Program-made: the position numbers and the translations under genes
Part shown: positions 1 through 64,000 of the stretch, in pieces
Numbering within the stretch: position 1 is the stretch's first letter
Layout of the letters: each line of letters opens with the position of its first letter
The notes under the pieces: generated by a model
What the model was told of the DNA's origin: nothing
The model's input: only the letters and a program-made list of their open reading frames with translations
Database searches by the model: none
Source of the DNA: Spirochaetia bacterium
GTDB lineage: Bacteria; Spirochaetota; Spirochaetia; Treponematales; Rectinemataceae
Assembly: GCA_029975555.1 (NCBI GenBank)
Contig: JARKOY010000079.1
Span: 186,001-250,000, forward strand
Direction: 5' to 3'
Length of the DNA stretch: 64,000 nt

Positions 1-499
1 CGACGCTAGGACAAAGTATTTCATCAACCCGACGGGGCGCTTTGTGATCGGTGGCCCTGCGGGAGACACGGGGCTCACGGGGCGCAAGATCATCGTGGAC
101 ACCTACGGCGGCATGGGGCGCCACGGCGGCGGGGCTTTTTCCGGCAAGGATCCCACGAAGGTCGACCGCTCTGCGGCGTACATGGCGCGCTACATCGCGA
201 AGAACGTCGTGGCAGCGGGACTTGCAGACAGGTGTGAGCTCGAAGTGGCATACGCGATCGGCGTGCCAGAGCCGATTTCCGTCCTCGTCGACACCTTCGG
301 CACGGAAAAGGCGGACAAAGCCGCGATCGAGCAGGCCATTCTGAAGGTCTTCGACTTGACCCCGCACGGGATTATCGAGACACTCCAGCTCAAGAACCCG
401 ATATACCGGGCCACTGCAGCTTACGGACACTTCGGCCGCGACAATTTCGCGTGGGAAAAGACAGACAGAGTCGAGGCTCTCCGCAAGGCGATCCGTTAA
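1..499 (+). CDS. metK: S-adenosylmethionine synthase, C-terminal part (cut by left edge)
   Basis: This is the C-terminal part of methionine adenosyltransferase, the cytoplasmic enzyme that makes S-adenosylmethionine from ATP and methionine. The reading frame is open from base 2 and runs through the family signatures [16 protein letters not shown] and [11 protein letters not shown] and the glycine-rich stretch [16 protein letters not shown], which help bind phosphate and metal. The true start lies outside the window, and an internal GTG at 44 is not the start. The TAA stop at 497-499 shares a TTAA tetranucleotide with the stop of the convergent pmbA gene. Identification is firm because these motifs are almost invariant in MetK. 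Confidence 0.97.
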
Positions 500-1833
500 C
501 GTATTCCGGTGACGGTGGCTCCCTGAAGCATAACTGCTACCGGGCAGCGCGAGATCGTCGCCGTGGCTGTTTCACTGCTCCGGCGCATTGAGGCCCTCAT
601 GGCGCCGAGCGAACCCGAAATCGAGCCTCCCCTGACAGGAACCACCGAATTTCCGTCGAAATAGTAGGCGAGGCGGACTTCGGCGCCGAAATCGCCCGTG
701 ACGGAATCCAGCTGGAAATCGCTGAACATGACAGGTTCGAGGTAGGGCGCGGCGTGCATGGTCTCAAGGCTCATCGAGCCGGGGGACACGGAAAAGAGAG
801 GGAAAGAACCTCTGCGGGGGACGCCGAGCCAGTCGGCGTGGCGGACGGAGCCGACGAGCGTGGTGAGTACGCCGTGTTCGATGACCGGCGTGCGCTCGAG
901 GGGAAAACCGTCGGCGTCGAAGGCTCTCGACGAGGGCAGGCCCGGGATCACCGGCTCGGCCCAGAGATCGAGAGGTTCGACGACTTCTTCATCGTCCGAG
1001 GCTTTCTGGACGTTTTTCCCCAGCTCGAAGGCGGAGGCCTTCGAATAGATCGCTTCGGTGCACGAATTGTTGAAGAACCAGGAAAAGACCTCTTCGGCTT
1101 CCTTTCCCCTCAGAATGACGGGAATGTGCTCCAGCTGAGGCATGGGTTTGGCCAAAGCGCGGTCTCGAACCTGCGCGAGGCGGCTTTCGATGGCCATGGC
1201 CAGGCGAGCAGTATCGGGCTCGGAGAATTCGATGTCGTCGAAGAGTTCGACGGGGCCATCCGGGCCCTCGGCCTCGACCACAAATTCGCTGTAGCCTCGC
1301 CAAAGTGTGGCGAAATAATCGATGCCGCGCGAGTTGATGAGCCGCCTTTGTTCTTTTGTGATGAAGAGCTCGAGCGCATTGATGCGCGCCGAACCCTCGA
1401 GCTTGGCGGCGGCGGAATAGAAGGCGCCGCGCACGACGTCGACTCGGTCGGTGGGGGAGAGCGCCTCGAAGCCTGAAACAGGCAGCGCTACCTTGAGCGC
1501 GGAAGGATCAGGAAGCCCGAACCAAGGATTGTGCGATTTTGAAGCTGCGAACACTCCCTGGCGAATTTTTGCGATGCAGTCTTCCAATGAGAAGGTCGGC
1601 TGGATCGTGATGGTCGCCTCGCCGCGGAAATTTTTGTCATTGGTAGTTGTATCTACATATATTGTAAGGCTATAATTTATTTCATCGACCGCGCGGGCTT
1701 GTTCCGCCTTCGCCGCGATGTAGTAGCGCTCCTGGCGCTCTTGCGTGCGTTCCACAAGACGCCAGTCTGAGATTTTTACCGTATCCTGCCTGTTGACGGT
1801 GGCGATCGCCTCGAGAATAGTGTCGATCATCAT
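496..1833 (-). CDS. pmbA: TldD/PmbA family protein, PmbA (TldE) subunit
   Basis: This 445-residue protein belongs to the TldD/PmbA family. In Escherichia coli, TldD and TldE/PmbA form a heterodimeric cytoplasmic metalloprotease that trims unfolded peptides and matures some modified peptides. This copy lacks the HExxxH zinc motif found in the neighbouring TldD, as expected for the non-catalytic partner. The C-terminal half carries family-like segments such as [10 protein letters not shown] and [13 protein letters not shown]. The start overlaps the tldD stop by four bases (1830-1833), so the two subunits are translationally coupled. A GAGG sequence lies just upstream of the ATG. The assignment as PmbA rather than a second TldD rests on the missing motif and the gene order. 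Confidence 0.9.
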
Positions 1834-3245
1834 CCTAACCTCATTCTTGTTTTGACATAGGGGCCGCCTGAAGAGACTTTGGCGTATTCTTTGTGGCCCT
1901 TGCCGCAGGCGCCGGAGCCTCCGAGCTCGAAATCGTCCGAAACCATACTCACCGCGGACAGCACGTCAGGGACGTAGCCTGAACATACGACAGGGCTCGC
2001 GACGCGGCCTGTGAATTTGCCGTCTTTGATTTCGCGGCCCACCATGCAGATGAGCTGGATGCCCCAGTTGCGCGGGTCCTCCATGCCGGAGTTGAGCTGG
2101 GAGAGCTTCCAGCCATGCTTGACCGACGCGATCATCTCGTCCAGGGTCGAGGTTCCGGGCGCAAAGTACGTATTCGTCATGCGCGCGTATGCCTTGTGGG
2201 AATAGGCCTCGCGCCTGCCGTTGCCCGTCATCGGGATGTTGAGGGCGAGCGCGGAGAGCGTGTCGGAGATGCCTCCCTTGAGGATGCCCCTGTCGATGAC
2301 GCAGGTCTTTGAGGAGAAGACTCCTTCGTCGTCGAAGAGGTAGGAGCCCGTCTGGTCCACGCCTGCGGCGCCGTCGTACATGGTCACGAGGTCCGAACCG
2401 ACCCGTTTGCCAAGATATTCGACCGCGCGAGCGCGCTTTTTGAAGAACATGTCTGTTTCCACACCGTGGCCAAAGGCCTCGTGCGCGAGCGTGCCGGCCA
2501 TGTCGGGGTCGAGGATGACTTCGTATTCTCCAGGAACCATCGGTTCGGCTTCCAGGAGGTCCGAGAGCTCCTGCGCCAGTTCGGGGACGCTGGTCTCGAG
2601 TTGCCGAAGGATTTCCAGGCCCTTTCGGCCGGATGCGGGGCGGTAGGACATCTTCGACATCTGTCCGCGCCGCGCGACGCCGAAGAGGTATGCCTGCGAC
2701 CAGAGAAAACTCTGGAGGAGAGAGCGGTTGGGCGACAAAAAGAGGCGTGAGACGTCGACGCATTCGTAGCGCGACTGCGCCATGACCACGACTTTGCCGT
2801 CGGTAAGCTTTTCCCGCAGCGCAGTGAGGCGCGCGAGAATCGATTCAGGGTCGGCGTGGAAAGGGTCTTCCTCGATCTCGCCGAGGTATTCCGATGTTGC
2901 GGGCTCGTCGGGAATCTGTGGAAAGCTGATCAGTGTCGGGTCCGTGAGCAGGGCCTCGAGGCGGGCGCGGATTTCGGCGGCAGCTTTTGTGGCCTGCGCG
3001 ACGCTGCCCGACGCGCAGGCGTACTCCGCCACCTTACCGCCGCGCTGTGCCCGGAACACAAAACCGCGCTGCACCCACATGGGCTCCGCGGTGCGCGTCT
3101 CGCCGGGCAGCGCGAGATACGAAAGGCCACGGTCGTCGGTGGCGAGCACGCTTATGTAATCGAAGTGCGGTTTGAGCTCCGCAATGATGCCCGCGAGCAT
3201 AGGTCTGGACGCAAGCAAGAAAGGGCTGTGCGTTCGTTGTGGCAT
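1830..3245 (-). CDS. tldD: TldD family metalloprotease subunit
   Basis: This 471-residue protein is the catalytic partner of the downstream PmbA. The zinc-binding motif HEAFGH (HExxxH type) is at about residues 255-260. The conserved C-terminal cysteine-containing segment GGSGACGKGHK and the downstream VSSGGPY are also present. I place the start at the ATG at 3245 because GAGGAG lies five bases upstream. The open frame extends further, to 3281, but that extension has no ribosome site and breaks the usual family N-terminus. Together with pmbA it forms a two-gene operon. The protease is expected to act in the cytoplasm on small or unfolded peptides. Its natural substrate here is unknown, and no modified-peptide gene cluster is visible beside it. 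Confidence 0.93.
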   Translation of the reverse strand: MPQRTHSPFLLASRPMLAGIIAELKPHFDYISVLATDDRGLSYLALPGETRTAEPMWVQRGFVFRAQRGGKVAEYACASGSVAQATKAAAEIRARLEALLTDPTLISFPQIPDEPATSEYLGEIEEDPFHADPESILARLTALREKLTDGKVVVMAQSRYECVDVSRLFLSPNRSLLQSFLWSQAYLFGVARRGQMSKMSYRPASGRKGLEILRQLETSVPELAQELSDLLEAEPMVPGEYEVILDPDMAGTLAHEAFGHGVETDMFFKKRARAVEYLGKRVGSDLVTMYDGAAGVDQTGSYLFDDEGVFSSKTCVIDRGILKGGISDTLSALALNIPMTGNGRREAYSHKAYARMTNTYFAPGTSTLDEMIASVKHGWKLSQLNSGMEDPRNWGIQLICMVGREIKDGKFTGRVASPVVCSGYVPDVLSAVSMVSDDFELGGSGACGKGHKEYAKVSSGGPYVKTRMRLG

Positions 3246-3277
3246 AGTGCTCCTCTTGTGAACAAATTTCGGCCAAA

Positions 3278-3670
3278 TCAAAACTTGATAATTTTAGGCG
3301 GTTCTGTAAAAGAAAAAAAGGTTGCCGTGGCATTCTTGAGATAAAAAACTTGTGTATTGTTGTCATCGGCTGCGTATATTTCCTTCAAAGACGGGTACGC
3401 ATCCAGCATGTGTTGTTTTGCTTCTATTCTGTCATCTTCGACAACAGTAGCTTCTACCCGAATCCATTTTTCACCGACTACCCCGCAGATTTCGATTTTG
3501 GGGTTTATCTTCATTTGTTTGGACACGTTTTTGACTTTGCCGGTTTGTATATAAAGCTTGTTTTCGAAAATATCCACGGTTCCAAACGGGCGGACTCTTG
3601 GCTGGTCGCCGTCTGCTGTGGCTAAAAAATACGTTCCACATTTTTTTAGGAACTCATAAACTTCTTCCAT
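3278..3670 (-). CDS. PNPOx-like FMN-binding protein
   Basis: This small (130-residue) protein resembles the pyridoxamine 5'-phosphate oxidase-like split beta-barrel family, which binds FMN or related flavins. The N-terminal pattern FLATADGDQPRVRPFGTVDIF and the following LYIQTG are typical of clostridial members. I choose the ATG at 3670, which has GGAGGAG seven bases upstream. The ATG at 3685 would place that Shine-Dalgarno inside the coding region. It is the last gene of a probable three-gene operon with the iron-sulfur flavoprotein-like gene and the double esterase. Its base composition looks AT-richer than the flanking tldD, which suggests transfer from a Firmicutes-like source. The substrate is unknown; general flavin-dependent reduction is the most one can say. 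Confidence 0.85.
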   Translation of the reverse strand: MEEVYEFLKKCGTYFLATADGDQPRVRPFGTVDIFENKLYIQTGKVKNVSKQMKINPKIEICGVVGEKWIRVEATVVEDDRIEAKQHMLDAYPSLKEIYAADDNNTQVFYLKNATATFFSFTEPPKIIKF

Positions 3671-3696
3671 AAGGTACTCCTCCATTTCAAGTTCTT

Positions 3697-4314
3697 CTAT
3701 CGAATAAAATTAGTAGCAATCCGCTGCTCTTTTTCTGGCAAGCCGAAATTTTCTTTTCCCAATGCAATGCTTTTTATTAAAAATGCCATATTTCTGCCCA
3801 ATGTGCGCATTGTTTGTAGTCCTTCTTCGTCTTTTCGGACATCATCCGGCGTATATCCATGAACACTGTTCCAATATTGACTTGAAGCAATCGGCATGCC
3901 CGAAATTGTAAAATATTTATTGATTTCGTCAAAGGTCGCCGAGCATCCTCCCCTCCTTGCCGATACAACCGCTGCTCCTACCTTCATGCTTTTATCAGTC
4001 GTAACACTATAAAAAAGACGGTCTAAAAAAGAGATGAGCGTTCCGTTTGCCGAGGCAAAATATACAGGCGAGCCAATCACAACGCCATCCGCTTGCTCAA
4101 ACTTAGGCGCTGTTTCATTTACAATATCATTAAACACGCATTTGCCCGTGGTTTTGCATTTGCGGCATCCTGTGCAGCCCCTGACATCTTTATTGCCTAC
4201 ATGGACAATTTCTGTTTCTATTCCTTGTTCTGTCAAAGTTTTTGCCACTTCGCTCAAAGCCGTATATGTGCATCCTTTCTCATTCGGGCTTCCGTTAATC
4301 AACAATACTTTCAT
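3697..4314 (-). CDS. NADPH-dependent FMN reductase family / iron-sulfur flavoprotein-like
   Basis: This 205-residue protein has a flavodoxin-like fold. It starts with the FMN phosphate loop LLINGSPNEKGCTYTAL and has the further family segment VVIGSPVYFASANG. A cysteine cluster at about residues 47, 50, 53 and 59 (C-x2-C-x2-C-x5-C) matches the compact motif by which iron-sulfur flavoproteins (Isf family) hold a 4Fe-4S cluster. It may therefore pass electrons between ferredoxin-like donors and small acceptors, though this was not tested. A GGGAGG site lies seven bases before the ATG and overlaps the end of the upstream esterase, so the genes are coupled. Codon use is AT-rich, like its operon partners. 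Confidence 0.88.
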   Translation of the reverse strand: MKVLLINGSPNEKGCTYTALSEVAKTLTEQGIETEIVHVGNKDVRGCTGCRKCKTTGKCVFNDIVNETAPKFEQADGVVIGSPVYFASANGTLISFLDRLFYSVTTDKSMKVGAAVVSARRGGCSATFDEINKYFTISGMPIASSQYWNSVHGYTPDDVRKDEEGLQTMRTLGRNMAFLIKSIALGKENFGLPEKEQRIATNFIR

Positions 4315-4327
4315 ACTATTTCCTCCC

Positions 4328-6286
4328 TCATTCAGTTATGTGTTTTTTCCAAAATTTTACTGCATCATCTATCCAGCCTTCTGCGATGGTCCCTTGCCCA
4401 AGGCCAAATCCGTGGGGAAGCCCCGGGAATACCCTGATTTCCGCATCAGTGCCGTTTGCCCTAATTCTGTTGATCCTCTCTTCCATAATTGCGTACGGTG
4501 CGATTCCATCGTTGGTACCCACGCACGCAAAGGTCGGCGGTTCTTGCCCCGTCACTTCTGAAAGGGCGGTATACTGCATAATGACCGCCGCAGGGCGGGG
4601 GTATTTAGCCTCTCCAAAACGCTCTGTCCCGTAGCTTCCAAGCCAGGCGGCCATTCGGGCGCCGGCAGAGCCTCCCCAGAGCGAATAGTGTTGCATGTCT
4701 ATTCCAAGTTCACCGGCGTTCTCATGCAGGAACGCAATTGCCCGCGCCAGGTCTTCACAGGCTGTCTGCGCCCCTGGGCGATAAATTAAGGCAAATGCGT
4801 TGTACCCCTTTTTGCTGAGTTCAAGAGCATGTGGGAAACTGTCCTGCATCGCGCCGACGAATACAAATCCTCCGCCTGCATTGACAATTGCGGTTTTTGC
4901 GCCCTTATTGCCGCGGAAAAAGAACAGCCCGGTATCCTCTTTGGTAGGGTCTTGCGCTTTTTCCTCATCCGAATAAATGTCATAGAAAATAGTATCCCCT
5001 AAGACGGCTCGTTGTTTCAAGTAATTAACGATTTCTACTGTTTTATTCGGGTTAATGTTGCTATACCATGTAAGGGAGAGTTTTCCAAGAGTATCCCCGC
5101 TGTAGTACCCTTTATTTGCCGGAAATAAAAGTCTTCCGAAATTTCCGAAAGCTGGATCCTTGATTACCTCTTCGATCTTTGTGTCCCTCGTAAACGCTTT
5201 TGGGGCCAGAGCACTTCCTGCGACGAACTGGGTCGCCTGTTGTATATCCGTGCTCTTACCCTTACTGCTCCAGAATGCTTTCATCCCGTTATAGGTGTAT
5301 TCCATCGCAGCGTTTCCGTCATGGGAATATCCCTTTTTGACACGATACGCAAAATTGCCGTCTGCCTTTTCATCGATATCGGTAAAATATGCGGACGACC
5401 GCATCAGATTTGTTCTGGCCTCATCGTAACTGTACGCAAAATCGTCGGTTCCTGTCATCACAAAGACGAAGTAATCATCCGGATCATGGCCACGAGCTGC
5501 GGCAAAAATCTCTTTGTCATCCAGAGTTGTGCCGCAGCTCATCGGCAAAAAATAACGGAAGTAATCAAGTCCGTATTGGAATGTCCGCCAGGTTGCAACC
5601 GATCCCATGGAAAATCCGCCGAATCCCCGGTGATCGCGGGAAGCAATCAGATCTTCTGCAGATGTGCTTACGGCATAGGTGCTGTACGTTCCTTCCACCG
5701 CGGGAATCAGATCATGTAATAACTCGTTATGGTAGTTTCTCGTCAGCTGCATCGCCAGAGAAAAGTTGGCAGAATCCAGCCCGTTCTCGTTTGTGTTGTT
5801 ATAGGTCGGACATACGATAATCAGCGGTTTGATCTCGCCCCCAGCAATCGCATGATCAATGACGTTCTTAAATGAGGATGGATTGCCCGGTGTTCCGAGC
5901 GTTCTCGTCTCATCGCCCCAGCCGCCATGCATCAGATAGAACACATCGTATTTTTGATCCTTACTATAGCCATAGGGGAGATATACAACCGCATGCTTTT
6001 TAAGTGGTTTTGATTTTTCATCATAAGAAAAGGACTCATAGGTATCATAATATAGATCCGTTAATGTTCCGGGCTGATTTGAGGCTTCAAAATACTCATC
6101 AGGAATTTCTTCTATCTCTTTTGGAATCATGACATCCCGCTCTGCTTCTTTGGAATTCATATTCTGCGTCTTTGTTATTGCTGTATTTTCCGCTGCAGCT
6201 TCACTCAAAGGCTCTCCTGTACTGCCGCAAGCAGTAATCACTATGGTCATGAGCAGAGCCAATTCTGCTATTACCTTTTTTCTCAT
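4328..6286 (-). CDS. Lipoprotein with two fused esterase domains (CE1-like and BD-FAE-like alpha/beta hydrolases)
   Basis: This 652-residue protein begins with a lipoprotein signal, and the lipidated cysteine is about residue 20 (IVITAC followed by GS). Residues 80-340 resemble the carbohydrate esterase/esterase D group (CE1-like): YLPYGYS, FYLMHGG and the nucleophile elbow GFSMGS with Ser226; candidate acid and base are near Asp281/282 and His322. Residues 400-652 form a second alpha/beta hydrolase of the BD-FAE/acetyl-esterase type, with oxyanion segment NAGGGF, nucleophile GGSAG (Ser540), Asp593 (GTNDG) and His625 (LPHGFG). The protein is probably anchored at the cell surface or in the periplasm and could remove feruloyl or acetyl groups from plant polysaccharides. 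AGGAG lies upstream of the ATG. Base composition is AT-rich compared with the flanks. Confidence 0.85.
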   Translation of the reverse strand: MRKKVIAELALLMTIVITACGSTGEPLSEAAAENTAITKTQNMNSKEAERDVMIPKEIEEIPDEYFEASNQPGTLTDLYYDTYESFSYDEKSKPLKKHAVVYLPYGYSKDQKYDVFYLMHGGWGDETRTLGTPGNPSSFKNVIDHAIAGGEIKPLIIVCPTYNNTNENGLDSANFSLAMQLTRNYHNELLHDLIPAVEGTYSTYAVSTSAEDLIASRDHRGFGGFSMGSVATWRTFQYGLDYFRYFLPMSCGTTLDDKEIFAAARGHDPDDYFVFVMTGTDDFAYSYDEARTNLMRSSAYFTDIDEKADGNFAYRVKKGYSHDGNAAMEYTYNGMKAFWSSKGKSTDIQQATQFVAGSALAPKAFTRDTKIEEVIKDPAFGNFGRLLFPANKGYYSGDTLGKLSLTWYSNINPNKTVEIVNYLKQRAVLGDTIFYDIYSDEEKAQDPTKEDTGLFFFRGNKGAKTAIVNAGGGFVFVGAMQDSFPHALELSKKGYNAFALIYRPGAQTACEDLARAIAFLHENAGELGIDMQHYSLWGGSAGARMAAWLGSYGTERFGEAKYPRPAAVIMQYTALSEVTGQEPPTFACVGTNDGIAPYAIMEERINRIRANGTDAEIRVFPGLPHGFGLGQGTIAEGWIDDAVKFWKKHITE

Positions 6287-6313
6287 GTGCTCGCCTCTCC
6301 TATGTAATATGCG

Positions 6314-6354
6314 ACAGTTGAAAGGACTCTTTTAATAAAGGTCCTTTCAACTGT
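6314..6354. repeat. Perfect 14-bp inverted repeat upstream of the double-esterase gene
   Basis: The arms ACAGTTGAAAGGAC (6314-6327) and GTCCTTTCAACTGT (6341-6354) are exact reverse complements around a 13-base AT-rich centre, which can itself pair as CTTT/AAAG. It lies 27 bases upstream of the esterase start and about 150 bases past the aldo/keto reductase stop. No U-tract follows on either strand, so it is not a standard terminator. An operator for a dimeric regulator or an RNA hairpin in the leader is more likely. The rest of 6287-6505 shows no gene. Confidence 0.6.
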
Positions 6355-6505
6355 ACCAATTAAATAAGGGGCACCCTGTAACTCCTAACGCATAGCCGCC
6401 AGGATGGAGACGTGAAAAGCTACAATTGGCATTTCCACACCATTATTTAAAACTACCTTTTGCGTATAAATGCTCCTTTCAGCTACATTGATTTCAAATC
6501 AAAAA

Positions 6506-7468
6506 TTAAAGCGCACCGACTATTTTGTGAGGGAGATACAATTCTTCAAGATAAGCAATATCCTCGCCGGTAAGCTTTACATTAAAAGCCCCGACAGCGT
6601 CGTCAAAATACTTTGCCTTGGTTGCGCCGACAATCGGTGCCGTAACTCCCTTGGCAAACTGCCATGCGAGAGAAATCTGAGTCATTGTGGCGCCATATTT
6701 CTGTGCAAGCTCGTTTACACGAAGCACAATGCCATAATCGCGTTCCTGCGTGCTGTCATATTTTGACATTGCGGTTTTATCGGTCTGGCTGCGCTTGGTA
6801 TCTGCCTTCCACTCAAGGCGTGAAAGCCTGCCCGCGGCAAGGGGGCTGTACGGAGTAAGCGCGACATGCTGCTGCTTGCAGATTGGGATAAGCTCGCGCT
6901 CGTCTTCGCGGTAAAGCAGATTGTAATGGTTCTGCATTGAAACGAACTTTGTCCAGCCGTTCCTCTCTGCGGCAAGCTGCATGTTGTAAAATTGGTAGCC
7001 GTACATTGCGGAGGCTCCAAGGGCTCTCACCTTTCCTGCTTTAACAAGGCTGTCAAGCGCCTCCATTGTTTCCTCTATCGGCGTATCGTAATCAAAGCGG
7101 TGAATAATGTAGAGATCGATATAATCGGTACCGAGCCGCTTGAGGGAGCCATCAATTTCACGGAGGATAGCGTGCCGCGAAAGTTTCCCTTCGTTGAAAT
7201 ATACTTTTGTAGCAATGACTACCTTATCCCGAGCAATCATGTTCTTAAGTGCTCGCCCAAGGTATTCCTCGCTCGTTCCTGCGGAATACACGTTTGCTGT
7301 GTCAAAGAAATTGATGCCAAGATCGAGGGCGTGCTTGATTATTGCTGCACTATCTTCTGCGTTGAGTGTCCACGCGTGAAAATTGCTCGCTGTATCGCCA
7401 AAGCTCATGCAGCCTACGCAAAGGCGTGAAACCTGAATAGCTGAATTTCCAAGTTTTGCATATTCCAT
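6506..7468 (-). CDS. Aldo/keto reductase
   Basis: This 320-residue protein is a standard-length NADPH-dependent aldo/keto reductase. The catalytic tetrad is visible as Asp56 and Tyr61 (FFDTANVYSAG), Lys88 (IATKVYF) and His123 (LYIIHRFD). A C-terminal cofactor-binding stretch with VTAPIVGATKAKY is present. These cytoplasmic enzymes reduce aldehydes and ketones, including reactive ones such as methylglyoxal. Its place in a cluster with an Fe-alcohol dehydrogenase, a flavodoxin and an AraC/YqhC-type regulator fits aldehyde reduction. The actual substrate is not known. An AGAGGAA ribosome site precedes the ATG. Codon use is AT-leaning, like the neighbouring island genes. Confidence 0.95.
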   Translation of the reverse strand: MEYAKLGNSAIQVSRLCVGCMSFGDTASNFHAWTLNAEDSAAIIKHALDLGINFFDTANVYSAGTSEEYLGRALKNMIARDKVVIATKVYFNEGKLSRHAILREIDGSLKRLGTDYIDLYIIHRFDYDTPIEETMEALDSLVKAGKVRALGASAMYGYQFYNMQLAAERNGWTKFVSMQNHYNLLYREDERELIPICKQQHVALTPYSPLAAGRLSRLEWKADTKRSQTDKTAMSKYDSTQERDYGIVLRVNELAQKYGATMTQISLAWQFAKGVTAPIVGATKAKYFDDAVGAFNVKLTGEDIAYLEELYLPHKIVGAL

Positions 7469-7565
7469 TGTAGTTTTCCTCTTTAACCGTGTTTATAAAT
7501 TTTTTGTAGCCATTTCTTAATCTCATGCTGCGAATTGCCCCTGGCCTCTCCAAGTGAGTTTATAA

Positions 7566-8048
7566 TTAGTTCACCAGCTCGATCCTCACGGTGAAGTCTT
7601 CGGTCTGCATCCTTATGGCGTCCAGGTTTTCTTCGAACCGACCAATCCTCACGATGCCGTTAAAGTAGCCGACATCGCCGTAGTAAAAAACAAGATTGCC
7701 CCACGGCGCATAATAGCCAATGTCGCCGGGGCTTGGGTCGTCGCCTGGTGGGGCCCCATCGGTCGACAGCTTCCGCGGCAGAGCCGCAATTTTCTCGAGC
7801 CTGTTGAAGTCGCTCAACGTTAGCGTCAGCGGAAGCTGGGCGAGCAGATCTCGCGCTGTGGCGTTGTTCCAAAGCCACCCTGTCAGGATTGTCTTTCCGA
7901 TTATCACCCGTATGAGTGTTCCGCCAGGATACGACGGTGAGACTGCCCGGGCCGTGGGCACTGAGGTCACCATGGTAATGGCTACAAAAAGAGTCATGAT
8001 TATTCTTTCAGGCCTTTTTGCCTGTTTCGTCGATATTGACCAGCGCAT
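7566..8048 (-). CDS. Exported cyclophilin-like fold protein
   Basis: About 160 residues with an N-terminal signal-like hydrophobic segment (TLFVAITMVTSVPTARA) followed by a compact domain. Its C-terminal pattern (GDIGYYAPWGNLVFYYGD, then NGIVRIGRF) matches the cyclophilin-like domain family often found beside flavodoxins and aldo/keto reductases. The start is uncertain: the ATG at 8048 has GGGAG eight bases upstream, an alternative in-frame start lies at 8063, and a shorter version would begin at MTLFV. The first codons overlap the end of the upstream DUF362 gene, so the two are probably co-translated. The biochemical role of this family is not established. Confidence 0.8.
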   Translation of the reverse strand: MRWSISTKQAKRPERIIMTLFVAITMVTSVPTARAVSPSYPGGTLIRVIIGKTILTGWLWNNATARDLLAQLPLTLTLSDFNRLEKIAALPRKLSTDGAPPGDDPSPGDIGYYAPWGNLVFYYGDVGYFNGIVRIGRFEENLDAIRMQTEDFTVRIELVN

Positions 8049-9069
8049 ATTTGCGGCTCCCAAGACCGATTGCTTCCGCGTGCTCTAGCACGTGAATGCC
8101 GTGTCGGGATTCCATACGCTCAACAAGGTCTTTACCGTCGGGCGCCGCATATACCAGGTCTACGCAGGCCTGATCGAGCGCAACGGGATCAGTTGACGCA
8201 AGGATGCCGATATCTTTCATTGTGGGCGCAGCCGGACTGCTGTCGCAGTCGCAGTCGACGGACAGATTGTTCATCACGTTGATGTATAAAATATTTCGGC
8301 CCATGTAGTCTGCGACGCCTTTTGCGGCTTCCGCCATGGATTCAAGAAAATCATCTTGGTTTCCGCCCCACGGGGATGTCGCACTAACGCCGGCGGTGTG
8401 GATCAAACATTTTCCTTCTTTGGAAGCGATGCCGATGGACATGTTTTTGATGACACCACCAAAGCCGGCCATAGCATGGCCTTTGAAGTGTGCTAGATTT
8501 ACGACAAAATCGTAGTTGGCAAAATGAGAGCCGACCACATCAGCGTTCAGATGTTTGCCTCCACGAATCGGCAAGTTCATGCTTCCATCTGCGTCCATGA
8601 TGTCAACAGGTGCGATTGCGGCGAAACCGTGTTCTTCCATGACTCGTCGATGCGATGCCGTGTCCGCGCGTCTGCCGCCGTAGGCGGTGTTGCATTCCAC
8701 AATCGTGCCGTTCACCTCTTGTACCAGCGGTGCGATCAACGCTGGCGAAAGGAAATGATGTCCACCAGGCTCGCCGCTCGAAATTTTGACTGCGACTTTC
8801 CCTGTGGCTTTGTGGCCGAGGGCTCTGTACGCCTTCAAAAGTCCGTCGGGGTCGATGTTGGTCGTCATGTATACGGTGGCCATGTTCTTTTCTTCTGGTT
8901 TTGTTGTCGCCGAAACAGTCTTTTGCAGCGAAGTGTTCGATTCAGATGAAGTCGCTGCCGGCTCAACAAGCTTTTTTAGATGGTGTTTAGAAATCCATGC
9001 AAAAAGCGGCGCAGCGATTACCAACGCCATCCAACGCAAAAATCCACGACGCGATATATTGTTTTTCAT
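8008..9069 (-). CDS. DUF362 domain protein with Tat-type signal
   Basis: This 353-residue protein starts with a twin-arginine signal (SRRGFLRWMALVIAAPLFAW), so a folded, cofactor-bearing form may be exported. The body is a DUF362 domain, with segments such as SGEPGGHHFLSPALI, HFKGHAMAGFGGVIKN and DPVALDQACVDLV. Some DUF362 proteins carry ferredoxin motifs, but here I see only a CDCD pair and no complete C-x2-C-x2-C set. The start at 9069 has GGAG six bases upstream; the in-frame ATG at 9081 would overlap that site. It lies in the flavodoxin/aldehyde-reductase cluster. A redox role is inferred from context only. Confidence 0.85.
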   Translation of the reverse strand: MKNNISRRGFLRWMALVIAAPLFAWISKHHLKKLVEPAATSSESNTSLQKTVSATTKPEEKNMATVYMTTNIDPDGLLKAYRALGHKATGKVAVKISSGEPGGHHFLSPALIAPLVQEVNGTIVECNTAYGGRRADTASHRRVMEEHGFAAIAPVDIMDADGSMNLPIRGGKHLNADVVGSHFANYDFVVNLAHFKGHAMAGFGGVIKNMSIGIASKEGKCLIHTAGVSATSPWGGNQDDFLESMAEAAKGVADYMGRNILYINVMNNLSVDCDCDSSPAAPTMKDIGILASTDPVALDQACVDLVYAAPDGKDLVERMESRHGIHVLEHAEAIGLGSRKYALVNIDETGKKA

Positions 9070-9101
9070 CGTGTGCTCCAATCATAAAGTCAGGTTCCTC
9101 A

Positions 9102-9587
9102 CTACAAATCGAGGGTCTTGATCCATGAAGCCAGTTCTGCCTTGGGTGAGCTACTGTGGAAAACTTTGCCTTCTGTAATTTTTGCGGTTGCCGAAATGCT
9201 TCCTCTCAGCCTTTCCAGCGTTTTACCAAAGCCGCTCCCGCCGGAAGTAGCAAACAGTATGATTGTCTTTCCCGAAAAATCATAGCTTTCCAAAAAGGTA
9301 TTGATAATGGTCGGCGCCACATACCACCAGATGGGGAATCCAACAAAAACAACGTCATAATCGCTCATGTTTGAAACCTTGCCCACGATGGCAGGGCGCG
9401 AGGACGGGTCTTTCATTTCCACTGTGCTCCGGCTTTTCTTGTCCATCCAATTAAGGTCCGCGGCGGTATAAGGCACTTCCGGCGTAATTTCATAAAGGTC
9501 GGCGCCGGCCACCTCTGCAAGGTTTTCCGCGACGCGCTTCGTCGAACCGGTGCATGAAAAATAGGCTACCAATCGTTTTTTGTTCAT
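9102..9587 (-). CDS. Flavodoxin
   Basis: This 161-residue protein has the flavodoxin architecture. It opens with the FMN phosphate-binding loop [16 protein letters not shown] and continues with [20 protein letters not shown] and the third FMN loop [13 protein letters not shown]. These short soluble electron carriers supply reductases in the cytoplasm. It sits between the DUF362 gene and the Fe-alcohol dehydrogenase, all on the minus strand with short gaps, so co-transcription is likely. An AGGA sequence lies close before the ATG, preceded by AAGGAG. The assignment is firm at family level; the redox partner is unknown. Confidence 0.93.
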
Positions 9588-9646
9588 TCCTGTTCTTTTC
9601 TCCTTCGGATGTTACTCCCTTATTCTGCCCCCAGCTCGCAGGGTTT

Positions 9647-10816
9647 TTACAGGCACATCCTGAAGATGTTTTCCACATCTTCAGGTGTCAGCGGTTTAAA
9701 CCCCTGCAACACATCGCCTCTGCAGGCCTTTTTCGCCATGACTTTAAAGTTTTTGTCATCAATGCCGATTTCGGTGAGGCTGCTTTGCAGCCCCAGGGTC
9801 CTGAAAAGAAAGTCGCTCAGGCACTCGATGGCACGCTCTGCCCCTTCCATATCGGAAAGCGACTCGTCAACTCCAAATATATTCACGCCAAATTTCTTAA
9901 ACTGCGGCGCGGTGGATTCATCCAGAATATATTTCATCCAGCGGGGGGTAAGGATTGCAAGGCCAAGCCCGTGGGTAATGTCATAAAAGGCAGACAGCTC
10001 GTGCTCCATGGCATGACAGCTGGGTGCCTGAAATCCGCCGGTTTGGAGGAATCCGTTCAGCGCCCAAGAAGATGCCCACATGAGGTTGGCTCTTGCCTCA
10101 TAGTTTTCCGGTTCCTTTACGGCAATGGGGGCGTATTTGACGACAGTTGTTATTACGTCCTCCATAACGCGGTCCACCATGTCCATTTTGGGCGCCCCGG
10201 TAAAGTAAAACACGTCAAACACATGGGAAAGGATATCCGCCGCACCGCAGGCCGTCTGGAATGCGCTTACAGAATAGGTATTGGTCGGGTCAAGGAAGGA
10301 CGCCTTCGGCTGAAGCATAGGGTGCATCAGTCCAAGCTTTTCATTAGTGTCCAGATTGCTGATGACGGCGCCCGAGTCCATTTCCGAGCCGGTAGCGGAC
10401 AGTGTCAATATCGTTACAATGGGCAATGCGTTGGTGACCGGAGCCTTATGCGTCACCAAATCCCAGCTATCCCCGTCGTAAAATGCGGCGGCGGCGATGG
10501 CCTTTGTGCTGTCGATGGTGGAACCGCCTCCGACGGCAAGAAGCACGTCGATATTTTCCTTTTTGCAGATGTCCGCGCCCTTGTTGACCGTGGTGTGCCG
10601 GGGATTCGGCTCAATGCCGGAAAGTTCAAAGACAGTGAGCCCTGCCTTTTTCAATTCATCCATAACCTTGTTGTAAAGGCCAATTTTTTTGATGGAGCCT
10701 CCTCCATAGGTCAGCAGCACGCGGGTGCCGTACTGCTGTAGTTCTTCGCCTAAATGCTGAAGCTGACTTTCTCCAAAATAGATTTTCGTTGTGTTTTGAA
10801 ATACAAAACTATACAT
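9647..10816 (-). CDS. Iron-containing alcohol dehydrogenase (YqhD/butanol dehydrogenase type)
   Basis: This 389-residue protein is a group III Fe-dependent alcohol dehydrogenase. It has the nucleotide-binding segments TYGGGSIKKIG and LLAVGGGSTIDSTKAIAAA and the metal-binding stretch HAMEHELSAFYDITHGLG, whose histidines hold the metal. The family includes YqhD and NADPH-dependent butanol dehydrogenases, which reduce aldehydes to alcohols in the cytoplasm. AGGAG lies eight bases upstream of the ATG. It is transcribed divergently from an AraC_N-type regulator, the same arrangement as yqhD and yqhC in E. coli, which supports aldehyde-induced expression by inference. Confidence 0.95.
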   Translation of the reverse strand: MYSFVFQNTTKIYFGESQLQHLGEELQQYGTRVLLTYGGGSIKKIGLYNKVMDELKKAGLTVFELSGIEPNPRHTTVNKGADICKKENIDVLLAVGGGSTIDSTKAIAAAAFYDGDSWDLVTHKAPVTNALPIVTILTLSATGSEMDSGAVISNLDTNEKLGLMHPMLQPKASFLDPTNTYSVSAFQTACGAADILSHVFDVFYFTGAPKMDMVDRVMEDVITTVVKYAPIAVKEPENYEARANLMWASSWALNGFLQTGGFQAPSCHAMEHELSAFYDITHGLGLAILTPRWMKYILDESTAPQFKKFGVNIFGVDESLSDMEGAERAIECLSDFLFRTLGLQSSLTEIGIDDKNFKVMAKKACRGDVLQGFKPLTPEDVENIFRMCL

Positions 10817-11011
10817 ATCGGTGCTCCTTTACTTCTCGGATGTCGGATAAATAATAGTCTCGATGTTGAGCAAATAGATATACCGACACTCCATATTTCT
10901 TGCCTAATCGTCTAAAATGATTAAAATTATCCACGATAGAGCCCGCCATGGTGTATATTTATATTTATTCTGTTCGACGTGCTTCGATAGAATGGAGGAC
11001 GAGAAAATACA
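10817..11011. promoter_or_regulatory. Divergent promoter region between alcohol dehydrogenase and AraC-type regulator
   Basis: This 195-bp AT-rich stretch separates the divergent alcohol dehydrogenase and AraC-type genes and holds no gene. On the minus strand a TATTAT -10-like element precedes the dehydrogenase, but no good -35 box lies 17 bases upstream. That is common for activator-dependent promoters. I saw no clear long dyad. Regulator binding here is inferred from gene order. Confidence 0.4.
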
Positions 11012-11998
11012 ATGTCCAGTGCATTAATCGATGAACTCGCGCTGGCAAAACAAGGCTTACTCGCCAGGATCGCCAGGAAGGCACAAGAATTTGGGCCCTC
11101 GGTTACCGCGATCCCCTCGCTCACGCTCGTCAAAAGAGATGCTCCATCCGAACCGACGACGTACATGCACGAACCAAGCCTATGCTTGGTTGCCCAAGGA
11201 GCAAAACGTGTGCTGCTTGGAAAAGAAGCGTATGTCTACGATGCCGACCATTACCTCATAACATCGCTCGATGTACCGGTCATCGCAGAGATCACCGAAG
11301 CGTCGAAGGAAAAACCGTACCTCGGCCTTACGGTGAAGCTCGATCAAAAGACCATTGCGCAGCTTCTCGTGGACAGTTCGATACCTATTCCGCGCGCCGC
11401 ACCGATCAGTCGAGCGATGATCGTCAGCGAAGTCACCTTGCCGCTGCTCAACGCCATCCTCAGACTGATCGATCTGCTCGATGAGCCGGCAAGCATTCCG
11501 GTGCTGAGCCCTCTGATCGAACGGGAGATTGTGTATCGCCTCCTCATCAGTGAACAAGGACCGCTGTTGCGCCAAATTGGGTTGGCCGGAAATCAGAGTT
11601 ATCAGATTGCGAGAGCCATCGAGTGGCTCAAGAAACATTACAGCCAGCCCGTGATGGTCGAGGAACTGGCGGAGTTGAGCCACATGAGCAGATCGAGCTT
11701 CCATCACCACTTCAAAGAATTGACGTCGATGAGCCCACTGCAATATCAAAAATTTCTCCGGCTCCAGGAAGCTCGGCGGCTCATGCTGGCCGAGCAGCTC
11801 GACGCGGCCACCGCCGCGTTCCGAGTCGGATATGAGAGCGCTTCTCAGTTCACTAGGGAATATAAGCGTTTGTTCGGAGCGCCGCCGTCGCTCGACATCA
11901 AAACGCTGAGAAATGCTAAGACTGGTGGACGGGCAAATCTATCCGATACTATTCTTGACAGCCGAGGGGCTGAAGAAACGTTACAAGTTGACACGTAA
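11012..11998 (+). CDS. AraC family regulator with AraC_N domain (YqhC-like)
   Basis: This 328-residue protein has an N-terminal cupin-like AraC_N domain (roughly residues 40-190; SLCLVAQGAKRVLLGKEAY, then HYLITSLDVPV). A C-terminal double helix-turn-helix follows (roughly 200-300; MSRSSFHHHFKELTSMSPLQYQK and AFRVGYESASQFTREYKRLFG). AraC_N members include E. coli YqhC, which responds to aldehydes and activates yqhD and the aldo/keto reductase dkgA. The window has the same gene types next to this regulator, so control of the 6506-10816 cluster is a reasonable inference. The ribosome site is modest: GGAGG lies 13 bases from the ATG. Downstream, 11999-12218 shows no supported gene. Confidence 0.93.
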   Translation: MSSALIDELALAKQGLLARIARKAQEFGPSVTAIPSLTLVKRDAPSEPTTYMHEPSLCLVAQGAKRVLLGKEAYVYDADHYLITSLDVPVIAEITEASKEKPYLGLTVKLDQKTIAQLLVDSSIPIPRAAPISRAMIVSEVTLPLLNAILRLIDLLDEPASIPVLSPLIEREIVYRLLISEQGPLLRQIGLAGNQSYQIARAIEWLKKHYSQPVMVEELAELSHMSRSSFHHHFKELTSMSPLQYQKFLRLQEARRLMLAEQLDAATAAFRVGYESASQFTREYKRLFGAPPSLDIKTLRNAKTGGRANLSDTILDSRGAEETLQVDT

Positions 11999-12218
11999 GA
12001 CTAACAGAATTATCATCAACGCATAAAAACATTATCGGTCGGGGGAGCTCAAGGCTCGATTTTCCGAGGTGCTCGAAAAAGTAAAACATCGATTTGATGG
12101 CAGAAGAAGCGAGCACTTATGTGAATCCTCAAGAGGAGACGCATACTGATCCATTTGACAGGATAAGGGAGTATCCTTTCTGCGAAGAAAACGTGCCACA
12201 AAGTTCCAGGGAAATCAC

Positions 12219-12950
12219 ATGAAGCACATCGTCTTTCTCTCCGGGGCGGGGATTTCCGCTGAATCGGGGATCAGCACCTTCCGCGATGCGGGAGGACTGT
12301 GGGACACGTACAATGTCATGGACGTCTGCAGCGCCGAGGCGTTCATGCGCAATAGGCAGTTCGTGCTCGAGTTCTACAACAAGCGCCGTAGAGAGCTCGC
12401 CGACAAAAAACCCAACGCCGCCCATTGCATGATTGCCGAGTTGCAGCGCGAGTTTCCCGGGCGCGTGCTCAACATCACGCAGAACATCGACGATCTTTTC
12501 GAAAAGGCGGGCTGCCAAGGCACCATCCATCTGCACGGAGAACTCACCAAGGCCCGCTGCGAGGTCTGTGGCTACGTCTGGGACATCGGGTATACCGACA
12601 TCGTGGGGACGGAGCATTGTCCCTTCTGCAAAGCGGCGCGCGTGCGCCACCACGTGGTCATGTTCAACGAGCAAGCGCCTGAGTATGTGCGACTCTACGA
12701 GGCCATGGAGGGGTTGGCCGACGAAGGGATGCTCGTGGTGATCGGAACATCGGGCCTCGTGCTGCCGGTGGAGGAATTTGCACGCTGTGCGCCCTACAGC
12801 ATACTGAATAATTTGGAACCGCAGGACGCGATCGACGATCGGGCGTTTTCTGTCCACATGTACGAGAAGGCAAGCGAGGCCGCACCCAAGATTGCACTAT
12901 TGGTCCGCCGCTTTCTCAACGGCGAGGACAAGAGTGAGGAGCTTTCGTAG
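12219..12950 (+). CDS. cobB: Sirtuin: NAD-dependent protein deacylase (SIR2 family)
   Basis: This 243-residue protein has all core sirtuin motifs: the NAD-binding GAGISAESGISTFRDAGGLW at the N-terminus, TQNIDDLFEKAG, the catalytic His in HLHGELT, a zinc site made by two CxxC pairs (CEVCGY and CPFCKA), and VVIGTSGLVLPVEEFA. It would remove acyl groups from lysines in the cytoplasm, using NAD and releasing nicotinamide. An AGGGAAA ribosome site lies about seven bases before the ATG. It stands alone between the AraC-type gene and the convergent amino-acid ABC operon, so no substrate can be inferred from neighbours. Confidence 0.96.
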   Translation: MKHIVFLSGAGISAESGISTFRDAGGLWDTYNVMDVCSAEAFMRNRQFVLEFYNKRRRELADKKPNAAHCMIAELQREFPGRVLNITQNIDDLFEKAGCQGTIHLHGELTKARCEVCGYVWDIGYTDIVGTEHCPFCKAARVRHHVVMFNEQAPEYVRLYEAMEGLADEGMLVVIGTSGLVLPVEEFARCAPYSILNNLEPQDAIDDRAFSVHMYEKASEAAPKIALLVRRFLNGEDKSEELS

Positions 12951-13004
12951 GGACAAAGCGGCGGGCAGCTCGAATGTGTAGGAGGGATACTCCCTCGCCT
13001 TGAT

Positions 13005-13736
13005 TTAGAGTATATGCTCCAGGAACTTCCGCGTTCGCTCTTCGCGTGGCGAGGTGAAGAAGGTCTCCGGGGGTGCCTCTTCGACGATCTGGCCGGCATC
13101 CATAAAGATGATGCGGTGCGCGGCGGCCCGTGCGAAGCCCATTTCGTGCGAGACGACGAGCATCGTCATGCCTTCGCGCGCAAGTTCCGTCATGACGTCG
13201 AGCACTTCCTTGATCATTTCGGGGTCGAGGGCGCTCGTAGGTTCATCGAAGAGCATGACCTTGGGGTTCATGGCGAGGGCGCGAGCGATGGCGACGCGCT
13301 GCTGCTGGCCGCCAGAGAGTTGTTCTGGCCATGCCTTTTCTTTGTCGGAAAGCCCAACCTTCGCGAGCAGCCGCCGCGCAGTCTCTATCGCTTCGTCCTT
13401 GTTCTTTTTCAGCACACAGATCGGCGCAAGCGTGATGTTGTCGAGCACGGTGAGGTGGGGAAAGAGGTTGAAGCTCTGGAAGACCATGCCGACTTCTTCG
13501 CGGATGTGGCGGATGTCGGCGCCCGGGTCTGTGACGCTTTCGCCATCGATGAGGATTCGCCCCGAATCGAGCCGTTCGAGGCGATTGACCGAGCGGAGCA
13601 GCGTGCTCTTGCCCGAGCCCGAGGGCCCGATGATGAGCACGACTTCGCCTTTTTTGACCGTAATGCTCACACCTTGAAGCGCTTTGACGCTGCCAAAGCT
13701 CTTCACGGCGTCGATGATTTCAATGTACTTTTCCAC
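13005..13736 (-). CDS. Polar amino acid ABC transporter, ATP-binding protein (GlnQ/HisP type)
   Basis: This 243-residue ATPase has a Walker A motif ([15 protein letters not shown]), the Q-loop [17 protein letters not shown], the ABC signature [16 protein letters not shown], Walker B ([14 protein letters not shown]) and the switch histidine ([10 protein letters not shown]). These together are diagnostic of the polar amino acid uptake subfamily. Its start overlaps the end of the permease gene by 17 bases, and it is the last gene of the operon binding protein-permease-ATPase. It powers import of an amino acid at the inner face of the membrane. The exact substrate cannot be read from the ATPase. 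Confidence 0.96.
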
Positions 13737-14541
13737 GGTGCCTCAGCTTTTCTTCCATCATTGCGACCAGCCGCGAGAAAAACAGGGTCATCACCAGGTA
13801 GATGAGCGCGATGACCGTGTAGCTCTCGAAATATCGGAACGACGTCGACGCATATTCTCTGCCCCGGCGTAACAGGTCCGAGACGGCGAGGATCGATACG
13901 AGCGACGAGTCTTTTAAGAGCGCGATGAACTCGTTGCCGATCGGCGGCAGGATGATTCTGATTGTCTGCGGAATAATGATTTTCCTCATCGCCATCGAGC
14001 GCGACATGCCGAGGGCGAGGGCCGCTTCCATCTGTCCTCTGGGGATGGCCTGCATGCCGGCGCGGAAAATCTCGGCCATGTAGGCGCCGTAACAGATCGA
14101 CATGGCGACAATGGCCGCAGCGGGACCTTTCAGCCTGAGGAGTGGGCCCAGCGCATAGTAGATGTAGAAGAGCTGCACGAGCAGGGGTATGCCGCGGATT
14201 ATCTCGACGTAGACCGTCGCGATTCGGTTGATGAACCGCTTCTGCGAGATGCGCCCGAGTCCAGCGAAGAGGCCGATGAGCAAGGCGAAGAAGATCGAGA
14301 CCAGCGTCACCGAGAATGTCGCCACAAGGCCATCCGGCACAAAGGAGAGAATGCGGAGGTAAGGATCGGGACTCAGCAGCGGCAGAATGACGAGCAGTGC
14401 GATCGCCCCGAAGAACGAGATGTTCCACGCAGACAGAAGAGTACCCTCATCCTTCAAGGGAATGAGGGTGCCGTCCGTGACGTTGATGGTCGTCTTGCCG
14501 GAGTCTTTCGAGTTCCGATCCGAAAAAGGAGATCCTCTCAT
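13720..14541 (-). CDS. Polar amino acid ABC transporter permease
   Basis: This 273-residue integral membrane protein has a His/Glu/Gln/Arg-type permease domain. It has a predicted segment near residues 45-65, then [20 protein letters not shown], and the cytoplasmic EAA-like loop ([20 protein letters not shown]) that docks with the ATPase. The first 40 residues are an unusual polar leader. The ribosome site is weak, and a start further inside is possible. It follows the binding protein by 19 bases and overlaps the ATPase gene. A single permease gene implies a homodimeric channel. The pairing with the adjacent binding protein is clear from the operon. Confidence 0.94.
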
Positions 14542-14560
14542 CGTTCTTTATCGGGCAATC

Positions 14561-15322
14561 CTACTGCAGCCACTTTTTCTGCAGTTCATCCAGCTTGCCG
14601 GAGGATTTTACCTTGGCGAGTCCCTCGTTGAAAAGCTTTTGGGTCTTGGTGTCGCCTTTTTTGAACGCGAAACCGAGCCACTCGTCGGTGAAGGGCTTGC
14701 CGACGATCATGAGCTTGTCTTTGTAGGTGGCGTTCTGGAGCGCAAAGTTTGCGGCGATGGGCGAATCGGCGACGACGCCGTCGATGTTGCCGTTCGCCAG
14801 GTCTTCAAACGCGAGTCCTACTTCGTCGTAGGTCTTGAGCTCGACGCCCTGCACTTTTCCGATCTCGATGGCGCCGGTGGTGCCGATCTGGGCTCCGACT
14901 TTCTTGCCGACCATGTCGGCGAGCGTGCTTACGCCCGCAGTGCCCTTGCGGACGACGAGAACCTGGCCTGCGTTCACGTAGGGGTCGGAGAAGTCCATTG
15001 TCGCTTTGCGTTCGTCCGTAATGGTGACGGAGGAGGCGATGACCTGATAGTTGCCCGCGGCGAGGCCGGCGAATATGCCATCCCATGCAGTATTCTTAAT
15101 TTCCACCTTGAAGCCTTGGGCTTTAGCGATCTCATTCACAAGATCGATATCGAAGCCGACGATGTTTTTGTTCTCGTCGACGTATTCCATTGGTGGCCAG
15201 GTGGCGTCGGTGGCGACCGTGATCAGGGCTGGTTTTTTGGCGCATGAGAAAAGGCCGACTGCGCCGAACGCGACGATCGCAACCAGCATGACGGAGGCGA
15301 GAACGGACCAGAATTTCTTCAT
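14561..15322 (-). CDS. Polar amino acid ABC transporter, substrate-binding lipoprotein
   Basis: This 253-residue protein is a cluster F (SBP_bac_3) amino acid-binding protein. It has a signal followed by a lipobox-like cysteine (AVGLFSCAKKP). The mature protein contains the ligand-pocket segments TDATWPPMEYVDENKNIVGFD and SSVTITDERKATMDFSDPY, in which the conserved aromatic and Arg/Asp residues bind the amino acid. It is tethered outside the cytoplasmic membrane and delivers the ligand to the permease encoded next. A TTGACA-N17-TATCCT promoter lies about 50-80 bases upstream. The ligand could be a polar or acidic amino acid; I cannot choose between them. Confidence 0.95.
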   Translation of the reverse strand: MKKFWSVLASVMLVAIVAFGAVGLFSCAKKPALITVATDATWPPMEYVDENKNIVGFDIDLVNEIAKAQGFKVEIKNTAWDGIFAGLAAGNYQVIASSVTITDERKATMDFSDPYVNAGQVLVVRKGTAGVSTLADMVGKKVGAQIGTTGAIEIGKVQGVELKTYDEVGLAFEDLANGNIDGVVADSPIAANFALQNATYKDKLMIVGKPFTDEWLGFAFKKGDTKTQKLFNEGLAKVKSSGKLDELQKKWLQ

Positions 15323-15365
15323 AGCCTTGCTCCTTTGTATCTATTTGAATGCACACGAATCATAT

Positions 15366-15401
15366 CATATCGAGGATATGGCGATTTGCATATAGTGTCA
15401 A
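15366..15401 (-). promoter_or_regulatory. Sigma70-type promoter of the amino-acid ABC operon with overlapping dyad
   Basis: Read on the minus strand, TTGACA (15401-15396) and TATCCT (15378-15373) are separated by exactly 17 bases and point at the binding-protein gene starting at 15322. The dyad CATATCGAGGATATG (15366-15380) is a perfect 6-bp inverted repeat with a 3-base centre. It covers the -10 box, so a repressor bound there would block transcription. Confidence 0.65.
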
Positions 15402-15450
15402 TAATGGAGAATAAATATGTGAAAGGTCGACGCCGCACCATGCCGGACCA

Positions 15451-16989
15451 TCAGCGTGTCGCAAGGCGCGCAGTCCGCGCGGCGAGTTCCCAAATGCTCA
15501 GGCGCTCCTTGCCGGCGAGGTAGGTTTCGAGCGTGTCGTGCAGGGGCAGGGCCCATTGTTCGGTGACTTTGCCCATGATGCCCAGCACGGTTCCGACAAG
15601 GCCCGCGTTGCAGTCGACATCGAGCCCCGCGTGGGCGAGAATGCGGAACGATTCGGTCATGTCGCCGTTGCCGAACCAGAGCGCCGTGACGACGGCGGCG
15701 ATGTTCGGATAGGCGTGAATCCAATTGTAGCGCTCAAAATATGTGTCGAGCATGGCCCATGCGGCCTCGGCGCTCTCGGTGCGCGCGGTGGTATCGAAGC
15801 ACTTTTTAAGCACGGCAGCATATTCGCTTCTTTTGGGAATGAATCGGGCGGCGTCGACGAGGAGCGTGCGCGGCAGTCTGTGCACAAAGGCGAGCGAGGT
15901 GAGGACCGCAGCGTACATCTCGCCGTAGACGCCGTTTTCGGCGTGGGATACGACGCCGTCGATGTGCGCGAGGCGGGCCGCCTCCATGGGCCAGGCAGGC
16001 GCCACGAGGCCGCAGACCATGCCGCGCATCTGTGCGCCGATCCAGTTGGAGTAGGGGTTGCGCCAGGAACCAGATTCGGGCGGCAGAATGCCGTCGGCCA
16101 TGTTGTGCAGGGCAATCCATTCGGCAGACCACCCGAAGGGGATCTGCTTCACCCATTCTCGGCCGATGTCGCGCGAGCGAATATCCCGCCCGCGGCGCTC
16201 GAAGGCGTCGAGAAAGGCGAGCTCGTAGACGACATCGTCGTTGACGGTTTCCGGCTCGGTGATGTAGCCGTCGATACGGCCGTAGACCTTCTGCAGCTGT
16301 GCGCTGTGGTAGCCTTCAATCGCGGTGCCGAAGGCGCCGCCAGCGAGCTGGCCGAGCCAGCCGGCGTAGATGCGCGCTTCGATGTCGTCGGGGATGCGTG
16401 CGGGGGCCTGCGATTCTTCGGCTGCGGGCATCTCGGCACGGACGGCTTCCCAGTCTGTCGGGTGCAGGTAGTTCCAGTATGGGTGTGCAGGATCACGCGG
16501 CGCTGTGTGGATTTCGTGCAAAAGCTCGGCGGTGAGGGCGCGCAGTTCCGGGCTGACGGCGGGCTTCGGAGTCCGCTTCGGCGTCAGCGGGGCGTCGTTT
16601 TCGCCCAATTCTGAGTGCATAGGCTGCTCGAAGTTGGCCTGCACGGTGCCGCCGCTTTCAGGCGTTCCAAGGTTCTCCCAGTCGAGGATGCCACAGTTTT
16701 GGGCCTCTTCCATGCCTTTATAGAGAACCTGTTCGGCGCGCCTGACATCGTAGCCCTTGTTGCCCATGGCCTGGACCATTTCGAGGTATGGGATTTCGGG
16801 CGCGCCCGAACCAGGCACGGAAGAGAACCAGAACAGGGCGATAAGGTCATCGCCGGTGGGGAAGGTCGTCTCACTCGTGTACCACTTCGAGTCGTGGGTG
16901 CGCCGGTCGAGGGGCACGGCAGAAAGCCGTATCGCTCGGTCGATCTGCCAGGCGTGCGCGTTTCGGCCAGCAAAAAGTTTCGCGTTCAC
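15451..16989 (-). CDS. ADP-ribosylglycohydrolase family protein
   Basis: This 512-residue protein has an ADP-ribosylglycohydrolase-like domain in roughly residues 215-512. The family landmarks are [34 protein letters not shown] and the acidic segment [16 protein letters not shown], where aspartates usually hold magnesium. The first ~210 residues are extra relative to the usual ~300-residue enzyme and I do not recognise them. The start is a GTG at 16989, with AGGAAAG upstream, overlapping the permease stop by four bases. The longer open frame to 17289 is not used. It is the last gene of a nucleoside-type ABC operon, so a role in cleaving ribosyl bonds of imported nucleosides or ADP-ribose-like compounds is plausible but inferred. 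Confidence 0.85.
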
Positions 16990-17888
16990 AGTGCTTTCCT
17001 TTCGCGCTCGCGGTTTCGGCGCGCGTAGACATAGAGGGCGCCCAGGGTCGCAATGTAGGGCACCATCGAGGTAAACTGCGAGCTGACGCCGTAGCTCTGC
17101 AGGAAGAGTCCGAGCCCATCGAAAAAGCCGAAGAGCAAAGAAATAAGCGCGATGCCGTAGGGGTGCCCATCGACGAGAATGATCGCCGCGAGCGAAATCC
17201 ACCCGCGCCCGGCCGTCATATTCTCCGCGAACAGCGTGACGTAGCCCAGCGACAAGAATGCTCCCGCCAGCCCACAGAACACCGCACACAGCAGGAGCGA
17301 CTGAATTCGCATGCGCGACGTGCGCACTCCGCTCGAATCGAGCGAATTCGCATTATACCCCGCAGCCCTCAACCTCAGCCCGAACCGCGTCTTGAACACC
17401 AAATAATAACAGAAGATGGTGGCGACCACCGCCAGGTAGACGATGAGGTTCCTGCCCGACACGACCGGCCCCAAGAGGGGAATTTTCTCGACAAGCGGAA
17501 TGCGGATATTCGGTATCGAATCGATGAGCTTGCTCGTGAAAACTCCCTTTACCTTAAAAATCTGCCGCAGAAGATATGTCGTGCTGCCCACCGCGAAGAG
17601 GTTGAGCGCAATGCCCGTCACAAATTCGTCGGTATCGAGCGTCACGGAGAAGAAGATGAAGATGAGGGCCAAGATCATCGCTCCTGCGACTGCGAACAAA
17701 AGCCCTATGACCCACGAATGAAACACGAAGGAGCCGAGCACCGCCGCAAAGGCGGCCATCAGCATCATGCCTTCCATGGCGATGTTGAAGATGCCCGCAT
17801 AAAAAGTGAGCATCCCGCCGAGCGCGGCGAGCAGAATGGGCGTGGCGCCCGCGATCATGCCGGTAATCAAGCCGACGACGATGTTCAT
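16986..17888 (-). CDS. Nucleoside-type ABC transporter permease (NupQ/YufQ-like)
   Basis: This 300-residue membrane protein belongs to the branched-chain/ribose-type permease family (BPD_transp_2). It shows [21 protein letters not shown] at the N-terminus and [19 protein letters not shown], the conserved cytoplasmic coupling region, followed by more hydrophobic segments. The start at 17888 has GGAGGAGGGC upstream and overlaps the preceding permease stop (ATGA). The longer frame that extends upstream to 18338 is a shadow of the other permease. Together with that permease it forms the heterodimeric channel. The BMP-type binding protein at the head of the operon points to nucleosides or related purines. 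Confidence 0.93.
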
Positions 17889-18922
17889 GGTGCCCTCCTC
17901 CGCGCCTGACGCCGCGCCGCGAGCCGGTCGAAGGCCACGGCGGCGTATTCGCGCGTGGCCACGATGACGAGGACGAGGATCGCCTGCAGCACCTGGGCGA
18001 TCTCGCTCGGCACGTTCGTAATGAGCTCCATGCCGAGCGCCCCGGTCTGGATCGCCGCCACAAAGACGCCGTAGATGAGCGTCTCCAGAAGTCCGTTGTT
18101 CGCCATGATGGCGATCATGATGCCGTCCCATGCGTAGTTGGCGCCGAGTCCCTTTATGAACCTGTGCGGCCCGGCCATCACCACAAGCCCGCCCGCCAGA
18201 CCCGCGAGGGCTCCCGTGACGAGCATGACCGCCATGAAGTTGCCGCGCACGTCGCAGCCGCCGAGCCGCGCGAACAGGGAATTCTGCCCCGTGATGCGCC
18301 ACTCGTAGCCCGCGCGCCAGCGCTGCACCACGAACCACATCGCCGCAACCGCCGCGAACATGAGCAACACCGAGGAACTCAAGGGCCCGATGTCGGGCAT
18401 CCAGCCGCTTTGCGCGATCGGCGGCGTCATCGGCGAAAAGGCCTTGCGGTCCATGAAGGGATACGCGATGGCCCAGGCGGTAAAAAAGTCCGCGATCATG
18501 TTGAGCATGAGCGTGACGATGAATTCACTCATGCCGAAGGCCTGCCGCAGAAGACCTGCGAGCGCGGACCACAGTGCCCCGCCCGCGATGGCCAAAAGCA
18601 GAAGGAGCGGAATTTCCAGCGCAGGCGGCAGCGAGAAGTAAAGCCCGCCAAGCGTCGCGGCAAGGGCTCCAAACACGAGCTGCCCCGGCTGACCCAGATT
18701 CACCGGCCCCGATGCGAAGGCGATCGCCGCGGAGAGGCCCGTGAGCACGAGGGGCACCGAATTTTTCAGGGTCGTGGCGAAAGGTCCAATTCCTCCGAGC
18801 GAAAACTGTGCGAGTGCGCCATAGGTGGCCAAAGGCTCGTAGCCCTCGAGCAACATGATGAGGGCTCCCACAAGGAATGCGATCACGACGCCCAAGACGC
18901 CGCTCAGAATTTTGCGCGTCAT
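17885..18922 (-). CDS. Nucleoside-type ABC transporter permease (NupP/YufP-like)
   Basis: This 345-residue membrane protein is the second channel subunit. It has a hydrophobic N-terminus ([20 protein letters not shown]), the segment [31 protein letters not shown] typical of this permease family, and later [22 protein letters not shown]. It overlaps both neighbours by four bases, so ATPase, permease and permease are tightly coupled. It would carry the substrate across the inner membrane when the ATPase works. The family (nucleoside/BMP-type) is clear; the exact purine or pyrimidine is not. Confidence 0.93.
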
Positions 18923-20463
18923 GCCGTTTTCTTCCCTTCGAGCATATAGCGCCCCACCTCTTCGATGCTCGTCCGCTCGGTGGCGAGGTCCGCAACGATC
19001 TGTCCACGGTGCATTACGAGAATGCGGTCGGCGATCAAAAACAGCTCTTCGAGGTCGGCGGATATGAGGAGCACGGCCCGATCAGCCTCGCGCATCGCGA
19101 GAATTTCGCCGTGTACGTACTCGATGGATCCCACATCGAGCCCTCGCGTCGGCTGATCCATCAGAAAAAAAGGCGTCGAGAGCAGAAGCTCTCGACCGAG
19201 GATCAGTTTCTGCTGATTGCCGCCCGACAGCGAGCGGAAGGGGCTCTGGCTCGAAGTCGTCTGCACGGAGAAGCGCTGCACCAGGCTGTCGGTAAAGGCG
19301 CGCGCATTCCGGTAGTTGAGCACCAGCCCGCGCCAGGCCGCAAACCTCGGCTCAAGCCTGTGGTGCGTCATGATCGCATTGTCGAGGATGGACGCGGCCA
19401 AGCTTGCGCCCATTTTTGCACGATCCTGCGGCACGAAAGAGATGAGTTTGCGCCGCTCCAGAATAGACAGTCCGCAGATTTCTCTGCCGTTCACCGCAAT
19501 AGATCCACTGTTCGGAGCCGTCAGACCCATGATGCTGTTGACGAGCTCGAACTGGCCGTTGCCTTCGACGCCCGCGATGCCGACGATCTCGCCCGCGTGC
19601 ACCGAGAACGACACGTCGTCGAGCAGTTTAAGCCCGTCGCGCCGCGTTACGCACAGATTTTTCGCCTCGAACACGCGATCTCCGCGCCGGTGCGGCGTCC
19701 GCTTCGAGGTAAAGATAACCTGTCGGCCAACCATCATCTGGGCGAGCGCTTCCTTGTTTGTTTCTGAGGCGGCGACCGTCGCGATCTTCTTGCCTTTGCG
19801 CATGACGGTGATGCGGTCGCTCAGCTCGAGCACCTCGTCGAGGCGATGCGAGATGAACAGAATCGTGGTGCCCGCCTCGCGCAGGCGCTTCAGCTCGGCG
19901 AAGAGCTGAGGAATCTCCTGCGGCGTGAGCACCGCCGTCGGCTCGTCCAGAATGAGCACCGAGACATTCCGGTAAAGGAGCTTTAAAATTTCGACCTTCT
20001 GGCGGGCGGCAACCGAGATTCGCTCCACCTGCGCCGACGGATCGAGATGGAACTGGAATTCCTCGATCTTCCGGCGGACGAGCTCGATGGCGCGCTTGGT
20101 GTCCAACACTCCTCCCGGCCCACGGACGGGCTCCGCGCCGAGCACTACGTTTTCCCAGACGGTGTACTGCGGGATGAGCTCGATCTCCTGGTGCACCATG
20201 CCGATGCCCATGGCGATCGCGTCGCCCGGCTTTCTGAAGTGCATCGGGGCGCCGTCGATTTTCACGACTCCCGAGTCGTAGGGCACGAGGCCGTAGAGCA
20301 GCTTCATCAGCGTGCTCTTGCCGGCGCCGTTCTCCCCGACGATCGAGTGGATCTCACCCCTGCGGAATCCGACGGAGACATCGTCCACCGCGAGCACGCT
20401 GGGAGGATATACTTTGACGATATGTTCCAATGAAATGAAATCGTCCATGCGTTGATGCACCAT
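18919..20463 (-). CDS. Nucleoside-type ABC transporter, tandem ATP-binding protein (NupO/YufO-like)
   Basis: This ~514-residue protein has two ABC ATPase domains in one chain. The first has Walker [17 protein letters not shown] and Walker [16 protein letters not shown]. The second has a degenerate Walker A region ([14 protein letters not shown]) and a signature [17 protein letters not shown] followed by [11 protein letters not shown]. This is the usual design in sugar and nucleoside importers. The start is uncertain: the ATG at 20463 and the ATG at 20448 are both possible and neither has a good ribosome site. The open frame reaching 20514 is less likely. It lies between the binding-protein gene and the permease genes. 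Confidence 0.94.
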
Positions 20464-20550
20464 GATAGGATTGGGGTATAGGCCGCGCGCAGCCTGCCTG
20501 AGGCGGCAGTGCACGTGCGGCCGCTTACATTACGTACAGAGACTCACGGC

Positions 20551-21591
20551 TCACTGCTGCCAGACGTTTTCGTTGTTGTAGAGCTGGACTTTGAGCTTGC
20601 CTTCGATGATCTGTTGGCGGGCCGCCTTGACCTTGTCGATGATGTTCTTTGGGAGCACCTGCTGCTTGGCGTCGAACACGAGGTCGATGCCTCCGCTGGC
20701 GAGGTCCGCGTTGATGACGACGCCGGGCTTATAGGTTCCGTCCTTGATCGTCTTGAAGACTTTCTCGATGGTGGCGCCGACGTTCTTCACCGCGCTGGCG
20801 ATCACGTGGCCCGGCTCGAGGTCGTTCTGGTTGGTGTCGACGCCGATGGCGTAAAGCCCACGCTCGGCGGCAGCCTGGAGCACGCCGATGCCAGCGGCTG
20901 CCGCGACCTGGTAGATGACGTCAGCCTTCTGGTCGTAGAGTTGGAGCGCCGCCTGCTTGCCCTTGGCAGAGTCGTCCCACGCGCCGCCCAGCGACTTGGT
21001 CAGGACCTTGATGCCCGGATCGACGGCCTTGGCGCCGTTCTGGAAACCGAACACGAAGGCGCTGACGATGGGGTCGGTGTCGCCGCCGACCACGCCGATG
21101 ACCTTGTCTTTATTGATGCCCTTGAGCGAGGTCGTCGTCGTGGCGAGCGCCGCGGTCATGCCTGCGAGGTAGGAGCTCTGTTCCGCGAGGAAGAACACCG
21201 AGGTGATCGTGTGCTTCGGATTTTCGACGATGGTGTCGATGTTGACGAAGATCTTGTTGGGGTACTTGTCGGCGACGACCTTGAGCTGATCCTCGAATCC
21301 GTACGAGATGACGAAAATGACATCGGCGTACTGAACTGCCGCGTCCAGGGCGGGCTGGAACTTGGCTGCGTCGAAGTTGCACTCGATCGTACGGGTCTGC
21401 AGTTTGTACTGTTTCTCAATATTCTTGATGCCCGCCTCGCCCGAGTCGTAGAATGCGTTGTCGCCGAGTGCGCCGTTGATCAGGTACACGACGCGGTCTG
21501 TTTTCACCGCAGGACCGGCGCCGAAAACACTCGTCGTGGTGGCGAAAAACACGAGCGCCGCAATCAGTGCGAAATATTTTTTACTTTTCAT
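20551..21591 (-). CDS. BMP family ABC substrate-binding protein
   Basis: This 346-residue exported protein has a signal peptide (FALIAALVFFATTTSVFGA) and a BMP/PnrA-like body. The segments VVYLINGALGDNAFYDSGEAG and FVISYGFEDQLKVVADKYP, and the later IGVVGGDTDPIVSAFVFGFQNGAK, are typical of basic membrane proteins such as TmpC/PnrA, which bind purine nucleosides. I see no lipobox cysteine, so it may be a free periplasmic protein. A GGGGG-rich ribosome site lies six bases before the ATG. It heads the five-gene operon (binding protein, ATPase, two permeases, ADP-ribosylglycohydrolase-like). The promoter is at 21620-21648. Confidence 0.94.
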   Translation of the reverse strand: MKSKKYFALIAALVFFATTTSVFGAGPAVKTDRVVYLINGALGDNAFYDSGEAGIKNIEKQYKLQTRTIECNFDAAKFQPALDAAVQYADVIFVISYGFEDQLKVVADKYPNKIFVNIDTIVENPKHTITSVFFLAEQSSYLAGMTAALATTTTSLKGINKDKVIGVVGGDTDPIVSAFVFGFQNGAKAVDPGIKVLTKSLGGAWDDSAKGKQAALQLYDQKADVIYQVAAAAGIGVLQAAAERGLYAIGVDTNQNDLEPGHVIASAVKNVGATIEKVFKTIKDGTYKPGVVINADLASGGIDLVFDAKQQVLPKNIIDKVKAARQQIIEGKLKVQLYNNENVWQQ

Positions 21592-21619
21592 AGGGACCCC
21601 CTTGTATTGTCAAGGTGAA

Positions 21620-21648
21620 ATTATATGGTGGGGGATAGGGGCCGTCAA
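21620..21648 (-). promoter_or_regulatory. Near-consensus promoter of the nucleoside ABC operon
   Basis: On the minus strand, TTGACG (21648-21643) and a perfect TATAAT (21625-21620) are 17 bases apart, 29 bases from the start of the BMP gene at 21591. This gives a short leader carrying the G-rich ribosome site. It is the best sigma70-like match among the operon promoters in the window. Confidence 0.75.
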
Positions 21649-22065
21649 CCTTGATGTGCGGCCCCTGTGCGGGATCAAGGGGGTGTGAAGTACAGCATTA
21701 CGCCTCTCGATAGCGCTTTCGGTACTCGGAAGGGGGGGCTTAGAGTCGCGCCTACCGGAGCCCCGGCGCCCGAGGTGCTCGCCCGGCTGGGGATCGGCGG
21801 AGCAATTCCTCTCGCGCCGCACGAAACGCTATGGATAGGGTATGGAGGTGGCAAAAAGATATCGGTGCTGCGCATGTAAGACGCGTGGCTTGATGCATAA
21901 ATATAGAAAAACGCTCTTGCTTTGTGAAAGAGCAAGAGCTAGAATAGCTACTCTATAAAACAGAGGACCTGCGGGCGTCCTTCGTCGAACCCGCATGGCC
22001 GGCGTTGCCGGCTAATCGATATAATTGTTGATTTTATATGGGTGAGTGGTCAAAGGAGGCAGTGG
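21649..22065. other. 417-bp intergenic region with hairpins, no supported gene
   Basis: The region lies between two divergent transport operons. Short open frames here (for example 21667-21879 on the plus strand) have no ribosome site and no recognisable product. Three hairpin-forming repeats cluster at its right end. GCTCTTGCT (21913-21921) pairs with AGCAAGAGC (21931-21939). GCGGG (21971-21975) pairs with CCCGC (21990-21994). GCCGGC occurs twice (21998-22003 and 22007-22012) around a GTT loop. They may form a leader structure for the oligopeptide operon; no known riboswitch class was recognised. Confidence 0.5.
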
Positions 22066-23634
22066 ATGAAGAAAAAAGGAATGGGTCTCGCCTGTTTGTT
22101 TCTTCTTGTGGCGATTTCGTTCGTCGCGGCGGGCAATATACCCAAGGATACTCTTGTGATGGCGATGAATACCGAGATATTCAAGACCTTCGATCCGGGG
22201 GTGTGCTTCGAGGTGGAGCCCTCCGCCTTCGTCAAGAATATCTATGCAAACCTCGTTACACTTAACGTGGTGAACGGGGCCTTTACGCCGGTGGCGGATC
22301 TCGCCGAAAAGTGGGAGCAGTCGCAGGACGGCAAGGTTTGGACCTTCTACCTCAGGAAGGGTGCGAAATTCGCCAACGGCGACACGGTCAAGGCATCGGA
22401 CGTCGAATATTCGTACAGGAGGGCCATCAGGCTCAAAAAATCGCCCGCGTGGCTCTTTACGGACACCCTGGGCCTCACGGAAGAGAGCATCAAGGCCGTG
22501 AACGACACCACCGTCACCATCACGACGAACGGAGCCCCAGCCAACGTCGTGCTCTCCGTGCTGGCCGCGAACATCGGCGGCGTCCTCTGTGAGAAGGAAG
22601 TGAAGGCGCACGAGACGAATGGAGACATGGGCATGGCGTGGCTCACCGACCACAGTGCCGGCGCCGGCCCCTATGTGCTGAAGGAGTGGAAGCGTAAAAC
22701 GCAGATTGTCTTGACGGAGAACAAGAATTACTACGGCAACCAGCCGGCGATCAAGACGATCCTTTTGCGCGACATGCCCGAAGCTTCGGACCGCTATCTG
22801 GCGCTGAAGAAGGGCGATGTCGATGTCGCGTACCAGATCACGGTCGAGGCGGCCGCCGAGCTCAGAGATAAAAAGGATGGGAGCGTCTCGCTGTTTACCA
22901 ACCCGGGGCAGTCGCTCGAGTACGTCGCCATGAACGCGAGCTGGGGCCCCTTCAAAGATGTGCGTGTCCGCCAAGCGGTGAAATACGCCATCGACTACGA
23001 TGCCATCATCAACAAGGTCCGGGAGGGGTTCGCGATCAAGAACCAGCAGTTCCTCGCGATCGGCTATTTCGGGTACAAGGAGAGCAACCCCTTCACTCGC
23101 GATGTCGCAAAGGCGAAGAAGCTTCTGGCAGATGCGGGGTATCCCAATGGATTTGAGGTCGAGATCGTCACCAACGAGTCAGAAATCCGCCGTGCCGAAG
23201 CGGTGGTCGTGCAGTCCAACCTCGCGGATATCGGCATAAAGAGCAACATCGTCATCATGCAGGCTGCCCAGATGTACGACAAATACCGGAACCAGGGCCT
23301 GCAGATGATCGTCGCCGGCTGGGGAATCGACTATCCGGACGCGGACGCGCTGGCGAAGCCCTTCGCCGACTATACGGTCAAACAGCTGGCGTGGAGAAAT
23401 GCGTGGCTCGACGACAAAGCGGCCGCGATGACCGCCGCCGCAGGAAAAGAGATCAACGAGCAGAAGCGCGCCCAGATCTACCGCGATCTCGTAAAATACT
23501 GGCAGGACAATGGGCCGTTCGCGATGCTGTATCAGCCCATCGATTTCTGGGGTATCGGAAAGGACCTCAAGGGTTTCGACAAAGCCTACGAAGGGTATAA
23601 CGTGCACTGCGACTTTACCTTGATAAGCAAGTAA
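22066..23634 (+). CDS. Oligopeptide/dipeptide ABC transporter substrate-binding protein (SBP_bac_5)
   Basis: This 522-residue exported protein has a signal (KKKGMGLACLFLLVAISFVAAG) and the cluster C, family 5 solute-binding fold. That fold shows LADLAEKWEQSQDGKVWTFYLRKGAKFANGD-type landmarks near residues 70-100 and FKDVRVRQAVKYAIDYDAII in the middle. I choose the ATG at 22066 because AGGAGG lies six bases upstream; an extension to 22042 has no site. It is the first gene of a five-gene operon (binding protein, two permeases, two ATPases). The ligand is probably a peptide, though nickel and sugar-binding members of this family exist. Confidence 0.94.
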   Translation: MKKKGMGLACLFLLVAISFVAAGNIPKDTLVMAMNTEIFKTFDPGVCFEVEPSAFVKNIYANLVTLNVVNGAFTPVADLAEKWEQSQDGKVWTFYLRKGAKFANGDTVKASDVEYSYRRAIRLKKSPAWLFTDTLGLTEESIKAVNDTTVTITTNGAPANVVLSVLAANIGGVLCEKEVKAHETNGDMGMAWLTDHSAGAGPYVLKEWKRKTQIVLTENKNYYGNQPAIKTILLRDMPEASDRYLALKKGDVDVAYQITVEAAAELRDKKDGSVSLFTNPGQSLEYVAMNASWGPFKDVRVRQAVKYAIDYDAIINKVREGFAIKNQQFLAIGYFGYKESNPFTRDVAKAKKLLADAGYPNGFEVEIVTNESEIRRAEAVVVQSNLADIGIKSNIVIMQAAQMYDKYRNQGLQMIVAGWGIDYPDADALAKPFADYTVKQLAWRNAWLDDKAAAMTAAAGKEINEQKRAQIYRDLVKYWQDNGPFAMLYQPIDFWGIGKDLKGFDKAYEGYNVHCDFTLISK

Positions 23635-23651
23635 GTCGGGGTATGTGCTGT

Positions 23652-23684
23652 CCGAGTGTTGTTCCCGGATGGGGCAACACTCGG
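23652..23684 (+). terminator. Intercistronic hairpin after the peptide-binding protein gene
   Basis: CCGAGTGTTG (23652-23661) pairs perfectly with CAACACTCGG (23675-23684), followed by a moderately U-rich AAATTGATTTTATTG. It sits 18 bases after the binding-protein stop, inside the 140-base gap before the first permease. Such hairpins often protect the binding-protein mRNA or reduce downstream transcription. This is inference from position. Confidence 0.6.
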
Positions 23685-23774
23685 AAATTGATTTTATTGC
23701 TTTGGCCGGCGAAAAATGGCTGAAGCGGTGTTTCGATCTTTTTGCATCGGCCTCGGAGAAGGATAATAGTCGCC

Positions 23775-24782
23775 ATGGAACTGGGCAGCTTCATTATAAA
23801 ACGCTTGTCTCTTATGGTTCTGGTCATTTTTGGGGTGCTGATCATCGTCTTCATCGTCACCAGGATCATTCCCGCCGATCCCGTGGGGGCCATTCTAGGG
23901 GGCAATGCACCGCCGGAAGCCGTGGATGCCATGCGGCATCAGTTGGGCCTCGACAAACCGATTTTTGCGCAGCTCGTCGATTACCTGGGGGGCATATTCC
24001 GCGGGAATCTGGGTAACTCCTTGGTGAGCAGCCGCCCGGTGATTACCGACATTCTGGAATATCTCCCCGCGACCATCGAACTTGCGATTTCTTCTATCAT
24101 ATTTGCGGTGGTTTTAGGGGTCACATTGGGCCTTTTGTCCGCAGTCTTCAGGAACCGATTCATCGACCACTTTTCGCGTGTTTTTTCGATACTGGGAATA
24201 TCGTTGCCAGGCTTCTGGCTGGGGTTGATTATGATCTTGATTTTTTACTACAAGCTCGGATGGCTTCCCAGCGGCGGGCAGTACGATATGTTCGTCTTTC
24301 CTACGAGGACCACAGGCCTCGTGCTTCTGGACGCGATGATCAACGGGGAATGGAATGTCTTCTTCAATGGCATAAAGCACCTCATTCTGCCGACCTTCAT
24401 CCTCGGTTACAGCAGTACGGCATCCATCGCGCGCATCATGCGCGCGAGCATGTTGGACGTGTTGCACCAGAACTACATCCGTACCGCGCGGGCGAAAGGG
24501 CTGCCGAAGAAGGTGGTAATCCTGCGCCATGCCCTGAAGAACGCGCTCATCCCCGTCATCACCATCGTAGGGCTGGAGTTTGGAGGGCTTTTGAGCGGAG
24601 CAGTGCTCACGGAGACGATTTTCAGCTGGCCAGGCCTGGGGCGATACATCGTCAATTCGCTCCTGACGCTCGATTATCCGGCGATAAGTGGCGGCACCAT
24701 TTTCATAGCCCTGATGTATTCGGTCGTCAATCTGGCCGTGGATATTCTCTATGCGGCGGTAGACCCAAGGATGAGGGCATAA
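23775..24782 (+). CDS. Peptide ABC transporter permease (DppB-like)
   Basis: This 335-residue membrane protein is a DppB/OppB-type permease. It starts MELGSFIIKRLSLMVLVI, followed by the family segment IIPADPVGAILGGNAPPEAV. It has the cytoplasmic coupling loop YIRTARAKGLPKKVVILRHALKN and the motif GALLSGAVLTETIF-like (GGLLSGAVLTETIFSWPG). AAGGA lies about a dozen bases before the ATG. The spacing to the next permease gene is only nine bases. It forms half of the membrane channel for the operon's substrate. Confidence 0.95.
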   Translation: MELGSFIIKRLSLMVLVIFGVLIIVFIVTRIIPADPVGAILGGNAPPEAVDAMRHQLGLDKPIFAQLVDYLGGIFRGNLGNSLVSSRPVITDILEYLPATIELAISSIIFAVVLGVTLGLLSAVFRNRFIDHFSRVFSILGISLPGFWLGLIMILIFYYKLGWLPSGGQYDMFVFPTRTTGLVLLDAMINGEWNVFFNGIKHLILPTFILGYSSTASIARIMRASMLDVLHQNYIRTARAKGLPKKVVILRHALKNALIPVITIVGLEFGGLLSGAVLTETIFSWPGLGRYIVNSLLTLDYPAISGGTIFIALMYSVVNLAVDILYAAVDPRMRA

Positions 24783-24791
24783 GGAGCGGAT

Positions 24792-25709
24792 ATGAAAAAG
24801 ACACCTTCGGCCGCCGGCTCCACGAAAGAGACTTCCCTGAAGAAATTTCTGAACGAAAGAAAACCAATGCTGGACGATGTGAAGCACAGCATCTATCTCT
24901 GGAAAAAGACGCCGCTCGCCCTCATCGGCACAGTGATAATCGGCCTGTTTTTGCTCGTCGCGCTGTTTGCGCCACTCCTTGCGCCCTATGATCCGATCGC
25001 GACGGACCTTTCCCGCAAGCTGGAAGCGCCGAGCGCCGCGCATCCCTTCGGGCTCGATCAGTTCGGCAGAGACGTGCTCAGCCGAGTGATCATGGGGACC
25101 CGCATCGAGGTGCAGATCATTTTCATCATTTCGATCATCAGCATTGCCATCGGGTTAATCGTTGGAATTGTGGCAGGCTATTTCGGGGGCATCGTCGACG
25201 AGATTCTCATGAGGATCACCGACATTTTTCTCGCCTTTCCGCGGCTCGTGCTCGCGATGGCCTTCGCTGCGGCGCTGCGGCCCACGCTCGCGAACGCGAT
25301 CGTCGCCATATCGCTCGTGGAGTGGACGGTGTACGCCCGCCTCGCCCGCGCGGAAGCGATCAAGGTCAGGTCCCAGCCCTACATCGAGGCGATCAAGGCG
25401 ATCGGCGCGAGCGACTTCAAGATAATGATGTTCCACGTGCTTCCGATGTCCATTTCGCCGGTCATCGTGCAGCTCACCATGCGGATGGGCACCATCATCC
25501 TCACCGCGGCAAGCTTAGGCTTTTTGGGCTTAGGCGCCCAGCCGCCCCTGCCCGAATGGGGCGCAATAGTCAGCGACGGCCGCAGTTACCTCATGAACAA
25601 CTGGTGGATAACCGCCTTCCCGGGCATGGCGATTGCGATCACAGTCCTCGGCTTCAATCTGCTCGGCGACGGTATACGGGACATCCTCGACCCAAGGATC
25701 AGGAGATGA
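24792..25709 (+). CDS. Peptide ABC transporter permease (DppC-like)
   Basis: This 305-residue membrane protein is a DppC/OppC-type permease with a polar N-terminal leader. The first membrane segment is LALIGTVIIGLFLLVALFAPLLAPYDPI. The family signature AHPFGLDQFGRDVLSRVIMGTR follows, and the coupling loop VRSQPYIEAIKAIGASDFKI is later in the chain. AAGGAG lies upstream of the ATG. It pairs with the DppB-like protein. The stop region carries the AGGAG used by the next gene, so translation is likely coupled. Confidence 0.95.
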   Translation: MKKTPSAAGSTKETSLKKFLNERKPMLDDVKHSIYLWKKTPLALIGTVIIGLFLLVALFAPLLAPYDPIATDLSRKLEAPSAAHPFGLDQFGRDVLSRVIMGTRIEVQIIFIISIISIAIGLIVGIVAGYFGGIVDEILMRITDIFLAFPRLVLAMAFAAALRPTLANAIVAISLVEWTVYARLARAEAIKVRSQPYIEAIKAIGASDFKIMMFHVLPMSISPVIVQLTMRMGTIILTAASLGFLGLGAQPPLPEWGAIVSDGRSYLMNNWWITAFPGMAIAITVLGFNLLGDGIRDILDPRIRR

Positions 25710-25711
25710 CG

Positions 25712-26722
25712 ATGCAGCGACGAAGGGGTGATTTGCTCGATATCTCGGGCCTGAAGGTTGTCTTTGACACGTACGCAGGGCAGGTCAAGGCGCTCAACGG
25801 CGTCGAGCTCTGGATGAACCACGGCGAGCGCCTGGGCGTGGTCGGCGAGACGGGCTGCGGTAAGTCCGTGACCGCACTGTCGGTCATGCGGTTGATCGAT
25901 GAGCCGGGCAAGATAATCGAGGGGAACATTCTTTTTGAGGGAAAGGACCTGACGGCCCTGTCCGAAGGCGAGCTCAACATGATCCGAGGAAAGGATATCG
26001 CGATGATATTCCAGGAGCCGGTCGCGGCGCTCAACCCCGTGATGAAGGTCGGCGCCCAGATTGTGGAGAACATCGAGTGGCAGCGAAAGTCTGCGGCCCA
26101 GGAGCGAGGTTCTCCGTTGCAGACTGTTCAGATAATGCGCGACATGCTGAAGTTTGTAGGACTGGACTGGCAGAGGACAGAAAATCTCTATCCCCATGAA
26201 TTGAGCGGCGGCATGGCGCAGCGAGTCATGATCGCGATGGCCCTGTCCTCAAAGCCGAAACTTCTTATCGCTGACGAGCCCACATCGGCGCTCGACGTCA
26301 CGATTCAGGCTCAGATACTCAACCTTCTCAACAGCCTTGTGAAGGAGACGCGGACGGCCGTCCTGCTCATTACGCACGCGATGGGTGTCGCGGCCCAGTT
26401 CTGCGATTTTATTGCGGTGATGTACGCGGGCAATGTCGTGGAATACGGCTCTCTCCATGCGATTTTCGACAATCCGCTCCATCCTTACACGAAGGGGCTG
26501 TTGAAGGCGGTGCCGAAGATTGGCAGGACCGACGAACTGCAGAGCATCCCTGGCATTGTGCCCGATCTGATCGACCCCCCGAGCGGGTGCCGCTTCCATC
26601 CCCGCTGTCCGCACCGCGGACCGGCGTGCGACAAGGCTCAGCCGCGCTTTGAGCCGGTGGGAGGCGAATCGGAAGCCGACAGGCACCACGTTGCCTGTTT
26701 TCTGTATCAAAAAGACCACTAA
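25712..26722 (+). CDS. Peptide ABC transporter ATP-binding protein (DppD-like)
   Basis: This 336-residue ATPase has Walker A (GETGCGKSVTALSVM), the Q-loop MIFQEPVAALNPVM, the signature ELSGGMAQRVMIAMAL and Walker B ([14 protein letters not shown]). A C-terminal oligopeptide ABC extension carries a cysteine cluster (GCRFHPRCPHRGPACDKA) that in relatives can hold a 4Fe-4S cluster. I place the start at the ATG at 25712, six bases after AGGAG. The ATG at 25706 lies directly against that site, and the much longer frame from 25322 is a shadow of the permease. It forms a heterodimer with the next ATPase. Confidence 0.95.
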   Translation: MQRRRGDLLDISGLKVVFDTYAGQVKALNGVELWMNHGERLGVVGETGCGKSVTALSVMRLIDEPGKIIEGNILFEGKDLTALSEGELNMIRGKDIAMIFQEPVAALNPVMKVGAQIVENIEWQRKSAAQERGSPLQTVQIMRDMLKFVGLDWQRTENLYPHELSGGMAQRVMIAMALSSKPKLLIADEPTSALDVTIQAQILNLLNSLVKETRTAVLLITHAMGVAAQFCDFIAVMYAGNVVEYGSLHAIFDNPLHPYTKGLLKAVPKIGRTDELQSIPGIVPDLIDPPSGCRFHPRCPHRGPACDKAQPRFEPVGGESEADRHHVACFLYQKDH

Positions 26723-26736
26723 GAGGAACCGACACG

Positions 26737-27732
26737 ATGCAAGCAGCTACGGAAAGGGAAGGCAGAGAGATTCTGATTCAGGCGAAGCATCTGAAAAAGC
26801 TGTTCGCCGTCAAGAAGAATTTTTATTCTCGTCCGCTGTATGTGAAGGCCGTCGACGACTGCAATTTCTCAATCAGGAAGAACACCGTGTTCGGCATCGT
26901 GGGAGAATCCGGCTCCGGCAAGACGACGCTCGGCCGCGTCATTTTGCGTCTCATCGAGGCGACGAACGGCACCGTGGTGTTCGACGACACCGACCTGATG
27001 TCATTGTCCAGCCAGGAACTGAGGCTCTTCAGGCGGCGCATGCAGATTATATCGCAGGACCCCTATAACTCGCTGCACCCCCGGAAGGTGGTCAAGAAGC
27101 TCATCGGCGAGGGCCTTCAGCTCCATTTTCAGCTTTCTTCCCAAGAAATCAACGAGCGCGTCAAGCATATCCTCACCCTGGTCGGGCTGCGGGAAGAGCA
27201 CATGTACCGCTATCCTCACGAATTTTCCGGCGGGCAGCGGCAGCGGATCGCCATAGCCCGAGCCCTGGTTTTGAAGCCCGAGTTCATTGTTCTGGACGAA
27301 CCTACATCGGCCTTGGACGTGTCGGTGCAGGCCGTCATCCTCAAGATGCTCAAGGAGCTCAAGCGGGATTTTGCCCTCACCTACATGCTGATCACCCACG
27401 ATCTTGCGGTCATCGACTACATGGCCGACGATGTCGCGGTGATGTACCTAGGGCAGATCGTCGAGATGGGCTCCAAAGACGACATTTTCTTGAGGACCGC
27501 GCACCCCTACGCCCGTCTCCTGATCGACTCGGTTCCTCCGCCCACTCCGAGCGAACACTGGAGTGGCAAGGTGCTGAGCGGAGAAATTCCGAGCCCCATC
27601 CACGTGCCTTCAGGCTGCAGATTTCATCCCCGCTGCCCACAGGCCAAGGATATCTGCGCGAAAGAAGAGCCCATCCTCTCCGAACTGCAGCCTGGGCACT
27701 TCGTAAAATGCCACTTTCCCCTTGGTTCGTAG
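26737..27732 (+). CDS. Peptide ABC transporter ATP-binding protein (DppF-like)
   Basis: This 331-residue ATPase is the second motor subunit. It has Walker A (GESGSGKTTLGRVILRL), the Q-loop IISQDPYNSLHPRK, the signature FSGGQRQRIAIARALV, Walker B ([14 protein letters not shown]) and the switch histidine (LITHDLAVIDY). Its C-terminus again carries the oligopeptide extension with a cysteine cluster (SGCRFHPRCPQAKDICAKEE). AAGAGGAA is the likely ribosome site. It ends the peptide import operon and converges with the serine hydrolase gene; I see no strong terminator in the 68-base gap. Confidence 0.95.
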   Translation: MQAATEREGREILIQAKHLKKLFAVKKNFYSRPLYVKAVDDCNFSIRKNTVFGIVGESGSGKTTLGRVILRLIEATNGTVVFDDTDLMSLSSQELRLFRRRMQIISQDPYNSLHPRKVVKKLIGEGLQLHFQLSSQEINERVKHILTLVGLREEHMYRYPHEFSGGQRQRIAIARALVLKPEFIVLDEPTSALDVSVQAVILKMLKELKRDFALTYMLITHDLAVIDYMADDVAVMYLGQIVEMGSKDDIFLRTAHPYARLLIDSVPPPTPSEHWSGKVLSGEIPSPIHVPSGCRFHPRCPQAKDICAKEEPILSELQPGHFVKCHFPLGS

Positions 27733-27800
27733 GGCGCCGTACGATGCGGGTGGCGCTGCGCCATGTATGTAATCCGCGCGCCCTAGCGACCCAGCGCCCT

Positions 27801-29201
27801 TCATCGGACCTTATGGTATCTGTTTCGCTCCACATAGAGATCGAGCCCCTCCGGCGTCTCCTGAAACTCCACTGGCTGGCGCGCGCCCTCTGACCAGATG
27901 TAAAAACGATCATCCGCCATGGTGTCATCCTCGGGGATGAGGGGAACGACCGTGTCCTGAAACTCGTCCTTTTGTTCAAGATAGAGCAGCCCACCCTTCG
28001 CAAAGACGCGCGCGGCAAGGGGGCAGCGGTACGCCTCGTAGGTTCCAGAGAGAACGTTCATTCTTTTTTTAATGGCGAGCGGAGGAATTGCCTCAAAAGG
28101 ATCGAGGCCGAGGAGGGCGGCGAGGATCCCTTCGGCGATGGCCGCGTGCGGAAGCCCCGACGTGTTGGCGAGCATCACGACGCCGATTTCTTTCCGCGGG
28201 AGGAAGGCGGTGTACGCGGTGGAAACGTCGATCGAGCCGCCGTGGGCCACCAAGGGGGTGCCAAAAAAGTCTTCAGTGACGACCCAGCCGTAGCCGTAAC
28301 CGTTGTTTCCGTAGTGCGAAGAAGGCCTGGCGATATGGCTTTTCTGCATGCTTTCCAGCGACGCGGGCGACAGTAGCCTTGTCGTGCCGGTGGGGATATT
28401 GGCCGCCACGAATTTGGCCATGTCCCGCACCGACGAGATGAGGCCTCCGGCCGAGAGCATGAAAGAGAATTCTGGGTTCTGAGCAAGATCCGGATAGGGA
28501 AAGGAAGCCGGCTCCCCGCTGCCGTCCGGTTTGGCCAGATAAGGCTGCATCCTGTCGGCGTCCGCTTCGTAGCGGGAGCGGACGAAGGTGGAGCGGGCCA
28601 TTCCGAGGGGCTTTAAAATATTTTCTTCGACGAATTCGTGGAAGGGCATCTCTCCCAGAATCTGGACGATGTGCCCGAGCATCCGGTAACTCTCATTGCT
28701 GTAGAAAAAGCGCTCGCCCGGGCCCTGCGTCATTTCCTTCTGTGCACCGTTTACCCACGCATAGAAGTCGGCGCTGTCCGCGAGCGGAAAGCGCGAGGGG
28801 ACGCCCAGCCCCTCTCCTATGAGCGACTCCGAGGTCGAGAGCGCGGGCAGCCCGGAGGCATGGCTGAGGAGGTGGCGGATCTGTATGTCGCCTTTCGGGG
28901 CGCGGATTTTGAAGGGGATGTAGCGGTCAACGGGGTCGTCGAGGCTCAGCATGCCCCGCTCGGCCAAAAGCAGGATCGCGGTGGCGACAAAGGCCTTTGT
29001 ACAGGAGCCGATGCCGTAGAGCGTGTCCGGCGTCGCGGGAAGGGACAGTTCGCGGTTTCGCAGGCCGAAGCCATTTTCGTAGACGATGTCCATGCCGCGT
29101 ATCACTGCGACGCTGCATCCAGGCGTCTTCGTCTCGCGCATGGCATCGGGGACGTAGCTTTCTATGAAGCGGATGGCCCTGGAGGTATCTGTAGGGTTCA
29201 T
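27801..29201 (-). CDS. Beta-lactamase-like serine hydrolase (class C/D-aminopeptidase family)
   Basis: This 466-residue protein has the penicillin-binding/class C beta-lactamase fold. The active-site motifs are SCTK at residues 66-69 (SxxK), YSN at 167-169 and HGG at 320-322 in place of KTG. That HGG variant is typical of esterases and D-amino-acid peptidases of this family. A C-terminal ~100-residue domain follows. No signal peptide is visible, so it is probably cytoplasmic. The start at ATG 29201 has GAGGA upstream; the TTG at 29222 is possible but less likely. It faces the peptide transporter operon, so hydrolysis of imported peptides or amino-acid amides is a plausible role by context. 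Confidence 0.88.
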   Translation of the reverse strand: MNPTDTSRAIRFIESYVPDAMRETKTPGCSVAVIRGMDIVYENGFGLRNRELSLPATPDTLYGIGSCTKAFVATAILLLAERGMLSLDDPVDRYIPFKIRAPKGDIQIRHLLSHASGLPALSTSESLIGEGLGVPSRFPLADSADFYAWVNGAQKEMTQGPGERFFYSNESYRMLGHIVQILGEMPFHEFVEENILKPLGMARSTFVRSRYEADADRMQPYLAKPDGSGEPASFPYPDLAQNPEFSFMLSAGGLISSVRDMAKFVAANIPTGTTRLLSPASLESMQKSHIARPSSHYGNNGYGYGWVVTEDFFGTPLVAHGGSIDVSTAYTAFLPRKEIGVVMLANTSGLPHAAIAEGILAALLGLDPFEAIPPLAIKKRMNVLSGTYEAYRCPLAARVFAKGGLLYLEQKDEFQDTVVPLIPEDDTMADDRFYIWSEGARQPVEFQETPEGLDLYVERNRYHKVR

Positions 29202-29231
29202 GTGGAGATCCTCATCGATCAAAATTTAAGT

Positions 29232-29260
29232 ATTATAGTCGGGAATTCATTTCCTGATAA
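29232..29260 (-). promoter_or_regulatory. Sigma70-type promoter of the serine hydrolase gene
   Basis: On the minus strand, TTATCA (29260-29255) and TATAAT (29237-29232) are 17 bases apart. The predicted transcription start is about 25 bases before the ATG at 29201, leaving room for the GAGGA ribosome site. Confidence 0.6.
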
Positions 29261-29283
29261 AGGATGCATCGAAAAATTTTACA

Positions 29284-30105
29284 TCATTTTTTCCGACGCA
29301 CCCTAAGACCTTTGCACCCGAGCACAAGGACGCTGCCCACCACGATGATGGCGGGGCTCGTCGGTAGGTCAAAGAGTACGGCGAGGGCGAAGCCTGCTAG
29401 GTTGCTGCACACACCGAAGATCGACGCGAGCACCATCGTGGGCCTAAAGTTTTTCTTAAGGGACTGCGCCGCGAGCGCGGGGAGCAGTGTCACGGCGTCT
29501 ACCATGAGCGCCCCCGTGATCCGGATGCCCAGCCCTATACCTGTGCAGACCATCACCAGGATTCCCGTATACACAACTGTCGCCGGAAAGCCGAATGCGA
29601 ACGCGGTCTCCCTGTCGAAGAGAACCGCGGCGATGGGCCTCAGAAAGCAGAGGCTGCCGATCAGGATCAAGGCCGAGGCGATCACGACGAGGAGGACTTC
29701 TTCCTTCTCGATGGCGAGCACGTTGCCCCAGAAAAGATTGAAGGCATCAATGGCGTGGATGTTGGTCTTGTAGAACAGAATGAACACGATGCCGAGGCTC
29801 GCTGTCATGAGGAGGGCCATGGCACCTCCCGAGCTGCCGCCCGAAGCGCTACTCGACGCGCGCGAACTCAGGCCGGAGACGATAAACCCTGCGGCGACGG
29901 AGAAAAGGACGGCGAAGAACATCGGGTCGACGCCCACGATGAGCCCCACCGTCGCGCCGAGCAGCGAAAGGTGCATCACACCGAATCGAACTGGTATAAG
30001 CTCCAGCGAGAGGATGTAGACTCCCAGAAGGGGGAACGCCACCCCGCAGGCGAACAGCGCGACGATCGCCCGGCTGAAGGCCGGGATATGGAACAGCTCC
30101 ATCAT
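29284..30105 (-). CDS. Metal-type ABC transporter permease (ZnuB-like)
   Basis: This ~273-residue integral membrane protein belongs to the ABC-3 permease family that imports zinc, manganese or iron. It begins ELFHIPAFSRAIVALFACG and has typical ABC-3 segments LGVYILSLELIPVRFG and GIGLGIRITGALMVDAVTLLP. Many hydrophobic segments cover the chain. The start ATGATG at 30105 overlaps the stop of the ATPase gene. It is the last gene of the operon binding protein-ATPase-permease. The substrate is a metal by family, but see the note on the binding protein's altered ligands. Confidence 0.9.
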   Translation of the reverse strand: MMELFHIPAFSRAIVALFACGVAFPLLGVYILSLELIPVRFGVMHLSLLGATVGLIVGVDPMFFAVLFSVAAGFIVSGLSSRASSSASGGSSGGAMALLMTASLGIVFILFYKTNIHAIDAFNLFWGNVLAIEKEEVLLVVIASALILIGSLCFLRPIAAVLFDRETAFAFGFPATVVYTGILVMVCTGIGLGIRITGALMVDAVTLLPALAAQSLKKNFRPTMVLASIFGVCSNLAGFALAVLFDLPTSPAIIVVGSVLVLGCKGLRVRRKK

Positions 30106-30887
30106 ACTTCCTGCCCTTCCGTATTCGCGAGGAAAGTGCTGGCGTCGAGAAGTCTCGCGGTTTTTTTCTCGAAGAGGAGGAGCGAATCGCACAGGGCCAT
30201 GAGCGCGCGGTCGTGCGTAACGAGGATCAGGGGAGTGCCCGACGCTGCCAGCGAGCGTATGAGGGTGCGCATGGCCGACTGCCCCTCCTGGTCGAGGAAG
30301 GAGCCTGGCTCATCGAAGAGGTAGAGCTCAGGCTGTGCCGCCATCGCCCGCGCGATCGACACCCGCTGGAACTGCCCTCCCGACAGATCTTGGACAGCCT
30401 TGTCGGCGATGTCCTCGAGGCCGCAGTATGCGATGGCGGCTTCCACTGCCTCGCGGTCGGCGCGGGTAAAGCGGCCGGTTAGCCCGCATCTGCCCAGCCT
30501 GCCGAACGAGACAGCCTCTCGGACCGATATCCGCAGCTGCCCCGAACTTCCTTCCGGGCGGTTCTGGGGAATATACGCGAGCCTCTTGCGCGTCTTTGCA
30601 AAGGAGGCCTTCCGGGTGTCGACGCCCAAAAGCCGTAGCTCGCCGCTGAGCGGAGGCAGAAGGCCGAGGCAGGTTTTGAGGAGCGTCGTCTTGCCGGCGC
30701 CGTTGGGTCCGACGAAGCCGAGGACCGCAGGCCTCTTGTCTGCGCCTGGCGGCAGTGGTTCTCCTGCTGGCGCGGGGAAGTCGATGCAGATGCCGCGCAC
30801 GATCGGTTCGCGGTACCCTATGGAGAGTTCCTTTGCCGACAGGACGGGCGACCAGCCGCGAGTGGTCTCATTCGGATAGCTGTGCAT
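30102..30887 (-). CDS. Metal-type ABC transporter ATP-binding protein (ZnuC-like)
   Basis: This ~261-residue ATPase has Walker A (GPNGAGKTTLLKTCLG), the Q-loop YIPQNRPEGSS, the signature LSGGQFQRVSIARAMA, Walker B (LYLFDEPGSFLD) and the switch histidine (VTHDRALMAL). It is of the small metal-importer type. The loop after Walker A is lengthened by a GADKRP-type insertion in front. I choose the ATG at 30887; the frame extends to 30944 without a convincing site. It sits between the binding-protein and permease genes and overlaps the permease by four bases. Confidence 0.91.
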   Translation of the reverse strand: MHSYPNETTRGWSPVLSAKELSIGYREPIVRGICIDFPAPAGEPLPPGADKRPAVLGFVGPNGAGKTTLLKTCLGLLPPLSGELRLLGVDTRKASFAKTRKRLAYIPQNRPEGSSGQLRISVREAVSFGRLGRCGLTGRFTRADREAVEAAIAYCGLEDIADKAVQDLSGGQFQRVSIARAMAAQPELYLFDEPGSFLDQEGQSAMRTLIRSLAASGTPLILVTHDRALMALCDSLLLFEKKTARLLDASTFLANTEGQEV

Positions 30888-30973
30888 GTGCGTCCGACCT
30901 AATGCTGTCCACCGCTGTTCGGCCCGCGCCGCGCACGGCTTCATCCGCGTTGTACGGGGCGCCTGTCACCATC

Positions 30974-31735
30974 CTATTTCCCACTTTGCCTCAGAATAGC
31001 TTTTTCGTTGTACAGGAAAACATCCTCGATCGTGCGCGTGCCGTCCTTTCCAGGGAAATTGATGAGCACGACGTAAGGGACGCCGAGGCTCTCCGCCAAG
31101 GCCTTTCCCCCTGGGTTGTGGTAGTTGTCGATCACCATGGCCGGCTTCTTCTTTATGAGGTCGAGGACGACTGCCGGGGAAGGCTCTCCGGGGCCGAAGG
31201 TTCCCACGACATCGAGGCCCAGCCAGTTCACAAAGGTCTTCATGTAGGCCTGAACAACGACTCGTTTGTCCGGCAGCGCCGCGGCGACCTCGGAGCGCAG
31301 CTTTTCCGTAAAGGACGTAAAGGCCTGCGCCCACCGTGCCTGTTCTTCGGTGGTCCCCAGGGCTTCGGCGATCTTTTTCGATTCGGCGATTATGGTGGAG
31401 GGAACATTGTCGGTGTAGACCGTGATGAGCTTCAGGTTGCTGTTCTGGGCCGTCTCCGCCAGTTTCTTGGCGAATTTTTCGTAGCCGGAATAGACGATGA
31501 GCGATGCGTGCTGGACGGCGAGGAGGTCAGAAGGTTTAATCTCGTATTCAGGCGGATGCTGGAGCTCGAAAGGCGCGATGGTCACGACGTTCTTTGCCCC
31601 TGCGGCGATCGCGAAGGCCTGGACCCAGGATGTAGAGGCGATGACGGGGCGTTCCTGGGCCGCAAGCGGCAAGCCCAGAAGGCAGAGCAGCGCCAGAAGG
31701 AGTGGCGCTCGGTGGTGAGCATGTCGAGTAGTCAT
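30974..31735 (-). CDS. Metal-type ABC transporter substrate-binding protein (ZnuA/TroA-like) with altered ligands
   Basis: This 253-residue exported protein has a signal (APLLLALLCLLGLPLAAQ) and a cluster A-I metal-binding fold. One canonical ligand position remains, His in QHPPEYEIKPSDL. The middle metal histidine of the family (in the usual HxAFxY-type segment) appears replaced by glutamine in VVVQAYMKTFVNWLGLDVV. No histidine-rich loop is present. It may therefore bind another metal or a metal complex. The start at 31735 has AAAGGA upstream; a longer frame to 31885 is unlikely. It heads the operon with the ATPase and permease. Confidence 0.85.
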   Translation of the reverse strand: MTTRHAHHRAPLLLALLCLLGLPLAAQERPVIASTSWVQAFAIAAGAKNVVTIAPFELQHPPEYEIKPSDLLAVQHASLIVYSGYEKFAKKLAETAQNSNLKLITVYTDNVPSTIIAESKKIAEALGTTEEQARWAQAFTSFTEKLRSEVAAALPDKRVVVQAYMKTFVNWLGLDVVGTFGPGEPSPAVVLDLIKKKPAMVIDNYHNPGGKALAESLGVPYVVLINFPGKDGTRTIEDVFLYNEKAILRQSGK

Positions 31736-31929
31736 AGAGAATCCTTTGGAACAAGAGATACAGGCAGGCTTCGTGCGCGCCATGTGGAGTGTTCCTGACA
31801 CCCCGATCTCGCCCTGCGACCGGAGAGGCGACGCTTCCCGGCCGCATTTTGACAAAGTATCCGCGCAATGAACGGGGCGGAGCAATGAATATTGCGGGCT
31901 CCAGCCTTCAGACCGGAGGCTTTTCTCGG

Positions 31930-32367
31930 CTATTTTTCTATCACATCCGCGAGTTCAGAGGCAAGAAGGCCGACCGCCTCATCGATGAGCTTCGAAAGCG
32001 GGACAGAGAGCATGCCGGCAAGCGTGAAGTGTGGCTGGTTCACCGGAAGCAATATTTTTTTGCACCGGGCGGCCATGACGGCCTGGGCCATCGCCGGCGT
32101 TATTTCCCCCATCATGGAGTCGGGGAGCACTATTCCGAGAGGGCCGAGAATGACTTGCCCCGTATCGATCGAAACCCGTATGGCGTTTTCACCGCTCGCG
32201 CCGCGGTCGGCGCCCGCCTTCAGTATCTGTTCCGTCGCGGCGGCGTTCGTGCCGAGGGCCACAATTTCGACGCGCGAACCCAAAATTTGTCGGACTTTTG
32301 AGCACAACTGCGCTCCGATGCCTCCGCCGAGCCCGTCGACGACGACAATGATAGGCTTGTTCTGCAT
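31930..32367 (-). CDS. DUF3842 family protein
   Basis: This 145-residue protein begins IIVVVDGLGGGIGAQLCSKV, a nucleotide-binding-like glycine-rich opening. It continues with VEIVALGTNAAATEQILKAGA and the conserved GPIGIV-type segment (GPLGIVLPDSMMGEITPAMA), which match the DUF3842 family of Firmicutes and spirochaetes. Its function is unknown. It has no Shine-Dalgarno, and the promoter (32376-32403) places the start of transcription almost at the ATG, so its mRNA looks leaderless. It is divergent from the sugar-binding protein gene. Its position beyond the metal transporter suggests no direct link. Confidence 0.85.
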   Translation of the reverse strand: MQNKPIIVVVDGLGGGIGAQLCSKVRQILGSRVEIVALGTNAAATEQILKAGADRGASGENAIRVSIDTGQVILGPLGIVLPDSMMGEITPAMAQAVMAARCKKILLPVNQPHFTLAGMLSVPLSKLIDEAVGLLASELADVIEK

Positions 32368-32375
32368 AGAAAAAG

Positions 32376-32403
32376 AATATAGGTAAAATATCCTACCTTG
32401 CAA
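32376..32403 (-). promoter_or_regulatory. Promoter of DUF3842 gene, apparently leaderless
   Basis: On the minus strand, TTGCAA (32403-32398) and TATATT (32381-32376) are 16 bases apart, and only eight bases separate the -10 box from the ATG at 32367. The transcript would start within about two bases of the ATG, and there is no ribosome site. A dyad AGGTA-N8-TACCT (32381-32398) lies between the boxes. Confidence 0.55.
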
Positions 32404-32506
32404 TGCGGCGTTTACCCTATTTCAGTATCAAAAAATGAAGAGTAAGGTGGTAAAGAGCGCGAGTGGTAGTCGCCCGCGCTTATTCGCAGATACCGGAGGA
32501 ACACGC

Positions 32507-33763
32507 ATGAAGAAATGCAATGTTTTTGTTTTGCTCTTTCTTATGTTTGGTCTAATCGCTGCACCATCGCTCTTCGCCGCCAATGTCACCTTGACGATTT
32601 GGGGACGGGATATTCCGGACGATTCGGCCGACCATCTGTACGTGAGAGACCTCATCGCAGGATTCCAGGCAAAAAATCCCGATATAAAGATCAACTATGT
32701 CGCGCTCGGCGATCCGGGGCTCATGGATAAGACCAAGATCACGATGGCTTCGGGCTCTGGCCTCCCCGATATTTTTCAGACCTGGGGTGGTTCGGTCATG
32801 GGCGGTTACGCGGACGCAGGCCATCTTCTGGATTTGACCGCTGAGCTGAAATCGGTGCCAGGAAGTCTCGCTGCTCAGCAGGCGATGACGTGGAAGGGCA
32901 AAATATACGGAGTCGCCCCCTTCTTCGCCGTGGCGGGAATTTTCGTCAATGAGGGCATCTTCAAGGCCAACAACCTCAAAGTTCCCACGACCATTGAGGA
33001 GTTCGACAAGGTCTGCGATACTCTGCTGGCCAAGGGGATTCAGCCATTCGCTTGCGGCGAAAAAGACAAATGGCCCGCCCTCGCCCTCTACATGTACCTG
33101 GTGAACCGCTACGGTGGTGATGCTTCGGCCCAGGCCGCAGCCCGGAAGATTCCCTACAATTCGGAACCCTTCGTCAAAGCCGCTCAGCTCTATCAGAGCT
33201 GGATCAAAAAGGGGTACTTTGGAGCCACCCCGCTAGGAGAGGCCTACGGCGATGCCCAGCAGCTCATGGCCACCGGCAAGGCGGCGATGCACGTCACTGG
33301 ATCGTGGATGTGCGCACAGTACTCAAATCCGGACTTTACCGATCAGACGCTGGGGTTCTATGCCTTCCCCGCCTTTAAGTCGGGTGGTGTTGGGACTGTC
33401 TACGACATCATGGGAATGACCGATATCGGCTTTGCCGCCACGAAGGCCGCCGCAGGCAAGAAAGATGCCGTCGTCAAGTTCATGAAATACGCCATGAGCG
33501 TGGAAGCCTGCCAGTCCGATCCCGGGCGAATTTGCTCGGTCCCGGGCGTCAAGGCAAAGTCCACGTTGACCGCCCAAGCATCCGCCGTCTTTGCCTCCGC
33601 CAAGACGGTCACCTTCTGGTGGGACCAGGACCTTCCGCCTTCGGTGACCTCCCCGCTCAACGACACAATCCAGAGCTTCTTCTTGCCAGAAACCGATGTC
33701 AAGAAAGCGCTCACGGCATTCGAGACGCTCTGTGTAGAAAACATTGGCCCTGTAAAAAAATAA
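32507..33763 (+). CDS. Oligosaccharide ABC transporter substrate-binding protein (family 1)
   Basis: This 418-residue exported protein has a signal (FVLLFLMFGLIAAPSLFAA) and a cluster B/D, family 1 sugar-binding fold. TLTIWGRDIPDDSADHLYV opens the mature part, and later segments are typical of extracellular oligosaccharide-binding proteins (GLPDIFQTWGGSVMGGYADAG, KIPYNSEPFVKAAQLYQSW). The ATG at 32507 has GGAGGA eight bases upstream; the frame to 32435 is not used. With two permease genes downstream and a GH52 beta-xylosidase in the same locus, xylo-oligosaccharides are the likely cargo by inference. No ATPase gene is present, so a shared MsmK-type ATPase must serve it. Confidence 0.93.
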   Translation: MKKCNVFVLLFLMFGLIAAPSLFAANVTLTIWGRDIPDDSADHLYVRDLIAGFQAKNPDIKINYVALGDPGLMDKTKITMASGSGLPDIFQTWGGSVMGGYADAGHLLDLTAELKSVPGSLAAQQAMTWKGKIYGVAPFFAVAGIFVNEGIFKANNLKVPTTIEEFDKVCDTLLAKGIQPFACGEKDKWPALALYMYLVNRYGGDASAQAAARKIPYNSEPFVKAAQLYQSWIKKGYFGATPLGEAYGDAQQLMATGKAAMHVTGSWMCAQYSNPDFTDQTLGFYAFPAFKSGGVGTVYDIMGMTDIGFAATKAAAGKKDAVVKFMKYAMSVEACQSDPGRICSVPGVKAKSTLTAQASAVFASAKTVTFWWDQDLPPSVTSPLNDTIQSFFLPETDVKKALTAFETLCVENIGPVKK

Positions 33764-33771
33764 AAATGTTG

Positions 33772-33811
33772 AACAGAGGGGCGCGGGGACCAACGCCCGC
33801 GCCTTTCTGTT
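33772..33811 (+). terminator. Strong intercistronic hairpin after the sugar-binding protein gene
   Basis: AACAGAGGGGCGCGGG (33772-33787) pairs with CCCGCGCCTTTCTGTT (33796-33811), giving a 16-bp stem with two G-U pairs and an eight-base loop. A weakly U-rich tail follows. It lies just after the binding-protein stop and before the permeases, so it probably reduces read-through and stabilises the abundant binding-protein mRNA. Confidence 0.7.
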
Positions 33812-33887
33812 GTTTGTGCTGCCTTGTGATTTTTGCCCCACCTTTTTGGGATAATTGCAGTATAATTTTTAGTCATGGAGGTCGTGG

Positions 33888-34811
33888 ATGGTGGTCGCTG
33901 CCGGAGGATCAGCCTCTAGAAAGAAAGGCCACAAACGCGAACGGGGAACTACCCTCTTTGTCTTTCTCTGCGTGCTCCCCGCGCTCGTTTTTCTCGCTAT
34001 TTTCCTCTACTATCCTATTGTCGAAACCTTCAGAATATCGCAGGTGAAAACTACGGGGCTCTCCGAAGAAGTGTTTGTGGGGCTCGACAACTACAGAAAA
34101 CTGTTCGCGGACGAGGAATTTCTGGCTGGGCTGAGGCACGTATTCTCATGGGCTTTCTGGAGCATCGTGATACAGCTGCCCCTCTCTTTCTTCATCGCGT
34201 TCGGGCTCACCTACTATTCCAACAGAATGAGCAATACGCTGAGAGCGATCTTTTATCTGGCCAACATCCTGCCCTCGGCGATCACCGCCATGTTGGGGAA
34301 AATGGTCTTTGCGCCCAATTACGGCATTCTGGTGACGATCGGCAAGGTGCTCGGCTGGAAGTGGCTCGCCTCCGCCGATTTCCTCGGCAATCCGAAATTC
34401 GCCTTCTGGTCTGTCTTTGTGATCGCAACGTGGGCCTATGCTGGCTTCTACATCATCTATTTTATGGCGAGAATGGAGCAGATACCGCGCGATCTGCGCG
34501 AGGCGGCCGAGCTGGATGGGGCATCGGCCCTGCGCTACGCCTGGAGCATTGTACTGCCTGATCTGTCCTACGCGATACGTATCTGCGCCGTGCTGTGCAC
34601 GGTAGGAAGCCTCAAGCTTTTCGACCTGCCGTACCTCATGACGACGGGAGGTCCAGGCTATGCCACGGTCACGCTGGGCATAACGCTCTATCGCCACGGC
34701 TTTATCAACTGGAACTATGGCAAGGCGGCTGCCATCGGTGTGGTGATCTTCGTGCTCTCGTTGGTGTTCACGATCATCCAGTTCACTATCGGCAAGGGAA
34801 AGGACGCATAA
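33888..34811 (+). CDS. Oligosaccharide ABC transporter permease (MalF/UgpA-like)
   Basis: This 307-residue membrane protein is a sugar-type permease. The N-terminal segment LFVFLCVLPALVFLAIFLYYPIVETFRIS is typical, and the cytoplasmic coupling loop IPRDLREAAELDGASALRYAW is present. GGAGGTCGTGG lies upstream of the ATG. It forms the channel with the next permease, which follows directly. The carbohydrate family (CUT1-like) and the locus point to an oligosaccharide. Confidence 0.95.
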   Translation: MVVAAGGSASRKKGHKRERGTTLFVFLCVLPALVFLAIFLYYPIVETFRISQVKTTGLSEEVFVGLDNYRKLFADEEFLAGLRHVFSWAFWSIVIQLPLSFFIAFGLTYYSNRMSNTLRAIFYLANILPSAITAMLGKMVFAPNYGILVTIGKVLGWKWLASADFLGNPKFAFWSVFVIATWAYAGFYIIYFMARMEQIPRDLREAAELDGASALRYAWSIVLPDLSYAIRICAVLCTVGSLKLFDLPYLMTTGGPGYATVTLGITLYRHGFINWNYGKAAAIGVVIFVLSLVFTIIQFTIGKGKDA

Positions 34812-34812
34812 T

Positions 34813-35703
34813 ATGGGCGAGGTGAATACAATGGCTGTCAAGCCGGACAGGCCCCGTTCCATTCAGGGAACACGAAGGCGCCACAGGCCGGCTGAGATCA
34901 TCGTCACCGTGGTACTCTCCATCCTGGCGCTTTTTGTTATCTTCCCCTTCGTGATTCCCTTCCTTTTTGCCGCTAAGACCCAGCTCGAATTTGCCTATCA
35001 CCCCTGGGCGTGGCCCAAGTCATTCCAGGTCAAAAATTTCATCGATGCCTGGAAGGCGGTGAGGATCGACAAGGGGTTGATCAATACCCTCATTGTGTGC
35101 ATCGGCTCCATAGTCTGTACCATACCTCCTGCGGCGCTGTCCGGCTATGTCTTCGCGCGCTACAGGAGCCGCTTCACGGAAATTCTCTTCTATTTAATTC
35201 TCATTGGGTATTTTATTCCGGTACAGATGGTGCTCGTGCCCCTCTACAAGATGGAGGTGGCGACGCATATCAACGATACCCTCTATGGCCTGTTCCTCCC
35301 TATGGCTGCCTTCGGCATACCCTTCTGGACCTTGATATACCGCTCTTTCTTCAAGAGCCTGCCGAACGAGCTGGCCGAGGCCGCTCGAATCGACGGGGCG
35401 GGGCACTGGTCGGTTCTTTTCCGCATCATGTTTCCCCTTGCTCAGCCGGCGACGGTGCTCGCCGTACTCCTTGTCTTTATCGGGGCATGGAACGATTATC
35501 TGTTGAGTCTCGTTCTTCTGACCGACCAAAACAATTTCACGATGCAGCTCCGCGTCGCTTCTTTTTTGAATGCTTACGGCACGGACAGAATGCCGCGGTA
35601 TGCTGCTGCGGCCATCATTTCGGCGGCCCCGACGGTCATCTTATACATCATAGGACATCGCGGCATCATCAAGGGGACGCTGGCAGGCGCGATAAAAGAA
35701 TGA
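34813..35703 (+). CDS. Oligosaccharide ABC transporter permease (MalG/UgpE-like)
   Basis: This 296-residue membrane protein pairs with the preceding permease. It has six or so hydrophobic segments, for example IIVTVVLSILALFVIFPFVIPFLF, and the coupling loop LPNELAEAARIDGAGHWSVLF typical of CUT1 permeases. The start may be 34813 (AAGGA upstream) or the ATG at 34831 (GAGGTGA upstream); I keep the first. It follows the other permease by one base. The sensor kinase gene begins 64 bases after it. Confidence 0.94.
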   Translation: MGEVNTMAVKPDRPRSIQGTRRRHRPAEIIVTVVLSILALFVIFPFVIPFLFAAKTQLEFAYHPWAWPKSFQVKNFIDAWKAVRIDKGLINTLIVCIGSIVCTIPPAALSGYVFARYRSRFTEILFYLILIGYFIPVQMVLVPLYKMEVATHINDTLYGLFLPMAAFGIPFWTLIYRSFFKSLPNELAEAARIDGAGHWSVLFRIMFPLAQPATVLAVLLVFIGAWNDYLLSLVLLTDQNNFTMQLRVASFLNAYGTDRMPRYAAAAIISAAPTVILYIIGHRGIIKGTLAGAIKE

Positions 35704-35767
35704 TGTAAGCGGTATCGCAATCACGTATTGTCGGGCTTTCATCTTCGATGCGGTTTGCGTAGACAGA

Positions 35768-38062
35768 GTGAAGGGGCGGGAGTATCCTGAAATAGTTATG
35801 CACGCAAAAAGCGGGAGAAGATCGACGCAGAGGCCATTCATCGGTTTTCTCGCGGCACGCTTCGATGAAGCGTATCAGCATGCCGTGTGGATGGGGGCTT
35901 CGGCAGAGGCCGAGGCGCTGGGCGCCTCCCTCATTTTCTTTGGGGGGCAGCGCATAAGCAGCCCTGTCGGCTATGAGGCGCTCGACAACATCGCCTTCGA
36001 TCTGGCTAAACGCAGCGATATAGCTGGTCTCATCGTCATGTCCAACGTCATCGGCACCTACATAAATTCTGAAGAGCAGATGGCCTTCCTCAAAGGATTC
36101 GGCGACATGCCTCTCGTCACCATAGGAATTGAGTATCCAGGCATAGCCAGCGTCTGCGTGGACCCCTCCGGCGGCATGAGGTCCATCGTGGAACACCTGG
36201 TCCGTGTCCATGGGCGGAAGCATTTTCTCTTTCTTGCTGGCCCGAGGGGACACATCGAATCGGAGGCGAGGAAGGCCGAGTTTTTCGCGAGCCTCGACAA
36301 GCTTCTACCCGGCGCAGAGCCTGATGTCATTTACGGTGATTTTACCGAGGAAGACGCGCGGGAAAAGGTGGAGCAATATCTTGACGCCAAGGCTGGTGGA
36401 GCTCGCACGCTGACGATCGACGCAATCGTGGCGGCCAACGATCTTATGGCCTTCGGTGCGCTCTCGGCCCTCGCCGCCCGAGGCATCGACGTGCCCGGGG
36501 ACCTGTCCCTCACAGGCTTCGACGACACGGAGGACAGCCGCTTTTCGACACCTCCCCTTACCACGGTCCGTCAGCCGACTGCGGCGCTCGGCAGGCTCGC
36601 GGTGCGCCGCCTGGCCGCGCGCCTCGGGCTGATTTCCGAAGAACCGCAGGTACGCCTTCCTGTGTCGTTCATCACGAGGGAATCCTGCGGATGTCTCTCC
36701 TCGCCCGATGCCGAGGATCTTCCTCCGGAGGGTGAGGAAATCGTTCTGGAGGCAACGGAGCCCATTTCTGTCGCCGTCAAGCGCGAGATCCATGCGGGCC
36801 GAAATCCGGGGCGTCTGAGAAAGCAGGCCATCCCACCGGAACAGAGAGAAAAGGCTCTTTTGGCCATAGCCGAAGGAGAGTGCCGTTACTTGGCCTCCGC
36901 CCGACTCCTCGCGGAAAAGCGAGCGGCGATTCTGAGGGATATAGAATCGTACCTTGTTTCGTCCTTCGGCATGGAGGATATTCTCAGAAAAATAGCCCAC
37001 GGCATCAGAGAGCTGGGGATAAGTGGCTGCTGGCTCAGCCTTTTCGAGGCAGGGGGACCTTCTCCCGAGTGGTCGAAACTCATGCTCGCCGCCGTCGGAA
37101 ATAGTGTCCACATTCTTTCACCTCAGGGGCTGCGCTTCAGAACTGCCGAACTCATACCCGGCGGACTTCCCCCTGAATGGAAGGCCTATGTCTGCGAGCC
37201 GCTCTGTTTCGGCGACGATCGCCTCGGATACCTGATCTGTACGGCCGATTCCACAGACCGCCGCATGTACGTTGCGCTCCGCGATCAGGTGTCGAGCGCT
37301 ATCAAGGGAGCTATTCTCATGGCAGCCGAAAAAGACAGGGAAAAGGAGCTGGAAAAGAAGGTCCGTCTCAGGACTCTCGAGCTCTCGGCCGCCAACCAGC
37401 GCCTCATGGAGGAAATTGCGAGAAGAAAAAAACTGGAAGAGGAACTCCTCAGCATCTCCAACTTCATTATGGGCGACATAGGGCGCGACATCCACGACAA
37501 CCTCTGTCAGGACATCGCGGTGCTTGGAATTATGGCTGCCGTGCTGGAAGGAAGACTGATCCGAGCAGGCCTCAAGGCTGAGAGCGAAGAAGCAGCAGCC
37601 ATCGCGAGGCGCGCAGGTGAAACCGCGGCCAAGGCCAAGGACATGGCCCGCGGCCTGTACCCTGTTGAGCTCGAGGCGAAGGGCATTGTCCCTGCGATCG
37701 AGAATCTGGTCTCCGTCGCCCGAAAGGGGCGTGGAACCACGATTAGGTTGGAAGTCACCCGAGGCTTCTACGTCCGCGATCCTCAGAAGGCGCTGCATCT
37801 CTTTCGAATTGTGCAGGAGGCACTCAGCAACGCGCTGAAGCATTCGAACGCTTCTGAGATCAGAGTGGGCCTCTACATGGACCGCGAGAACATCACGGTG
37901 GAAGTGGCCGACAATGGAGTCGGCCTTCCGCAAGGGAGTGCTCAGGAGGAAGGCGGGATGGGGCTCCAGATCATGAAATATAGGGCCAGCGTCATAGGCG
38001 CCGAACTGCGTATTCGGTCGAAGGAGTCGGGGACCACGGTGGCCTGTAGGGTAGCGAGGTAG
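35768..38062 (+). CDS. Sensor histidine kinase with cytoplasmic LacI-like ligand-binding domain
   Basis: About 764 residues with no signal peptide and no membrane segment. Residues 20-320 form a LacI/GalR-type periplasmic-binding-like domain. It starts FIGFLAARFDEAYQHAVWMG, contains DAIVAANDLMAFGALSALAARGI and ends in the LacI-type tail FITRESCGC, but there is no helix-turn-helix. A middle GAF-like region (roughly 380-520) and a coiled coil (about 525-567) follow. The NarL-type kinase core has the phospho-histidine in RDIHDNLCQD (His576), an N-box around NALKHSN (Asn688), and ATP-binding glycine boxes near DNGVGL and GGMGLQIMKYR. It is followed four bases later by its response regulator. It likely senses a sugar in the cytoplasm. 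The start is a GTG with a weak ribosome site, and an ATG at 35798 is an alternative. Confidence 0.9.
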   Translation: MKGREYPEIVMHAKSGRRSTQRPFIGFLAARFDEAYQHAVWMGASAEAEALGASLIFFGGQRISSPVGYEALDNIAFDLAKRSDIAGLIVMSNVIGTYINSEEQMAFLKGFGDMPLVTIGIEYPGIASVCVDPSGGMRSIVEHLVRVHGRKHFLFLAGPRGHIESEARKAEFFASLDKLLPGAEPDVIYGDFTEEDAREKVEQYLDAKAGGARTLTIDAIVAANDLMAFGALSALAARGIDVPGDLSLTGFDDTEDSRFSTPPLTTVRQPTAALGRLAVRRLAARLGLISEEPQVRLPVSFITRESCGCLSSPDAEDLPPEGEEIVLEATEPISVAVKREIHAGRNPGRLRKQAIPPEQREKALLAIAEGECRYLASARLLAEKRAAILRDIESYLVSSFGMEDILRKIAHGIRELGISGCWLSLFEAGGPSPEWSKLMLAAVGNSVHILSPQGLRFRTAELIPGGLPPEWKAYVCEPLCFGDDRLGYLICTADSTDRRMYVALRDQVSSAIKGAILMAAEKDREKELEKKVRLRTLELSAANQRLMEEIARRKKLEEELLSISNFIMGDIGRDIHDNLCQDIAVLGIMAAVLEGRLIRAGLKAESEEAAAIARRAGETAAKAKDMARGLYPVELEAKGIVPAIENLVSVARKGRGTTIRLEVTRGFYVRDPQKALHLFRIVQEALSNALKHSNASEIRVGLYMDRENITVEVADNGVGLPQGSAQEEGGMGLQIMKYRASVIGAELRIRSKESGTTVACRVAR

Positions 38063-38065
38063 CAT

Positions 38066-38725
38066 ATGTCGATACGACCAACATTCATCGTGGTGGACGA
38101 TCATCCTCTCTATCGTCAGGGGGTGACGACGCTCATCTCCGAGGAACTGCACCTTGAGTGCGTGGGGGAAGCAGGCGGCGTCCCAGAGGCCATAGGGCTG
38201 TTGGCGGCCAAGAGGCCCCGCCTCGCCATTGTGGACATATCCCTCCAGGGACAGAGCGGCCTTGAGCTCATACACTTCATCAAGAATGAATACCCAGAAA
38301 CCCTCGTCCTCGTCGTGTCGATGCATGAGGAGAATCTCTATGGCGAGAGAGTGCTCAAGGCAGGCGCCCGCGGTTTTGTCATGAAACACCAAAGTCCGGC
38401 TATTCTTCTCAAGGCAGTGACGGATGTCCTCGCAGGGCGCCTCGCAGTGAGCGAGGAGCTGAGAGAGCGCCTGCTCGCGGGCGTCGTGGGAGGACGGAAT
38501 GACCCAGATCCTGTGAATAGACTCTCCGACCGCGAACTGGAAGTTTTCACTCTCATCGGAAAAGGATACGGCGCCACCGAGATAGCCGAGAAGTTGGGCA
38601 TCTCAGTAAAGACAGTGAACGCCTACAGAGAACACATCAAGGACAAACTCTATCTGCCCTCGGCAGCCGACCTACGCAAGTTCGCCGTCGAATGGGCCTC
38701 GCGCACGCTTGATTGTGGGGCTTAG
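38066..38725 (+). CDS. LuxR-type (NarL family) response regulator
   Basis: This 219-residue protein has an N-terminal receiver domain, with acidic pair DD at 11-12, phospho-acceptor Asp57 in LAIVDISLQG and Lys near 107 in FVMKHQ. A C-terminal LuxR helix-turn-helix follows (roughly 155-215; LSDRELEVFTLIGKGYGATEIAEKLGIS and VKTVNAYREHIKDKL). It is separated from the kinase by three bases, so the pair is a cognate two-component system. Palindromes in the gap before the GH52 gene are candidate binding sites. Control of the xylo-oligosaccharide transporter and beta-xylosidase is inferred from proximity. Confidence 0.96.
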   Translation: MSIRPTFIVVDDHPLYRQGVTTLISEELHLECVGEAGGVPEAIGLLAAKRPRLAIVDISLQGQSGLELIHFIKNEYPETLVLVVSMHEENLYGERVLKAGARGFVMKHQSPAILLKAVTDVLAGRLAVSEELRERLLAGVVGGRNDPDPVNRLSDRELEVFTLIGKGYGATEIAEKLGISVKTVNAYREHIKDKLYLPSAADLRKFAVEWASRTLDCGA

Positions 38726-38792
38726 GTAAAAAGGCCGATGGTCAAAACGGCAAAAATCCCACTGATCACAGAGGCTCTAAAACTATATGCTG

Positions 38793-38821
38793 TACACGTG
38801 TATCGTTGCACAACGCTGCAA
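38793..38821. promoter_or_regulatory. Candidate regulator sites upstream of the GH52 gene
   Basis: The gap between the response regulator and the beta-xylosidase carries TACACGTGTA (38793-38802), a perfect 10-bp palindrome, and TTGCA-N6-TGCAA (38806-38821), a second perfect dyad. They lie 24-52 bases before the ATG at 38845, the right range for a promoter-proximal regulator. Binding by the adjacent response regulator is inferred. Confidence 0.45.
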
Positions 38822-38844
38822 GACGCCTATGGGGAATCCGATCA

Positions 38845-40944
38845 ATGGAACTACAGAGACATGATATAGATTATTATTCTTTGCACGGTATATGGGGTGC
38901 ATATTCTTCCTTCGTCCTCGGACGCATCGGCCGGGGGGCGGGGGTCGTGGTCGGGGATGTCCGTCCTCCGGAAACAGGTCTTTTTGTTGGGTACCGCGTA
39001 GGGCGAGAAGAGCCTCACCTGTTTCCCTTCTCTTCTGGAAGAAAGTATGGCCTCGGGGCTGCTGCCTACCACGCCGACGAATCGTCCAAGAACATCGATG
39101 AACACTACAGGCGCGCCACATGGTTCAAGCCCGAGGAGATGGAGCGTTTCATATATCTTTCGGGCGAAGAGTGGCGCACGAAACTGATGAGTTTTCGAGT
39201 CTTCTCCTTCTTCGGAGAAGTCCCGGACCCGGCAACTGTCTCGCGGGCTTCGGCCCGTTCGGCCTTCAGACCTTCCATCCTCATTCGGCTCTCGTTCGAC
39301 AACAGCGAGGGCAATGGGCCGATGACGGGCCTCTTCGGCATGCAAGGAATCCGCCGACCCCTCTCGGATTCCACCGATGGAGCCCTTCTCGGCATGGCCT
39401 CCGACGCCTGTTTCGGCTTTGCCGTACACCCCGGCGCCGATGTCGAGGAGGTGATGGATTGGTCCGTGATCGATGCCGCCTTCAACGGCAATCGTTCCCT
39501 CCGCCGTCTGGCTTCCGAGGGGGGCCTACGGTTTACGATAGCTCCTGGGCGTAAGGCCGAGTACATCATTGCGCTGGGGGTCTTCCGCGACGGCATCATA
39601 ACCACAGGGAGACGCGCCTACGCCTACTACACCTGCCTTTTTAAAGATCTCGAGGACGTTCTCGAAAATGCCCTCGACGAGGCGGAAGAATCTCTTTTCA
39701 GAGCCGAGAGGGTGGATGCTCTTCTCGATTCGTCTGGACTCTCGGAGGATCGCCGTTTTCTCTTCGCGCAGGCTGCCCACAGTTATCTTGCCAACACCGA
39801 ACTTCTTCTGTCCGAGACGGGCGAGCCTATTTTTGTCGTAAACGAGGGCGAATACCAGATGATGAACACCCTCGACCTCACCATAGATCAGGCCTTCTGG
39901 GAAGCGCGTTTTTCGCCGTGGACACTGCGCAATGAACTGGAATCGCTGGAGGAATACTCCACCTACGAAGATTCCATGGGCCTCGCTTTTGCGCACGATC
40001 AAGGAGTGGACAACTGTTTTACGCCGCGAGGACGATCGGTATATGAACTGCCGGGACTGACGGACTGCTTCAGCTTCATGAGTTACGAGGAAACCCTCAA
40101 TTGGACGATTTCGGCCTGTCTTTACACGAATCTTACGGACAGCTGGAATTGGGCCCGGGACAAGCGCAAAAGGCTGAGCTCCTGCCTCAGGTCCATCATT
40201 GCGCGCGACGCGAACGGCGACGGAATCATGGACCGAGACTCCGACCGCTGCGAGGGTGGGGCAGAGATCACGACCTACGACTCCCTGGACATCAGCTTAG
40301 GACAGGCGCGCAACAATCTTTACCTGGCCGTAAAGGCGTGGGCTGCCTTCGTCTGCCTTGAAGCTCTTTTCAGAAAGCTCGATGGAAGAGAAACCGAAGA
40401 ATCTAGGGATGCTGCGTCGGCCGCCAGGGCCGCGGCAGCCACCATTGTCGCCAACATGCTCGACCCGGAAGGCTTTATCCCGGCCGTGTTCGAGCGCGAC
40501 AACCGCTCCTGCATCATCCCTGCAATCGAGGGCTTGGCCTACCCCGCCTTCTGCGGCGCCCCGGAGGCCGTTCGCCCCGACGGCCCCTATGGAGAGCTCG
40601 TCCGCGCACTCAAACGGCATGTAGAAACCGTCCTCGTCCCCGGCGTCTGCATCGATGCGTCGTCGGGGGGCTGGAAGCTCTCTTCGACGAGCAACAACAC
40701 GTGGCTCAGCAAAATATTCTTGAACCAGTACGTTGCAGAACAGATTCTGGGCATCAGCGACGAACGCGTGACGCGGGACTCCGTCCATGCTTCATGGCTT
40801 AAGACCGGCAGCGCCGACTTTGCGGCCACCGATCAGGTCGATTCCACGACCGGAAAAGACCTTGGTTCGAGGCTCTATCCCAGGCTCGTCACCTCGATAC
40901 TCTGGCTCGGGCAGATGTCTAGGCAAAACCAGCGCGCTGTATGA
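38845..40944 (+). CDS. GH52 beta-xylosidase
   Basis: This 699-residue protein matches glycoside hydrolase family 52 along its whole length. Recognisable blocks are GEPIFVVNEGEYQMMNTLDL, where a glutamate near 334-336 is the expected nucleophile, and GGAEITTYDSLDISLGQARN, where an aspartate near 479-482 is the expected acid/base. The C-terminal GGWKLSSTSNNTWLSKIFLN is also conserved. GH52 enzymes hydrolyse xylose from the non-reducing end of xylo-oligosaccharides with retention. There is no signal peptide, so it acts in the cytoplasm on imported sugar. The ATG at 38845 has GGGGA upstream and gives the family's usual length. The open frame upstream to 38713 is not used. This assignment anchors the function of the whole locus. 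Confidence 0.95.
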   Translation: MELQRHDIDYYSLHGIWGAYSSFVLGRIGRGAGVVVGDVRPPETGLFVGYRVGREEPHLFPFSSGRKYGLGAAAYHADESSKNIDEHYRRATWFKPEEMERFIYLSGEEWRTKLMSFRVFSFFGEVPDPATVSRASARSAFRPSILIRLSFDNSEGNGPMTGLFGMQGIRRPLSDSTDGALLGMASDACFGFAVHPGADVEEVMDWSVIDAAFNGNRSLRRLASEGGLRFTIAPGRKAEYIIALGVFRDGIITTGRRAYAYYTCLFKDLEDVLENALDEAEESLFRAERVDALLDSSGLSEDRRFLFAQAAHSYLANTELLLSETGEPIFVVNEGEYQMMNTLDLTIDQAFWEARFSPWTLRNELESLEEYSTYEDSMGLAFAHDQGVDNCFTPRGRSVYELPGLTDCFSFMSYEETLNWTISACLYTNLTDSWNWARDKRKRLSSCLRSIIARDANGDGIMDRDSDRCEGGAEITTYDSLDISLGQARNNLYLAVKAWAAFVCLEALFRKLDGRETEESRDAASAARAAAATIVANMLDPEGFIPAVFERDNRSCIIPAIEGLAYPAFCGAPEAVRPDGPYGELVRALKRHVETVLVPGVCIDASSGGWKLSSTSNNTWLSKIFLNQYVAEQILGISDERVTRDSVHASWLKTGSADFAATDQVDSTTGKDLGSRLYPRLVTSILWLGQMSRQNQRAV

Positions 40945-40955
40945 TATTCATCCTG

Positions 40956-41052
40956 CGCGCCCTCGGTGAACAGGCAAAAGAAGAATTTTCCGGTCTTTCT
41001 GTAAAAGAGGGCGCGGCGGCCTGACCTCGGCGGGCGGGCATAGGACCCGCCC
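40956..41052 (+). terminator. Possible terminator hairpins after the GH52 gene
   Basis: CGCGCCCTC (40956-40964) can pair with GAGGGCGCG (41007-41015). A second hairpin, GGGCGGG (41032-41038) with CCCGCCC (41046-41052), follows. Neither has a U-tract, so rho-independent termination is doubtful. The remaining sequence to 41144 shows no gene. Confidence 0.35.
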
Positions 41053-41144
41053 TGCTATGCTCGAACTAAGGTCTCTCGTCAGTACAGGTGAGGTTTCAGG
41101 AGCCCCGCTCGTCCGTGCCGGCGCATGCGGGTTAAAAAGCTCTA

Positions 41145-41438
41145 TCAGCTGTAGGAATGTATTTTTTCTAGCTCTTTGCTCATCTTCTTTTGTGCTTCTC
41201 GTATATCGAGTTCATTCTGAAGATTTAACCAAAACTTATACGAGTTCCCAAAATACTTCGAAAGTCGCAATGCCATCTCTACTGAGAGTTTTCTTTTGCC
41301 ATGGAGTAAATCCAAGACCGTACTCGTCGATACATTGAGCTCTTTCGAAAGCCTATAGGGGGTAATATGGAATGGTTCAAGGAACTCTTCTCGAAGAATT
41401 TCTCCAATGGTGGGGGTCTCAATATAGTCTTCATTCAT
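41145..41438 (-). CDS. higA: HigA-type antitoxin (Xre family)
   Basis: This 97-residue DNA-binding protein has an HTH of the HigA/VapI type (TPYRLSKELNVSTSTVLDLLHGKRKLSVEMALRLSKYFG) and a C-terminal segment of Lys/Glu-rich helix (RFWLNLQNEL-type: SYKFWLNLQNELDIREAQKKM). HigA neutralises HigB and represses their shared promoter. Here the toxin gene comes first (41452-41733), the usual order for HigBA. The gap between toxin and antitoxin is 13 bases. Base composition is AT-rich, as for many mobile toxin-antitoxin pairs. Confidence 0.93.
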   Translation of the reverse strand: MNEDYIETPTIGEILREEFLEPFHITPYRLSKELNVSTSTVLDLLHGKRKLSVEMALRLSKYFGNSYKFWLNLQNELDIREAQKKMSKELEKIHSYS

Positions 41439-41451
41439 ACTATCTCACCTC

Positions 41452-41733
41452 TCAATGATAATCGATAATAGAAACTTCATACGCATCGCTCCCTTCAAAT
41501 TTGAAAATGATCCTCCATTTATCATTGATTCGAATGGAGCAATACCCTTTCTTCGGGCCTTGTAAATGTTCGAATCTGTTGGATGGCGGTACCATAAAAT
41601 CTTTCTCGGCCGTCGAAGCATCAATCAACAGAAGCTTTATAAGCGCTCGTTTTTGAATCTCGGGAGGAAGTCGTTTGGATTTTTCTTGGTGAAAGATTTT
41701 TTCTGTCTCCGCGTCTCCAAAAGATCGTATCAT
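41452..41733 (-). CDS. higB: HigB/RelE-type toxin (mRNA interferase)
   Basis: This 93-residue protein is a RelE-superfamily toxin of the HigB/GraT group. It shows FGDAETEKIFHQEKSKRLPPEIQ at the N-terminus, LKLLLIDASTAEKDF, and the C-terminal core KGYCSIRINDKWRIIFKFE with basic residues that cut ribosome-bound mRNA in the family. The start at 41733 has no Shine-Dalgarno. The promoter at 41740-41768 puts transcription start almost at the ATG. The pair is probably functional, since both genes are intact. Confidence 0.93.
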   Translation of the reverse strand: MIRSFGDAETEKIFHQEKSKRLPPEIQKRALIKLLLIDASTAEKDFMVPPSNRFEHLQGPKKGYCSIRINDKWRIIFKFEGSDAYEVSIIDYH

Positions 41734-41739
41734 AAACCA

Positions 41740-41768
41740 AATATACCCTATGCAGATATATCTGTCAA
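41740..41768 (-). promoter_or_regulatory. higBA promoter with overlapping operator, apparently leaderless
   Basis: On the minus strand, a perfect TTGACA (41768-41763) and TATATT (41745-41740) are 17 bases apart. Only six bases separate the -10 box from the ATG at 41733, so transcription should start at or next to the first codon. CAGATATATCTG (41753-41764), a perfect 12-bp palindrome, overlaps the -35 box, and a shorter AGATATCT lies at 41771-41778. They are likely HigA operators. Confidence 0.7.
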
Positions 41769-41781
41769 ATAGATATCTTTT

Positions 41782-42441
41782 TTAAGCTTCCACCCCTGCC
41801 AGAATACGGAGCACGGCCAGGGCCTGATGGGACGCGGCGATCATGACGCGGGGCGCGCAGACGCCGGTTTGCCCCTCCGAAGGGGTCACAAAATCGCCGC
41901 AGGCGACGATCCGTTCTGCGAGCCTAACGGTGCGGATTTCGTTGGCAGGTTCAAGCCCTCCCACCCCTGAAGCGGTGACGAGCCAGAGCCCAGGAGGACT
42001 GTGCCGCACAAACCAGGAAAACAGCATGGCTTTCGTGACTGCATCGTCCACTGCTTCGACGAGGACATCGCAGCCGTGGCAGAATTCATCGAGGTCGCGT
42101 TCCTCGATGCGACGGCACCAGAGCTCGAGTTCGACCGAGGGGGAGAGCGTGCGTATCTGCGCGGCGAGGGCGTCGGTTTTTTTCTGCCCTAGATGTCGGG
42201 GGAAGTAGTGTTGGCGGTTCAGGTTCTCGATGGACACTGTGTCGAAATCGGCGAGCCTAAAGGAGGTTACACCCGCCCGCGCAAGCATCATCGCAATGTT
42301 CGAGCCAAGGCCGCCCAGCCCGACGATACCCACACGCTTGCCGGTGATGTTGTGCAAGGCGGGTGGGTTGCGGGCGAGTCGGTCAGATACGGGGAGCTGC
42401 GCGTCCGGTAGAGACGCAGAAGGCGACTTGGCGATGTTCAA
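41782..42441 (-). CDS. thiF: ThiF-family adenylyltransferase
   Basis: This 219-residue protein is an E1-like ThiF/MoeB/HesA enzyme with the nucleotide-binding opening RVGIVGLGGLGSNIAMMLAR and the Asp/Arg/Lys set in LADFDTVSIENLNRQHYF. It adenylates the C-terminal Gly-Gly of a sulfur-carrier protein, here the adjacent ThiS, in the cytoplasm. It lacks the zinc-binding CxxC pairs of many MoeB/ThiF proteins. The start is a TTG at 42441 with GGAGGAGG directly upstream, overlapping the ThiS stop. No other thiamine or molybdopterin genes are next to it, so the pathway served is unknown. Confidence 0.9.
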   Translation of the reverse strand: MNIAKSPSASLPDAQLPVSDRLARNPPALHNITGKRVGIVGLGGLGSNIAMMLARAGVTSFRLADFDTVSIENLNRQHYFPRHLGQKKTDALAAQIRTLSPSVELELWCRRIEERDLDEFCHGCDVLVEAVDDAVTKAMLFSWFVRHSPPGLWLVTASGVGGLEPANEIRTVRLAERIVACGDFVTPSEGQTGVCAPRVMIAASHQALAVLRILAGVEA

Positions 42442-42671
42442 CCTCCTCCGACTGGCAGGTAGATGAAGAGGCGGTCTCCGTCCTTCAGCACCCTTTCATG
42501 GGGCGAACGCTCGTTGTTCACGATGGGAATGATGTATTTGCGGTACGGGCCGATCAGCCCGAGGCGATCCAGCACGCTGGCGGCGGACGTTCCCTCGGGA
42601 AACTCTAAGATAGTGCCCGATTTGACGCCCTCAATGTTCAAAAAACCGAGATACTCGACCGTAATGTGCAT
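42438..42671 (-). CDS. thiS: ThiS/MoaD-type sulfur-carrier protein
   Basis: This 77-residue beta-grasp protein ends in VGGG, giving the C-terminal Gly-Gly that ThiF activates. The segment ILEFPEGTSAASVLDRLGL is typical of ThiS/MoaD. It overlaps the ThiF gene by four bases. An AGGGG site precedes the ATG. Whether it carries sulfur for thiamine, molybdopterin or another product cannot be told, because no ThiG, ThiH or MoaE gene is nearby. Confidence 0.88.
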   Translation of the reverse strand: MHITVEYLGFLNIEGVKSGTILEFPEGTSAASVLDRLGLIGPYRKYIIPIVNNERSPHERVLKDGDRLFIYLPVGGG

Positions 42672-42687
42672 CGCACCCCTCTACTTT

Positions 42688-43719
42688 CTACCACTTGTTC
42701 TGCACGTCTTCGGCTAGGCCGAGCAGCCTGTCCACCTTGAGCTCGCGGCCGTCGTCGAGGATGAGCCGACCCGAATAGTAGCCGAAGAGCTGGTTCTGGA
42801 TCGATGATACGGCGAGCAATTTTATGTCGCTGTGGCGGTTCAAGACAGGCTCGAAGTCCATCTCGAAGCGGCCGTCGCTGCTGGTGATGTTCCATGGAGC
42901 CATATAATCCTTTGGGTCGATGTGAAATTCGATCTCCTCGAGCTTGTGGGCTCTGCCTCCGTAAAACACCATATTTTCCGATGCAGGCGTTCTGTCGGTA
43001 AATCCATACCCGATGTTCCACCCCAGAGGAATGCCTTCGTGCAGTCCAGAGGCCGAACCCCAGTACCAACGATTGTTGTAGAGCCAATATCCCCGACCCC
43101 AGTCTAGCACGCCAAACGAGTCATCAGGCTCGAAAGGATAGTGTTCCTCCCCGATCGTGACCTCGCCGCGTGCGGGCATGCAGTTTATCTTCTGGTTGTA
43201 GTAGAAGGCGCGCCTGTTCTCTTTCCATGAGGTGGCGATGTTCATGCTGTCCGCATCCGGGTCCTGTTCGAGCACAAGATCGCAGGAGAGGCCTTTCCCG
43301 TCACCGAAGGAAGGACAGTGCGCGACAATGCGGCGCTGGCCTTTACCGAGGATATACGAGATGCTCAATTTTTTGTCTTCGTAGTGCAGATCGCCCCGCG
43401 ATGAAGAGGGCGAAAGGCCGGTCCTACCCCGCGGGAGCAGCTTGAGACTGTCCACGGGCGTAAAGCTGCGCCTCTCAAAATCGAGCCAGACGATGTTGCT
43501 CAAGCCCACATAGCCCAGGTCCGAGACCGTACACGCAATGCCGTATCCTCGCTTCTGCGAAAGCACGCAGTAGTAGTCCCATTCTTTGATCCGGTACCAG
43601 GGGGCTTTGATGCGCGACCGGTCATAGTGCCACAGCGGCCGCCTCGCCCAGCCTTCCTCTGTGATGTGTCCTCGATCGTCCAAAAGCTCGATCGGCGAAA
43701 TAATTTCATGTTGACTCAT
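42688..43719 (-). CDS. DUF2804 domain protein
   Basis: This 343-residue protein matches the DUF2804 family: ELLDDRGHITEEGWARRPLW at the N-terminus, SVLDWGRGYWLYNNRWYWGS-type block (FGVLDWGRGYWLYNNRWYWG), and GWNIGYGFTDRTPASENMV. Many aromatic residues suggest a lipocalin-like or carbohydrate-binding fold, but the function is not known. It is the first gene of an apparent operon with ThiS and ThiF, 16 bases upstream of ThiS. The start has no Shine-Dalgarno, and its promoter implies a leaderless transcript. Confidence 0.87.
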   Translation of the reverse strand: MSQHEIISPIELLDDRGHITEEGWARRPLWHYDRSRIKAPWYRIKEWDYYCVLSQKRGYGIACTVSDLGYVGLSNIVWLDFERRSFTPVDSLKLLPRGRTGLSPSSSRGDLHYEDKKLSISYILGKGQRRIVAHCPSFGDGKGLSCDLVLEQDPDADSMNIATSWKENRRAFYYNQKINCMPARGEVTIGEEHYPFEPDDSFGVLDWGRGYWLYNNRWYWGSASGLHEGIPLGWNIGYGFTDRTPASENMVFYGGRAHKLEEIEFHIDPKDYMAPWNITSSDGRFEMDFEPVLNRHSDIKLLAVSSIQNQLFGYYSGRLILDDGRELKVDRLLGLAEDVQNKW

Positions 43720-43726
43720 AATATCG

Positions 43727-43754
43727 ATGATAGCGCAGATGGAATCTAAGTCAA
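43727..43754 (-). promoter_or_regulatory. Promoter of the DUF2804-thiS-thiF operon, apparently leaderless
   Basis: On the minus strand, TTGACT (43754-43749) and TATCAT (43732-43727) are 16 bases apart, and the ATG at 43719 is seven bases after the -10 box. Transcription should start at or within a base or two of the ATG. Confidence 0.6.
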
Positions 43755-44127
43755 TGCCGAAAAAGGACGATCATCAAATAACGTGGGACAATGCATGAAA
43801 AACGCCATTCATTTTTTCACAATGCATAATTATCAAAATCCATAATTGTCCCCCAACGAGTCGAAGAGCAGGAGCGCAAGTAATTTGCCTCCTACCTGCA
43901 CGACGAAGGAGAAAAAATCTGTCGGGAGCATGGTTTGGCCTTCGTATATTTGCTGGCATGGAGATTGGAAAGACGATGGGGTTGTGACAGCCGCACTCGG
44001 CGTAGCAGGTATACGGTCACGGTCGTATGGTGCCATTTGCCGCAGCGTCGGCCATAATCGGCATTTTTACAACGACTCCGTCAAATTTAATGTAAATTTG
44101 ACGGAGTGGCCATTGGAGTTGTAGAGC
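43755..44127. other. Intergenic region with no supported gene, containing a perfect inverted repeat
   Basis: Short open frames occur on both strands (for example 43833-44036 on the minus strand) but none has a ribosome site or a recognisable product. The only clear structure is the 15-bp inverted repeat at 44075-44107. The stretch leads into the DUF4143-type remnant at 44128. Confidence 0.5.
44075..44107. repeat. Perfect 15-bp inverted repeat
   Basis: ACTCCGTCAAATTTA (44075-44089) and its exact reverse complement TAAATTTGACGGAGT (44093-44107) flank the three-base centre ATG. It lies just upstream of the frameshifted DUF4143-type ATPase remnant. A regulatory operator for that lost gene, or a short mobile repeat, are both possible. 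Confidence 0.75.
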
Positions 44128-44385
44128 ATGGCAATGCAATCTTTTTCCACTGTGTTCTGCAGAACTTGGTACAGTCGATATTGATCGATATCTGCTGTAT
44201 GGCGGATTACCTCAAGTTATTACCAGCCAGGATCCCTTAGAAGAATTAGATGCTTAATAAATACATACCTAAAAGAGGAAATCATGGCTGAGGCCCTTGT
44301 ACACAAAGCCTAGTTCATTTTGCCTCATTTTTAAAAACAGCAGCAGTCAGTAATGCGCAGATGATCTATGGAACGGCAGGGGTTA
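44128..44385 (+). pseudogene. Frameshifted remnant of an AAA_14/DUF4143-type ATPase
   Basis: All three frames carry consecutive pieces of one protein. First LFPLCSAELGTVDIDRY then LLYGGLPQVI and EELDA (ending at a TAA, 44255-44257). Then, in another frame, NTYLKEEIMAEALVHK (ending at TAG 44311). Then, in the third frame, FLKTAAVSNAQMIYGT. This order matches the C-terminal part of AAA_14/DUF4143 ATPases. The Walker A part is absent and at least two frameshifts separate the pieces, so the gene is dead. Limits are approximate. Confidence 0.8.
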
Positions 44386-44469
44386 GTGGTTTTGGCTTCT
44401 CTCTCTTCAACGTTCCCTCTCTCGGCGGGTCGATGATGTTCGGATGGCGAAAGGGCAGCCGCAGGGTGA

Positions 44470-47400
44470 TCAGAACAGCTCGGGCTGCAAATCCTTCGGT
44501 TTTTTAGGGGTGGTGTGTTCGACCATGGGCACGAGGTCTTCGATCTGGGCGAGGAAGCGGCTGGGCGCGAGGCTGAGCCTACGGCCGAGGAAGCGCCGCG
44601 AGCGGGCCCAAGACAGGTAGAGGCCGACCCTGGCGCGGGTCATCGCCACATAGAGGAGCCTGCGTTCTTCTTCTATTCTTTGATCAACTGTGGTAGCGAC
44701 GCCCTGGCCGCCGCGCTCGGCACTTGTACCGCCGTCGTCCTTTTTCCCCTGGTCAACAGAGCCTCGAGCTTCGAAGAGCGTGAAGGGCAAGATGCCTTCT
44801 TCGAGGCCAGCCACAAAGACGTAGTCGAATTCGAGGCCTTTGGCCGCGTGCATGGTCATGAGCGAGACGCGCTCTCCGTGCGCTTCGTAACCATCTTGAG
44901 GGCTCCCTAGCGCGAGGTCGTCCAAAAATGATGTCACGTCGGCATAGAGGGATGCCTGGGCGACGAGGCGCTCCAGGGAGGATTCGTGGCCGGCGAGTGC
45001 TGGCTTGGATGTCGTGGCGGTCGCGTCGCTCGCGTGCGGGCCCACAAGGTCGATTGCGGCGCGCACGGCCTCGGCGGGAGAAAGCTCAGAAAGCCGCTCG
45101 CGGAGGGCCTTTTCTGCGGTGAGGGGCCGCTGTTGGGGATTGTCTCCTCTCCCCCTCTGCGCATCAGGCCGGACCGCGGCGCGCAGGAGGCTGAGCACCG
45201 ATCGGGCAGGCTCTTCCTCCCACCAGGGCTTGTCTCCGATAAACCTGTAAGGTATGCCGTGGTCGAGGAGTGCCTTCTCAATCGGTGGAGCGAGAGCGGC
45301 TGCGCGGACGAGGATTGCGCATTCGCCGAGGCTCGAGAGCGTCTGGCCTTCCTGAGGAGCGTCGTGCGCGTTTTTGGAAAAGCCAGTGACGCCCGAATCG
45401 ATGGCGAAGAAGCGCGTGCCCCCGATGAGCCTATCTATCTCGCGCGCGATGCCTTCGGCCTCCGATGCTTCGCTCGGGAACTCACACCTCGAGAGCGCGA
45501 CGGCATTTCCAGAGCCGCCGAGTTCAGCTCCCACGAGGCGCCCCGCCGCGCCGATGATGCCTTGAGCGCAGCGGAAACTCCGGACCAGGCGGTAGACGGT
45601 GGCGCCAGGGTAGTCTGTCAGAAAGCGCTCGATGAAACGCCGGTCCGAGCCGCGGAACCCGTAGATCGCCTGATTCGGGTCTCCTATGACACAGATGTCG
45701 GGCGACATGAATTGGGTGTGCGCCGCGATGGGGTTGGGCGCGAGGAGGCGAATCAGCGCATATTGGGCGAAGTTGACATCCTGGTACTCGTCCACGAAGA
45801 TGGCTCGGAAGCGGCTGCGATAGGCCGAAAGCATTTCCGGCTTTGCCGCGAGGAGCCGGACGGTCCCTGCGACGAGGTCGTCGAAGTCGAGGGCATGCGC
45901 TTCCTTGAGTGCGCTTCTATAGTGCGCATATGCCGCATCCAGGTCGGCATCGAAGGGCGGCACGCCGAGCGCCGCGGCCAGTTCGGCGAGCCCCTTAGGA
46001 GCGGCAGGGCCCAGACGAGGCATACGGTCTCCGGGCAGGAGGAGAAAGCGCTTGCGCGCTTCGATGTATGCGGCGAGGCATCGGACGGTCCGAGACCCGT
46101 TGCCAGCGCCGCCCCTGGTGTTCAGCGTCGCTGATTTCAGGAAAGCTTCCTTTTCTTCTTCGGCGAGTACGGTGAAACCGGACGGAAGCCCCGCCTCCGC
46201 CGCGTGCTCTCTCAGCACCGAAAGACAAAACGAGTGGAATGTTGCCGCCGTGATCCGAGCCGCACGCTCTTCGCCCACAGCCCTTTTGATGCGCTCGCGG
46301 AGTTCCGCTGCCGCCTTGTTCGTAAAGGTGATCGCCAGAATCGACGAAGGATCGAATCCGCCTTGCACGAGGCGCGCGATGCGCAGCGCGAGGACTGCAG
46401 TCTTGCCCGTGCCGGGGCCTGCGACGATGAGGGCAGGTCCGCCAGGATGGTTCACCGCCGCTTCTTGCGCGGCGTCGAGGCTGAAAGCGGCCGGGGCGGT
46501 GTGGGCCGTGGCAGAAGCGGAAGGGGAAGCAGCACGAGAAGGCGCCTCTCGCATAACACCACCGACATCGGCCGACGATTCTGATTCTGACGCGCTGACG
46601 GCGTCCAAGGTACAGGCCGCTTTTGCAGCTTCCTCTGAAGCCCTTTTTTCGCTCCGTGGCTCTGCGCCGCTCGCAGCGTGCTGCTCTTGGCTACGCCTTG
46701 CAGATACTCTGCGAGATGGATGAGAATTGTCTCCAGCGTGTGGCGCCTCGGCATCCATCTCGTCATCGAAGAGTCCTACCTTAGCTTTCGGCTCGATCCG
46801 CTCTCCCGGTGCAAAGGCGTGGATGACGCCGTACTCACCGTCGTATCCGGGCTTTATGGAAACCTGACCTGAGCGCATGCGGCCGATGGCCCTGGCCAAA
46901 AGTTCGCCTGAAACTCCGAACATCCCCATCGACTCGATCTCGGATTCACTTCGGTCCATCAGGAGAGAGAGTTCGCAGCCCGCACGTTCCACGAGGCTGC
47001 CGTAGGCGGCAGCGACTTTCTTCGACCCGCTTCCCGTGCCTAAAAGCTCGGCGAGCAGTTCGGGCAAAGGGATGAGGGACCTGTAGGGCCTACGATTCGT
47101 GCCCTCATAGTTCTGAGGGCATGGTTCTGTCTCGTCCACAGGCCTGTCGGCGAGCTCTGCTACGCGGCGCATGACTCCATGGGTGAGCGGTTTGCCGCAC
47201 ACCGGACAGAGCCCCTTGTGCGCGAGGCTCTCTGTGGGGGACATCACCACGCCACAGGCTCGGTGGCCGTCGTAGTGGTATTTGCCCTCCTGGGGGAAGA
47301 ATTCGATTGTCTCCGCGATCCTGCCTGCTGGGCCGCCGCCCGAGAGCGCTTCCGCGAGGCCTGCGAAGGAGGGCTCCATCTCGAAGACCGTCGCCTCGCG

Positions 47401-48114
47401 GCCCAGTTTTTCCGGCGAGTGGGCATCCGAGTTCGATATGATTCCAAAGCGGTCGAGGGAGCTCACCGCCCAGTTCATGGGTGGGTTCGAGGACAGGCCC
47501 GTCTCTATTGCGCCGATGCGGGGCGTGAGGTCGCCGTAACATTCTTCGATGGAGTCGAAGCCGGAGTTTGCGCCGAGGGCAGAGAACCAGGGGGTCCAGA
47601 TGTGGGCCGGCACGAGGATGGAGCGCTCGTCGGCATCCAAAAGCGCGGCGAGAAGCTCTCGCGAGTCCACGCCGAGAATGGGCCTGCCATCGGAGGAAAT
47701 GTTGCCTATTCGCTCAAGCCTGGCCTGGAAGGCGGCCGCGGCTGGGAAATCCGGAAGGATCACGACGTGGTGGACTTTGCGCGTCCTGCCGCCTCGGCTG
47801 TAGATCGTGCTTATTTCTCCCGTGAGGACGAAGTGCACAGGCCTGTCCCCTGAAGGCTCGGGCAAGCCCTCAGCCAGCGCTTGACCCGCATCGAACTCGC
47901 GCCGCAGCTTGGGCTTGAGGCGGAACAAGCCTCCCTCAACCGGCTCAAGCTGTTCTCTGAGCTCCGCGAGCCACGCCGGGTGCGTGCAGTCGCCCGTGCC
48001 GACGAGGTCTATTCCTTTGATGCGCGCCCAGCGTTCCAGGTAGGGCAGCGTGAGCTTGGCGCTCGTGGCGCGCGAGTAGTGTGAGTGGATGTGGAGGTCG
48101 GCGATGATGCGCAT
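44470..48114 (-). CDS. PHP domain fused to UvrD/Rep-type helicase
   Basis: This 1214-residue protein joins two enzymes. Residues 1-430 form a PHP phosphoesterase-like domain (ADLHIHSHYS, DLVGTGDCTHPAW, TGEISTIYSRGGRTRKVHH, GIISNSDAHSPEKLG), with a zinc ribbon (CGVVMSP then CPVCGKPL). A low-complexity linker of about residues 440-545 follows. From about 550 it is a UvrD/PcrA superfamily 1 helicase: Walker A AGPGTGKT (residues 565-572), AITFTNKAAAELRERI, FVDEYQDVNF, GDPNQAIYGFRG, VSLMTMHAAKGLEFDY and LLYVAMTRAR. All helicase motifs are intact. It would work on DNA in the cytoplasm; the role of the PHP domain is unknown. Confidence 0.93.
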   Translation of the reverse strand: MRIIADLHIHSHYSRATSAKLTLPYLERWARIKGIDLVGTGDCTHPAWLAELREQLEPVEGGLFRLKPKLRREFDAGQALAEGLPEPSGDRPVHFVLTGEISTIYSRGGRTRKVHHVVILPDFPAAAAFQARLERIGNISSDGRPILGVDSRELLAALLDADERSILVPAHIWTPWFSALGANSGFDSIEECYGDLTPRIGAIETGLSSNPPMNWAVSSLDRFGIISNSDAHSPEKLGREATVFEMEPSFAGLAEALSGGGPAGRIAETIEFFPQEGKYHYDGHRACGVVMSPTESLAHKGLCPVCGKPLTHGVMRRVAELADRPVDETEPCPQNYEGTNRRPYRSLIPLPELLAELLGTGSGSKKVAAAYGSLVERAGCELSLLMDRSESEIESMGMFGVSGELLARAIGRMRSGQVSIKPGYDGEYGVIHAFAPGERIEPKAKVGLFDDEMDAEAPHAGDNSHPSRRVSARRSQEQHAASGAEPRSEKRASEEAAKAACTLDAVSASESESSADVGGVMREAPSRAASPSASATAHTAPAAFSLDAAQEAAVNHPGGPALIVAGPGTGKTAVLALRIARLVQGGFDPSSILAITFTNKAAAELRERIKRAVGEERAARITAATFHSFCLSVLREHAAEAGLPSGFTVLAEEEKEAFLKSATLNTRGGAGNGSRTVRCLAAYIEARKRFLLLPGDRMPRLGPAAPKGLAELAAALGVPPFDADLDAAYAHYRSALKEAHALDFDDLVAGTVRLLAAKPEMLSAYRSRFRAIFVDEYQDVNFAQYALIRLLAPNPIAAHTQFMSPDICVIGDPNQAIYGFRGSDRRFIERFLTDYPGATVYRLVRSFRCAQGIIGAAGRLVGAELGGSGNAVALSRCEFPSEASEAEGIAREIDRLIGGTRFFAIDSGVTGFSKNAHDAPQEGQTLSSLGECAILVRAAALAPPIEKALLDHGIPYRFIGDKPWWEEEPARSVLSLLRAAVRPDAQRGRGDNPQQRPLTAEKALRERLSELSPAEAVRAAIDLVGPHASDATATTSKPALAGHESSLERLVAQASLYADVTSFLDDLALGSPQDGYEAHGERVSLMTMHAAKGLEFDYVFVAGLEEGILPFTLFEARGSVDQGKKDDGGTSAERGGQGVATTVDQRIEEERRLLYVAMTRARVGLYLSWARSRRFLGRRLSLAPSRFLAQIEDLVPMVEHTTPKKPKDLQPELF

Positions 48115-48133
48115 TGTTCGAAACGGTCCTTCT

Positions 48134-48610
48134 TTAGCCGATGTAGCCGACCGGCCTGGCGAGATAGTCGCTGTAGTCCCTGACGTGCGGCTCGTACCTT
48201 GCTCCGAAGAGGGGGCTCGAGATGAGAAAGTCGGCGGTCGACCGGTTGCAGGCCATAGGAATGTTGTAGAGCACGGCGACTCTCAGGAGCGCTTTGACGT
48301 CGACGTCGTGGGGGTGAGGCGACATGGGGTCCCAGAAAAAGATCATGATGTCGATTTTACCTTCGGCGATGAATGCGCCGATCTGCTGGTCTCCTCCCAA
48401 AGGCCCCGACTTCAGGCGGGTGAGACGGAGCCCCTCCGGTCGGACGCCACCGGCTTTGGCCGTGATGGTCTCTTCGATCAGGCGGCCCGTGGTGCCGGTC
48501 GATATGAGGTCGTGGTTGATGAGTGTTTCCCAATTATATTGTACCCATTCCACAAGCTCGCGTTTCTCGTTGTCGTGAGCGATGAGCGCTATGCGTTTTC
48601 TACTTTCCAT
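48134..48610 (-). CDS. mgsA: Methylglyoxal synthase
   Basis: This 158-residue enzyme converts dihydroxyacetone phosphate to methylglyoxal and phosphate, a bypass that relieves sugar-phosphate stress. The active-site block LKSGPLGGDQQIGAFIAEGK holds the catalytic aspartate (Asp74, equivalent to Asp71 of E. coli). FFWDPMSPHPHDVDVKALLR and the substrate-binding STADF segment follow. GGAG precedes the ATG, and a TATAGT -10-like box lies about 20 bases before it. Methylglyoxal is an aldehyde that the reductases at 6506-10816 could in principle reduce, though the genes are far apart. Confidence 0.97.
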   Translation of the reverse strand: MESRKRIALIAHDNEKRELVEWVQYNWETLINHDLISTGTTGRLIEETITAKAGGVRPEGLRLTRLKSGPLGGDQQIGAFIAEGKIDIMIFFWDPMSPHPHDVDVKALLRVAVLYNIPMACNRSTADFLISSPLFGARYEPHVRDYSDYLARPVGYIG

Positions 48611-48691
48611 AGGTGCTCCATATAGGTACTATAATCCAGGCAGATTTTTTTTGAAACCACAGAGTGAGCCGAGCATTCCATCGGGTATACG

Positions 48692-49600
48692 TTAGGGATC
48701 CGAGCCTTCCGTTCCGATCTTTGGGCATATCGATCCAAGGGGACATGCCCCGCAGCGCGGTTCGCCCGATGGGCACGCTTCGCGTCCAAGGCGGATGAGG
48801 TTGACGTGCAGTGAAAGCACGTCGAATCCTGCAGGCATGAGCGCGCCCAAGTGGTCGGCCCCTCGGCGCGAGGGAGTCTCGCCCTGAAAATTGTGCCAGC
48901 CGAGGCGCCGCGTCACGCGCCAGATGTGGCTGTCGACCGCCAACACAGGTCTCGCGAGGCCAAACGACATGACGCAGTGCGCCACCTTGAGTCCCACGCC
49001 GGGAAGGCTGAGCAGAAAAGACTCACACTCGTCATCGGGCCAGGCGCGGAGCGCCTCAAGGCTGACTGCGCCGAAGCGTTCCCTTATAGCCGACAAGGCC
49101 GCGTGCAGGTTTTTGGCCCTCGCGCGGTAAAGGCCGGCGGGGCGGAGGGGGCCATAGAGTTCTTCCTCTTTGGCCTCGGCCACTTCGTCCCAATTAGAGA
49201 AAGCGCTGCGCAGGGCGGTATAGGCTGTCTCACAGTTTTCCACCGTCGTCCGCGTGCTCAAGAGAAACCATACGAGCTGCTCGATGACTGGCCCTGCGCT
49301 CTCGTCTGGCCAGGGCCCGTAGCGCCGCACGAGAATTTCGGCGACCTCGGGGACAGATGGGGCGGCGCGTATGGACGCCCCGCCTGTTGTTTCGCCGACA
49401 GAAGAGGTGTTCGCTCTACGCGCCCTGCGAACCTCACCGACGGAAGCCTCAACATCTGACATACCGGCCGATATGCCGGCCCGTGCCGTTTTTGCGCCAG
49501 ATACCATTGTAGCGTCTGAACTCGCCGCCTGTGAATCTGGCAGCATTGAAACGTCCTCCTGAACCGCGCCCAAGGCAGCATTCTCCCTTTTTTTCTTCAC
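48692..49600 (-). CDS. Endonuclease III-like HhH-GPD DNA glycosylase, with disordered N-terminal extension
   Basis: This 302-residue protein has an HhH-GPD base-excision repair domain from about residue 85. Catalytic Lys205 sits in LPGVGLKVAHCV and Asp223 in AVDSHIWRVTRR. A 4Fe-4S cluster is formed by Cys276, 283, 286 and 292 (C-x6-C-x2-C-x5-C). The first ~80 residues are rich in Ala, Ser and Val with no domain I recognise. The GTG start overlaps the hipA stop by four bases (49597-49600), with AAGGAG eight bases upstream. It would cut damaged bases from DNA. Its tight overlap with hipA is unusual. Confidence 0.92.
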   Translation of the reverse strand: MKKKRENAALGAVQEDVSMLPDSQAASSDATMVSGAKTARAGISAGMSDVEASVGEVRRARRANTSSVGETTGGASIRAAPSVPEVAEILVRRYGPWPDESAGPVIEQLVWFLLSTRTTVENCETAYTALRSAFSNWDEVAEAKEEELYGPLRPAGLYRARAKNLHAALSAIRERFGAVSLEALRAWPDDECESFLLSLPGVGLKVAHCVMSFGLARPVLAVDSHIWRVTRRLGWHNFQGETPSRRGADHLGALMPAGFDVLSLHVNLIRLGREACPSGEPRCGACPLGSICPKIGTEGSDP

Positions 49601-50967
49601 GGCAACAACTCCTTGGACAGTCGAAGGTTGGCGAAAATGGCGTCTCTCTGGGCGGGCACGACGCCTGCAGTGTCGGCGAACTCCGGCCAGCGGACGACGG
49701 CCGCGTGAACCTCGCGGGCTATTTCCTCGGCCTTCCCTCGCTTGAGGCCTGCGACGCTGGCTGCCGCCTTGATGTCAGCCCAGGTAAAACCGTCGCGCCG
49801 GCCATTCACCGTCATTTGGTGTGTGCCCGTCCATGCGCCGGAAGGCCTGTAGCTGAAGGTGAGATCATAGGCCGGTGCGAGTCTCCAACGACCTTTGCGG
49901 TCCATCAAAAATGAGATGTTTTTGACGTGGTCATCTTGGTTGCGGGCCATGATGTTGAACACCATGCGCCGGTACTGCTGTTCTATGTCTTCCATTGGCG
50001 CTCCAAGCGCCCGTATCGTGGCGAACGCCTGTTCGTAGCTGTAGGCGCCTGCCGCATTGTAGTCGAAGTGCGCGAGTGCGCCGAGGCTCTGCATGTGAAT
50101 TTTTTGTCCATCGGGGGTTCTATCGAAGCGCCGCGTCATGAAATGCCTGCGTCCATGCTCCTCGAGAAGCCGGCATTCGGACATGACGATACCTGCAGCC
50201 CGCGCCATGAGGTGGTACGCATACTCTATGGTGCAGAAGCCCTTGGGATCATCCAGTTCCTTGTCGCGATTGGACGAAACACCATCGAATTTGATGAGCC
50301 AGTGCTCGAATCCGAGAGGTGCCTCGAGCTGACCCGAGCGCACTTCGTTCGTCTGTGGGTTCCACGCAATGACCGCCTTTGCCCGCGCTCCGCCTGCCGA
50401 AGTCCCCACTCGCAGGATCTGGAGCAGAGCTCTGTCGGTCTCTCTTCCGCCCGAAGCGCCCCCTTCCGAAACCTCGGCGCGGCCGGCGTCGCTCATCGTG
50501 TCGTCGGAGAACGAAACGCGCAGTTTTTCTCTCTCCTGCAGCACCTGCGATGCGAGCTTCACGAGGTTTTCCACATTGAGCCGCTGCGACTGCCGTGCCT
50601 CAGGCCCCGTAGAGGGCACGAATTCCAGGGCCCCCATGCCTCGTTTTCCGGTGTAGCAGAGCCGCTCTACTGCGTTGAAGGACTCGGGCCTTCTCCCATG
50701 CCGCGCGAGCCATGCGTCGATCAGCGCATTGCCGAAGCGGTCGGGCAAGGAATCGGCCAGCAGCCCCGGTAGCCCATGGAAGGTGCCGCGCGGGAGTTCA
50801 GGAAAGCGGTATATGCGGCCGGACAGGGGCATGACGAGCGGTGAGACCTCGATGCCGCTTCTTAAAAAATCGCTGCTGTACTGGAACTCGGCGACCTCTT
50901 CTCCATCCCTCAAGAAAACCGCCCCTATCCTCGTACCCCAGAGCCGAACTTCGGCGAGAGAGCTCAT
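49597..50967 (-). CDS. hipA: HipA-type serine/threonine kinase toxin
   Basis: This 456-residue protein is a HipA-family kinase, which in E. coli phosphorylates glutamyl-tRNA synthetase and induces persistence. N-terminal HipA domain features are visible (RLWGTRIGAVFLRDG; FHGLPGLLADSLPDRFGN). The kinase core has GTSAGGARAKAVIAW, the catalytic block MARNQDDHVKNIS (catalytic Asp near 345 with His347 and Asn350) and the metal-binding APAYDLTFS (Asp368). All key residues are present, so it should be active. It overlaps hipB by four bases upstream and the glycosylase gene downstream. Confidence 0.95.
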   Translation of the reverse strand: MSSLAEVRLWGTRIGAVFLRDGEEVAEFQYSSDFLRSGIEVSPLVMPLSGRIYRFPELPRGTFHGLPGLLADSLPDRFGNALIDAWLARHGRRPESFNAVERLCYTGKRGMGALEFVPSTGPEARQSQRLNVENLVKLASQVLQEREKLRVSFSDDTMSDAGRAEVSEGGASGGRETDRALLQILRVGTSAGGARAKAVIAWNPQTNEVRSGQLEAPLGFEHWLIKFDGVSSNRDKELDDPKGFCTIEYAYHLMARAAGIVMSECRLLEEHGRRHFMTRRFDRTPDGQKIHMQSLGALAHFDYNAAGAYSYEQAFATIRALGAPMEDIEQQYRRMVFNIMARNQDDHVKNISFLMDRKGRWRLAPAYDLTFSYRPSGAWTGTHQMTVNGRRDGFTWADIKAAASVAGLKRGKAEEIAREVHAAVVRWPEFADTAGVVPAQRDAIFANLRLSKELLP

Positions 50968-51344
50968 CGTTCGTCACCCCAGCGCCAGGGTGTGGATGTC
51001 GGGCCAGAAATGCGATCCTTCGGGGTGGAGCCTTTCTGAAGGGAGCGAGATGAAACGCGCCGTCGGACCTTTCCCCGCCGTTCGAGCATTTCCATCGGCG
51101 ACGGGCCCTCATCGGGGGCTATCGCGTCGAAGGCCTCGAGGAGGCCAAGGACACGCAGAACTCTTATCAGGCTGATGAGCTGCACCGATTCTCCCGACTC
51201 GATCCGCTCCACGGTGCGCTTCCCCACGGCCGCGCGGTTGGCCAGGTCAGCCTGCGTGAGCGACGAGGAAATCCGGGCGCGCGCGAGGCGCTTTCCCAAC
51301 TCTTCCAGCACCGCGGCGTCCGTCAGAGAGCCTTCCAGCTTCAT
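50964..51344 (-). CDS. hipB: HipB-type antitoxin (Xre family)
   Basis: This ~126-residue protein has a helix-turn-helix (ELGKRLARARISSSLTQADLANRAAVGKRTVERIESG). In HipB it binds the operator and blocks HipA. The ATG at 51344 has GGAG six bases upstream, while the TTG at 51356 is less likely. It heads the operon hipB-hipA-glycosylase. Upstream is the AT-rich region with four similar dyads. The C-terminal 45 residues are polar and probably flexible. Confidence 0.92.
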   Translation of the reverse strand: MKLEGSLTDAAVLEELGKRLARARISSSLTQADLANRAAVGKRTVERIESGESVQLISLIRVLRVLGLLEAFDAIAPDEGPSPMEMLERRGKVRRRVSSRSLQKGSTPKDRISGPTSTPWRWGDER

Positions 51345-51366
51345 AGTGATCTCCAAAAACTTTTAT

Positions 51367-51522
51367 AATTCGTAGTATAATGTGAATTTTATTATAATAA
51401 AAGCATATTTCGTCAAGTATTGCGATTTATTAATTATTTTGATAATTGTATTTTCTATACAATTCGTATTATATGGCGAATAAATTGTTATAAATGCTTT
51501 TTTTCGTCGTAATTGGCGAAAT
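51367..51522. promoter_or_regulatory. Candidate HipB operator array: four similar 22-bp dyads
   Basis: Four 22-base boxes, at 51367-51388, 51407-51428, 51461-51482 and 51501-51522, share the pattern TTCGT near the left end and GCGAA or GTGAA near the right end. Examples are AATTCG...GTGAATT and AATTCG...GGCGAATA. Centre-to-centre steps are 40, 54 and 40 bases, close to whole helical turns. An additional AATTGTAT/ATACAATT inverted repeat (51444-51464) lies in the middle. The stretch also holds TTGACG and TATAAT-like elements pointing at hipB. HipB is the likely binder. Confidence 0.6.
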
Positions 51523-51560
51523 AATAAAAATAAAGTTCCGCGACCAAAAATGCAATATTT

Positions 51561-51968
51561 ATGCTATTGCCACCGCATGAGAGCAGTCCGTCGATGAATG
51601 CATCCGAGGCCAAGCTTGCCCTTTTTGACGGCCCTCACTACCTCGTGTTCGGCAATCACGACACCGACCAGGTCTCTAAGGAGGACTTCATGTCGGTCGT
51701 TAGGAGCACAGGTGTCTCTCCTGACGCCACGTACTACGGCTTCGACAAGAGAGGCGTCCACTTCATTATCCTCGACGCCTGCTTCAAGGAAAGCGGCGCA
51801 TCATATTCCGGCATCTCTGGGGAGCCCGGCTCGGCCTACACATGGAATGCCGCCAACATCCCCGCCGAGGAACTAAAATGGCTTGCTACCGACACCGCCG
51901 CGGCAAAAAGTCCCGTCATCGTCTTGACTCATCAGAAGAGTTACGCTTTCTCCAATGTGCTGTATTGA
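51561..51968 (+). pseudogene. Fragment of a metallophosphoesterase
   Basis: The frame contains LFDGPHYLVFGNHDTD, in which GNHD is the metal-binding signature, and then FIILDACFKES and PVIVLTHQKS. This matches the middle of a calcineurin-like phosphoesterase of 250-300 residues. The N-terminal DxH/GDxxD half is missing and the frame stops soon after THQ, before the usual C-terminal GHxH. No ribosome site is evident and the beginning abuts an AT-rich intergenic region, so it looks like a broken remnant. Confidence 0.75.
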
Positions 51969-51980
51969 ATTTGCAGCCTG

Positions 51981-53846
51981 TTACTTCAGGTTCTCCTCTG
52001 TGTAGAGGCTGAGCTCGACCAGGCGCTCCAGAATTTCTTCTTTTGTCGCCTCTGGGAAATTGGCGAGCACGAGTTCTTTGGCGAACAGCCGCGTTATATA
52101 GCGGAGTTTCGTCATGGGCTGGCGCGACGCGTAGATAAAATCCGCGTGGGCATTGTTGATGAAAATGATCGATCGGTCGACGTCGTATCTGGAGCGCCAT
52201 AGTTGACCGGGTGCTTTTTGATAGCTGTAGCCGGGGAGTCCTCGTCGTATCGCTCCTTCTGTTCCCGCTGATCGCTTGACTAGGTTCGCCGTGACCGTGA
52301 CGAGGGCGCTCGCCGCCACGACGATATCCCCCTGGGTGGCTTTCACCTCGATCGTGGTGACGCAGGGTTCCTCCGGCGCCGTATATTCGGCATATATCGA
52401 GTCGACGCCGTCGAGCGAGCCGCCACCTTCGGCGATATGCCAGGCGAAGGAGATATCGTTCTCAACGATGCGTCCTGCGCGATCCCTCGCCACAGCCTTG
52501 AGTTTTTTCCGCTCTCCGACACCGATCACCGAGGAGGCCGGAAAAACATTAAGCTTGTGGAGCGGCCCGGCATACTCAAAAAATTCTTTTTGCACCTTCT
52601 TTGTCTCGAGAGGTTCAGGGATGTATTCGCCAAATGAAGTATCCTCTTTAGATGCCCAGGAGGACTCTTCATCTGCCCCGAAAGGCGGCTGTCCCTCCAG
52701 GGTGCCGGAATCAGACGCATCTACATCCGTACCGACCCTACTTCTGCTGTCGGTCTTGGCGCCCTTCTTGCCGTCGCTGGTTCTGGCCGCGAGCCAGCAG
52801 TAATCCTCGGTGGGCAAGTGGAGAAAGGCTTCGCGAAAGGCGCGCGTGACACGGTGCAATATTTGTCTGCTCACTTCTTCTTCCTCTGCGCGCCGCTGCT
52901 CTTCAAGCAGCTCGTTCAGCGCTCCTTCGACGGGGGCGATGGCGACGCAGAAAGAGTGGAAAGCCTCGTCTTGGACGACGCCGTCCCGTGTTCCCGGCGT
53001 AAGCTGGAGAAACGGCACATCGATGAGCCCTTCGATCTGTCGAGTGTTCCAAGGCGGACGCGAGAAACAGTCGAGGCGAGATATGTCGGGAAGCACGCGC
53101 GTGCCCCGTTTTTGCAAAGCGACCACCGCGTCCTGCGGCGATTCGGCCATATAGAGTTCCAGATAGATCTCGCCGAACGGGCAGTGTGCTTCGGGAAGCC
53201 GATGGATGAGCCTGCCTTTAAATTTGCGCGGTTCGACCACGAGCTCCCGTCGCGACGTATGATCGATGATGCGGATGCGCACGCCGCTTTTCGTGATGCG
53301 GTCGCGGAGCTCGGAGGCGAGGAAGTTTTGGATCTTGTCGCCAGCAAGGGAGCGCACGCCCGGCAGGATAGGGCTTATGGTGAGCTCCGTTCCCTGTCGT
53401 CCGAAGAACGTTTCCGTTTCGCGTATCGCGTAGGACGGGTTACCTTTTACGAGCCGCATGCTCCGCACCACGCCATCTTCTCCGGTGGATGTGAGCGTAC
53501 AGGTTTCTCCCACTGTCCAGAACGAGAGCAGGCCTATCCCGAATTCTCCCTGGATGTCGGTGTTCCCCCTGCGCTTGAGTTCCCGCTTGATGGAATCGCC
53601 GATGTGCGTCGCCACATGGCGGAAATCCTTTATCCCGCAGCCATCGTCGATGACTTTTATGTAGTGCTCGTTTTTCTGTTTGCCGCGGACGATGGTCACA
53701 TTCTTTGCGCCAGCGTCGATGGAGTTCTCCACAAACTCTGCAATGGCTTTGAGCGGGTTGTTCTGCGAAAGCGCGATGATGCTTATGACGTTCCAGTGGT
53801 CGCCGATTTTTAGCTTGCCGGATTCGACGTCGGTTTTCGGGGGCAT
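51981..53846 (-). CDS. GHKL (Hsp90/MutL-type) ATPase with an Ig-like domain
   Basis: About 621 residues. Residues 1-170 are a GHKL ATP-binding domain: AIAEFVENSIDAGAKNV (Glu40, Asn41), VIDDGCGI and IQGEFGIGLLSFWTVGE (glycine-rich lid). A transducer-like region follows. From about 433 to 523 is a bacterial Ig-like segment (LNVFPASSVIGVGERKKLKAVARD...YTAPEEPCVTTIEV). The C-terminus has an unrecognised ~98-residue region. There is no signal or membrane segment. The start is uncertain, since the ATG at 53846 has no ribosome site. A TTGCTT-N17-TATCCT promoter (53854-53882) would start the transcript at this ATG. The function is unknown; MORC-like DNA or defence-related roles are only analogies. 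Confidence 0.85.
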   Translation of the reverse strand: MPPKTDVESGKLKIGDHWNVISIIALSQNNPLKAIAEFVENSIDAGAKNVTIVRGKQKNEHYIKVIDDGCGIKDFRHVATHIGDSIKRELKRRGNTDIQGEFGIGLLSFWTVGETCTLTSTGEDGVVRSMRLVKGNPSYAIRETETFFGRQGTELTISPILPGVRSLAGDKIQNFLASELRDRITKSGVRIRIIDHTSRRELVVEPRKFKGRLIHRLPEAHCPFGEIYLELYMAESPQDAVVALQKRGTRVLPDISRLDCFSRPPWNTRQIEGLIDVPFLQLTPGTRDGVVQDEAFHSFCVAIAPVEGALNELLEEQRRAEEEEVSRQILHRVTRAFREAFLHLPTEDYCWLAARTSDGKKGAKTDSRSRVGTDVDASDSGTLEGQPPFGADEESSWASKEDTSFGEYIPEPLETKKVQKEFFEYAGPLHKLNVFPASSVIGVGERKKLKAVARDRAGRIVENDISFAWHIAEGGGSLDGVDSIYAEYTAPEEPCVTTIEVKATQGDIVVAASALVTVTANLVKRSAGTEGAIRRGLPGYSYQKAPGQLWRSRYDVDRSIIFINNAHADFIYASRQPMTKLRYITRLFAKELVLANFPEATKEEILERLVELSLYTEENLK

Positions 53847-53853
53847 GGTATTA

Positions 53854-53882
53854 AGGATACTTCGGGAAAAGGGTGAAAGCAA
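53854..53882 (-). promoter_or_regulatory. Possible weak promoter of the GHKL ATPase gene
   Basis: On the minus strand, TTGCTT (53882-53877) and TATCCT (53859-53854) are 17 bases apart and seven bases from the ATG at 53846. The boxes are poorer than those of higBA and DUF2804, so this is only a candidate fourth leaderless promoter. Confidence 0.35.
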
Positions 53883-53899
53883 GGCTAGTGTTTCCGACC

Positions 53900-53928
53900 T
53901 TGCTCGGCCCCCTGGGCCATGATATAGT
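53900..53928 (+). promoter_or_regulatory. Possible promoter of the second BMP operon
   Basis: TTGCTC (53900-53905) and TATAGT (53923-53928) are 17 bases apart, about 40 bases before the BMP start at 53968. The -10 box is good and the -35 box is weak. Confidence 0.45.
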
Positions 53929-53967
53929 CGATTCAACCGTTTTGCCTTTCTGTTAAGGAGGAAACCA

Positions 53968-54960
53968 ATGAAACGCAGTCTATTCGCGCTGCTTGCGCTC
54001 TGTGTCGTTTTGGGCGCAGCCTATGCGGCGCCCAAAAGCAAGATAAAAATCGCCATGATCGTGGAATCGACGGTGGACGACAAGGGCTGGTGTCAGTCTA
54101 TGCACGATGCCATCGTGGCGGTACAGAAAAAATATGGTCCTTCCCTTGTAGAATACAGTTACAGCGAAAAGATGAAGCCGGTGGATGCCGGTTCTGCGGC
54201 CCGCCAGTATGTCGCCAAGGGGTACGATATCGTCATCGGGCATGGAGCCCAGTACAAGAACCTGATGCTCGAGATGGCCGAGGAATTCCCCAAGACGACG
54301 TTCGCCTTTGGAACCTCGGGTGAAATCGGACCCAAGAATGTGTTCACCTATATGCCCGAGAGCGAACAGACCGGCTACATCAACGGCGTCATCGCTGGTC
54401 TTGTGACGAAGACGAACATCATCGGCCTCGTGGGCCCCGTCGACGGCGGCGACGCGGCGCGCTACAACCGCGGCTTTGTTCTGGGCGTCCGTTCGGTGAA
54501 CCCCAAAGCGCAGGTACAGGTTGCCTATACAGGAAGTTTTGGTGATTATGTCAAGGCTGCGGAGCTTGCGCACACGCAGATAAAGGCGGGCGCCGACGTC
54601 CTCACCGGTTCGGCGCAGCAAGCGCTCGGGGCGCTGCGGGCAGTGGCCGAATACAAGGACAAGGCGATCTGGTGGGTCGGGCAAGACACCGCCCAGCTGA
54701 GCATCCCTGAGAGTTACAAGGTCATCGCGGCAGCAAGCTATGCCTATGAGGCTGTCGTGGAGAATCTCATCGACAAGCGACAGGCCGGCGTCCTCGGCGG
54801 CGAATGCATCCCCCTCAACTTCGCCAACAAGGGCTTCATCTACCAGTTCAACGACAAAGTCGGCCCTGTCCTCACCGCGGAGGTCCGCAAGGCAGCCGAA
54901 AAGGCCAAGGCAGACATTTCTTCCGGCAAGCTCTCCATCGATTGGCAGAGTGTGAAATGA
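53968..54960 (+). CDS. BMP family ABC substrate-binding protein (second copy)
   Basis: This 330-residue exported protein has a signal (LFALLALCVVLGAAYAA) and the BMP fold, with IAMIVESTVDDKGWCQSMHD and PVDGGDAARYNRGFVLGVRS. AAGGAGG precedes the ATG. It heads a second BMP-type ABC operon. It differs clearly from the copy at 20551-21591, so the two may take different nucleosides or nucleobases. Ligand type is inferred from the family. Confidence 0.94.
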   Translation: MKRSLFALLALCVVLGAAYAAPKSKIKIAMIVESTVDDKGWCQSMHDAIVAVQKKYGPSLVEYSYSEKMKPVDAGSAARQYVAKGYDIVIGHGAQYKNLMLEMAEEFPKTTFAFGTSGEIGPKNVFTYMPESEQTGYINGVIAGLVTKTNIIGLVGPVDGGDAARYNRGFVLGVRSVNPKAQVQVAYTGSFGDYVKAAELAHTQIKAGADVLTGSAQQALGALRAVAEYKDKAIWWVGQDTAQLSIPESYKVIAAASYAYEAVVENLIDKRQAGVLGGECIPLNFANKGFIYQFNDKVGPVLTAEVRKAAEKAKADISSGKLSIDWQSVK

Positions 54961-54965
54961 GATGA

Positions 54966-56540
54966 ATGGGCCCGACACGTCCGACACGTGAAAAGATCAA
55001 GGAACTGAGGGTTGAAGGGATAACCAAACGTTTTCCCGGCATCGTGGCCTGCGATTCCGTCGATCTTACAATAGGTGAAAATGAGATACTGGCCCTCGTG
55101 GGTGAAAACGGCGCGGGCAAGACCACGCTCATGAACATCCTCATGGGGCTGTATCAGCCCGATGTGGGCAAGATTTTCATCAACGGCCGGCCGGTGCAGT
55201 TCAAAGGCCCGGCCGACGCCTTTGCCGCGGGCATCGGGATGGTCCATCAGCATTTCATGCTTGTGCCGAACATGACCGTCGCCGAAAACGTCGCGCTCGG
55301 CCTCAAGGAGAGCCATACACATCTCCGGCTCGATCTTTCCGGCGTCAAAAAGCGCATCGCCGAGATTTCTGAGCGGTACAAGCTTCCTGTCCAGCCCGAT
55401 GCCTATGTCTGGCAGCTCTCCGTGGGCGAACAGCAGCGCGTCGAACTCATAAAGACACTGTGCTTCGGCGCGCGTTTTCTCATCCTCGATGAACCGACGA
55501 GCGCCCTCACGCCGCAGGAAACGGACGACCTCATCGTCCTTCTCCGGAGGATGGCCTCGGACATGTCGATTATTTTCATCAGTCACAAGCTGGCCGAGGT
55601 GACGGCGCTTTCGGACAAGGTGGCGATCCTGCGACGTGGCAGGGTCGTGTTCAAAGGAACGACGGCAGGGCAGACGGCCGCTGGCCTGGCTACCCTGATG
55701 ACGGGGCACGAGGTGGTGCTTCCACGGAACGAGGGCGTCGATGGCTGCGGCGAAGAGCGTCTTGTGGTGCAAGACCTCTGCGTGAAGTCCGACCGAGGAT
55801 TCCTTGCGCTCGACGGCGTTGGCTTTTCGGTCCGGTCGGGTGAAATTCTCGGTCTGGCGGGTGTTTCCGGCAACGGCCAGAAGGAACTCGCCGAAGCGCT
55901 TGCGGGGCTGCGCAGGGTGGAGAAGGGCAGGGTATCCCTCATGGGCAGAGATCTGACCAATCGCAGCCCCCGCGAGATCATCGATGCGGGGCTCGGGTAC
56001 ATTCCCGAGGACCGCACCAACGAAGGAATCGTGTCGTCCTTCTCCATCAAGGAGAATTTGATTCTGAAGGATTTTGCCTCTCCAAAATTTTCGCACGGCA
56101 TATTCATAAAATCCCAGGAAGAAGCACGGAATGCCGCCTCGCTTCAGGAACGATTCGACATTCGCTGTTCATCGCTGAATAGCGCGGCGGGCTCTCTTTC
56201 GGGAGGGAACATCCAGAAGGTGATTCTGGCGCGGGAACTCGCCAGGGAGCCGAAGGCCTTGATCGCAGTCTATCCGACCCGCGGCCTTGACATGGGTGCC
56301 GAGGAATTTATCCACACGCGCCTTCTCGAGCTGCGCGCGAAGGGTGTGGCGATTTTTCTGATCTCTGAAGAGCTCGACGAGCTCATGAACCTATGTGATC
56401 GGATTGCCGTCATCTTTAAAGGGAAGATACTCGATATACTGGCGGGGCGCGAGGCGACGCGGCCCGCGCTCGGCCTTTTGATGGCGGGCATCAGGCCGGA
56501 GGCGGCGGATCGGGCGGCGGAACCGGGAGAAAAGGCATGA
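54966..56540 (+). CDS. Nucleoside-type ABC transporter, tandem ATP-binding protein (second copy)
   Basis: This 524-residue protein has two ABC ATPase domains. The first has Walker A (GENGAGKTTLMNILMG), a VGEQQRVELIKTLC signature (degenerate LSVGEQQRVE) and Walker B (FLILDEPTSALTPQET). The second has SLSGGNIQKVILAREL and AVYPTRGLDMGA, in which the usual Walker B acid is replaced in that motif. It starts five bases after the binding-protein stop with only a weak ribosome site. It overlaps the next permease gene by four bases (56537-56540). Confidence 0.95.
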   Translation: MGPTRPTREKIKELRVEGITKRFPGIVACDSVDLTIGENEILALVGENGAGKTTLMNILMGLYQPDVGKIFINGRPVQFKGPADAFAAGIGMVHQHFMLVPNMTVAENVALGLKESHTHLRLDLSGVKKRIAEISERYKLPVQPDAYVWQLSVGEQQRVELIKTLCFGARFLILDEPTSALTPQETDDLIVLLRRMASDMSIIFISHKLAEVTALSDKVAILRRGRVVFKGTTAGQTAAGLATLMTGHEVVLPRNEGVDGCGEERLVVQDLCVKSDRGFLALDGVGFSVRSGEILGLAGVSGNGQKELAEALAGLRRVEKGRVSLMGRDLTNRSPREIIDAGLGYIPEDRTNEGIVSSFSIKENLILKDFASPKFSHGIFIKSQEEARNAASLQERFDIRCSSLNSAAGSLSGGNIQKVILARELAREPKALIAVYPTRGLDMGAEEFIHTRLLELRAKGVAIFLISEELDELMNLCDRIAVIFKGKILDILAGREATRPALGLLMAGIRPEAADRAAEPGEKA

Positions 56541-57646
56541 AAACATCGGCGCGAGTGGCATACATTGCTTTGATATCCTGTGTCGCTGTGCTTGCAGCCG
56601 TGGGAATAGGCGCCATAGTCCTCGTCATCCTCGGGGCTGATGTGGTGCAAACGTACAAAGTCATACTGACCGAGCCGCTGAAGGACCTCTTCGGTATCAC
56701 GGAGGTCCTCGTGAGGGCGGTCCCTCTCATCCTCGTGGCGCTCGGCATCGCAGTTTCATTTCGTGCAGGCATTTTGAACATCGGCGCCGAAGGCCAAATT
56801 CAGATGGGGATCATTTCGGCAACTGCCGTGGCCCTGGCATGGCCGGCATTGCCCAAGAGCACGCTTGTTCCTTTAATTCTTTTGGCGGGTGCCGCGGGCG
56901 GGGCGCTGTGGGCTTCGATCGCCGGGTATCTCAGGGCGAAGCTCGGGGTGAACGAAATTTTGTCCACCGTGATGCTCAACTACATCGCTGCGCAGCTCTA
57001 CGGTTATCTCCTTCGGGGGCCGATGATCGATCCTGCCGAGCTGCAGACAGGTTCAGGCACTCCGCAGTCGGTGCGCCTCCCCAAAAGCGCCTGGATCGAC
57101 AGAATCATACCCGGCACCAGACTCCATTGGGGAATCGTGCTGGCCCTTGTCCTGGCGATTTTTATCTACATCCTCCTGTGGCGCACGACGTCGGGCTTCA
57201 AGCTGCGGGCGGCCGGCGCCAGCGCGAAGGCTGCACGCTACGGAGGCATCAATGTAGAGTCCTGCCTTTTTTTCGCCATGGTTCTGGCAGGAGCCTTTGC
57301 TGGCCTGGCAGGAGCGGTCGAGGTGACCGCCGTTCACCGCAGGGCCATAGAGGGCATTTCTTCCGGCTATGGTTTTTCCGGCATCGTCGTCGCTCTTTTC
57401 GGAGGTCTTCATCCTGGAGGCATCATCCCCGCTGCCCTGTTCTTCGGTGTGCTCCTCGTCGGTACCGACATGACGCAGCGCATTCTGTCGATACCGGCAA
57501 ACATGGTGTCCGTCCTTCAGGGCGCGGTCATATTGAGCATCATTTCGGCGAAGATGGTCATCAATGACCCTTATGCCAGGGAAAAGTTCGCGCGCAGGCT
57601 TTCGCGCTTCAGGGGCCATCCTGGCGGATACGAGGTGAAGCGATGA
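56537..57646 (+). CDS. Nucleoside-type ABC transporter permease (second copy)
   Basis: This 369-residue membrane protein has the BPD_transp_2 fold. The landmarks are ALGIAVSFRAGILNIGAEGQIQMG and the coupling segment SGFKLRAAGASAKAARYGGI. Roughly eight to ten hydrophobic segments cover the chain. It overlaps both the ATPase and the next permease (57643-57646), so translation is coupled. It forms half of the channel for the second BMP-type importer. Confidence 0.94.
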   Translation: MKTSARVAYIALISCVAVLAAVGIGAIVLVILGADVVQTYKVILTEPLKDLFGITEVLVRAVPLILVALGIAVSFRAGILNIGAEGQIQMGIISATAVALAWPALPKSTLVPLILLAGAAGGALWASIAGYLRAKLGVNEILSTVMLNYIAAQLYGYLLRGPMIDPAELQTGSGTPQSVRLPKSAWIDRIIPGTRLHWGIVLALVLAIFIYILLWRTTSGFKLRAAGASAKAARYGGINVESCLFFAMVLAGAFAGLAGAVEVTAVHRRAIEGISSGYGFSGIVVALFGGLHPGGIIPAALFFGVLLVGTDMTQRILSIPANMVSVLQGAVILSIISAKMVINDPYAREKFARRLSRFRGHPGGYEVKR

Positions 57647-58593
57647 CAGCCCTCACTATCGTGCTCAATATTCTCTCCATCGGCATTCCTTTCTCGGTGT
57701 CGCTTCTTTTGGCGTCGCTGGGCGAAATGTTCAACCAGAGGGCAGGCATCTTCAATCTTGGATGCGAAGGTATCATGTCGATGGGCGCCTTCCTTGGCTT
57801 CATGTGTGCGTACTCTCTTCAGAATACCGCCATGACACCTTATGCAAACCTCATGGGGGTCCTTGTGGCCGGCGTAGCCGGGACCCTTCTCGGCCTATTG
57901 TTTGCACTGGTCACCGTTACCTTTCATGCCCCACAAGGGATCGCTGGCATTGGCCTGCAGATGCTCGGCACAGGCGCGGCGGGCACGCTCTTCAGACACT
58001 TCGTCGGCGGAGTGACGGGAATCCCTGGACTTCCAAACTGTCCGATTCCTTTGCTGTCGAAGGTTCCGTTCATTGGTCCTGTGTTGTTCAATATGAACAT
58101 ACTGGCCTACCTCGCCTTTCTTTTTGTCCCATTGAGCTCCTATATCCTCTTCAAGACCCCCTGGGGCCTCAAGGTGCGCGCGGTGGGCACTTCTCCTCGC
58201 TCGGCCGACACCATGGCCATAAGCGTACAGCGCACGAGATACCAGGCGCTGGCGGTGGGCGGTTTGTTCGCCGGCATCGCGGGGGCGTACCTTTCTCTCG
58301 GCCAGGCCAAGATGTTCGCCGACGATATCGTCGCAGGGCGCGGGTTCATCGCGGTTGCCCTTGTGTACTTCGGCGGGTGGGACCCCTACCGGATTCTCGG
58401 CGGAAGTCTTTTGTTCAGCATCGCGCAGTCGCTGCAGCTCTCGATACAGGTTCTCGGGATCAAGTTCCCCTACGAGTTTGCGGTCATGCTTCCCTATGTG
58501 CTGGTGATTGTTGTTCTGGCGTTTACGCGGAGTGCTGTCGTCAAGGGGCCCGCCGAACTGGGCATCCCCTACGACCGCGAAAAGCGGATATGA
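57643..58593 (+). CDS. Nucleoside-type ABC transporter permease (second copy, partner)
   Basis: This 316-residue membrane protein is the second channel subunit, with LASLGEMFNQRAGIFNLGCEGIMSMGAF and the coupling segment WGLKVRAVGTSPRSADTMAI. It ends the binding protein-ATPase-permease-permease operon. The GntR-type regulator gene follows 90 bases later with its own promoter. Confidence 0.94.
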   Translation: MTALTIVLNILSIGIPFSVSLLLASLGEMFNQRAGIFNLGCEGIMSMGAFLGFMCAYSLQNTAMTPYANLMGVLVAGVAGTLLGLLFALVTVTFHAPQGIAGIGLQMLGTGAAGTLFRHFVGGVTGIPGLPNCPIPLLSKVPFIGPVLFNMNILAYLAFLFVPLSSYILFKTPWGLKVRAVGTSPRSADTMAISVQRTRYQALAVGGLFAGIAGAYLSLGQAKMFADDIVAGRGFIAVALVYFGGWDPYRILGGSLLFSIAQSLQLSIQVLGIKFPYEFAVMLPYVLVIVVLAFTRSAVVKGPAELGIPYDREKRI

Positions 58594-58636
58594 CGTTGGA
58601 GACGACGGCCGTTCAGCGCCACGGGTTCCATAAGGC

Positions 58637-58664
58637 TTGTCGATTCTTCTGTCGGCAGTATAAT
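58637..58664 (+). promoter_or_regulatory. Promoter of the GntR/FadR regulator gene
   Basis: TTGTCG (58637-58642) and a perfect TATAAT (58659-58664) are 16 bases apart, 20 bases before the regulator's ATG at 58684. The leader includes AGGA at the ribosome-site distance. Confidence 0.6.
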
Positions 58665-58683
58665 ATTTTCAGGATGAGAAATT

Positions 58684-59406
58684 ATGTATACGAATTTGTC
58701 GACTGAAAAACAGCGCTCGCAGGAAGTCGCCTCCCACATCAAGGAACTCATCCGAGACGAGAAACTGAAGCCTGGCGAGAAGCTTCCCAACGAGCTCGAG
58801 CTCTGCGCCCTTTTCTCCGTGTCCCGTCCGACCATCAGGGAGGCGGTCAAGGCCCTCGTTTCGCAGGGTATCATTGAGATCCGCCGGGGCAAAGGTACCT
58901 TTGTTTCGCAGGAACCCGGTGTCGCGGAAGACCCCCTAGGCCTTGATTTCATCACGACGCCCAACCTCCGCCTTACCCTCATCGAGGCGCGCCTCATCAT
59001 AGAGCCAGGGGCGGCCCGCCTCGCCGCGCAGAAGGCCGACGATAACGACATCGCAAAGATAGCGGCGAGCATCAAGGCGATGGAGGGGGTCGTCTATCAG
59101 CACAAGGTAGAGATTCACACCGAACTTGAATTCCACAGGAGCATCGCCGAGGCCACGAGAAACCCCGTGATCATGCGCATCGTCCCCATCATCATGGAAT
59201 CGATCGTGAAGACGTACCGGGATGCTCCCCGGACAAGCGAGGACCACCGCCAGGCCTTTGAGGAGCACAAAGTCATCTATGAAGCGATCGCCGCCCGCGA
59301 CCCCGAGAGGTCCTACGACGCGATGCAGCGTCACCTCGAGGCGAGCTACCGGCGGACCCTTGCGAGATCGGCCTCGGCTGCCGGTACAGAAAGTCGGTCA
59401 GGGTAA
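58684..59406 (+). CDS. GntR family regulator, FadR subfamily (FCD domain)
   Basis: This 240-residue protein has an N-terminal winged helix-turn-helix (KLPNELELCALFSVSRPTIREAVKALVSQGIIEIRRGKGTFV) and an all-helical FCD ligand domain (residues 90-225; IEARLIIEPGAARLAAQKA, FHRSIAEATRNPVIMRI). FCD proteins bind small carboxylates, often through a metal. It lies between the BMP operon and the convergent TTT (tct) operon. Because FadR-type regulators commonly control TTT systems, the dyad at 63649-63663 is a candidate target. This link is inference. A terminator hairpin follows the stop. Confidence 0.93.
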   Translation: MYTNLSTEKQRSQEVASHIKELIRDEKLKPGEKLPNELELCALFSVSRPTIREAVKALVSQGIIEIRRGKGTFVSQEPGVAEDPLGLDFITTPNLRLTLIEARLIIEPGAARLAAQKADDNDIAKIAASIKAMEGVVYQHKVEIHTELEFHRSIAEATRNPVIMRIVPIIMESIVKTYRDAPRTSEDHRQAFEEHKVIYEAIAARDPERSYDAMQRHLEASYRRTLARSASAAGTESRSG

Positions 59407-59413
59407 ATGCCGG

Positions 59414-59440
59414 CCGCGCTGTTTACGCGGTCTTTTTCTT
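59414..59440 (+). terminator. Rho-independent terminator after the GntR/FadR gene
   Basis: CCGCG (59414-59418) pairs with CGCGG (59426-59430) around a seven-base loop, followed by TCTTTTTCTT. It lies in the 16-base gap and the end of the convergent tctA gene. It would stop transcription from the regulator. Confidence 0.65.
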
Positions 59441-60904
59441 CTTCTTAAAGCCTCCAAGCGAATAGATCACCGAAAGAATGGCGAAGATGTAGAACACGAG
59501 CGAGAGCGGCGAGCGCACCAGCACAGTCCAGTCTCCGTGCGAGATGATCAGCGCCTTGCCGAGTTCCTGCTCGGCGATCGGTCCCAGGATGAGGCCCAGT
59601 ATCACCGAAGGCGCCGAAAAACCGTATTTCTTCATGAAATAGCCGACGATGCCGAACACGAAGGCGAGTCCCACGTCATAGACGCTGTTGCCCAGGGAAT
59701 AGGCGCCCAGAAGGCAGAGACAGAGGATCACGGGGTAGAGGACGCCGAGAGGCACCTTGAGAATAAGGTTCGATGCGCGGATGCTCAGGTACCCGAGGGC
59801 CAACATGAGGAACTGCGCGAGCATAAAACCGACAAAGAGGTCGGTGACGATCTGGGGTGACTGGGAGAAGAGGAGAGGTCCCGGCTGGACGCCTATGATC
59901 ATGAGGGCGCCCAGCATGACGGAGGTCACGACATCGCCGGGGATCCCCAGGGTAAGGAGGGGAATCATCGCACCGCCCGTGGTGGCATTGTTGGCCGCTT
60001 CTGGAGCGGCGATGCCCGCCAGCGTGCCTTTGCCGAAGGACTCCGGCTCTTTCGAAAATCGCTTGGCCTCATTGTAGGCCATGAATGAGGCGATGGCGCC
60101 TCCGGTCGCCGGGATGATCCCGATGATCGTTCCGACGACGGAAGAGCTGAATATGACCTTCCAAAGTCCTTTCATCTCCTTCCATGTGGGCATGATGGCG
60201 CCGATCTTATGTTTTTTTGAGAGCTGGACGAGCTTGCCTTCATTAAAAAGTTCCAACTGAGTCAAGACTTCGGAGATGGCAAAGAGGCCGATGAGTACAG
60301 GCATCATGGAAAAGCCAGTGAGGAGCCGGGTAACGCCGAAGGTGAAGCGCTCCGTTCCCAGAGTAGGGTTCAGCCCTACCATAGAGAGCAGAAGGCCCAT
60401 GAAGCCCGAGAGCAAACCTTTCGTAAGGGATGAGGAAGAGACGCTCGCCATGACGGTGAGGCCGAAGATCATGAGGGCGAAATATTCGGAGGGGCCGAAT
60501 TTCAGGGCGATCTTCGCGAGCTGAGGTGCGAGGAAGATGAGGCAGAGCGCAGAGAATATCCCGCCCATCGTCGAAGCTACCAGGGCGGTACCCATGGCCT
60601 TGCCCGCCTGTCCTTTTTTCGCGAGCGGATAGCCGTCCAGCACGGTCGCGGCCGCCGAAGGTGTGCCTGGAGTCGAAACCAGAATGCTCGCGATGGAGCC
60701 TCCGAACATCGATCCACAGAAGAGTCCGCTCATCATGATGAGCGCCGACGGCGGATCGATGTAAATGAGGAAAGGCAGCATCAAAATGATGCCCGTGGAG
60801 CCCGACAGCCCCGGAATCGCGCCGACGATGATTCCTGCCGCGACGCCGATGACGAGGAAGTGCAGATTGCCGAGAACATAGACCAGTGCGTTGATGACCG
60901 CCAT
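59423..60904 (-). CDS. tctA: Tripartite tricarboxylate transporter, large membrane subunit TctA
   Basis: This 493-residue protein is the channel subunit of a TTT family uptake system, driven by an ion gradient. The conserved opening GAIPGLSGSTGIILMLPFLIYIDP, the block GSMFGGSIASILVSTPGTPSAAATVLDG and about ten to twelve hydrophobic segments are visible. It is the last gene of the tctC-tctB-tctA block on the minus strand. The substrate is probably a carboxylate, but TTT systems vary widely. It converges with the GntR/FadR gene. Confidence 0.96.
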   Translation of the reverse strand: MAVINALVYVLGNLHFLVIGVAAGIIVGAIPGLSGSTGIILMLPFLIYIDPPSALIMMSGLFCGSMFGGSIASILVSTPGTPSAAATVLDGYPLAKKGQAGKAMGTALVASTMGGIFSALCLIFLAPQLAKIALKFGPSEYFALMIFGLTVMASVSSSSLTKGLLSGFMGLLLSMVGLNPTLGTERFTFGVTRLLTGFSMMPVLIGLFAISEVLTQLELFNEGKLVQLSKKHKIGAIMPTWKEMKGLWKVIFSSSVVGTIIGIIPATGGAIASFMAYNEAKRFSKEPESFGKGTLAGIAAPEAANNATTGGAMIPLLTLGIPGDVVTSVMLGALMIIGVQPGPLLFSQSPQIVTDLFVGFMLAQFLMLALGYLSIRASNLILKVPLGVLYPVILCLCLLGAYSLGNSVYDVGLAFVFGIVGYFMKKYGFSAPSVILGLILGPIAEQELGKALIISHGDWTVLVRSPLSLVFYIFAILSVIYSLGGFKKKKKTA

Positions 60905-60919
60905 TGGGAAAACCTCCTC

Positions 60920-61378
60920 TCACCAGATAACCGAGCGCGGCAGTGGCACGCGGAAGACGGTCCGGAAGACCCAGTACAGGGCAATCGATACCAACACCGA
61001 CACGGCGACAATCTTGAGCGGCCTGCGCTCGCCGAAGAGCAGCATCGTCAGCGCCATTAAAAGAGGCGTGACGACGATGTAGCCCAATGGTTCGAGGGCA
61101 AGGGCGTAGGTCAGCATGCCGGCGGCCAGCGCGATGAGCTTCAGAGCCGTCGTCTTGCGCGGCAGGGTTTTTGCAGGAGCATCCTTTGCTCGCTTCCATT
61201 TTAGAAGACCCTGAACCACCAGCGTCACTGAGAGCGCAAACGTGGAGAAGATGACGACGAAGGGGTATACCCTGGGATTGATGCCGATGCTCGATGCAGG
61301 GAAAGAGAGCGTCCCGATAAAGAAGAGAATGGCGAGGGCCCCGGCAATAAGGCCGCACACGATATCGATCTTGCCCAT
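60920..61378 (-). CDS. tctB: Tripartite tricarboxylate transporter, small membrane subunit TctB
   Basis: This ~152-residue protein has four hydrophobic segments, as expected for TctB: CGLIAGALAILFFIGTLSF, VYPFVVIFSTFALSVTLVV, LIALAAGMLTYALAL and VVAVSVLVSIALYWVF. GGAGG lies eleven bases before the ATG at 61378; a longer frame to 61468 is not convincing. It overlaps neither neighbour but is separated from TctA by 15 bases. It is needed with TctA for transport. Confidence 0.92.
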   Translation of the reverse strand: MGKIDIVCGLIAGALAILFFIGTLSFPASSIGINPRVYPFVVIFSTFALSVTLVVQGLLKWKRAKDAPAKTLPRKTTALKLIALAAGMLTYALALEPLGYIVVTPLLMALTMLLFGERRPLKIVAVSVLVSIALYWVFRTVFRVPLPRSVIW

Positions 61379-61471
61379 GGTGGTGAAAACCTCCAGTTTT
61401 TGAGCGCCTGGGGGAAGGCATACCTTGGGTCTCGTGACCGGCAGGCCCGCGCCACCGATCACGGCCAAGTT

Positions 61472-62446
61472 TCAATATTTACTGCCCAATTTGTTCTCTT
61501 TCACGATCTTCATGTAGTAGGCATCTTCTTTCTGTATAAGTTTCCTGAAATCCTCGGTGTTGCGATAGTCGAGCAAAAGCCCCGATTGCGCGGCCAGCTT
61601 GATGAACTCCGGGTCCTCCATCGCCGCCTTGAAGGCGTCGTGGAGAATTTTAATCCGCGCCGGATCGGTCCCCTTGGGCGCCGCAAGTCCGCGCCACTGC
61701 CCCATGGCGAAATCGTAGCCGAGCTCCATGGCCGTCGGATAATCGGGGAACTCCGCGAGGCGTTTTTCCGAAAAGACGCCAAGGCACTTCAGCTGGCCGG
61801 CCGCGAGTTGCGGTACGCCCTCGGGAGGCCCGCAGGTGATCACGTCCACCTGACCTGCGACTGCCGCTGTGACCGCCGGCGCCCCGCCTGCGTAGGGCAC
61901 GTGGTTGAACTTGACGCCGACCGCTGACTCAAAGGCAAGGGCGATCATGTGCGTCCCGCCACCTGCGCCCGCGTTGCCGAGGTTGATCTTTCCAGGCCTC
62001 TTCTTTGCGTCTTCCACCAAATCCTTCAGAGTATTATACGGCGAAGACGCAGGGGCCAGGAACCAGACGGGCGCCGTCACGACGTTCAGGATGGGTTCGA
62101 AACTGTTGGCGTCGTACGGTGTCTTCTGCATGTGCGTCACGGTGATGGATGGCGTCGCCCAGGCGACGAGATAATACCCGTCGGCTTTCTTCGTCATGGC
62201 CTCGACGTAGCCCGGAACTGCCGCCCCGCCCGGCTTGTTGGTGACGAGGATGGGGACGCCCAGATATTTCTGGATGACCGGCGAAAAGATGCGTACCATA
62301 AGGTCGGTGGCCCCTCCCGCCGACCAGGGCACCATGATCTCGATCTCCCGCTCGGGGAATTTTCCCTTTGTCTGCGCTCCGGCGCACAGCGAAACAAGAA
62401 GAAAAAGCGCAGCAGTGAAGAGTATCGATTTCCTCATTTTCATCAT
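61472..62446 (-). CDS. tctC: Tripartite tricarboxylate transporter, substrate-binding protein TctC
   Basis: This ~324-residue exported protein has a signal ([20 protein letters not shown]) and the Bug/TctC fold, with [38 protein letters not shown] and [20 protein letters not shown]. The ATG at 62446 follows AAGGAGGTCTGAA. It heads the transport genes and binds the carboxylate in the periplasm. The M24-family gene lies just upstream on the same strand. Confidence 0.95.
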
Positions 62447-62490
62447 TTCAGACCTCCTTCTCTTGCATTCCAAGGGCGAAACGTTCCGCC

Positions 62491-63597
62491 CTACAGTTCC
62501 ATGATTCCAGGCCTGCGGAACAGGTGGCCATTTCTTTCGACGGTCATGACAGGAAACAGGGCGGGTTCGGACAAGACGACGGGGCCCGCTTTAGTGGCGA
62601 GCATCGTGTCTTCGCTCTTGGCGCCCGTTATGGAAGGATTCCATGCAAAGGCCTGGTTTTCCTGAATGATGTCCCTCGTCTGCGCGGTTACCTTATAGTC
62701 TCGCCCGAGGTAGCCGATGGCGCCTCCTTGGTGATGGAGCCTGTACTCTTCAGGATAGCCTTTTTCGGCGTACGCGCGCAGGGCCGCGGCGTAGACTTCC
62801 GAGGCAGGTACTCCTGGGATCGTCGCCGCCATCATGGCCGTGTCGACGTAAACCGTATCCTCGTAGAGTTTTTTGAATTCGGCAGGAATTTTTCCGAACT
62901 GGACGAAGCGAGTGAGAGAGACAATGAGACCTCGCTTTCTGGAGTTGACGCTTATCATCGCCCGCGTTGTGATTTTTTTGTCCGTGGCCACAGGATGTCT
63001 GAAGAGGGCGATCCGTTCGTCTGCTGCACAGAACGCCACGATGAAATCCATGCCTGCGCTCCACAGCCGTTCCGCGAGCCTGCCGATGACCGCCCTTTCC
63101 TCCTCGCCCGGTTTAATGGTCAGCGCCGTCTCCTCCGCGATCCGGGCCGTGTCCAGCGCCTGACGCCGGTACCGTTCGACCTCCCAAGCCGTCAGCGAGT
63201 AGCGCAGAGGGTTCAGCTTGAGGGATATATCGACGGCGCCAGGGAAGGCGTGGTCAGCGCCGATGTTTCTTCCGGCGAGCGACTGCACGATGGACGCTTC
63301 TCTGTCTTCGTTCCAGGGGAAGGCGACGATAGTATATCCCTGCTCGGCCAGGCGCTCTTCTTTCTCCATTCTGGGCGCTTCGATATTGCTGCACACAATA
63401 TACTCGCGATTGGCCGTGATGAGCGCCCCCGCAACGCCCATCTCGGTGGCCATGCCTACGATGTTGTAGCCACCACCCGTTACCCAGGCAAAATTCGAAC
63501 TTTTTTTGAGGTAGACGGCGTCCAGCTTGAGTTCTTCCATTAAGGTCTTGACGCGACGCTTTTTTTCGGCAATCTCTTCGGGAATGAAGTCGAACAT
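62491..63597 (-). CDS. M24 (creatinase/aminopeptidase P-like) family protein with lost metal ligands
   Basis: This 368-residue protein has the N-terminal creatinase-like domain (residues 10-140) and a C-terminal pita-bread M24 domain. The metal sites of true aminopeptidases are largely absent. The two Asp positions appear as Ser216 and Ser227 ([17 protein letters not shown]), the usual EPG glutamate as Asn320 (AWNPSITG), and the metal His region reads HHQGGAIGY. Only a Glu in SEDTML remains. This suggests a metal-free hydrolase, as in creatinase, or a non-catalytic protein. The start at ATG 63597 has GGGAG upstream. It is the first gene of the TTT block, so it may act on the imported compound. 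Confidence 0.87.
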
Positions 63598-63621
63598 CCT
63601 TATGCTCCCATGCAATTATTC

Positions 63622-63676
63622 TTGACAAACCAGGAGGATTCTCTTTAATCTTACGTTGTAAGACGTCAGTTGTCAA
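63622..63676. promoter_or_regulatory. Divergent promoters with overlapping GntR-like dyad
   Basis: On the minus strand, TTGACA (63676-63671) and TAAGAT (63653-63648) are 17 bases apart and drive the M24-tct block. On the plus strand, TTGACA (63622-63627) lies at a fitting distance from a TTAATC/TAATCT box and could drive the epimerase-like gene. TCTTACGTTGTAAGA (63649-63663) is a perfect 6-bp dyad with a three-base centre and overlaps both -10 regions. Its form resembles GntR/FadR operators; the regulator at 58684-59406 is the nearest candidate. Confidence 0.55.
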
Positions 63677-63706
63677 TAAAAATCTGAACGAAAGCGGAGA
63701 AAATCC

Positions 63707-64000
63707 ATGCGCGTGCTTTTTATCGGAGGAACCGGCAACATTTCGGCAGCCTGTACAGACGAGGCGCTGCGGAAAGGTTTTGAAGTGTTTCATCTGAACA
63801 GAGGGAACAGGCCAGAGCGGGAGAGGCCAGAGGTGAAGGTCCTCAGGGCCGATATCAGGGATAGCCAGGCTGTTCGGGCTGTCCTAAGGGGCTTGCGCTT
63901 CGACAGTGTCGTTCAGTTTTTGGCATTCAGGCCGGAGCACGTCGAGGCCGACATCGAACTTTTTGGCGACGTCACGGATCAGTACGTGTTTATAAGCACC
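63707..64000 (+). CDS. NAD-dependent epimerase/dehydratase-like protein, N-terminal part (cut by right edge)
   Basis: The first 98 residues of an extended short-chain dehydrogenase: LFIGGTGNISAACTDEALRKG is the Rossmann GxxGxxG-like opening, followed by FHLNRGNRPE and DIRDSQAVRAVLRGL, and the segment DQYVFIST. It is typical of NAD-dependent epimerases/dehydratases acting on sugar nucleotides or related compounds. GGAG lies nine bases before the ATG. The rest lies beyond the window. It is divergent from the M24-tct block. Confidence 0.85.
   Translation, partial: MRVLFIGGTGNISAACTDEALRKGFEVFHLNRGNRPERERPEVKVLRADIRDSQAVRAVLRGLRFDSVVQFLAFRPEHVEADIELFGDVTDQYVFIST

Follow-up and report, generated by a model that had tools for sequence, protein, structure and literature searches.

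Promoters positioned at the start codon point to a leaderless minority of genes in an uncultured spirochaete lineage and recur in toxin-first higBA and brnTA modules

Introduction

Leaderless genes are an already known class in spirochaetes and other bacteria. Zheng et al. (2011; PMC3160421) defined TA-led genes as those having a TANNNT motif ~12 bp upstream of the start codon and no Shine-Dalgarno (SD) sequence, and, of 18 spirochaete genomes, reported 6 with leaderless genes, at a mean of 3.9% (1.8-6.9%). By dRNA-seq, ~440 mRNAs of Leptospira interrogans have a 5' UTR <10 nt (PMC5243855). Experiments in Deinococcus-Thermus have verified that leaderless genes are driven by a -10 box lying a few bp upstream of the ORF (PMC12340547). 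Closest to the toxin gene considered below are three toxin-antitoxin (TA) toxin genes of Synechocystis 6803, namely sll1651 and sll1965 (DUF497, i.e. BrnT) and ssl7039 (RelE/gp49, HigB-like), in which the transcription start site (TSS) is the start codon and all of which, as the authors of that work noted, are toxin-first (PMC4963859).

Here we describe genes of comparable layout in a 64,000-nucleotide stretch of a Spirochaetia genome (hereafter the window) and in its relatives. Their frequency, ~4-6% of genes, matches the spirochaete mean of Zheng et al. (2011) and, taken with the short leaders of Leptospira and the layout in Deinococcus-Thermus, is as expected for the phylum. Several differences deserve mention: the 2011 survey gives no sign of the present uncultured Spirochaetales lineage, for which conservation between species is added here; Leptospira belongs to a distant spirochaete order, and short leaders were measured there whereas they are inferred here; Deinococcus-Thermus uses the layout in ~30% of ORFs, while -35 boxes are frequent in the present genome; and the Synechocystis cases are three loci of one cyanobacterium, whereas the pattern described here spans spirochaete higB and brnT.

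Results and discussion

Four candidate genes in the window

Four genes of the window, higB and those coding for a DUF2804 protein, a DUF3842 protein and a GHKL ATPase, have a -10 box ~6-8 nt upstream of the start codon, which is ATG in all four (Table 1). None of them has an SD, as judged by the absence of AAGG, AGGA, GGAG and GAGG from positions -20 to -5. In sigma-70 promoters the +1 position is the seventh base past the -10 box, and transcription of the four genes would thus begin on or beside the ATG. The earlier note had read this geometry for higB and DUF2804, with six and seven bases to the ATG and without an SD, and the sequence bears it out; these promoters are also the top two promoter-like matches between positions 40000 and 46000, where the remaining four score 9. 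Its suggestion that the GHKL gene has a similar layout likewise holds. For DUF3842 the leaderless-type layout and the lack of an SD stand, but the distance of eight bases does not: a TATATT is present at 8 nt, but the overlapping TATTCT at 6 nt is preferred because orthologues conserve TATTCT or TATCCT at 6 nt. For the same gene, a TTG start at 32403 proposed in the ORF list was rejected in favor of the ATG because it is out of frame in one orthologue (L054). The -35 box is weak in the DUF3842 and GHKL promoters.

Table 1. Features of the window discussed in the text, with promoter boxes given 5' to 3' on the strand indicated
Feature	Coordinates	Strand	Basis and details
Glycoside hydrolase family 52 protein	38713-40944		Pfam E=1.4e-130
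higA antitoxin gene, 97 aa, HTH_3	41145..41438	(-)	Pfam E=3.6e-7; SD-led, GAGAGGTGAG at 41453-41444
higB toxin gene, 93 aa, leaderless candidate	41452..41733	(-)	ATG 41733; PF05015 E=4e-20, residues 4-93
higB promoter, TTGACA-N17-TATATT, 6 nt to ATG	41740..41768	(-)	11/12 consensus; TTGACA 41768-41763, TATATT 41745-41740
Palindrome CAGATATATCTG, overlapping -35 end and spacer of higB promoter	41753..41764	(-)	sequence
Second AGATATCT near higB promoter	41771-41778	(-)	sequence
DUF2804 gene, 343 aa, leaderless candidate	42688..43719	(-)	ATG 43719; PF10974 E=1e-135, residues 3-343
DUF2804 promoter, TTGACT-N16-TATCAT, 7 nt to ATG	43727..43754	(-)	10/12 consensus; TTGACT 43754-43749, TATCAT 43732-43727
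ORF, 1214 aa, by eye resembling a fusion of a PHP-type phosphoesterase with a UvrD/Rep-type helicase	44470-48114
DUF3842 gene, 145 aa, leaderless candidate	31930..32367	(-)	ATG 32367; PF12953 E=6e-47
DUF3842 promoter, TTGCAA-N18-TATTCT, 6 nt to ATG	32374..32403	(-)	TTGCAA 32403-32398, TATTCT 32379-32374
GHKL-ATPase gene, 621 aa, HATPase_c_3, leaderless candidate	51981..53846	(-)	ATG 53846; Pfam E=2.5e-13
GHKL promoter, TTGCTT-N17-TATCCT, 7 nt to ATG	53854..53882	(-)	TTGCTT 53882-53877, TATCCT 53859-53854

From this layout we infer that transcription by RNA polymerase would begin at the A of the ATG or no more than 1-2 nt away, and that ribosomes would bind the resulting 5'-terminal AUG without a Shine-Dalgarno interaction. 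Since the -10 box does not set the start to the base, leaders of 1-3 nt are possible. For the pSYSM higB of Synechocystis, the promoter reading predicts a leader of 19 nt, equal to the 19 nt obtained by TSS mapping (PMC4963859).

Conservation of the distance between box and start codon

The assembly yielded no 16S rRNA gene, and relatives were identified by way of DUF2804; genomes of the same genus are labelled Spirochaetaceae bacterium UBA6089, Spirochaetales bacterium DFE_TRE1 and UBA5556. Comparisons with orthologues revealed that in all four genes the boxes and their distance from the ATG are conserved, while the 6-8 nt linker between them diverges. DUF2804 is a case in point: TTGAC and TATCAT are retained 6-7 nt from the ATG in 9/9 orthologues (68-100% protein identity, two genera), with the linkers cgatatt, aaaagct, cgaaact, cgaaagt, cgaagct, caatttt, attctc, cagatat and ttgaatc. 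More distant DUF2804 genes (57% identity and below) often have SD-led leaders, suggesting that the mode of initiation switches over longer times. The GHKL gene shows GTATCCT 6-7 nt from the ATG in six of the eight loci compared (its own included, and one other genus too), TATAAT at the same distance in another (L069) and no such box in the eighth (L070). For DUF3842, TATTCT or TATCCT at 6 nt is retained in most same-genus orthologues. As an aside, DUF2804 relatives at 50-52% identity are found in Lokiarchaeota and Heimdallarchaeota assemblies (L157-L166), closer than many bacterial ones; inter-domain transfer and mis-binning are both possible.

The same conservation extends beyond these genes. 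The present genome and the sister species G007 were compared over 103 orthologue pairs whose starts agree; 11 are leaderless-like in both, one in each species alone and 90 in neither, such that 11 of the 13 genes that are leaderless-like in either species are shared.

Frequency at the genome scale

We examined 1.25 Mb (38%) of the 3.27 Mb, 179-contig assembly, in which a simple home-made caller without a ribosome-binding-site term predicted 1083 genes and their start codons. An SD motif lies upstream of 61% of genes, against a background of 19%. Among the SD-less ATG genes, 68 of 336 have TANNNT 6-9 nt before the ATG, while dinucleotide shuffles put to the same test gave 20.8 +/- 4.0 (maximum 34). 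By distance, the boxes are most numerous at 6 nt (30 genes), over a background of ~4 per position. Of the 598 SD-led genes, just 10 have such a box at 6-9 nt, though this mutual exclusion is partly trivial because both motifs compete for the same bases. A -35 box (at least 4/6 matches at 16-18 nt spacing) accompanies 48% of the -10 boxes 6-9 nt from the ATG and 45% of those at 10-11 nt, compared with 9% of boxes at 12-14 nt and 16% of those at 20-80 nt. No clear TANNNT excess was seen at GTG and TTG starts (5 vs 2.9 shuffled). The excess comes to 4.4-4.8% of all genes, or, by profile arithmetic, ~6% if gaps of 10-11 nt are counted. The candidates are of all kinds; judged by their N-terminal sequences, they seem to include glycerol kinase, an EF-G, a tRNA thiouridylase and LacI-type regulators.

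The same 6-9 nt peak is seen in the spirochaete genomes G007 and G033 and, more weakly, in the AT-rich G026 (1.9-fold excess). As for the control genomes, E. coli shows no peak (3 vs 3.2 expected) and D. radiodurans MP1 a strong one (10 vs 1.1 expected). The claim of the earlier note that leaderless translation is common in this organism thus survives in part: conservation, shuffles, -35 enrichment, control genomes and the sister species indicate that leaderless expression is real, yet it is a minority mode, and the SD count rejects any dominance of leaderless genes.

Taken together, these observations suggest that sigma-70-type promoters with the -10 box 6-7 nt before the ATG very probably give rise to leaderless mRNAs, as one of two initiation modes of this lineage. 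For the four genes of the window, predicted leaderless mRNAs are well supported by the conserved box-to-ATG distance, the -35 enrichment, the mutual exclusion with the SD and the control genomes. The genes might conceivably be ordinary leadered ones, with the functional mRNA coming from a promoter farther upstream, translation being SD-less (by S1 or an unstructured start) and the box near the ATG incidental or minor. Many SD-less genes indeed lack a -10 box near the ATG, and alternative upstream starts are possible; but the boxes are held at a fixed distance as the flanks diverge, and the -35 enrichment is confined to boxes 6-11 nt from the ATG, which makes this explanation improbable. It is still harder to sustain that the real start codons lie downstream, behind ribosome sites, with the mRNAs being short-leadered: although the start codons are predictions, the Pfam domains of DUF2804 and higB begin at residues 3-4, the first residue of higB homologues coincides with the higB start, the ATG and N-terminus are conserved in orthologues, and the starts of the GHKL and DUF3842 genes agree too. 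Least probable of all is that an AT-rich spacer upstream of start codons yields Pribnow-like boxes by chance. TANNNT is a weak motif and the AT-rich G026 shows only a modest excess, but the observed count is twice the shuffle maximum, the 6 nt maximum is sharp, the boxes come with -35 boxes of their own and they are conserved in the sister species. Chance is hence refuted for the class, though single unconserved genes may still be due to it.

The higBA module and other toxin-first systems

The higB and higA genes lie toxin-first, 13 nt apart, in the domain order of a HigBA module. They would form a single transcript on which the toxin is translated leaderlessly and the antitoxin from its own SD; an SD precedes the antitoxin gene in 45 of 51 homologous higBA loci. 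The palindrome CAGATATATCTG, together with the second AGATATCT, is probably the HigA operator, and the palindrome or near variants of it are found again in many higB loci. Its position within the promoter suggests autorepression, with HigA binding there to repress the module.

At 41 of 56 spirochaete higB loci a near-consensus promoter ends 5-9 nt before the ATG, the gap being exactly 6 in 34 of the 41 and the linkers comprising 37 different sequences. The culturable Treponema succinifaciens DSM 2489 shows the layout at a plasmid-borne higB (L304). After removal of proteins at least 75% identical, 18 of 29 higB loci retain the layout, as against 33 of 934 (3.5%) ATG genes of the present genome under the same rule (Fisher p ~1e-17, a value computed as though loci were independent, although related cassettes are not). 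Outside Spirochaetota, the layout was seen in Desulfosarcina, Rhodovastum, Parvibaculaceae, Marinimicrobia and Cryosericum. It is not a property of higB everywhere: the enterobacterial, Vibrio, Ligilactobacillus and Synechocystis pSYSM genes look leadered. Viral contigs gave one distant higB match, which was excluded from the counts. In the unrelated toxin-first family brnT, the layout occurs in 7 of 15 non-redundant loci and 17 of 26 overall, counts that allowed any in-frame start up to 20 codons away, favoring a match. Two subsets of higB depart from the common spacing. In the subgroup of family f5 (L077, L292, L294, L299 and L301) the leaders are ~9-20 nt long and four of the five have an SD. 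In two loci of genus g89, family f10 (L319 and L320), the ATG follows directly on a -10 box (TATACT/TATAAT), leaving no linker, and the expected transcription start falls inside the gene.

It is conceivable, and we offer it as a tentative reading, that in spirochaetes and certain other phyla the promoter of toxin-first higBA and brnTA modules is held at the toxin start codon, such that the toxin would be made only leaderlessly and the antitoxin via an SD, with this asymmetry setting the toxin:antitoxin ratio and tying toxin synthesis to the state of the ribosome. Alternatively, the distance in higBA might be conserved for no reason other than joint movement of the HigA operator, promoter and gene as one compact cassette, leaderless translation playing no part; this opposes the toxin-antitoxin reading, not leaderless transcription as such. 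TA modules do move horizontally, and one subgroup also shows sequence conservation of the promoter/operator stretch (TTGACAGATATATCTG). Against this, several spacer and operator sequences, along with the 37 linkers, have the 5-9 nt gap in common, brnT has the same gap despite being unrelated, and the f5 loci indicate that a leader is tolerated in higB. We consider the cassette explanation possible but less likely than not. A literature search that covered few subscription journals found no description of leaderless higB across phyla.

Conclusions

A minority leaderless mode is thus conserved in an uncultured spirochaete lineage, as recognized from sequence alone, and starts in this lineage may therefore be misplaced by gene finders built to expect an SD. 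What was not expected is that the layout recurs in toxin-first modules across several phyla. This recurrence allows a test of whether leaderless initiation serves as a device that would keep the toxin below, or conditionally above, the antitoxin, and the f5 higB subgroup provides a naturally occurring contrast for asking what a leader does.
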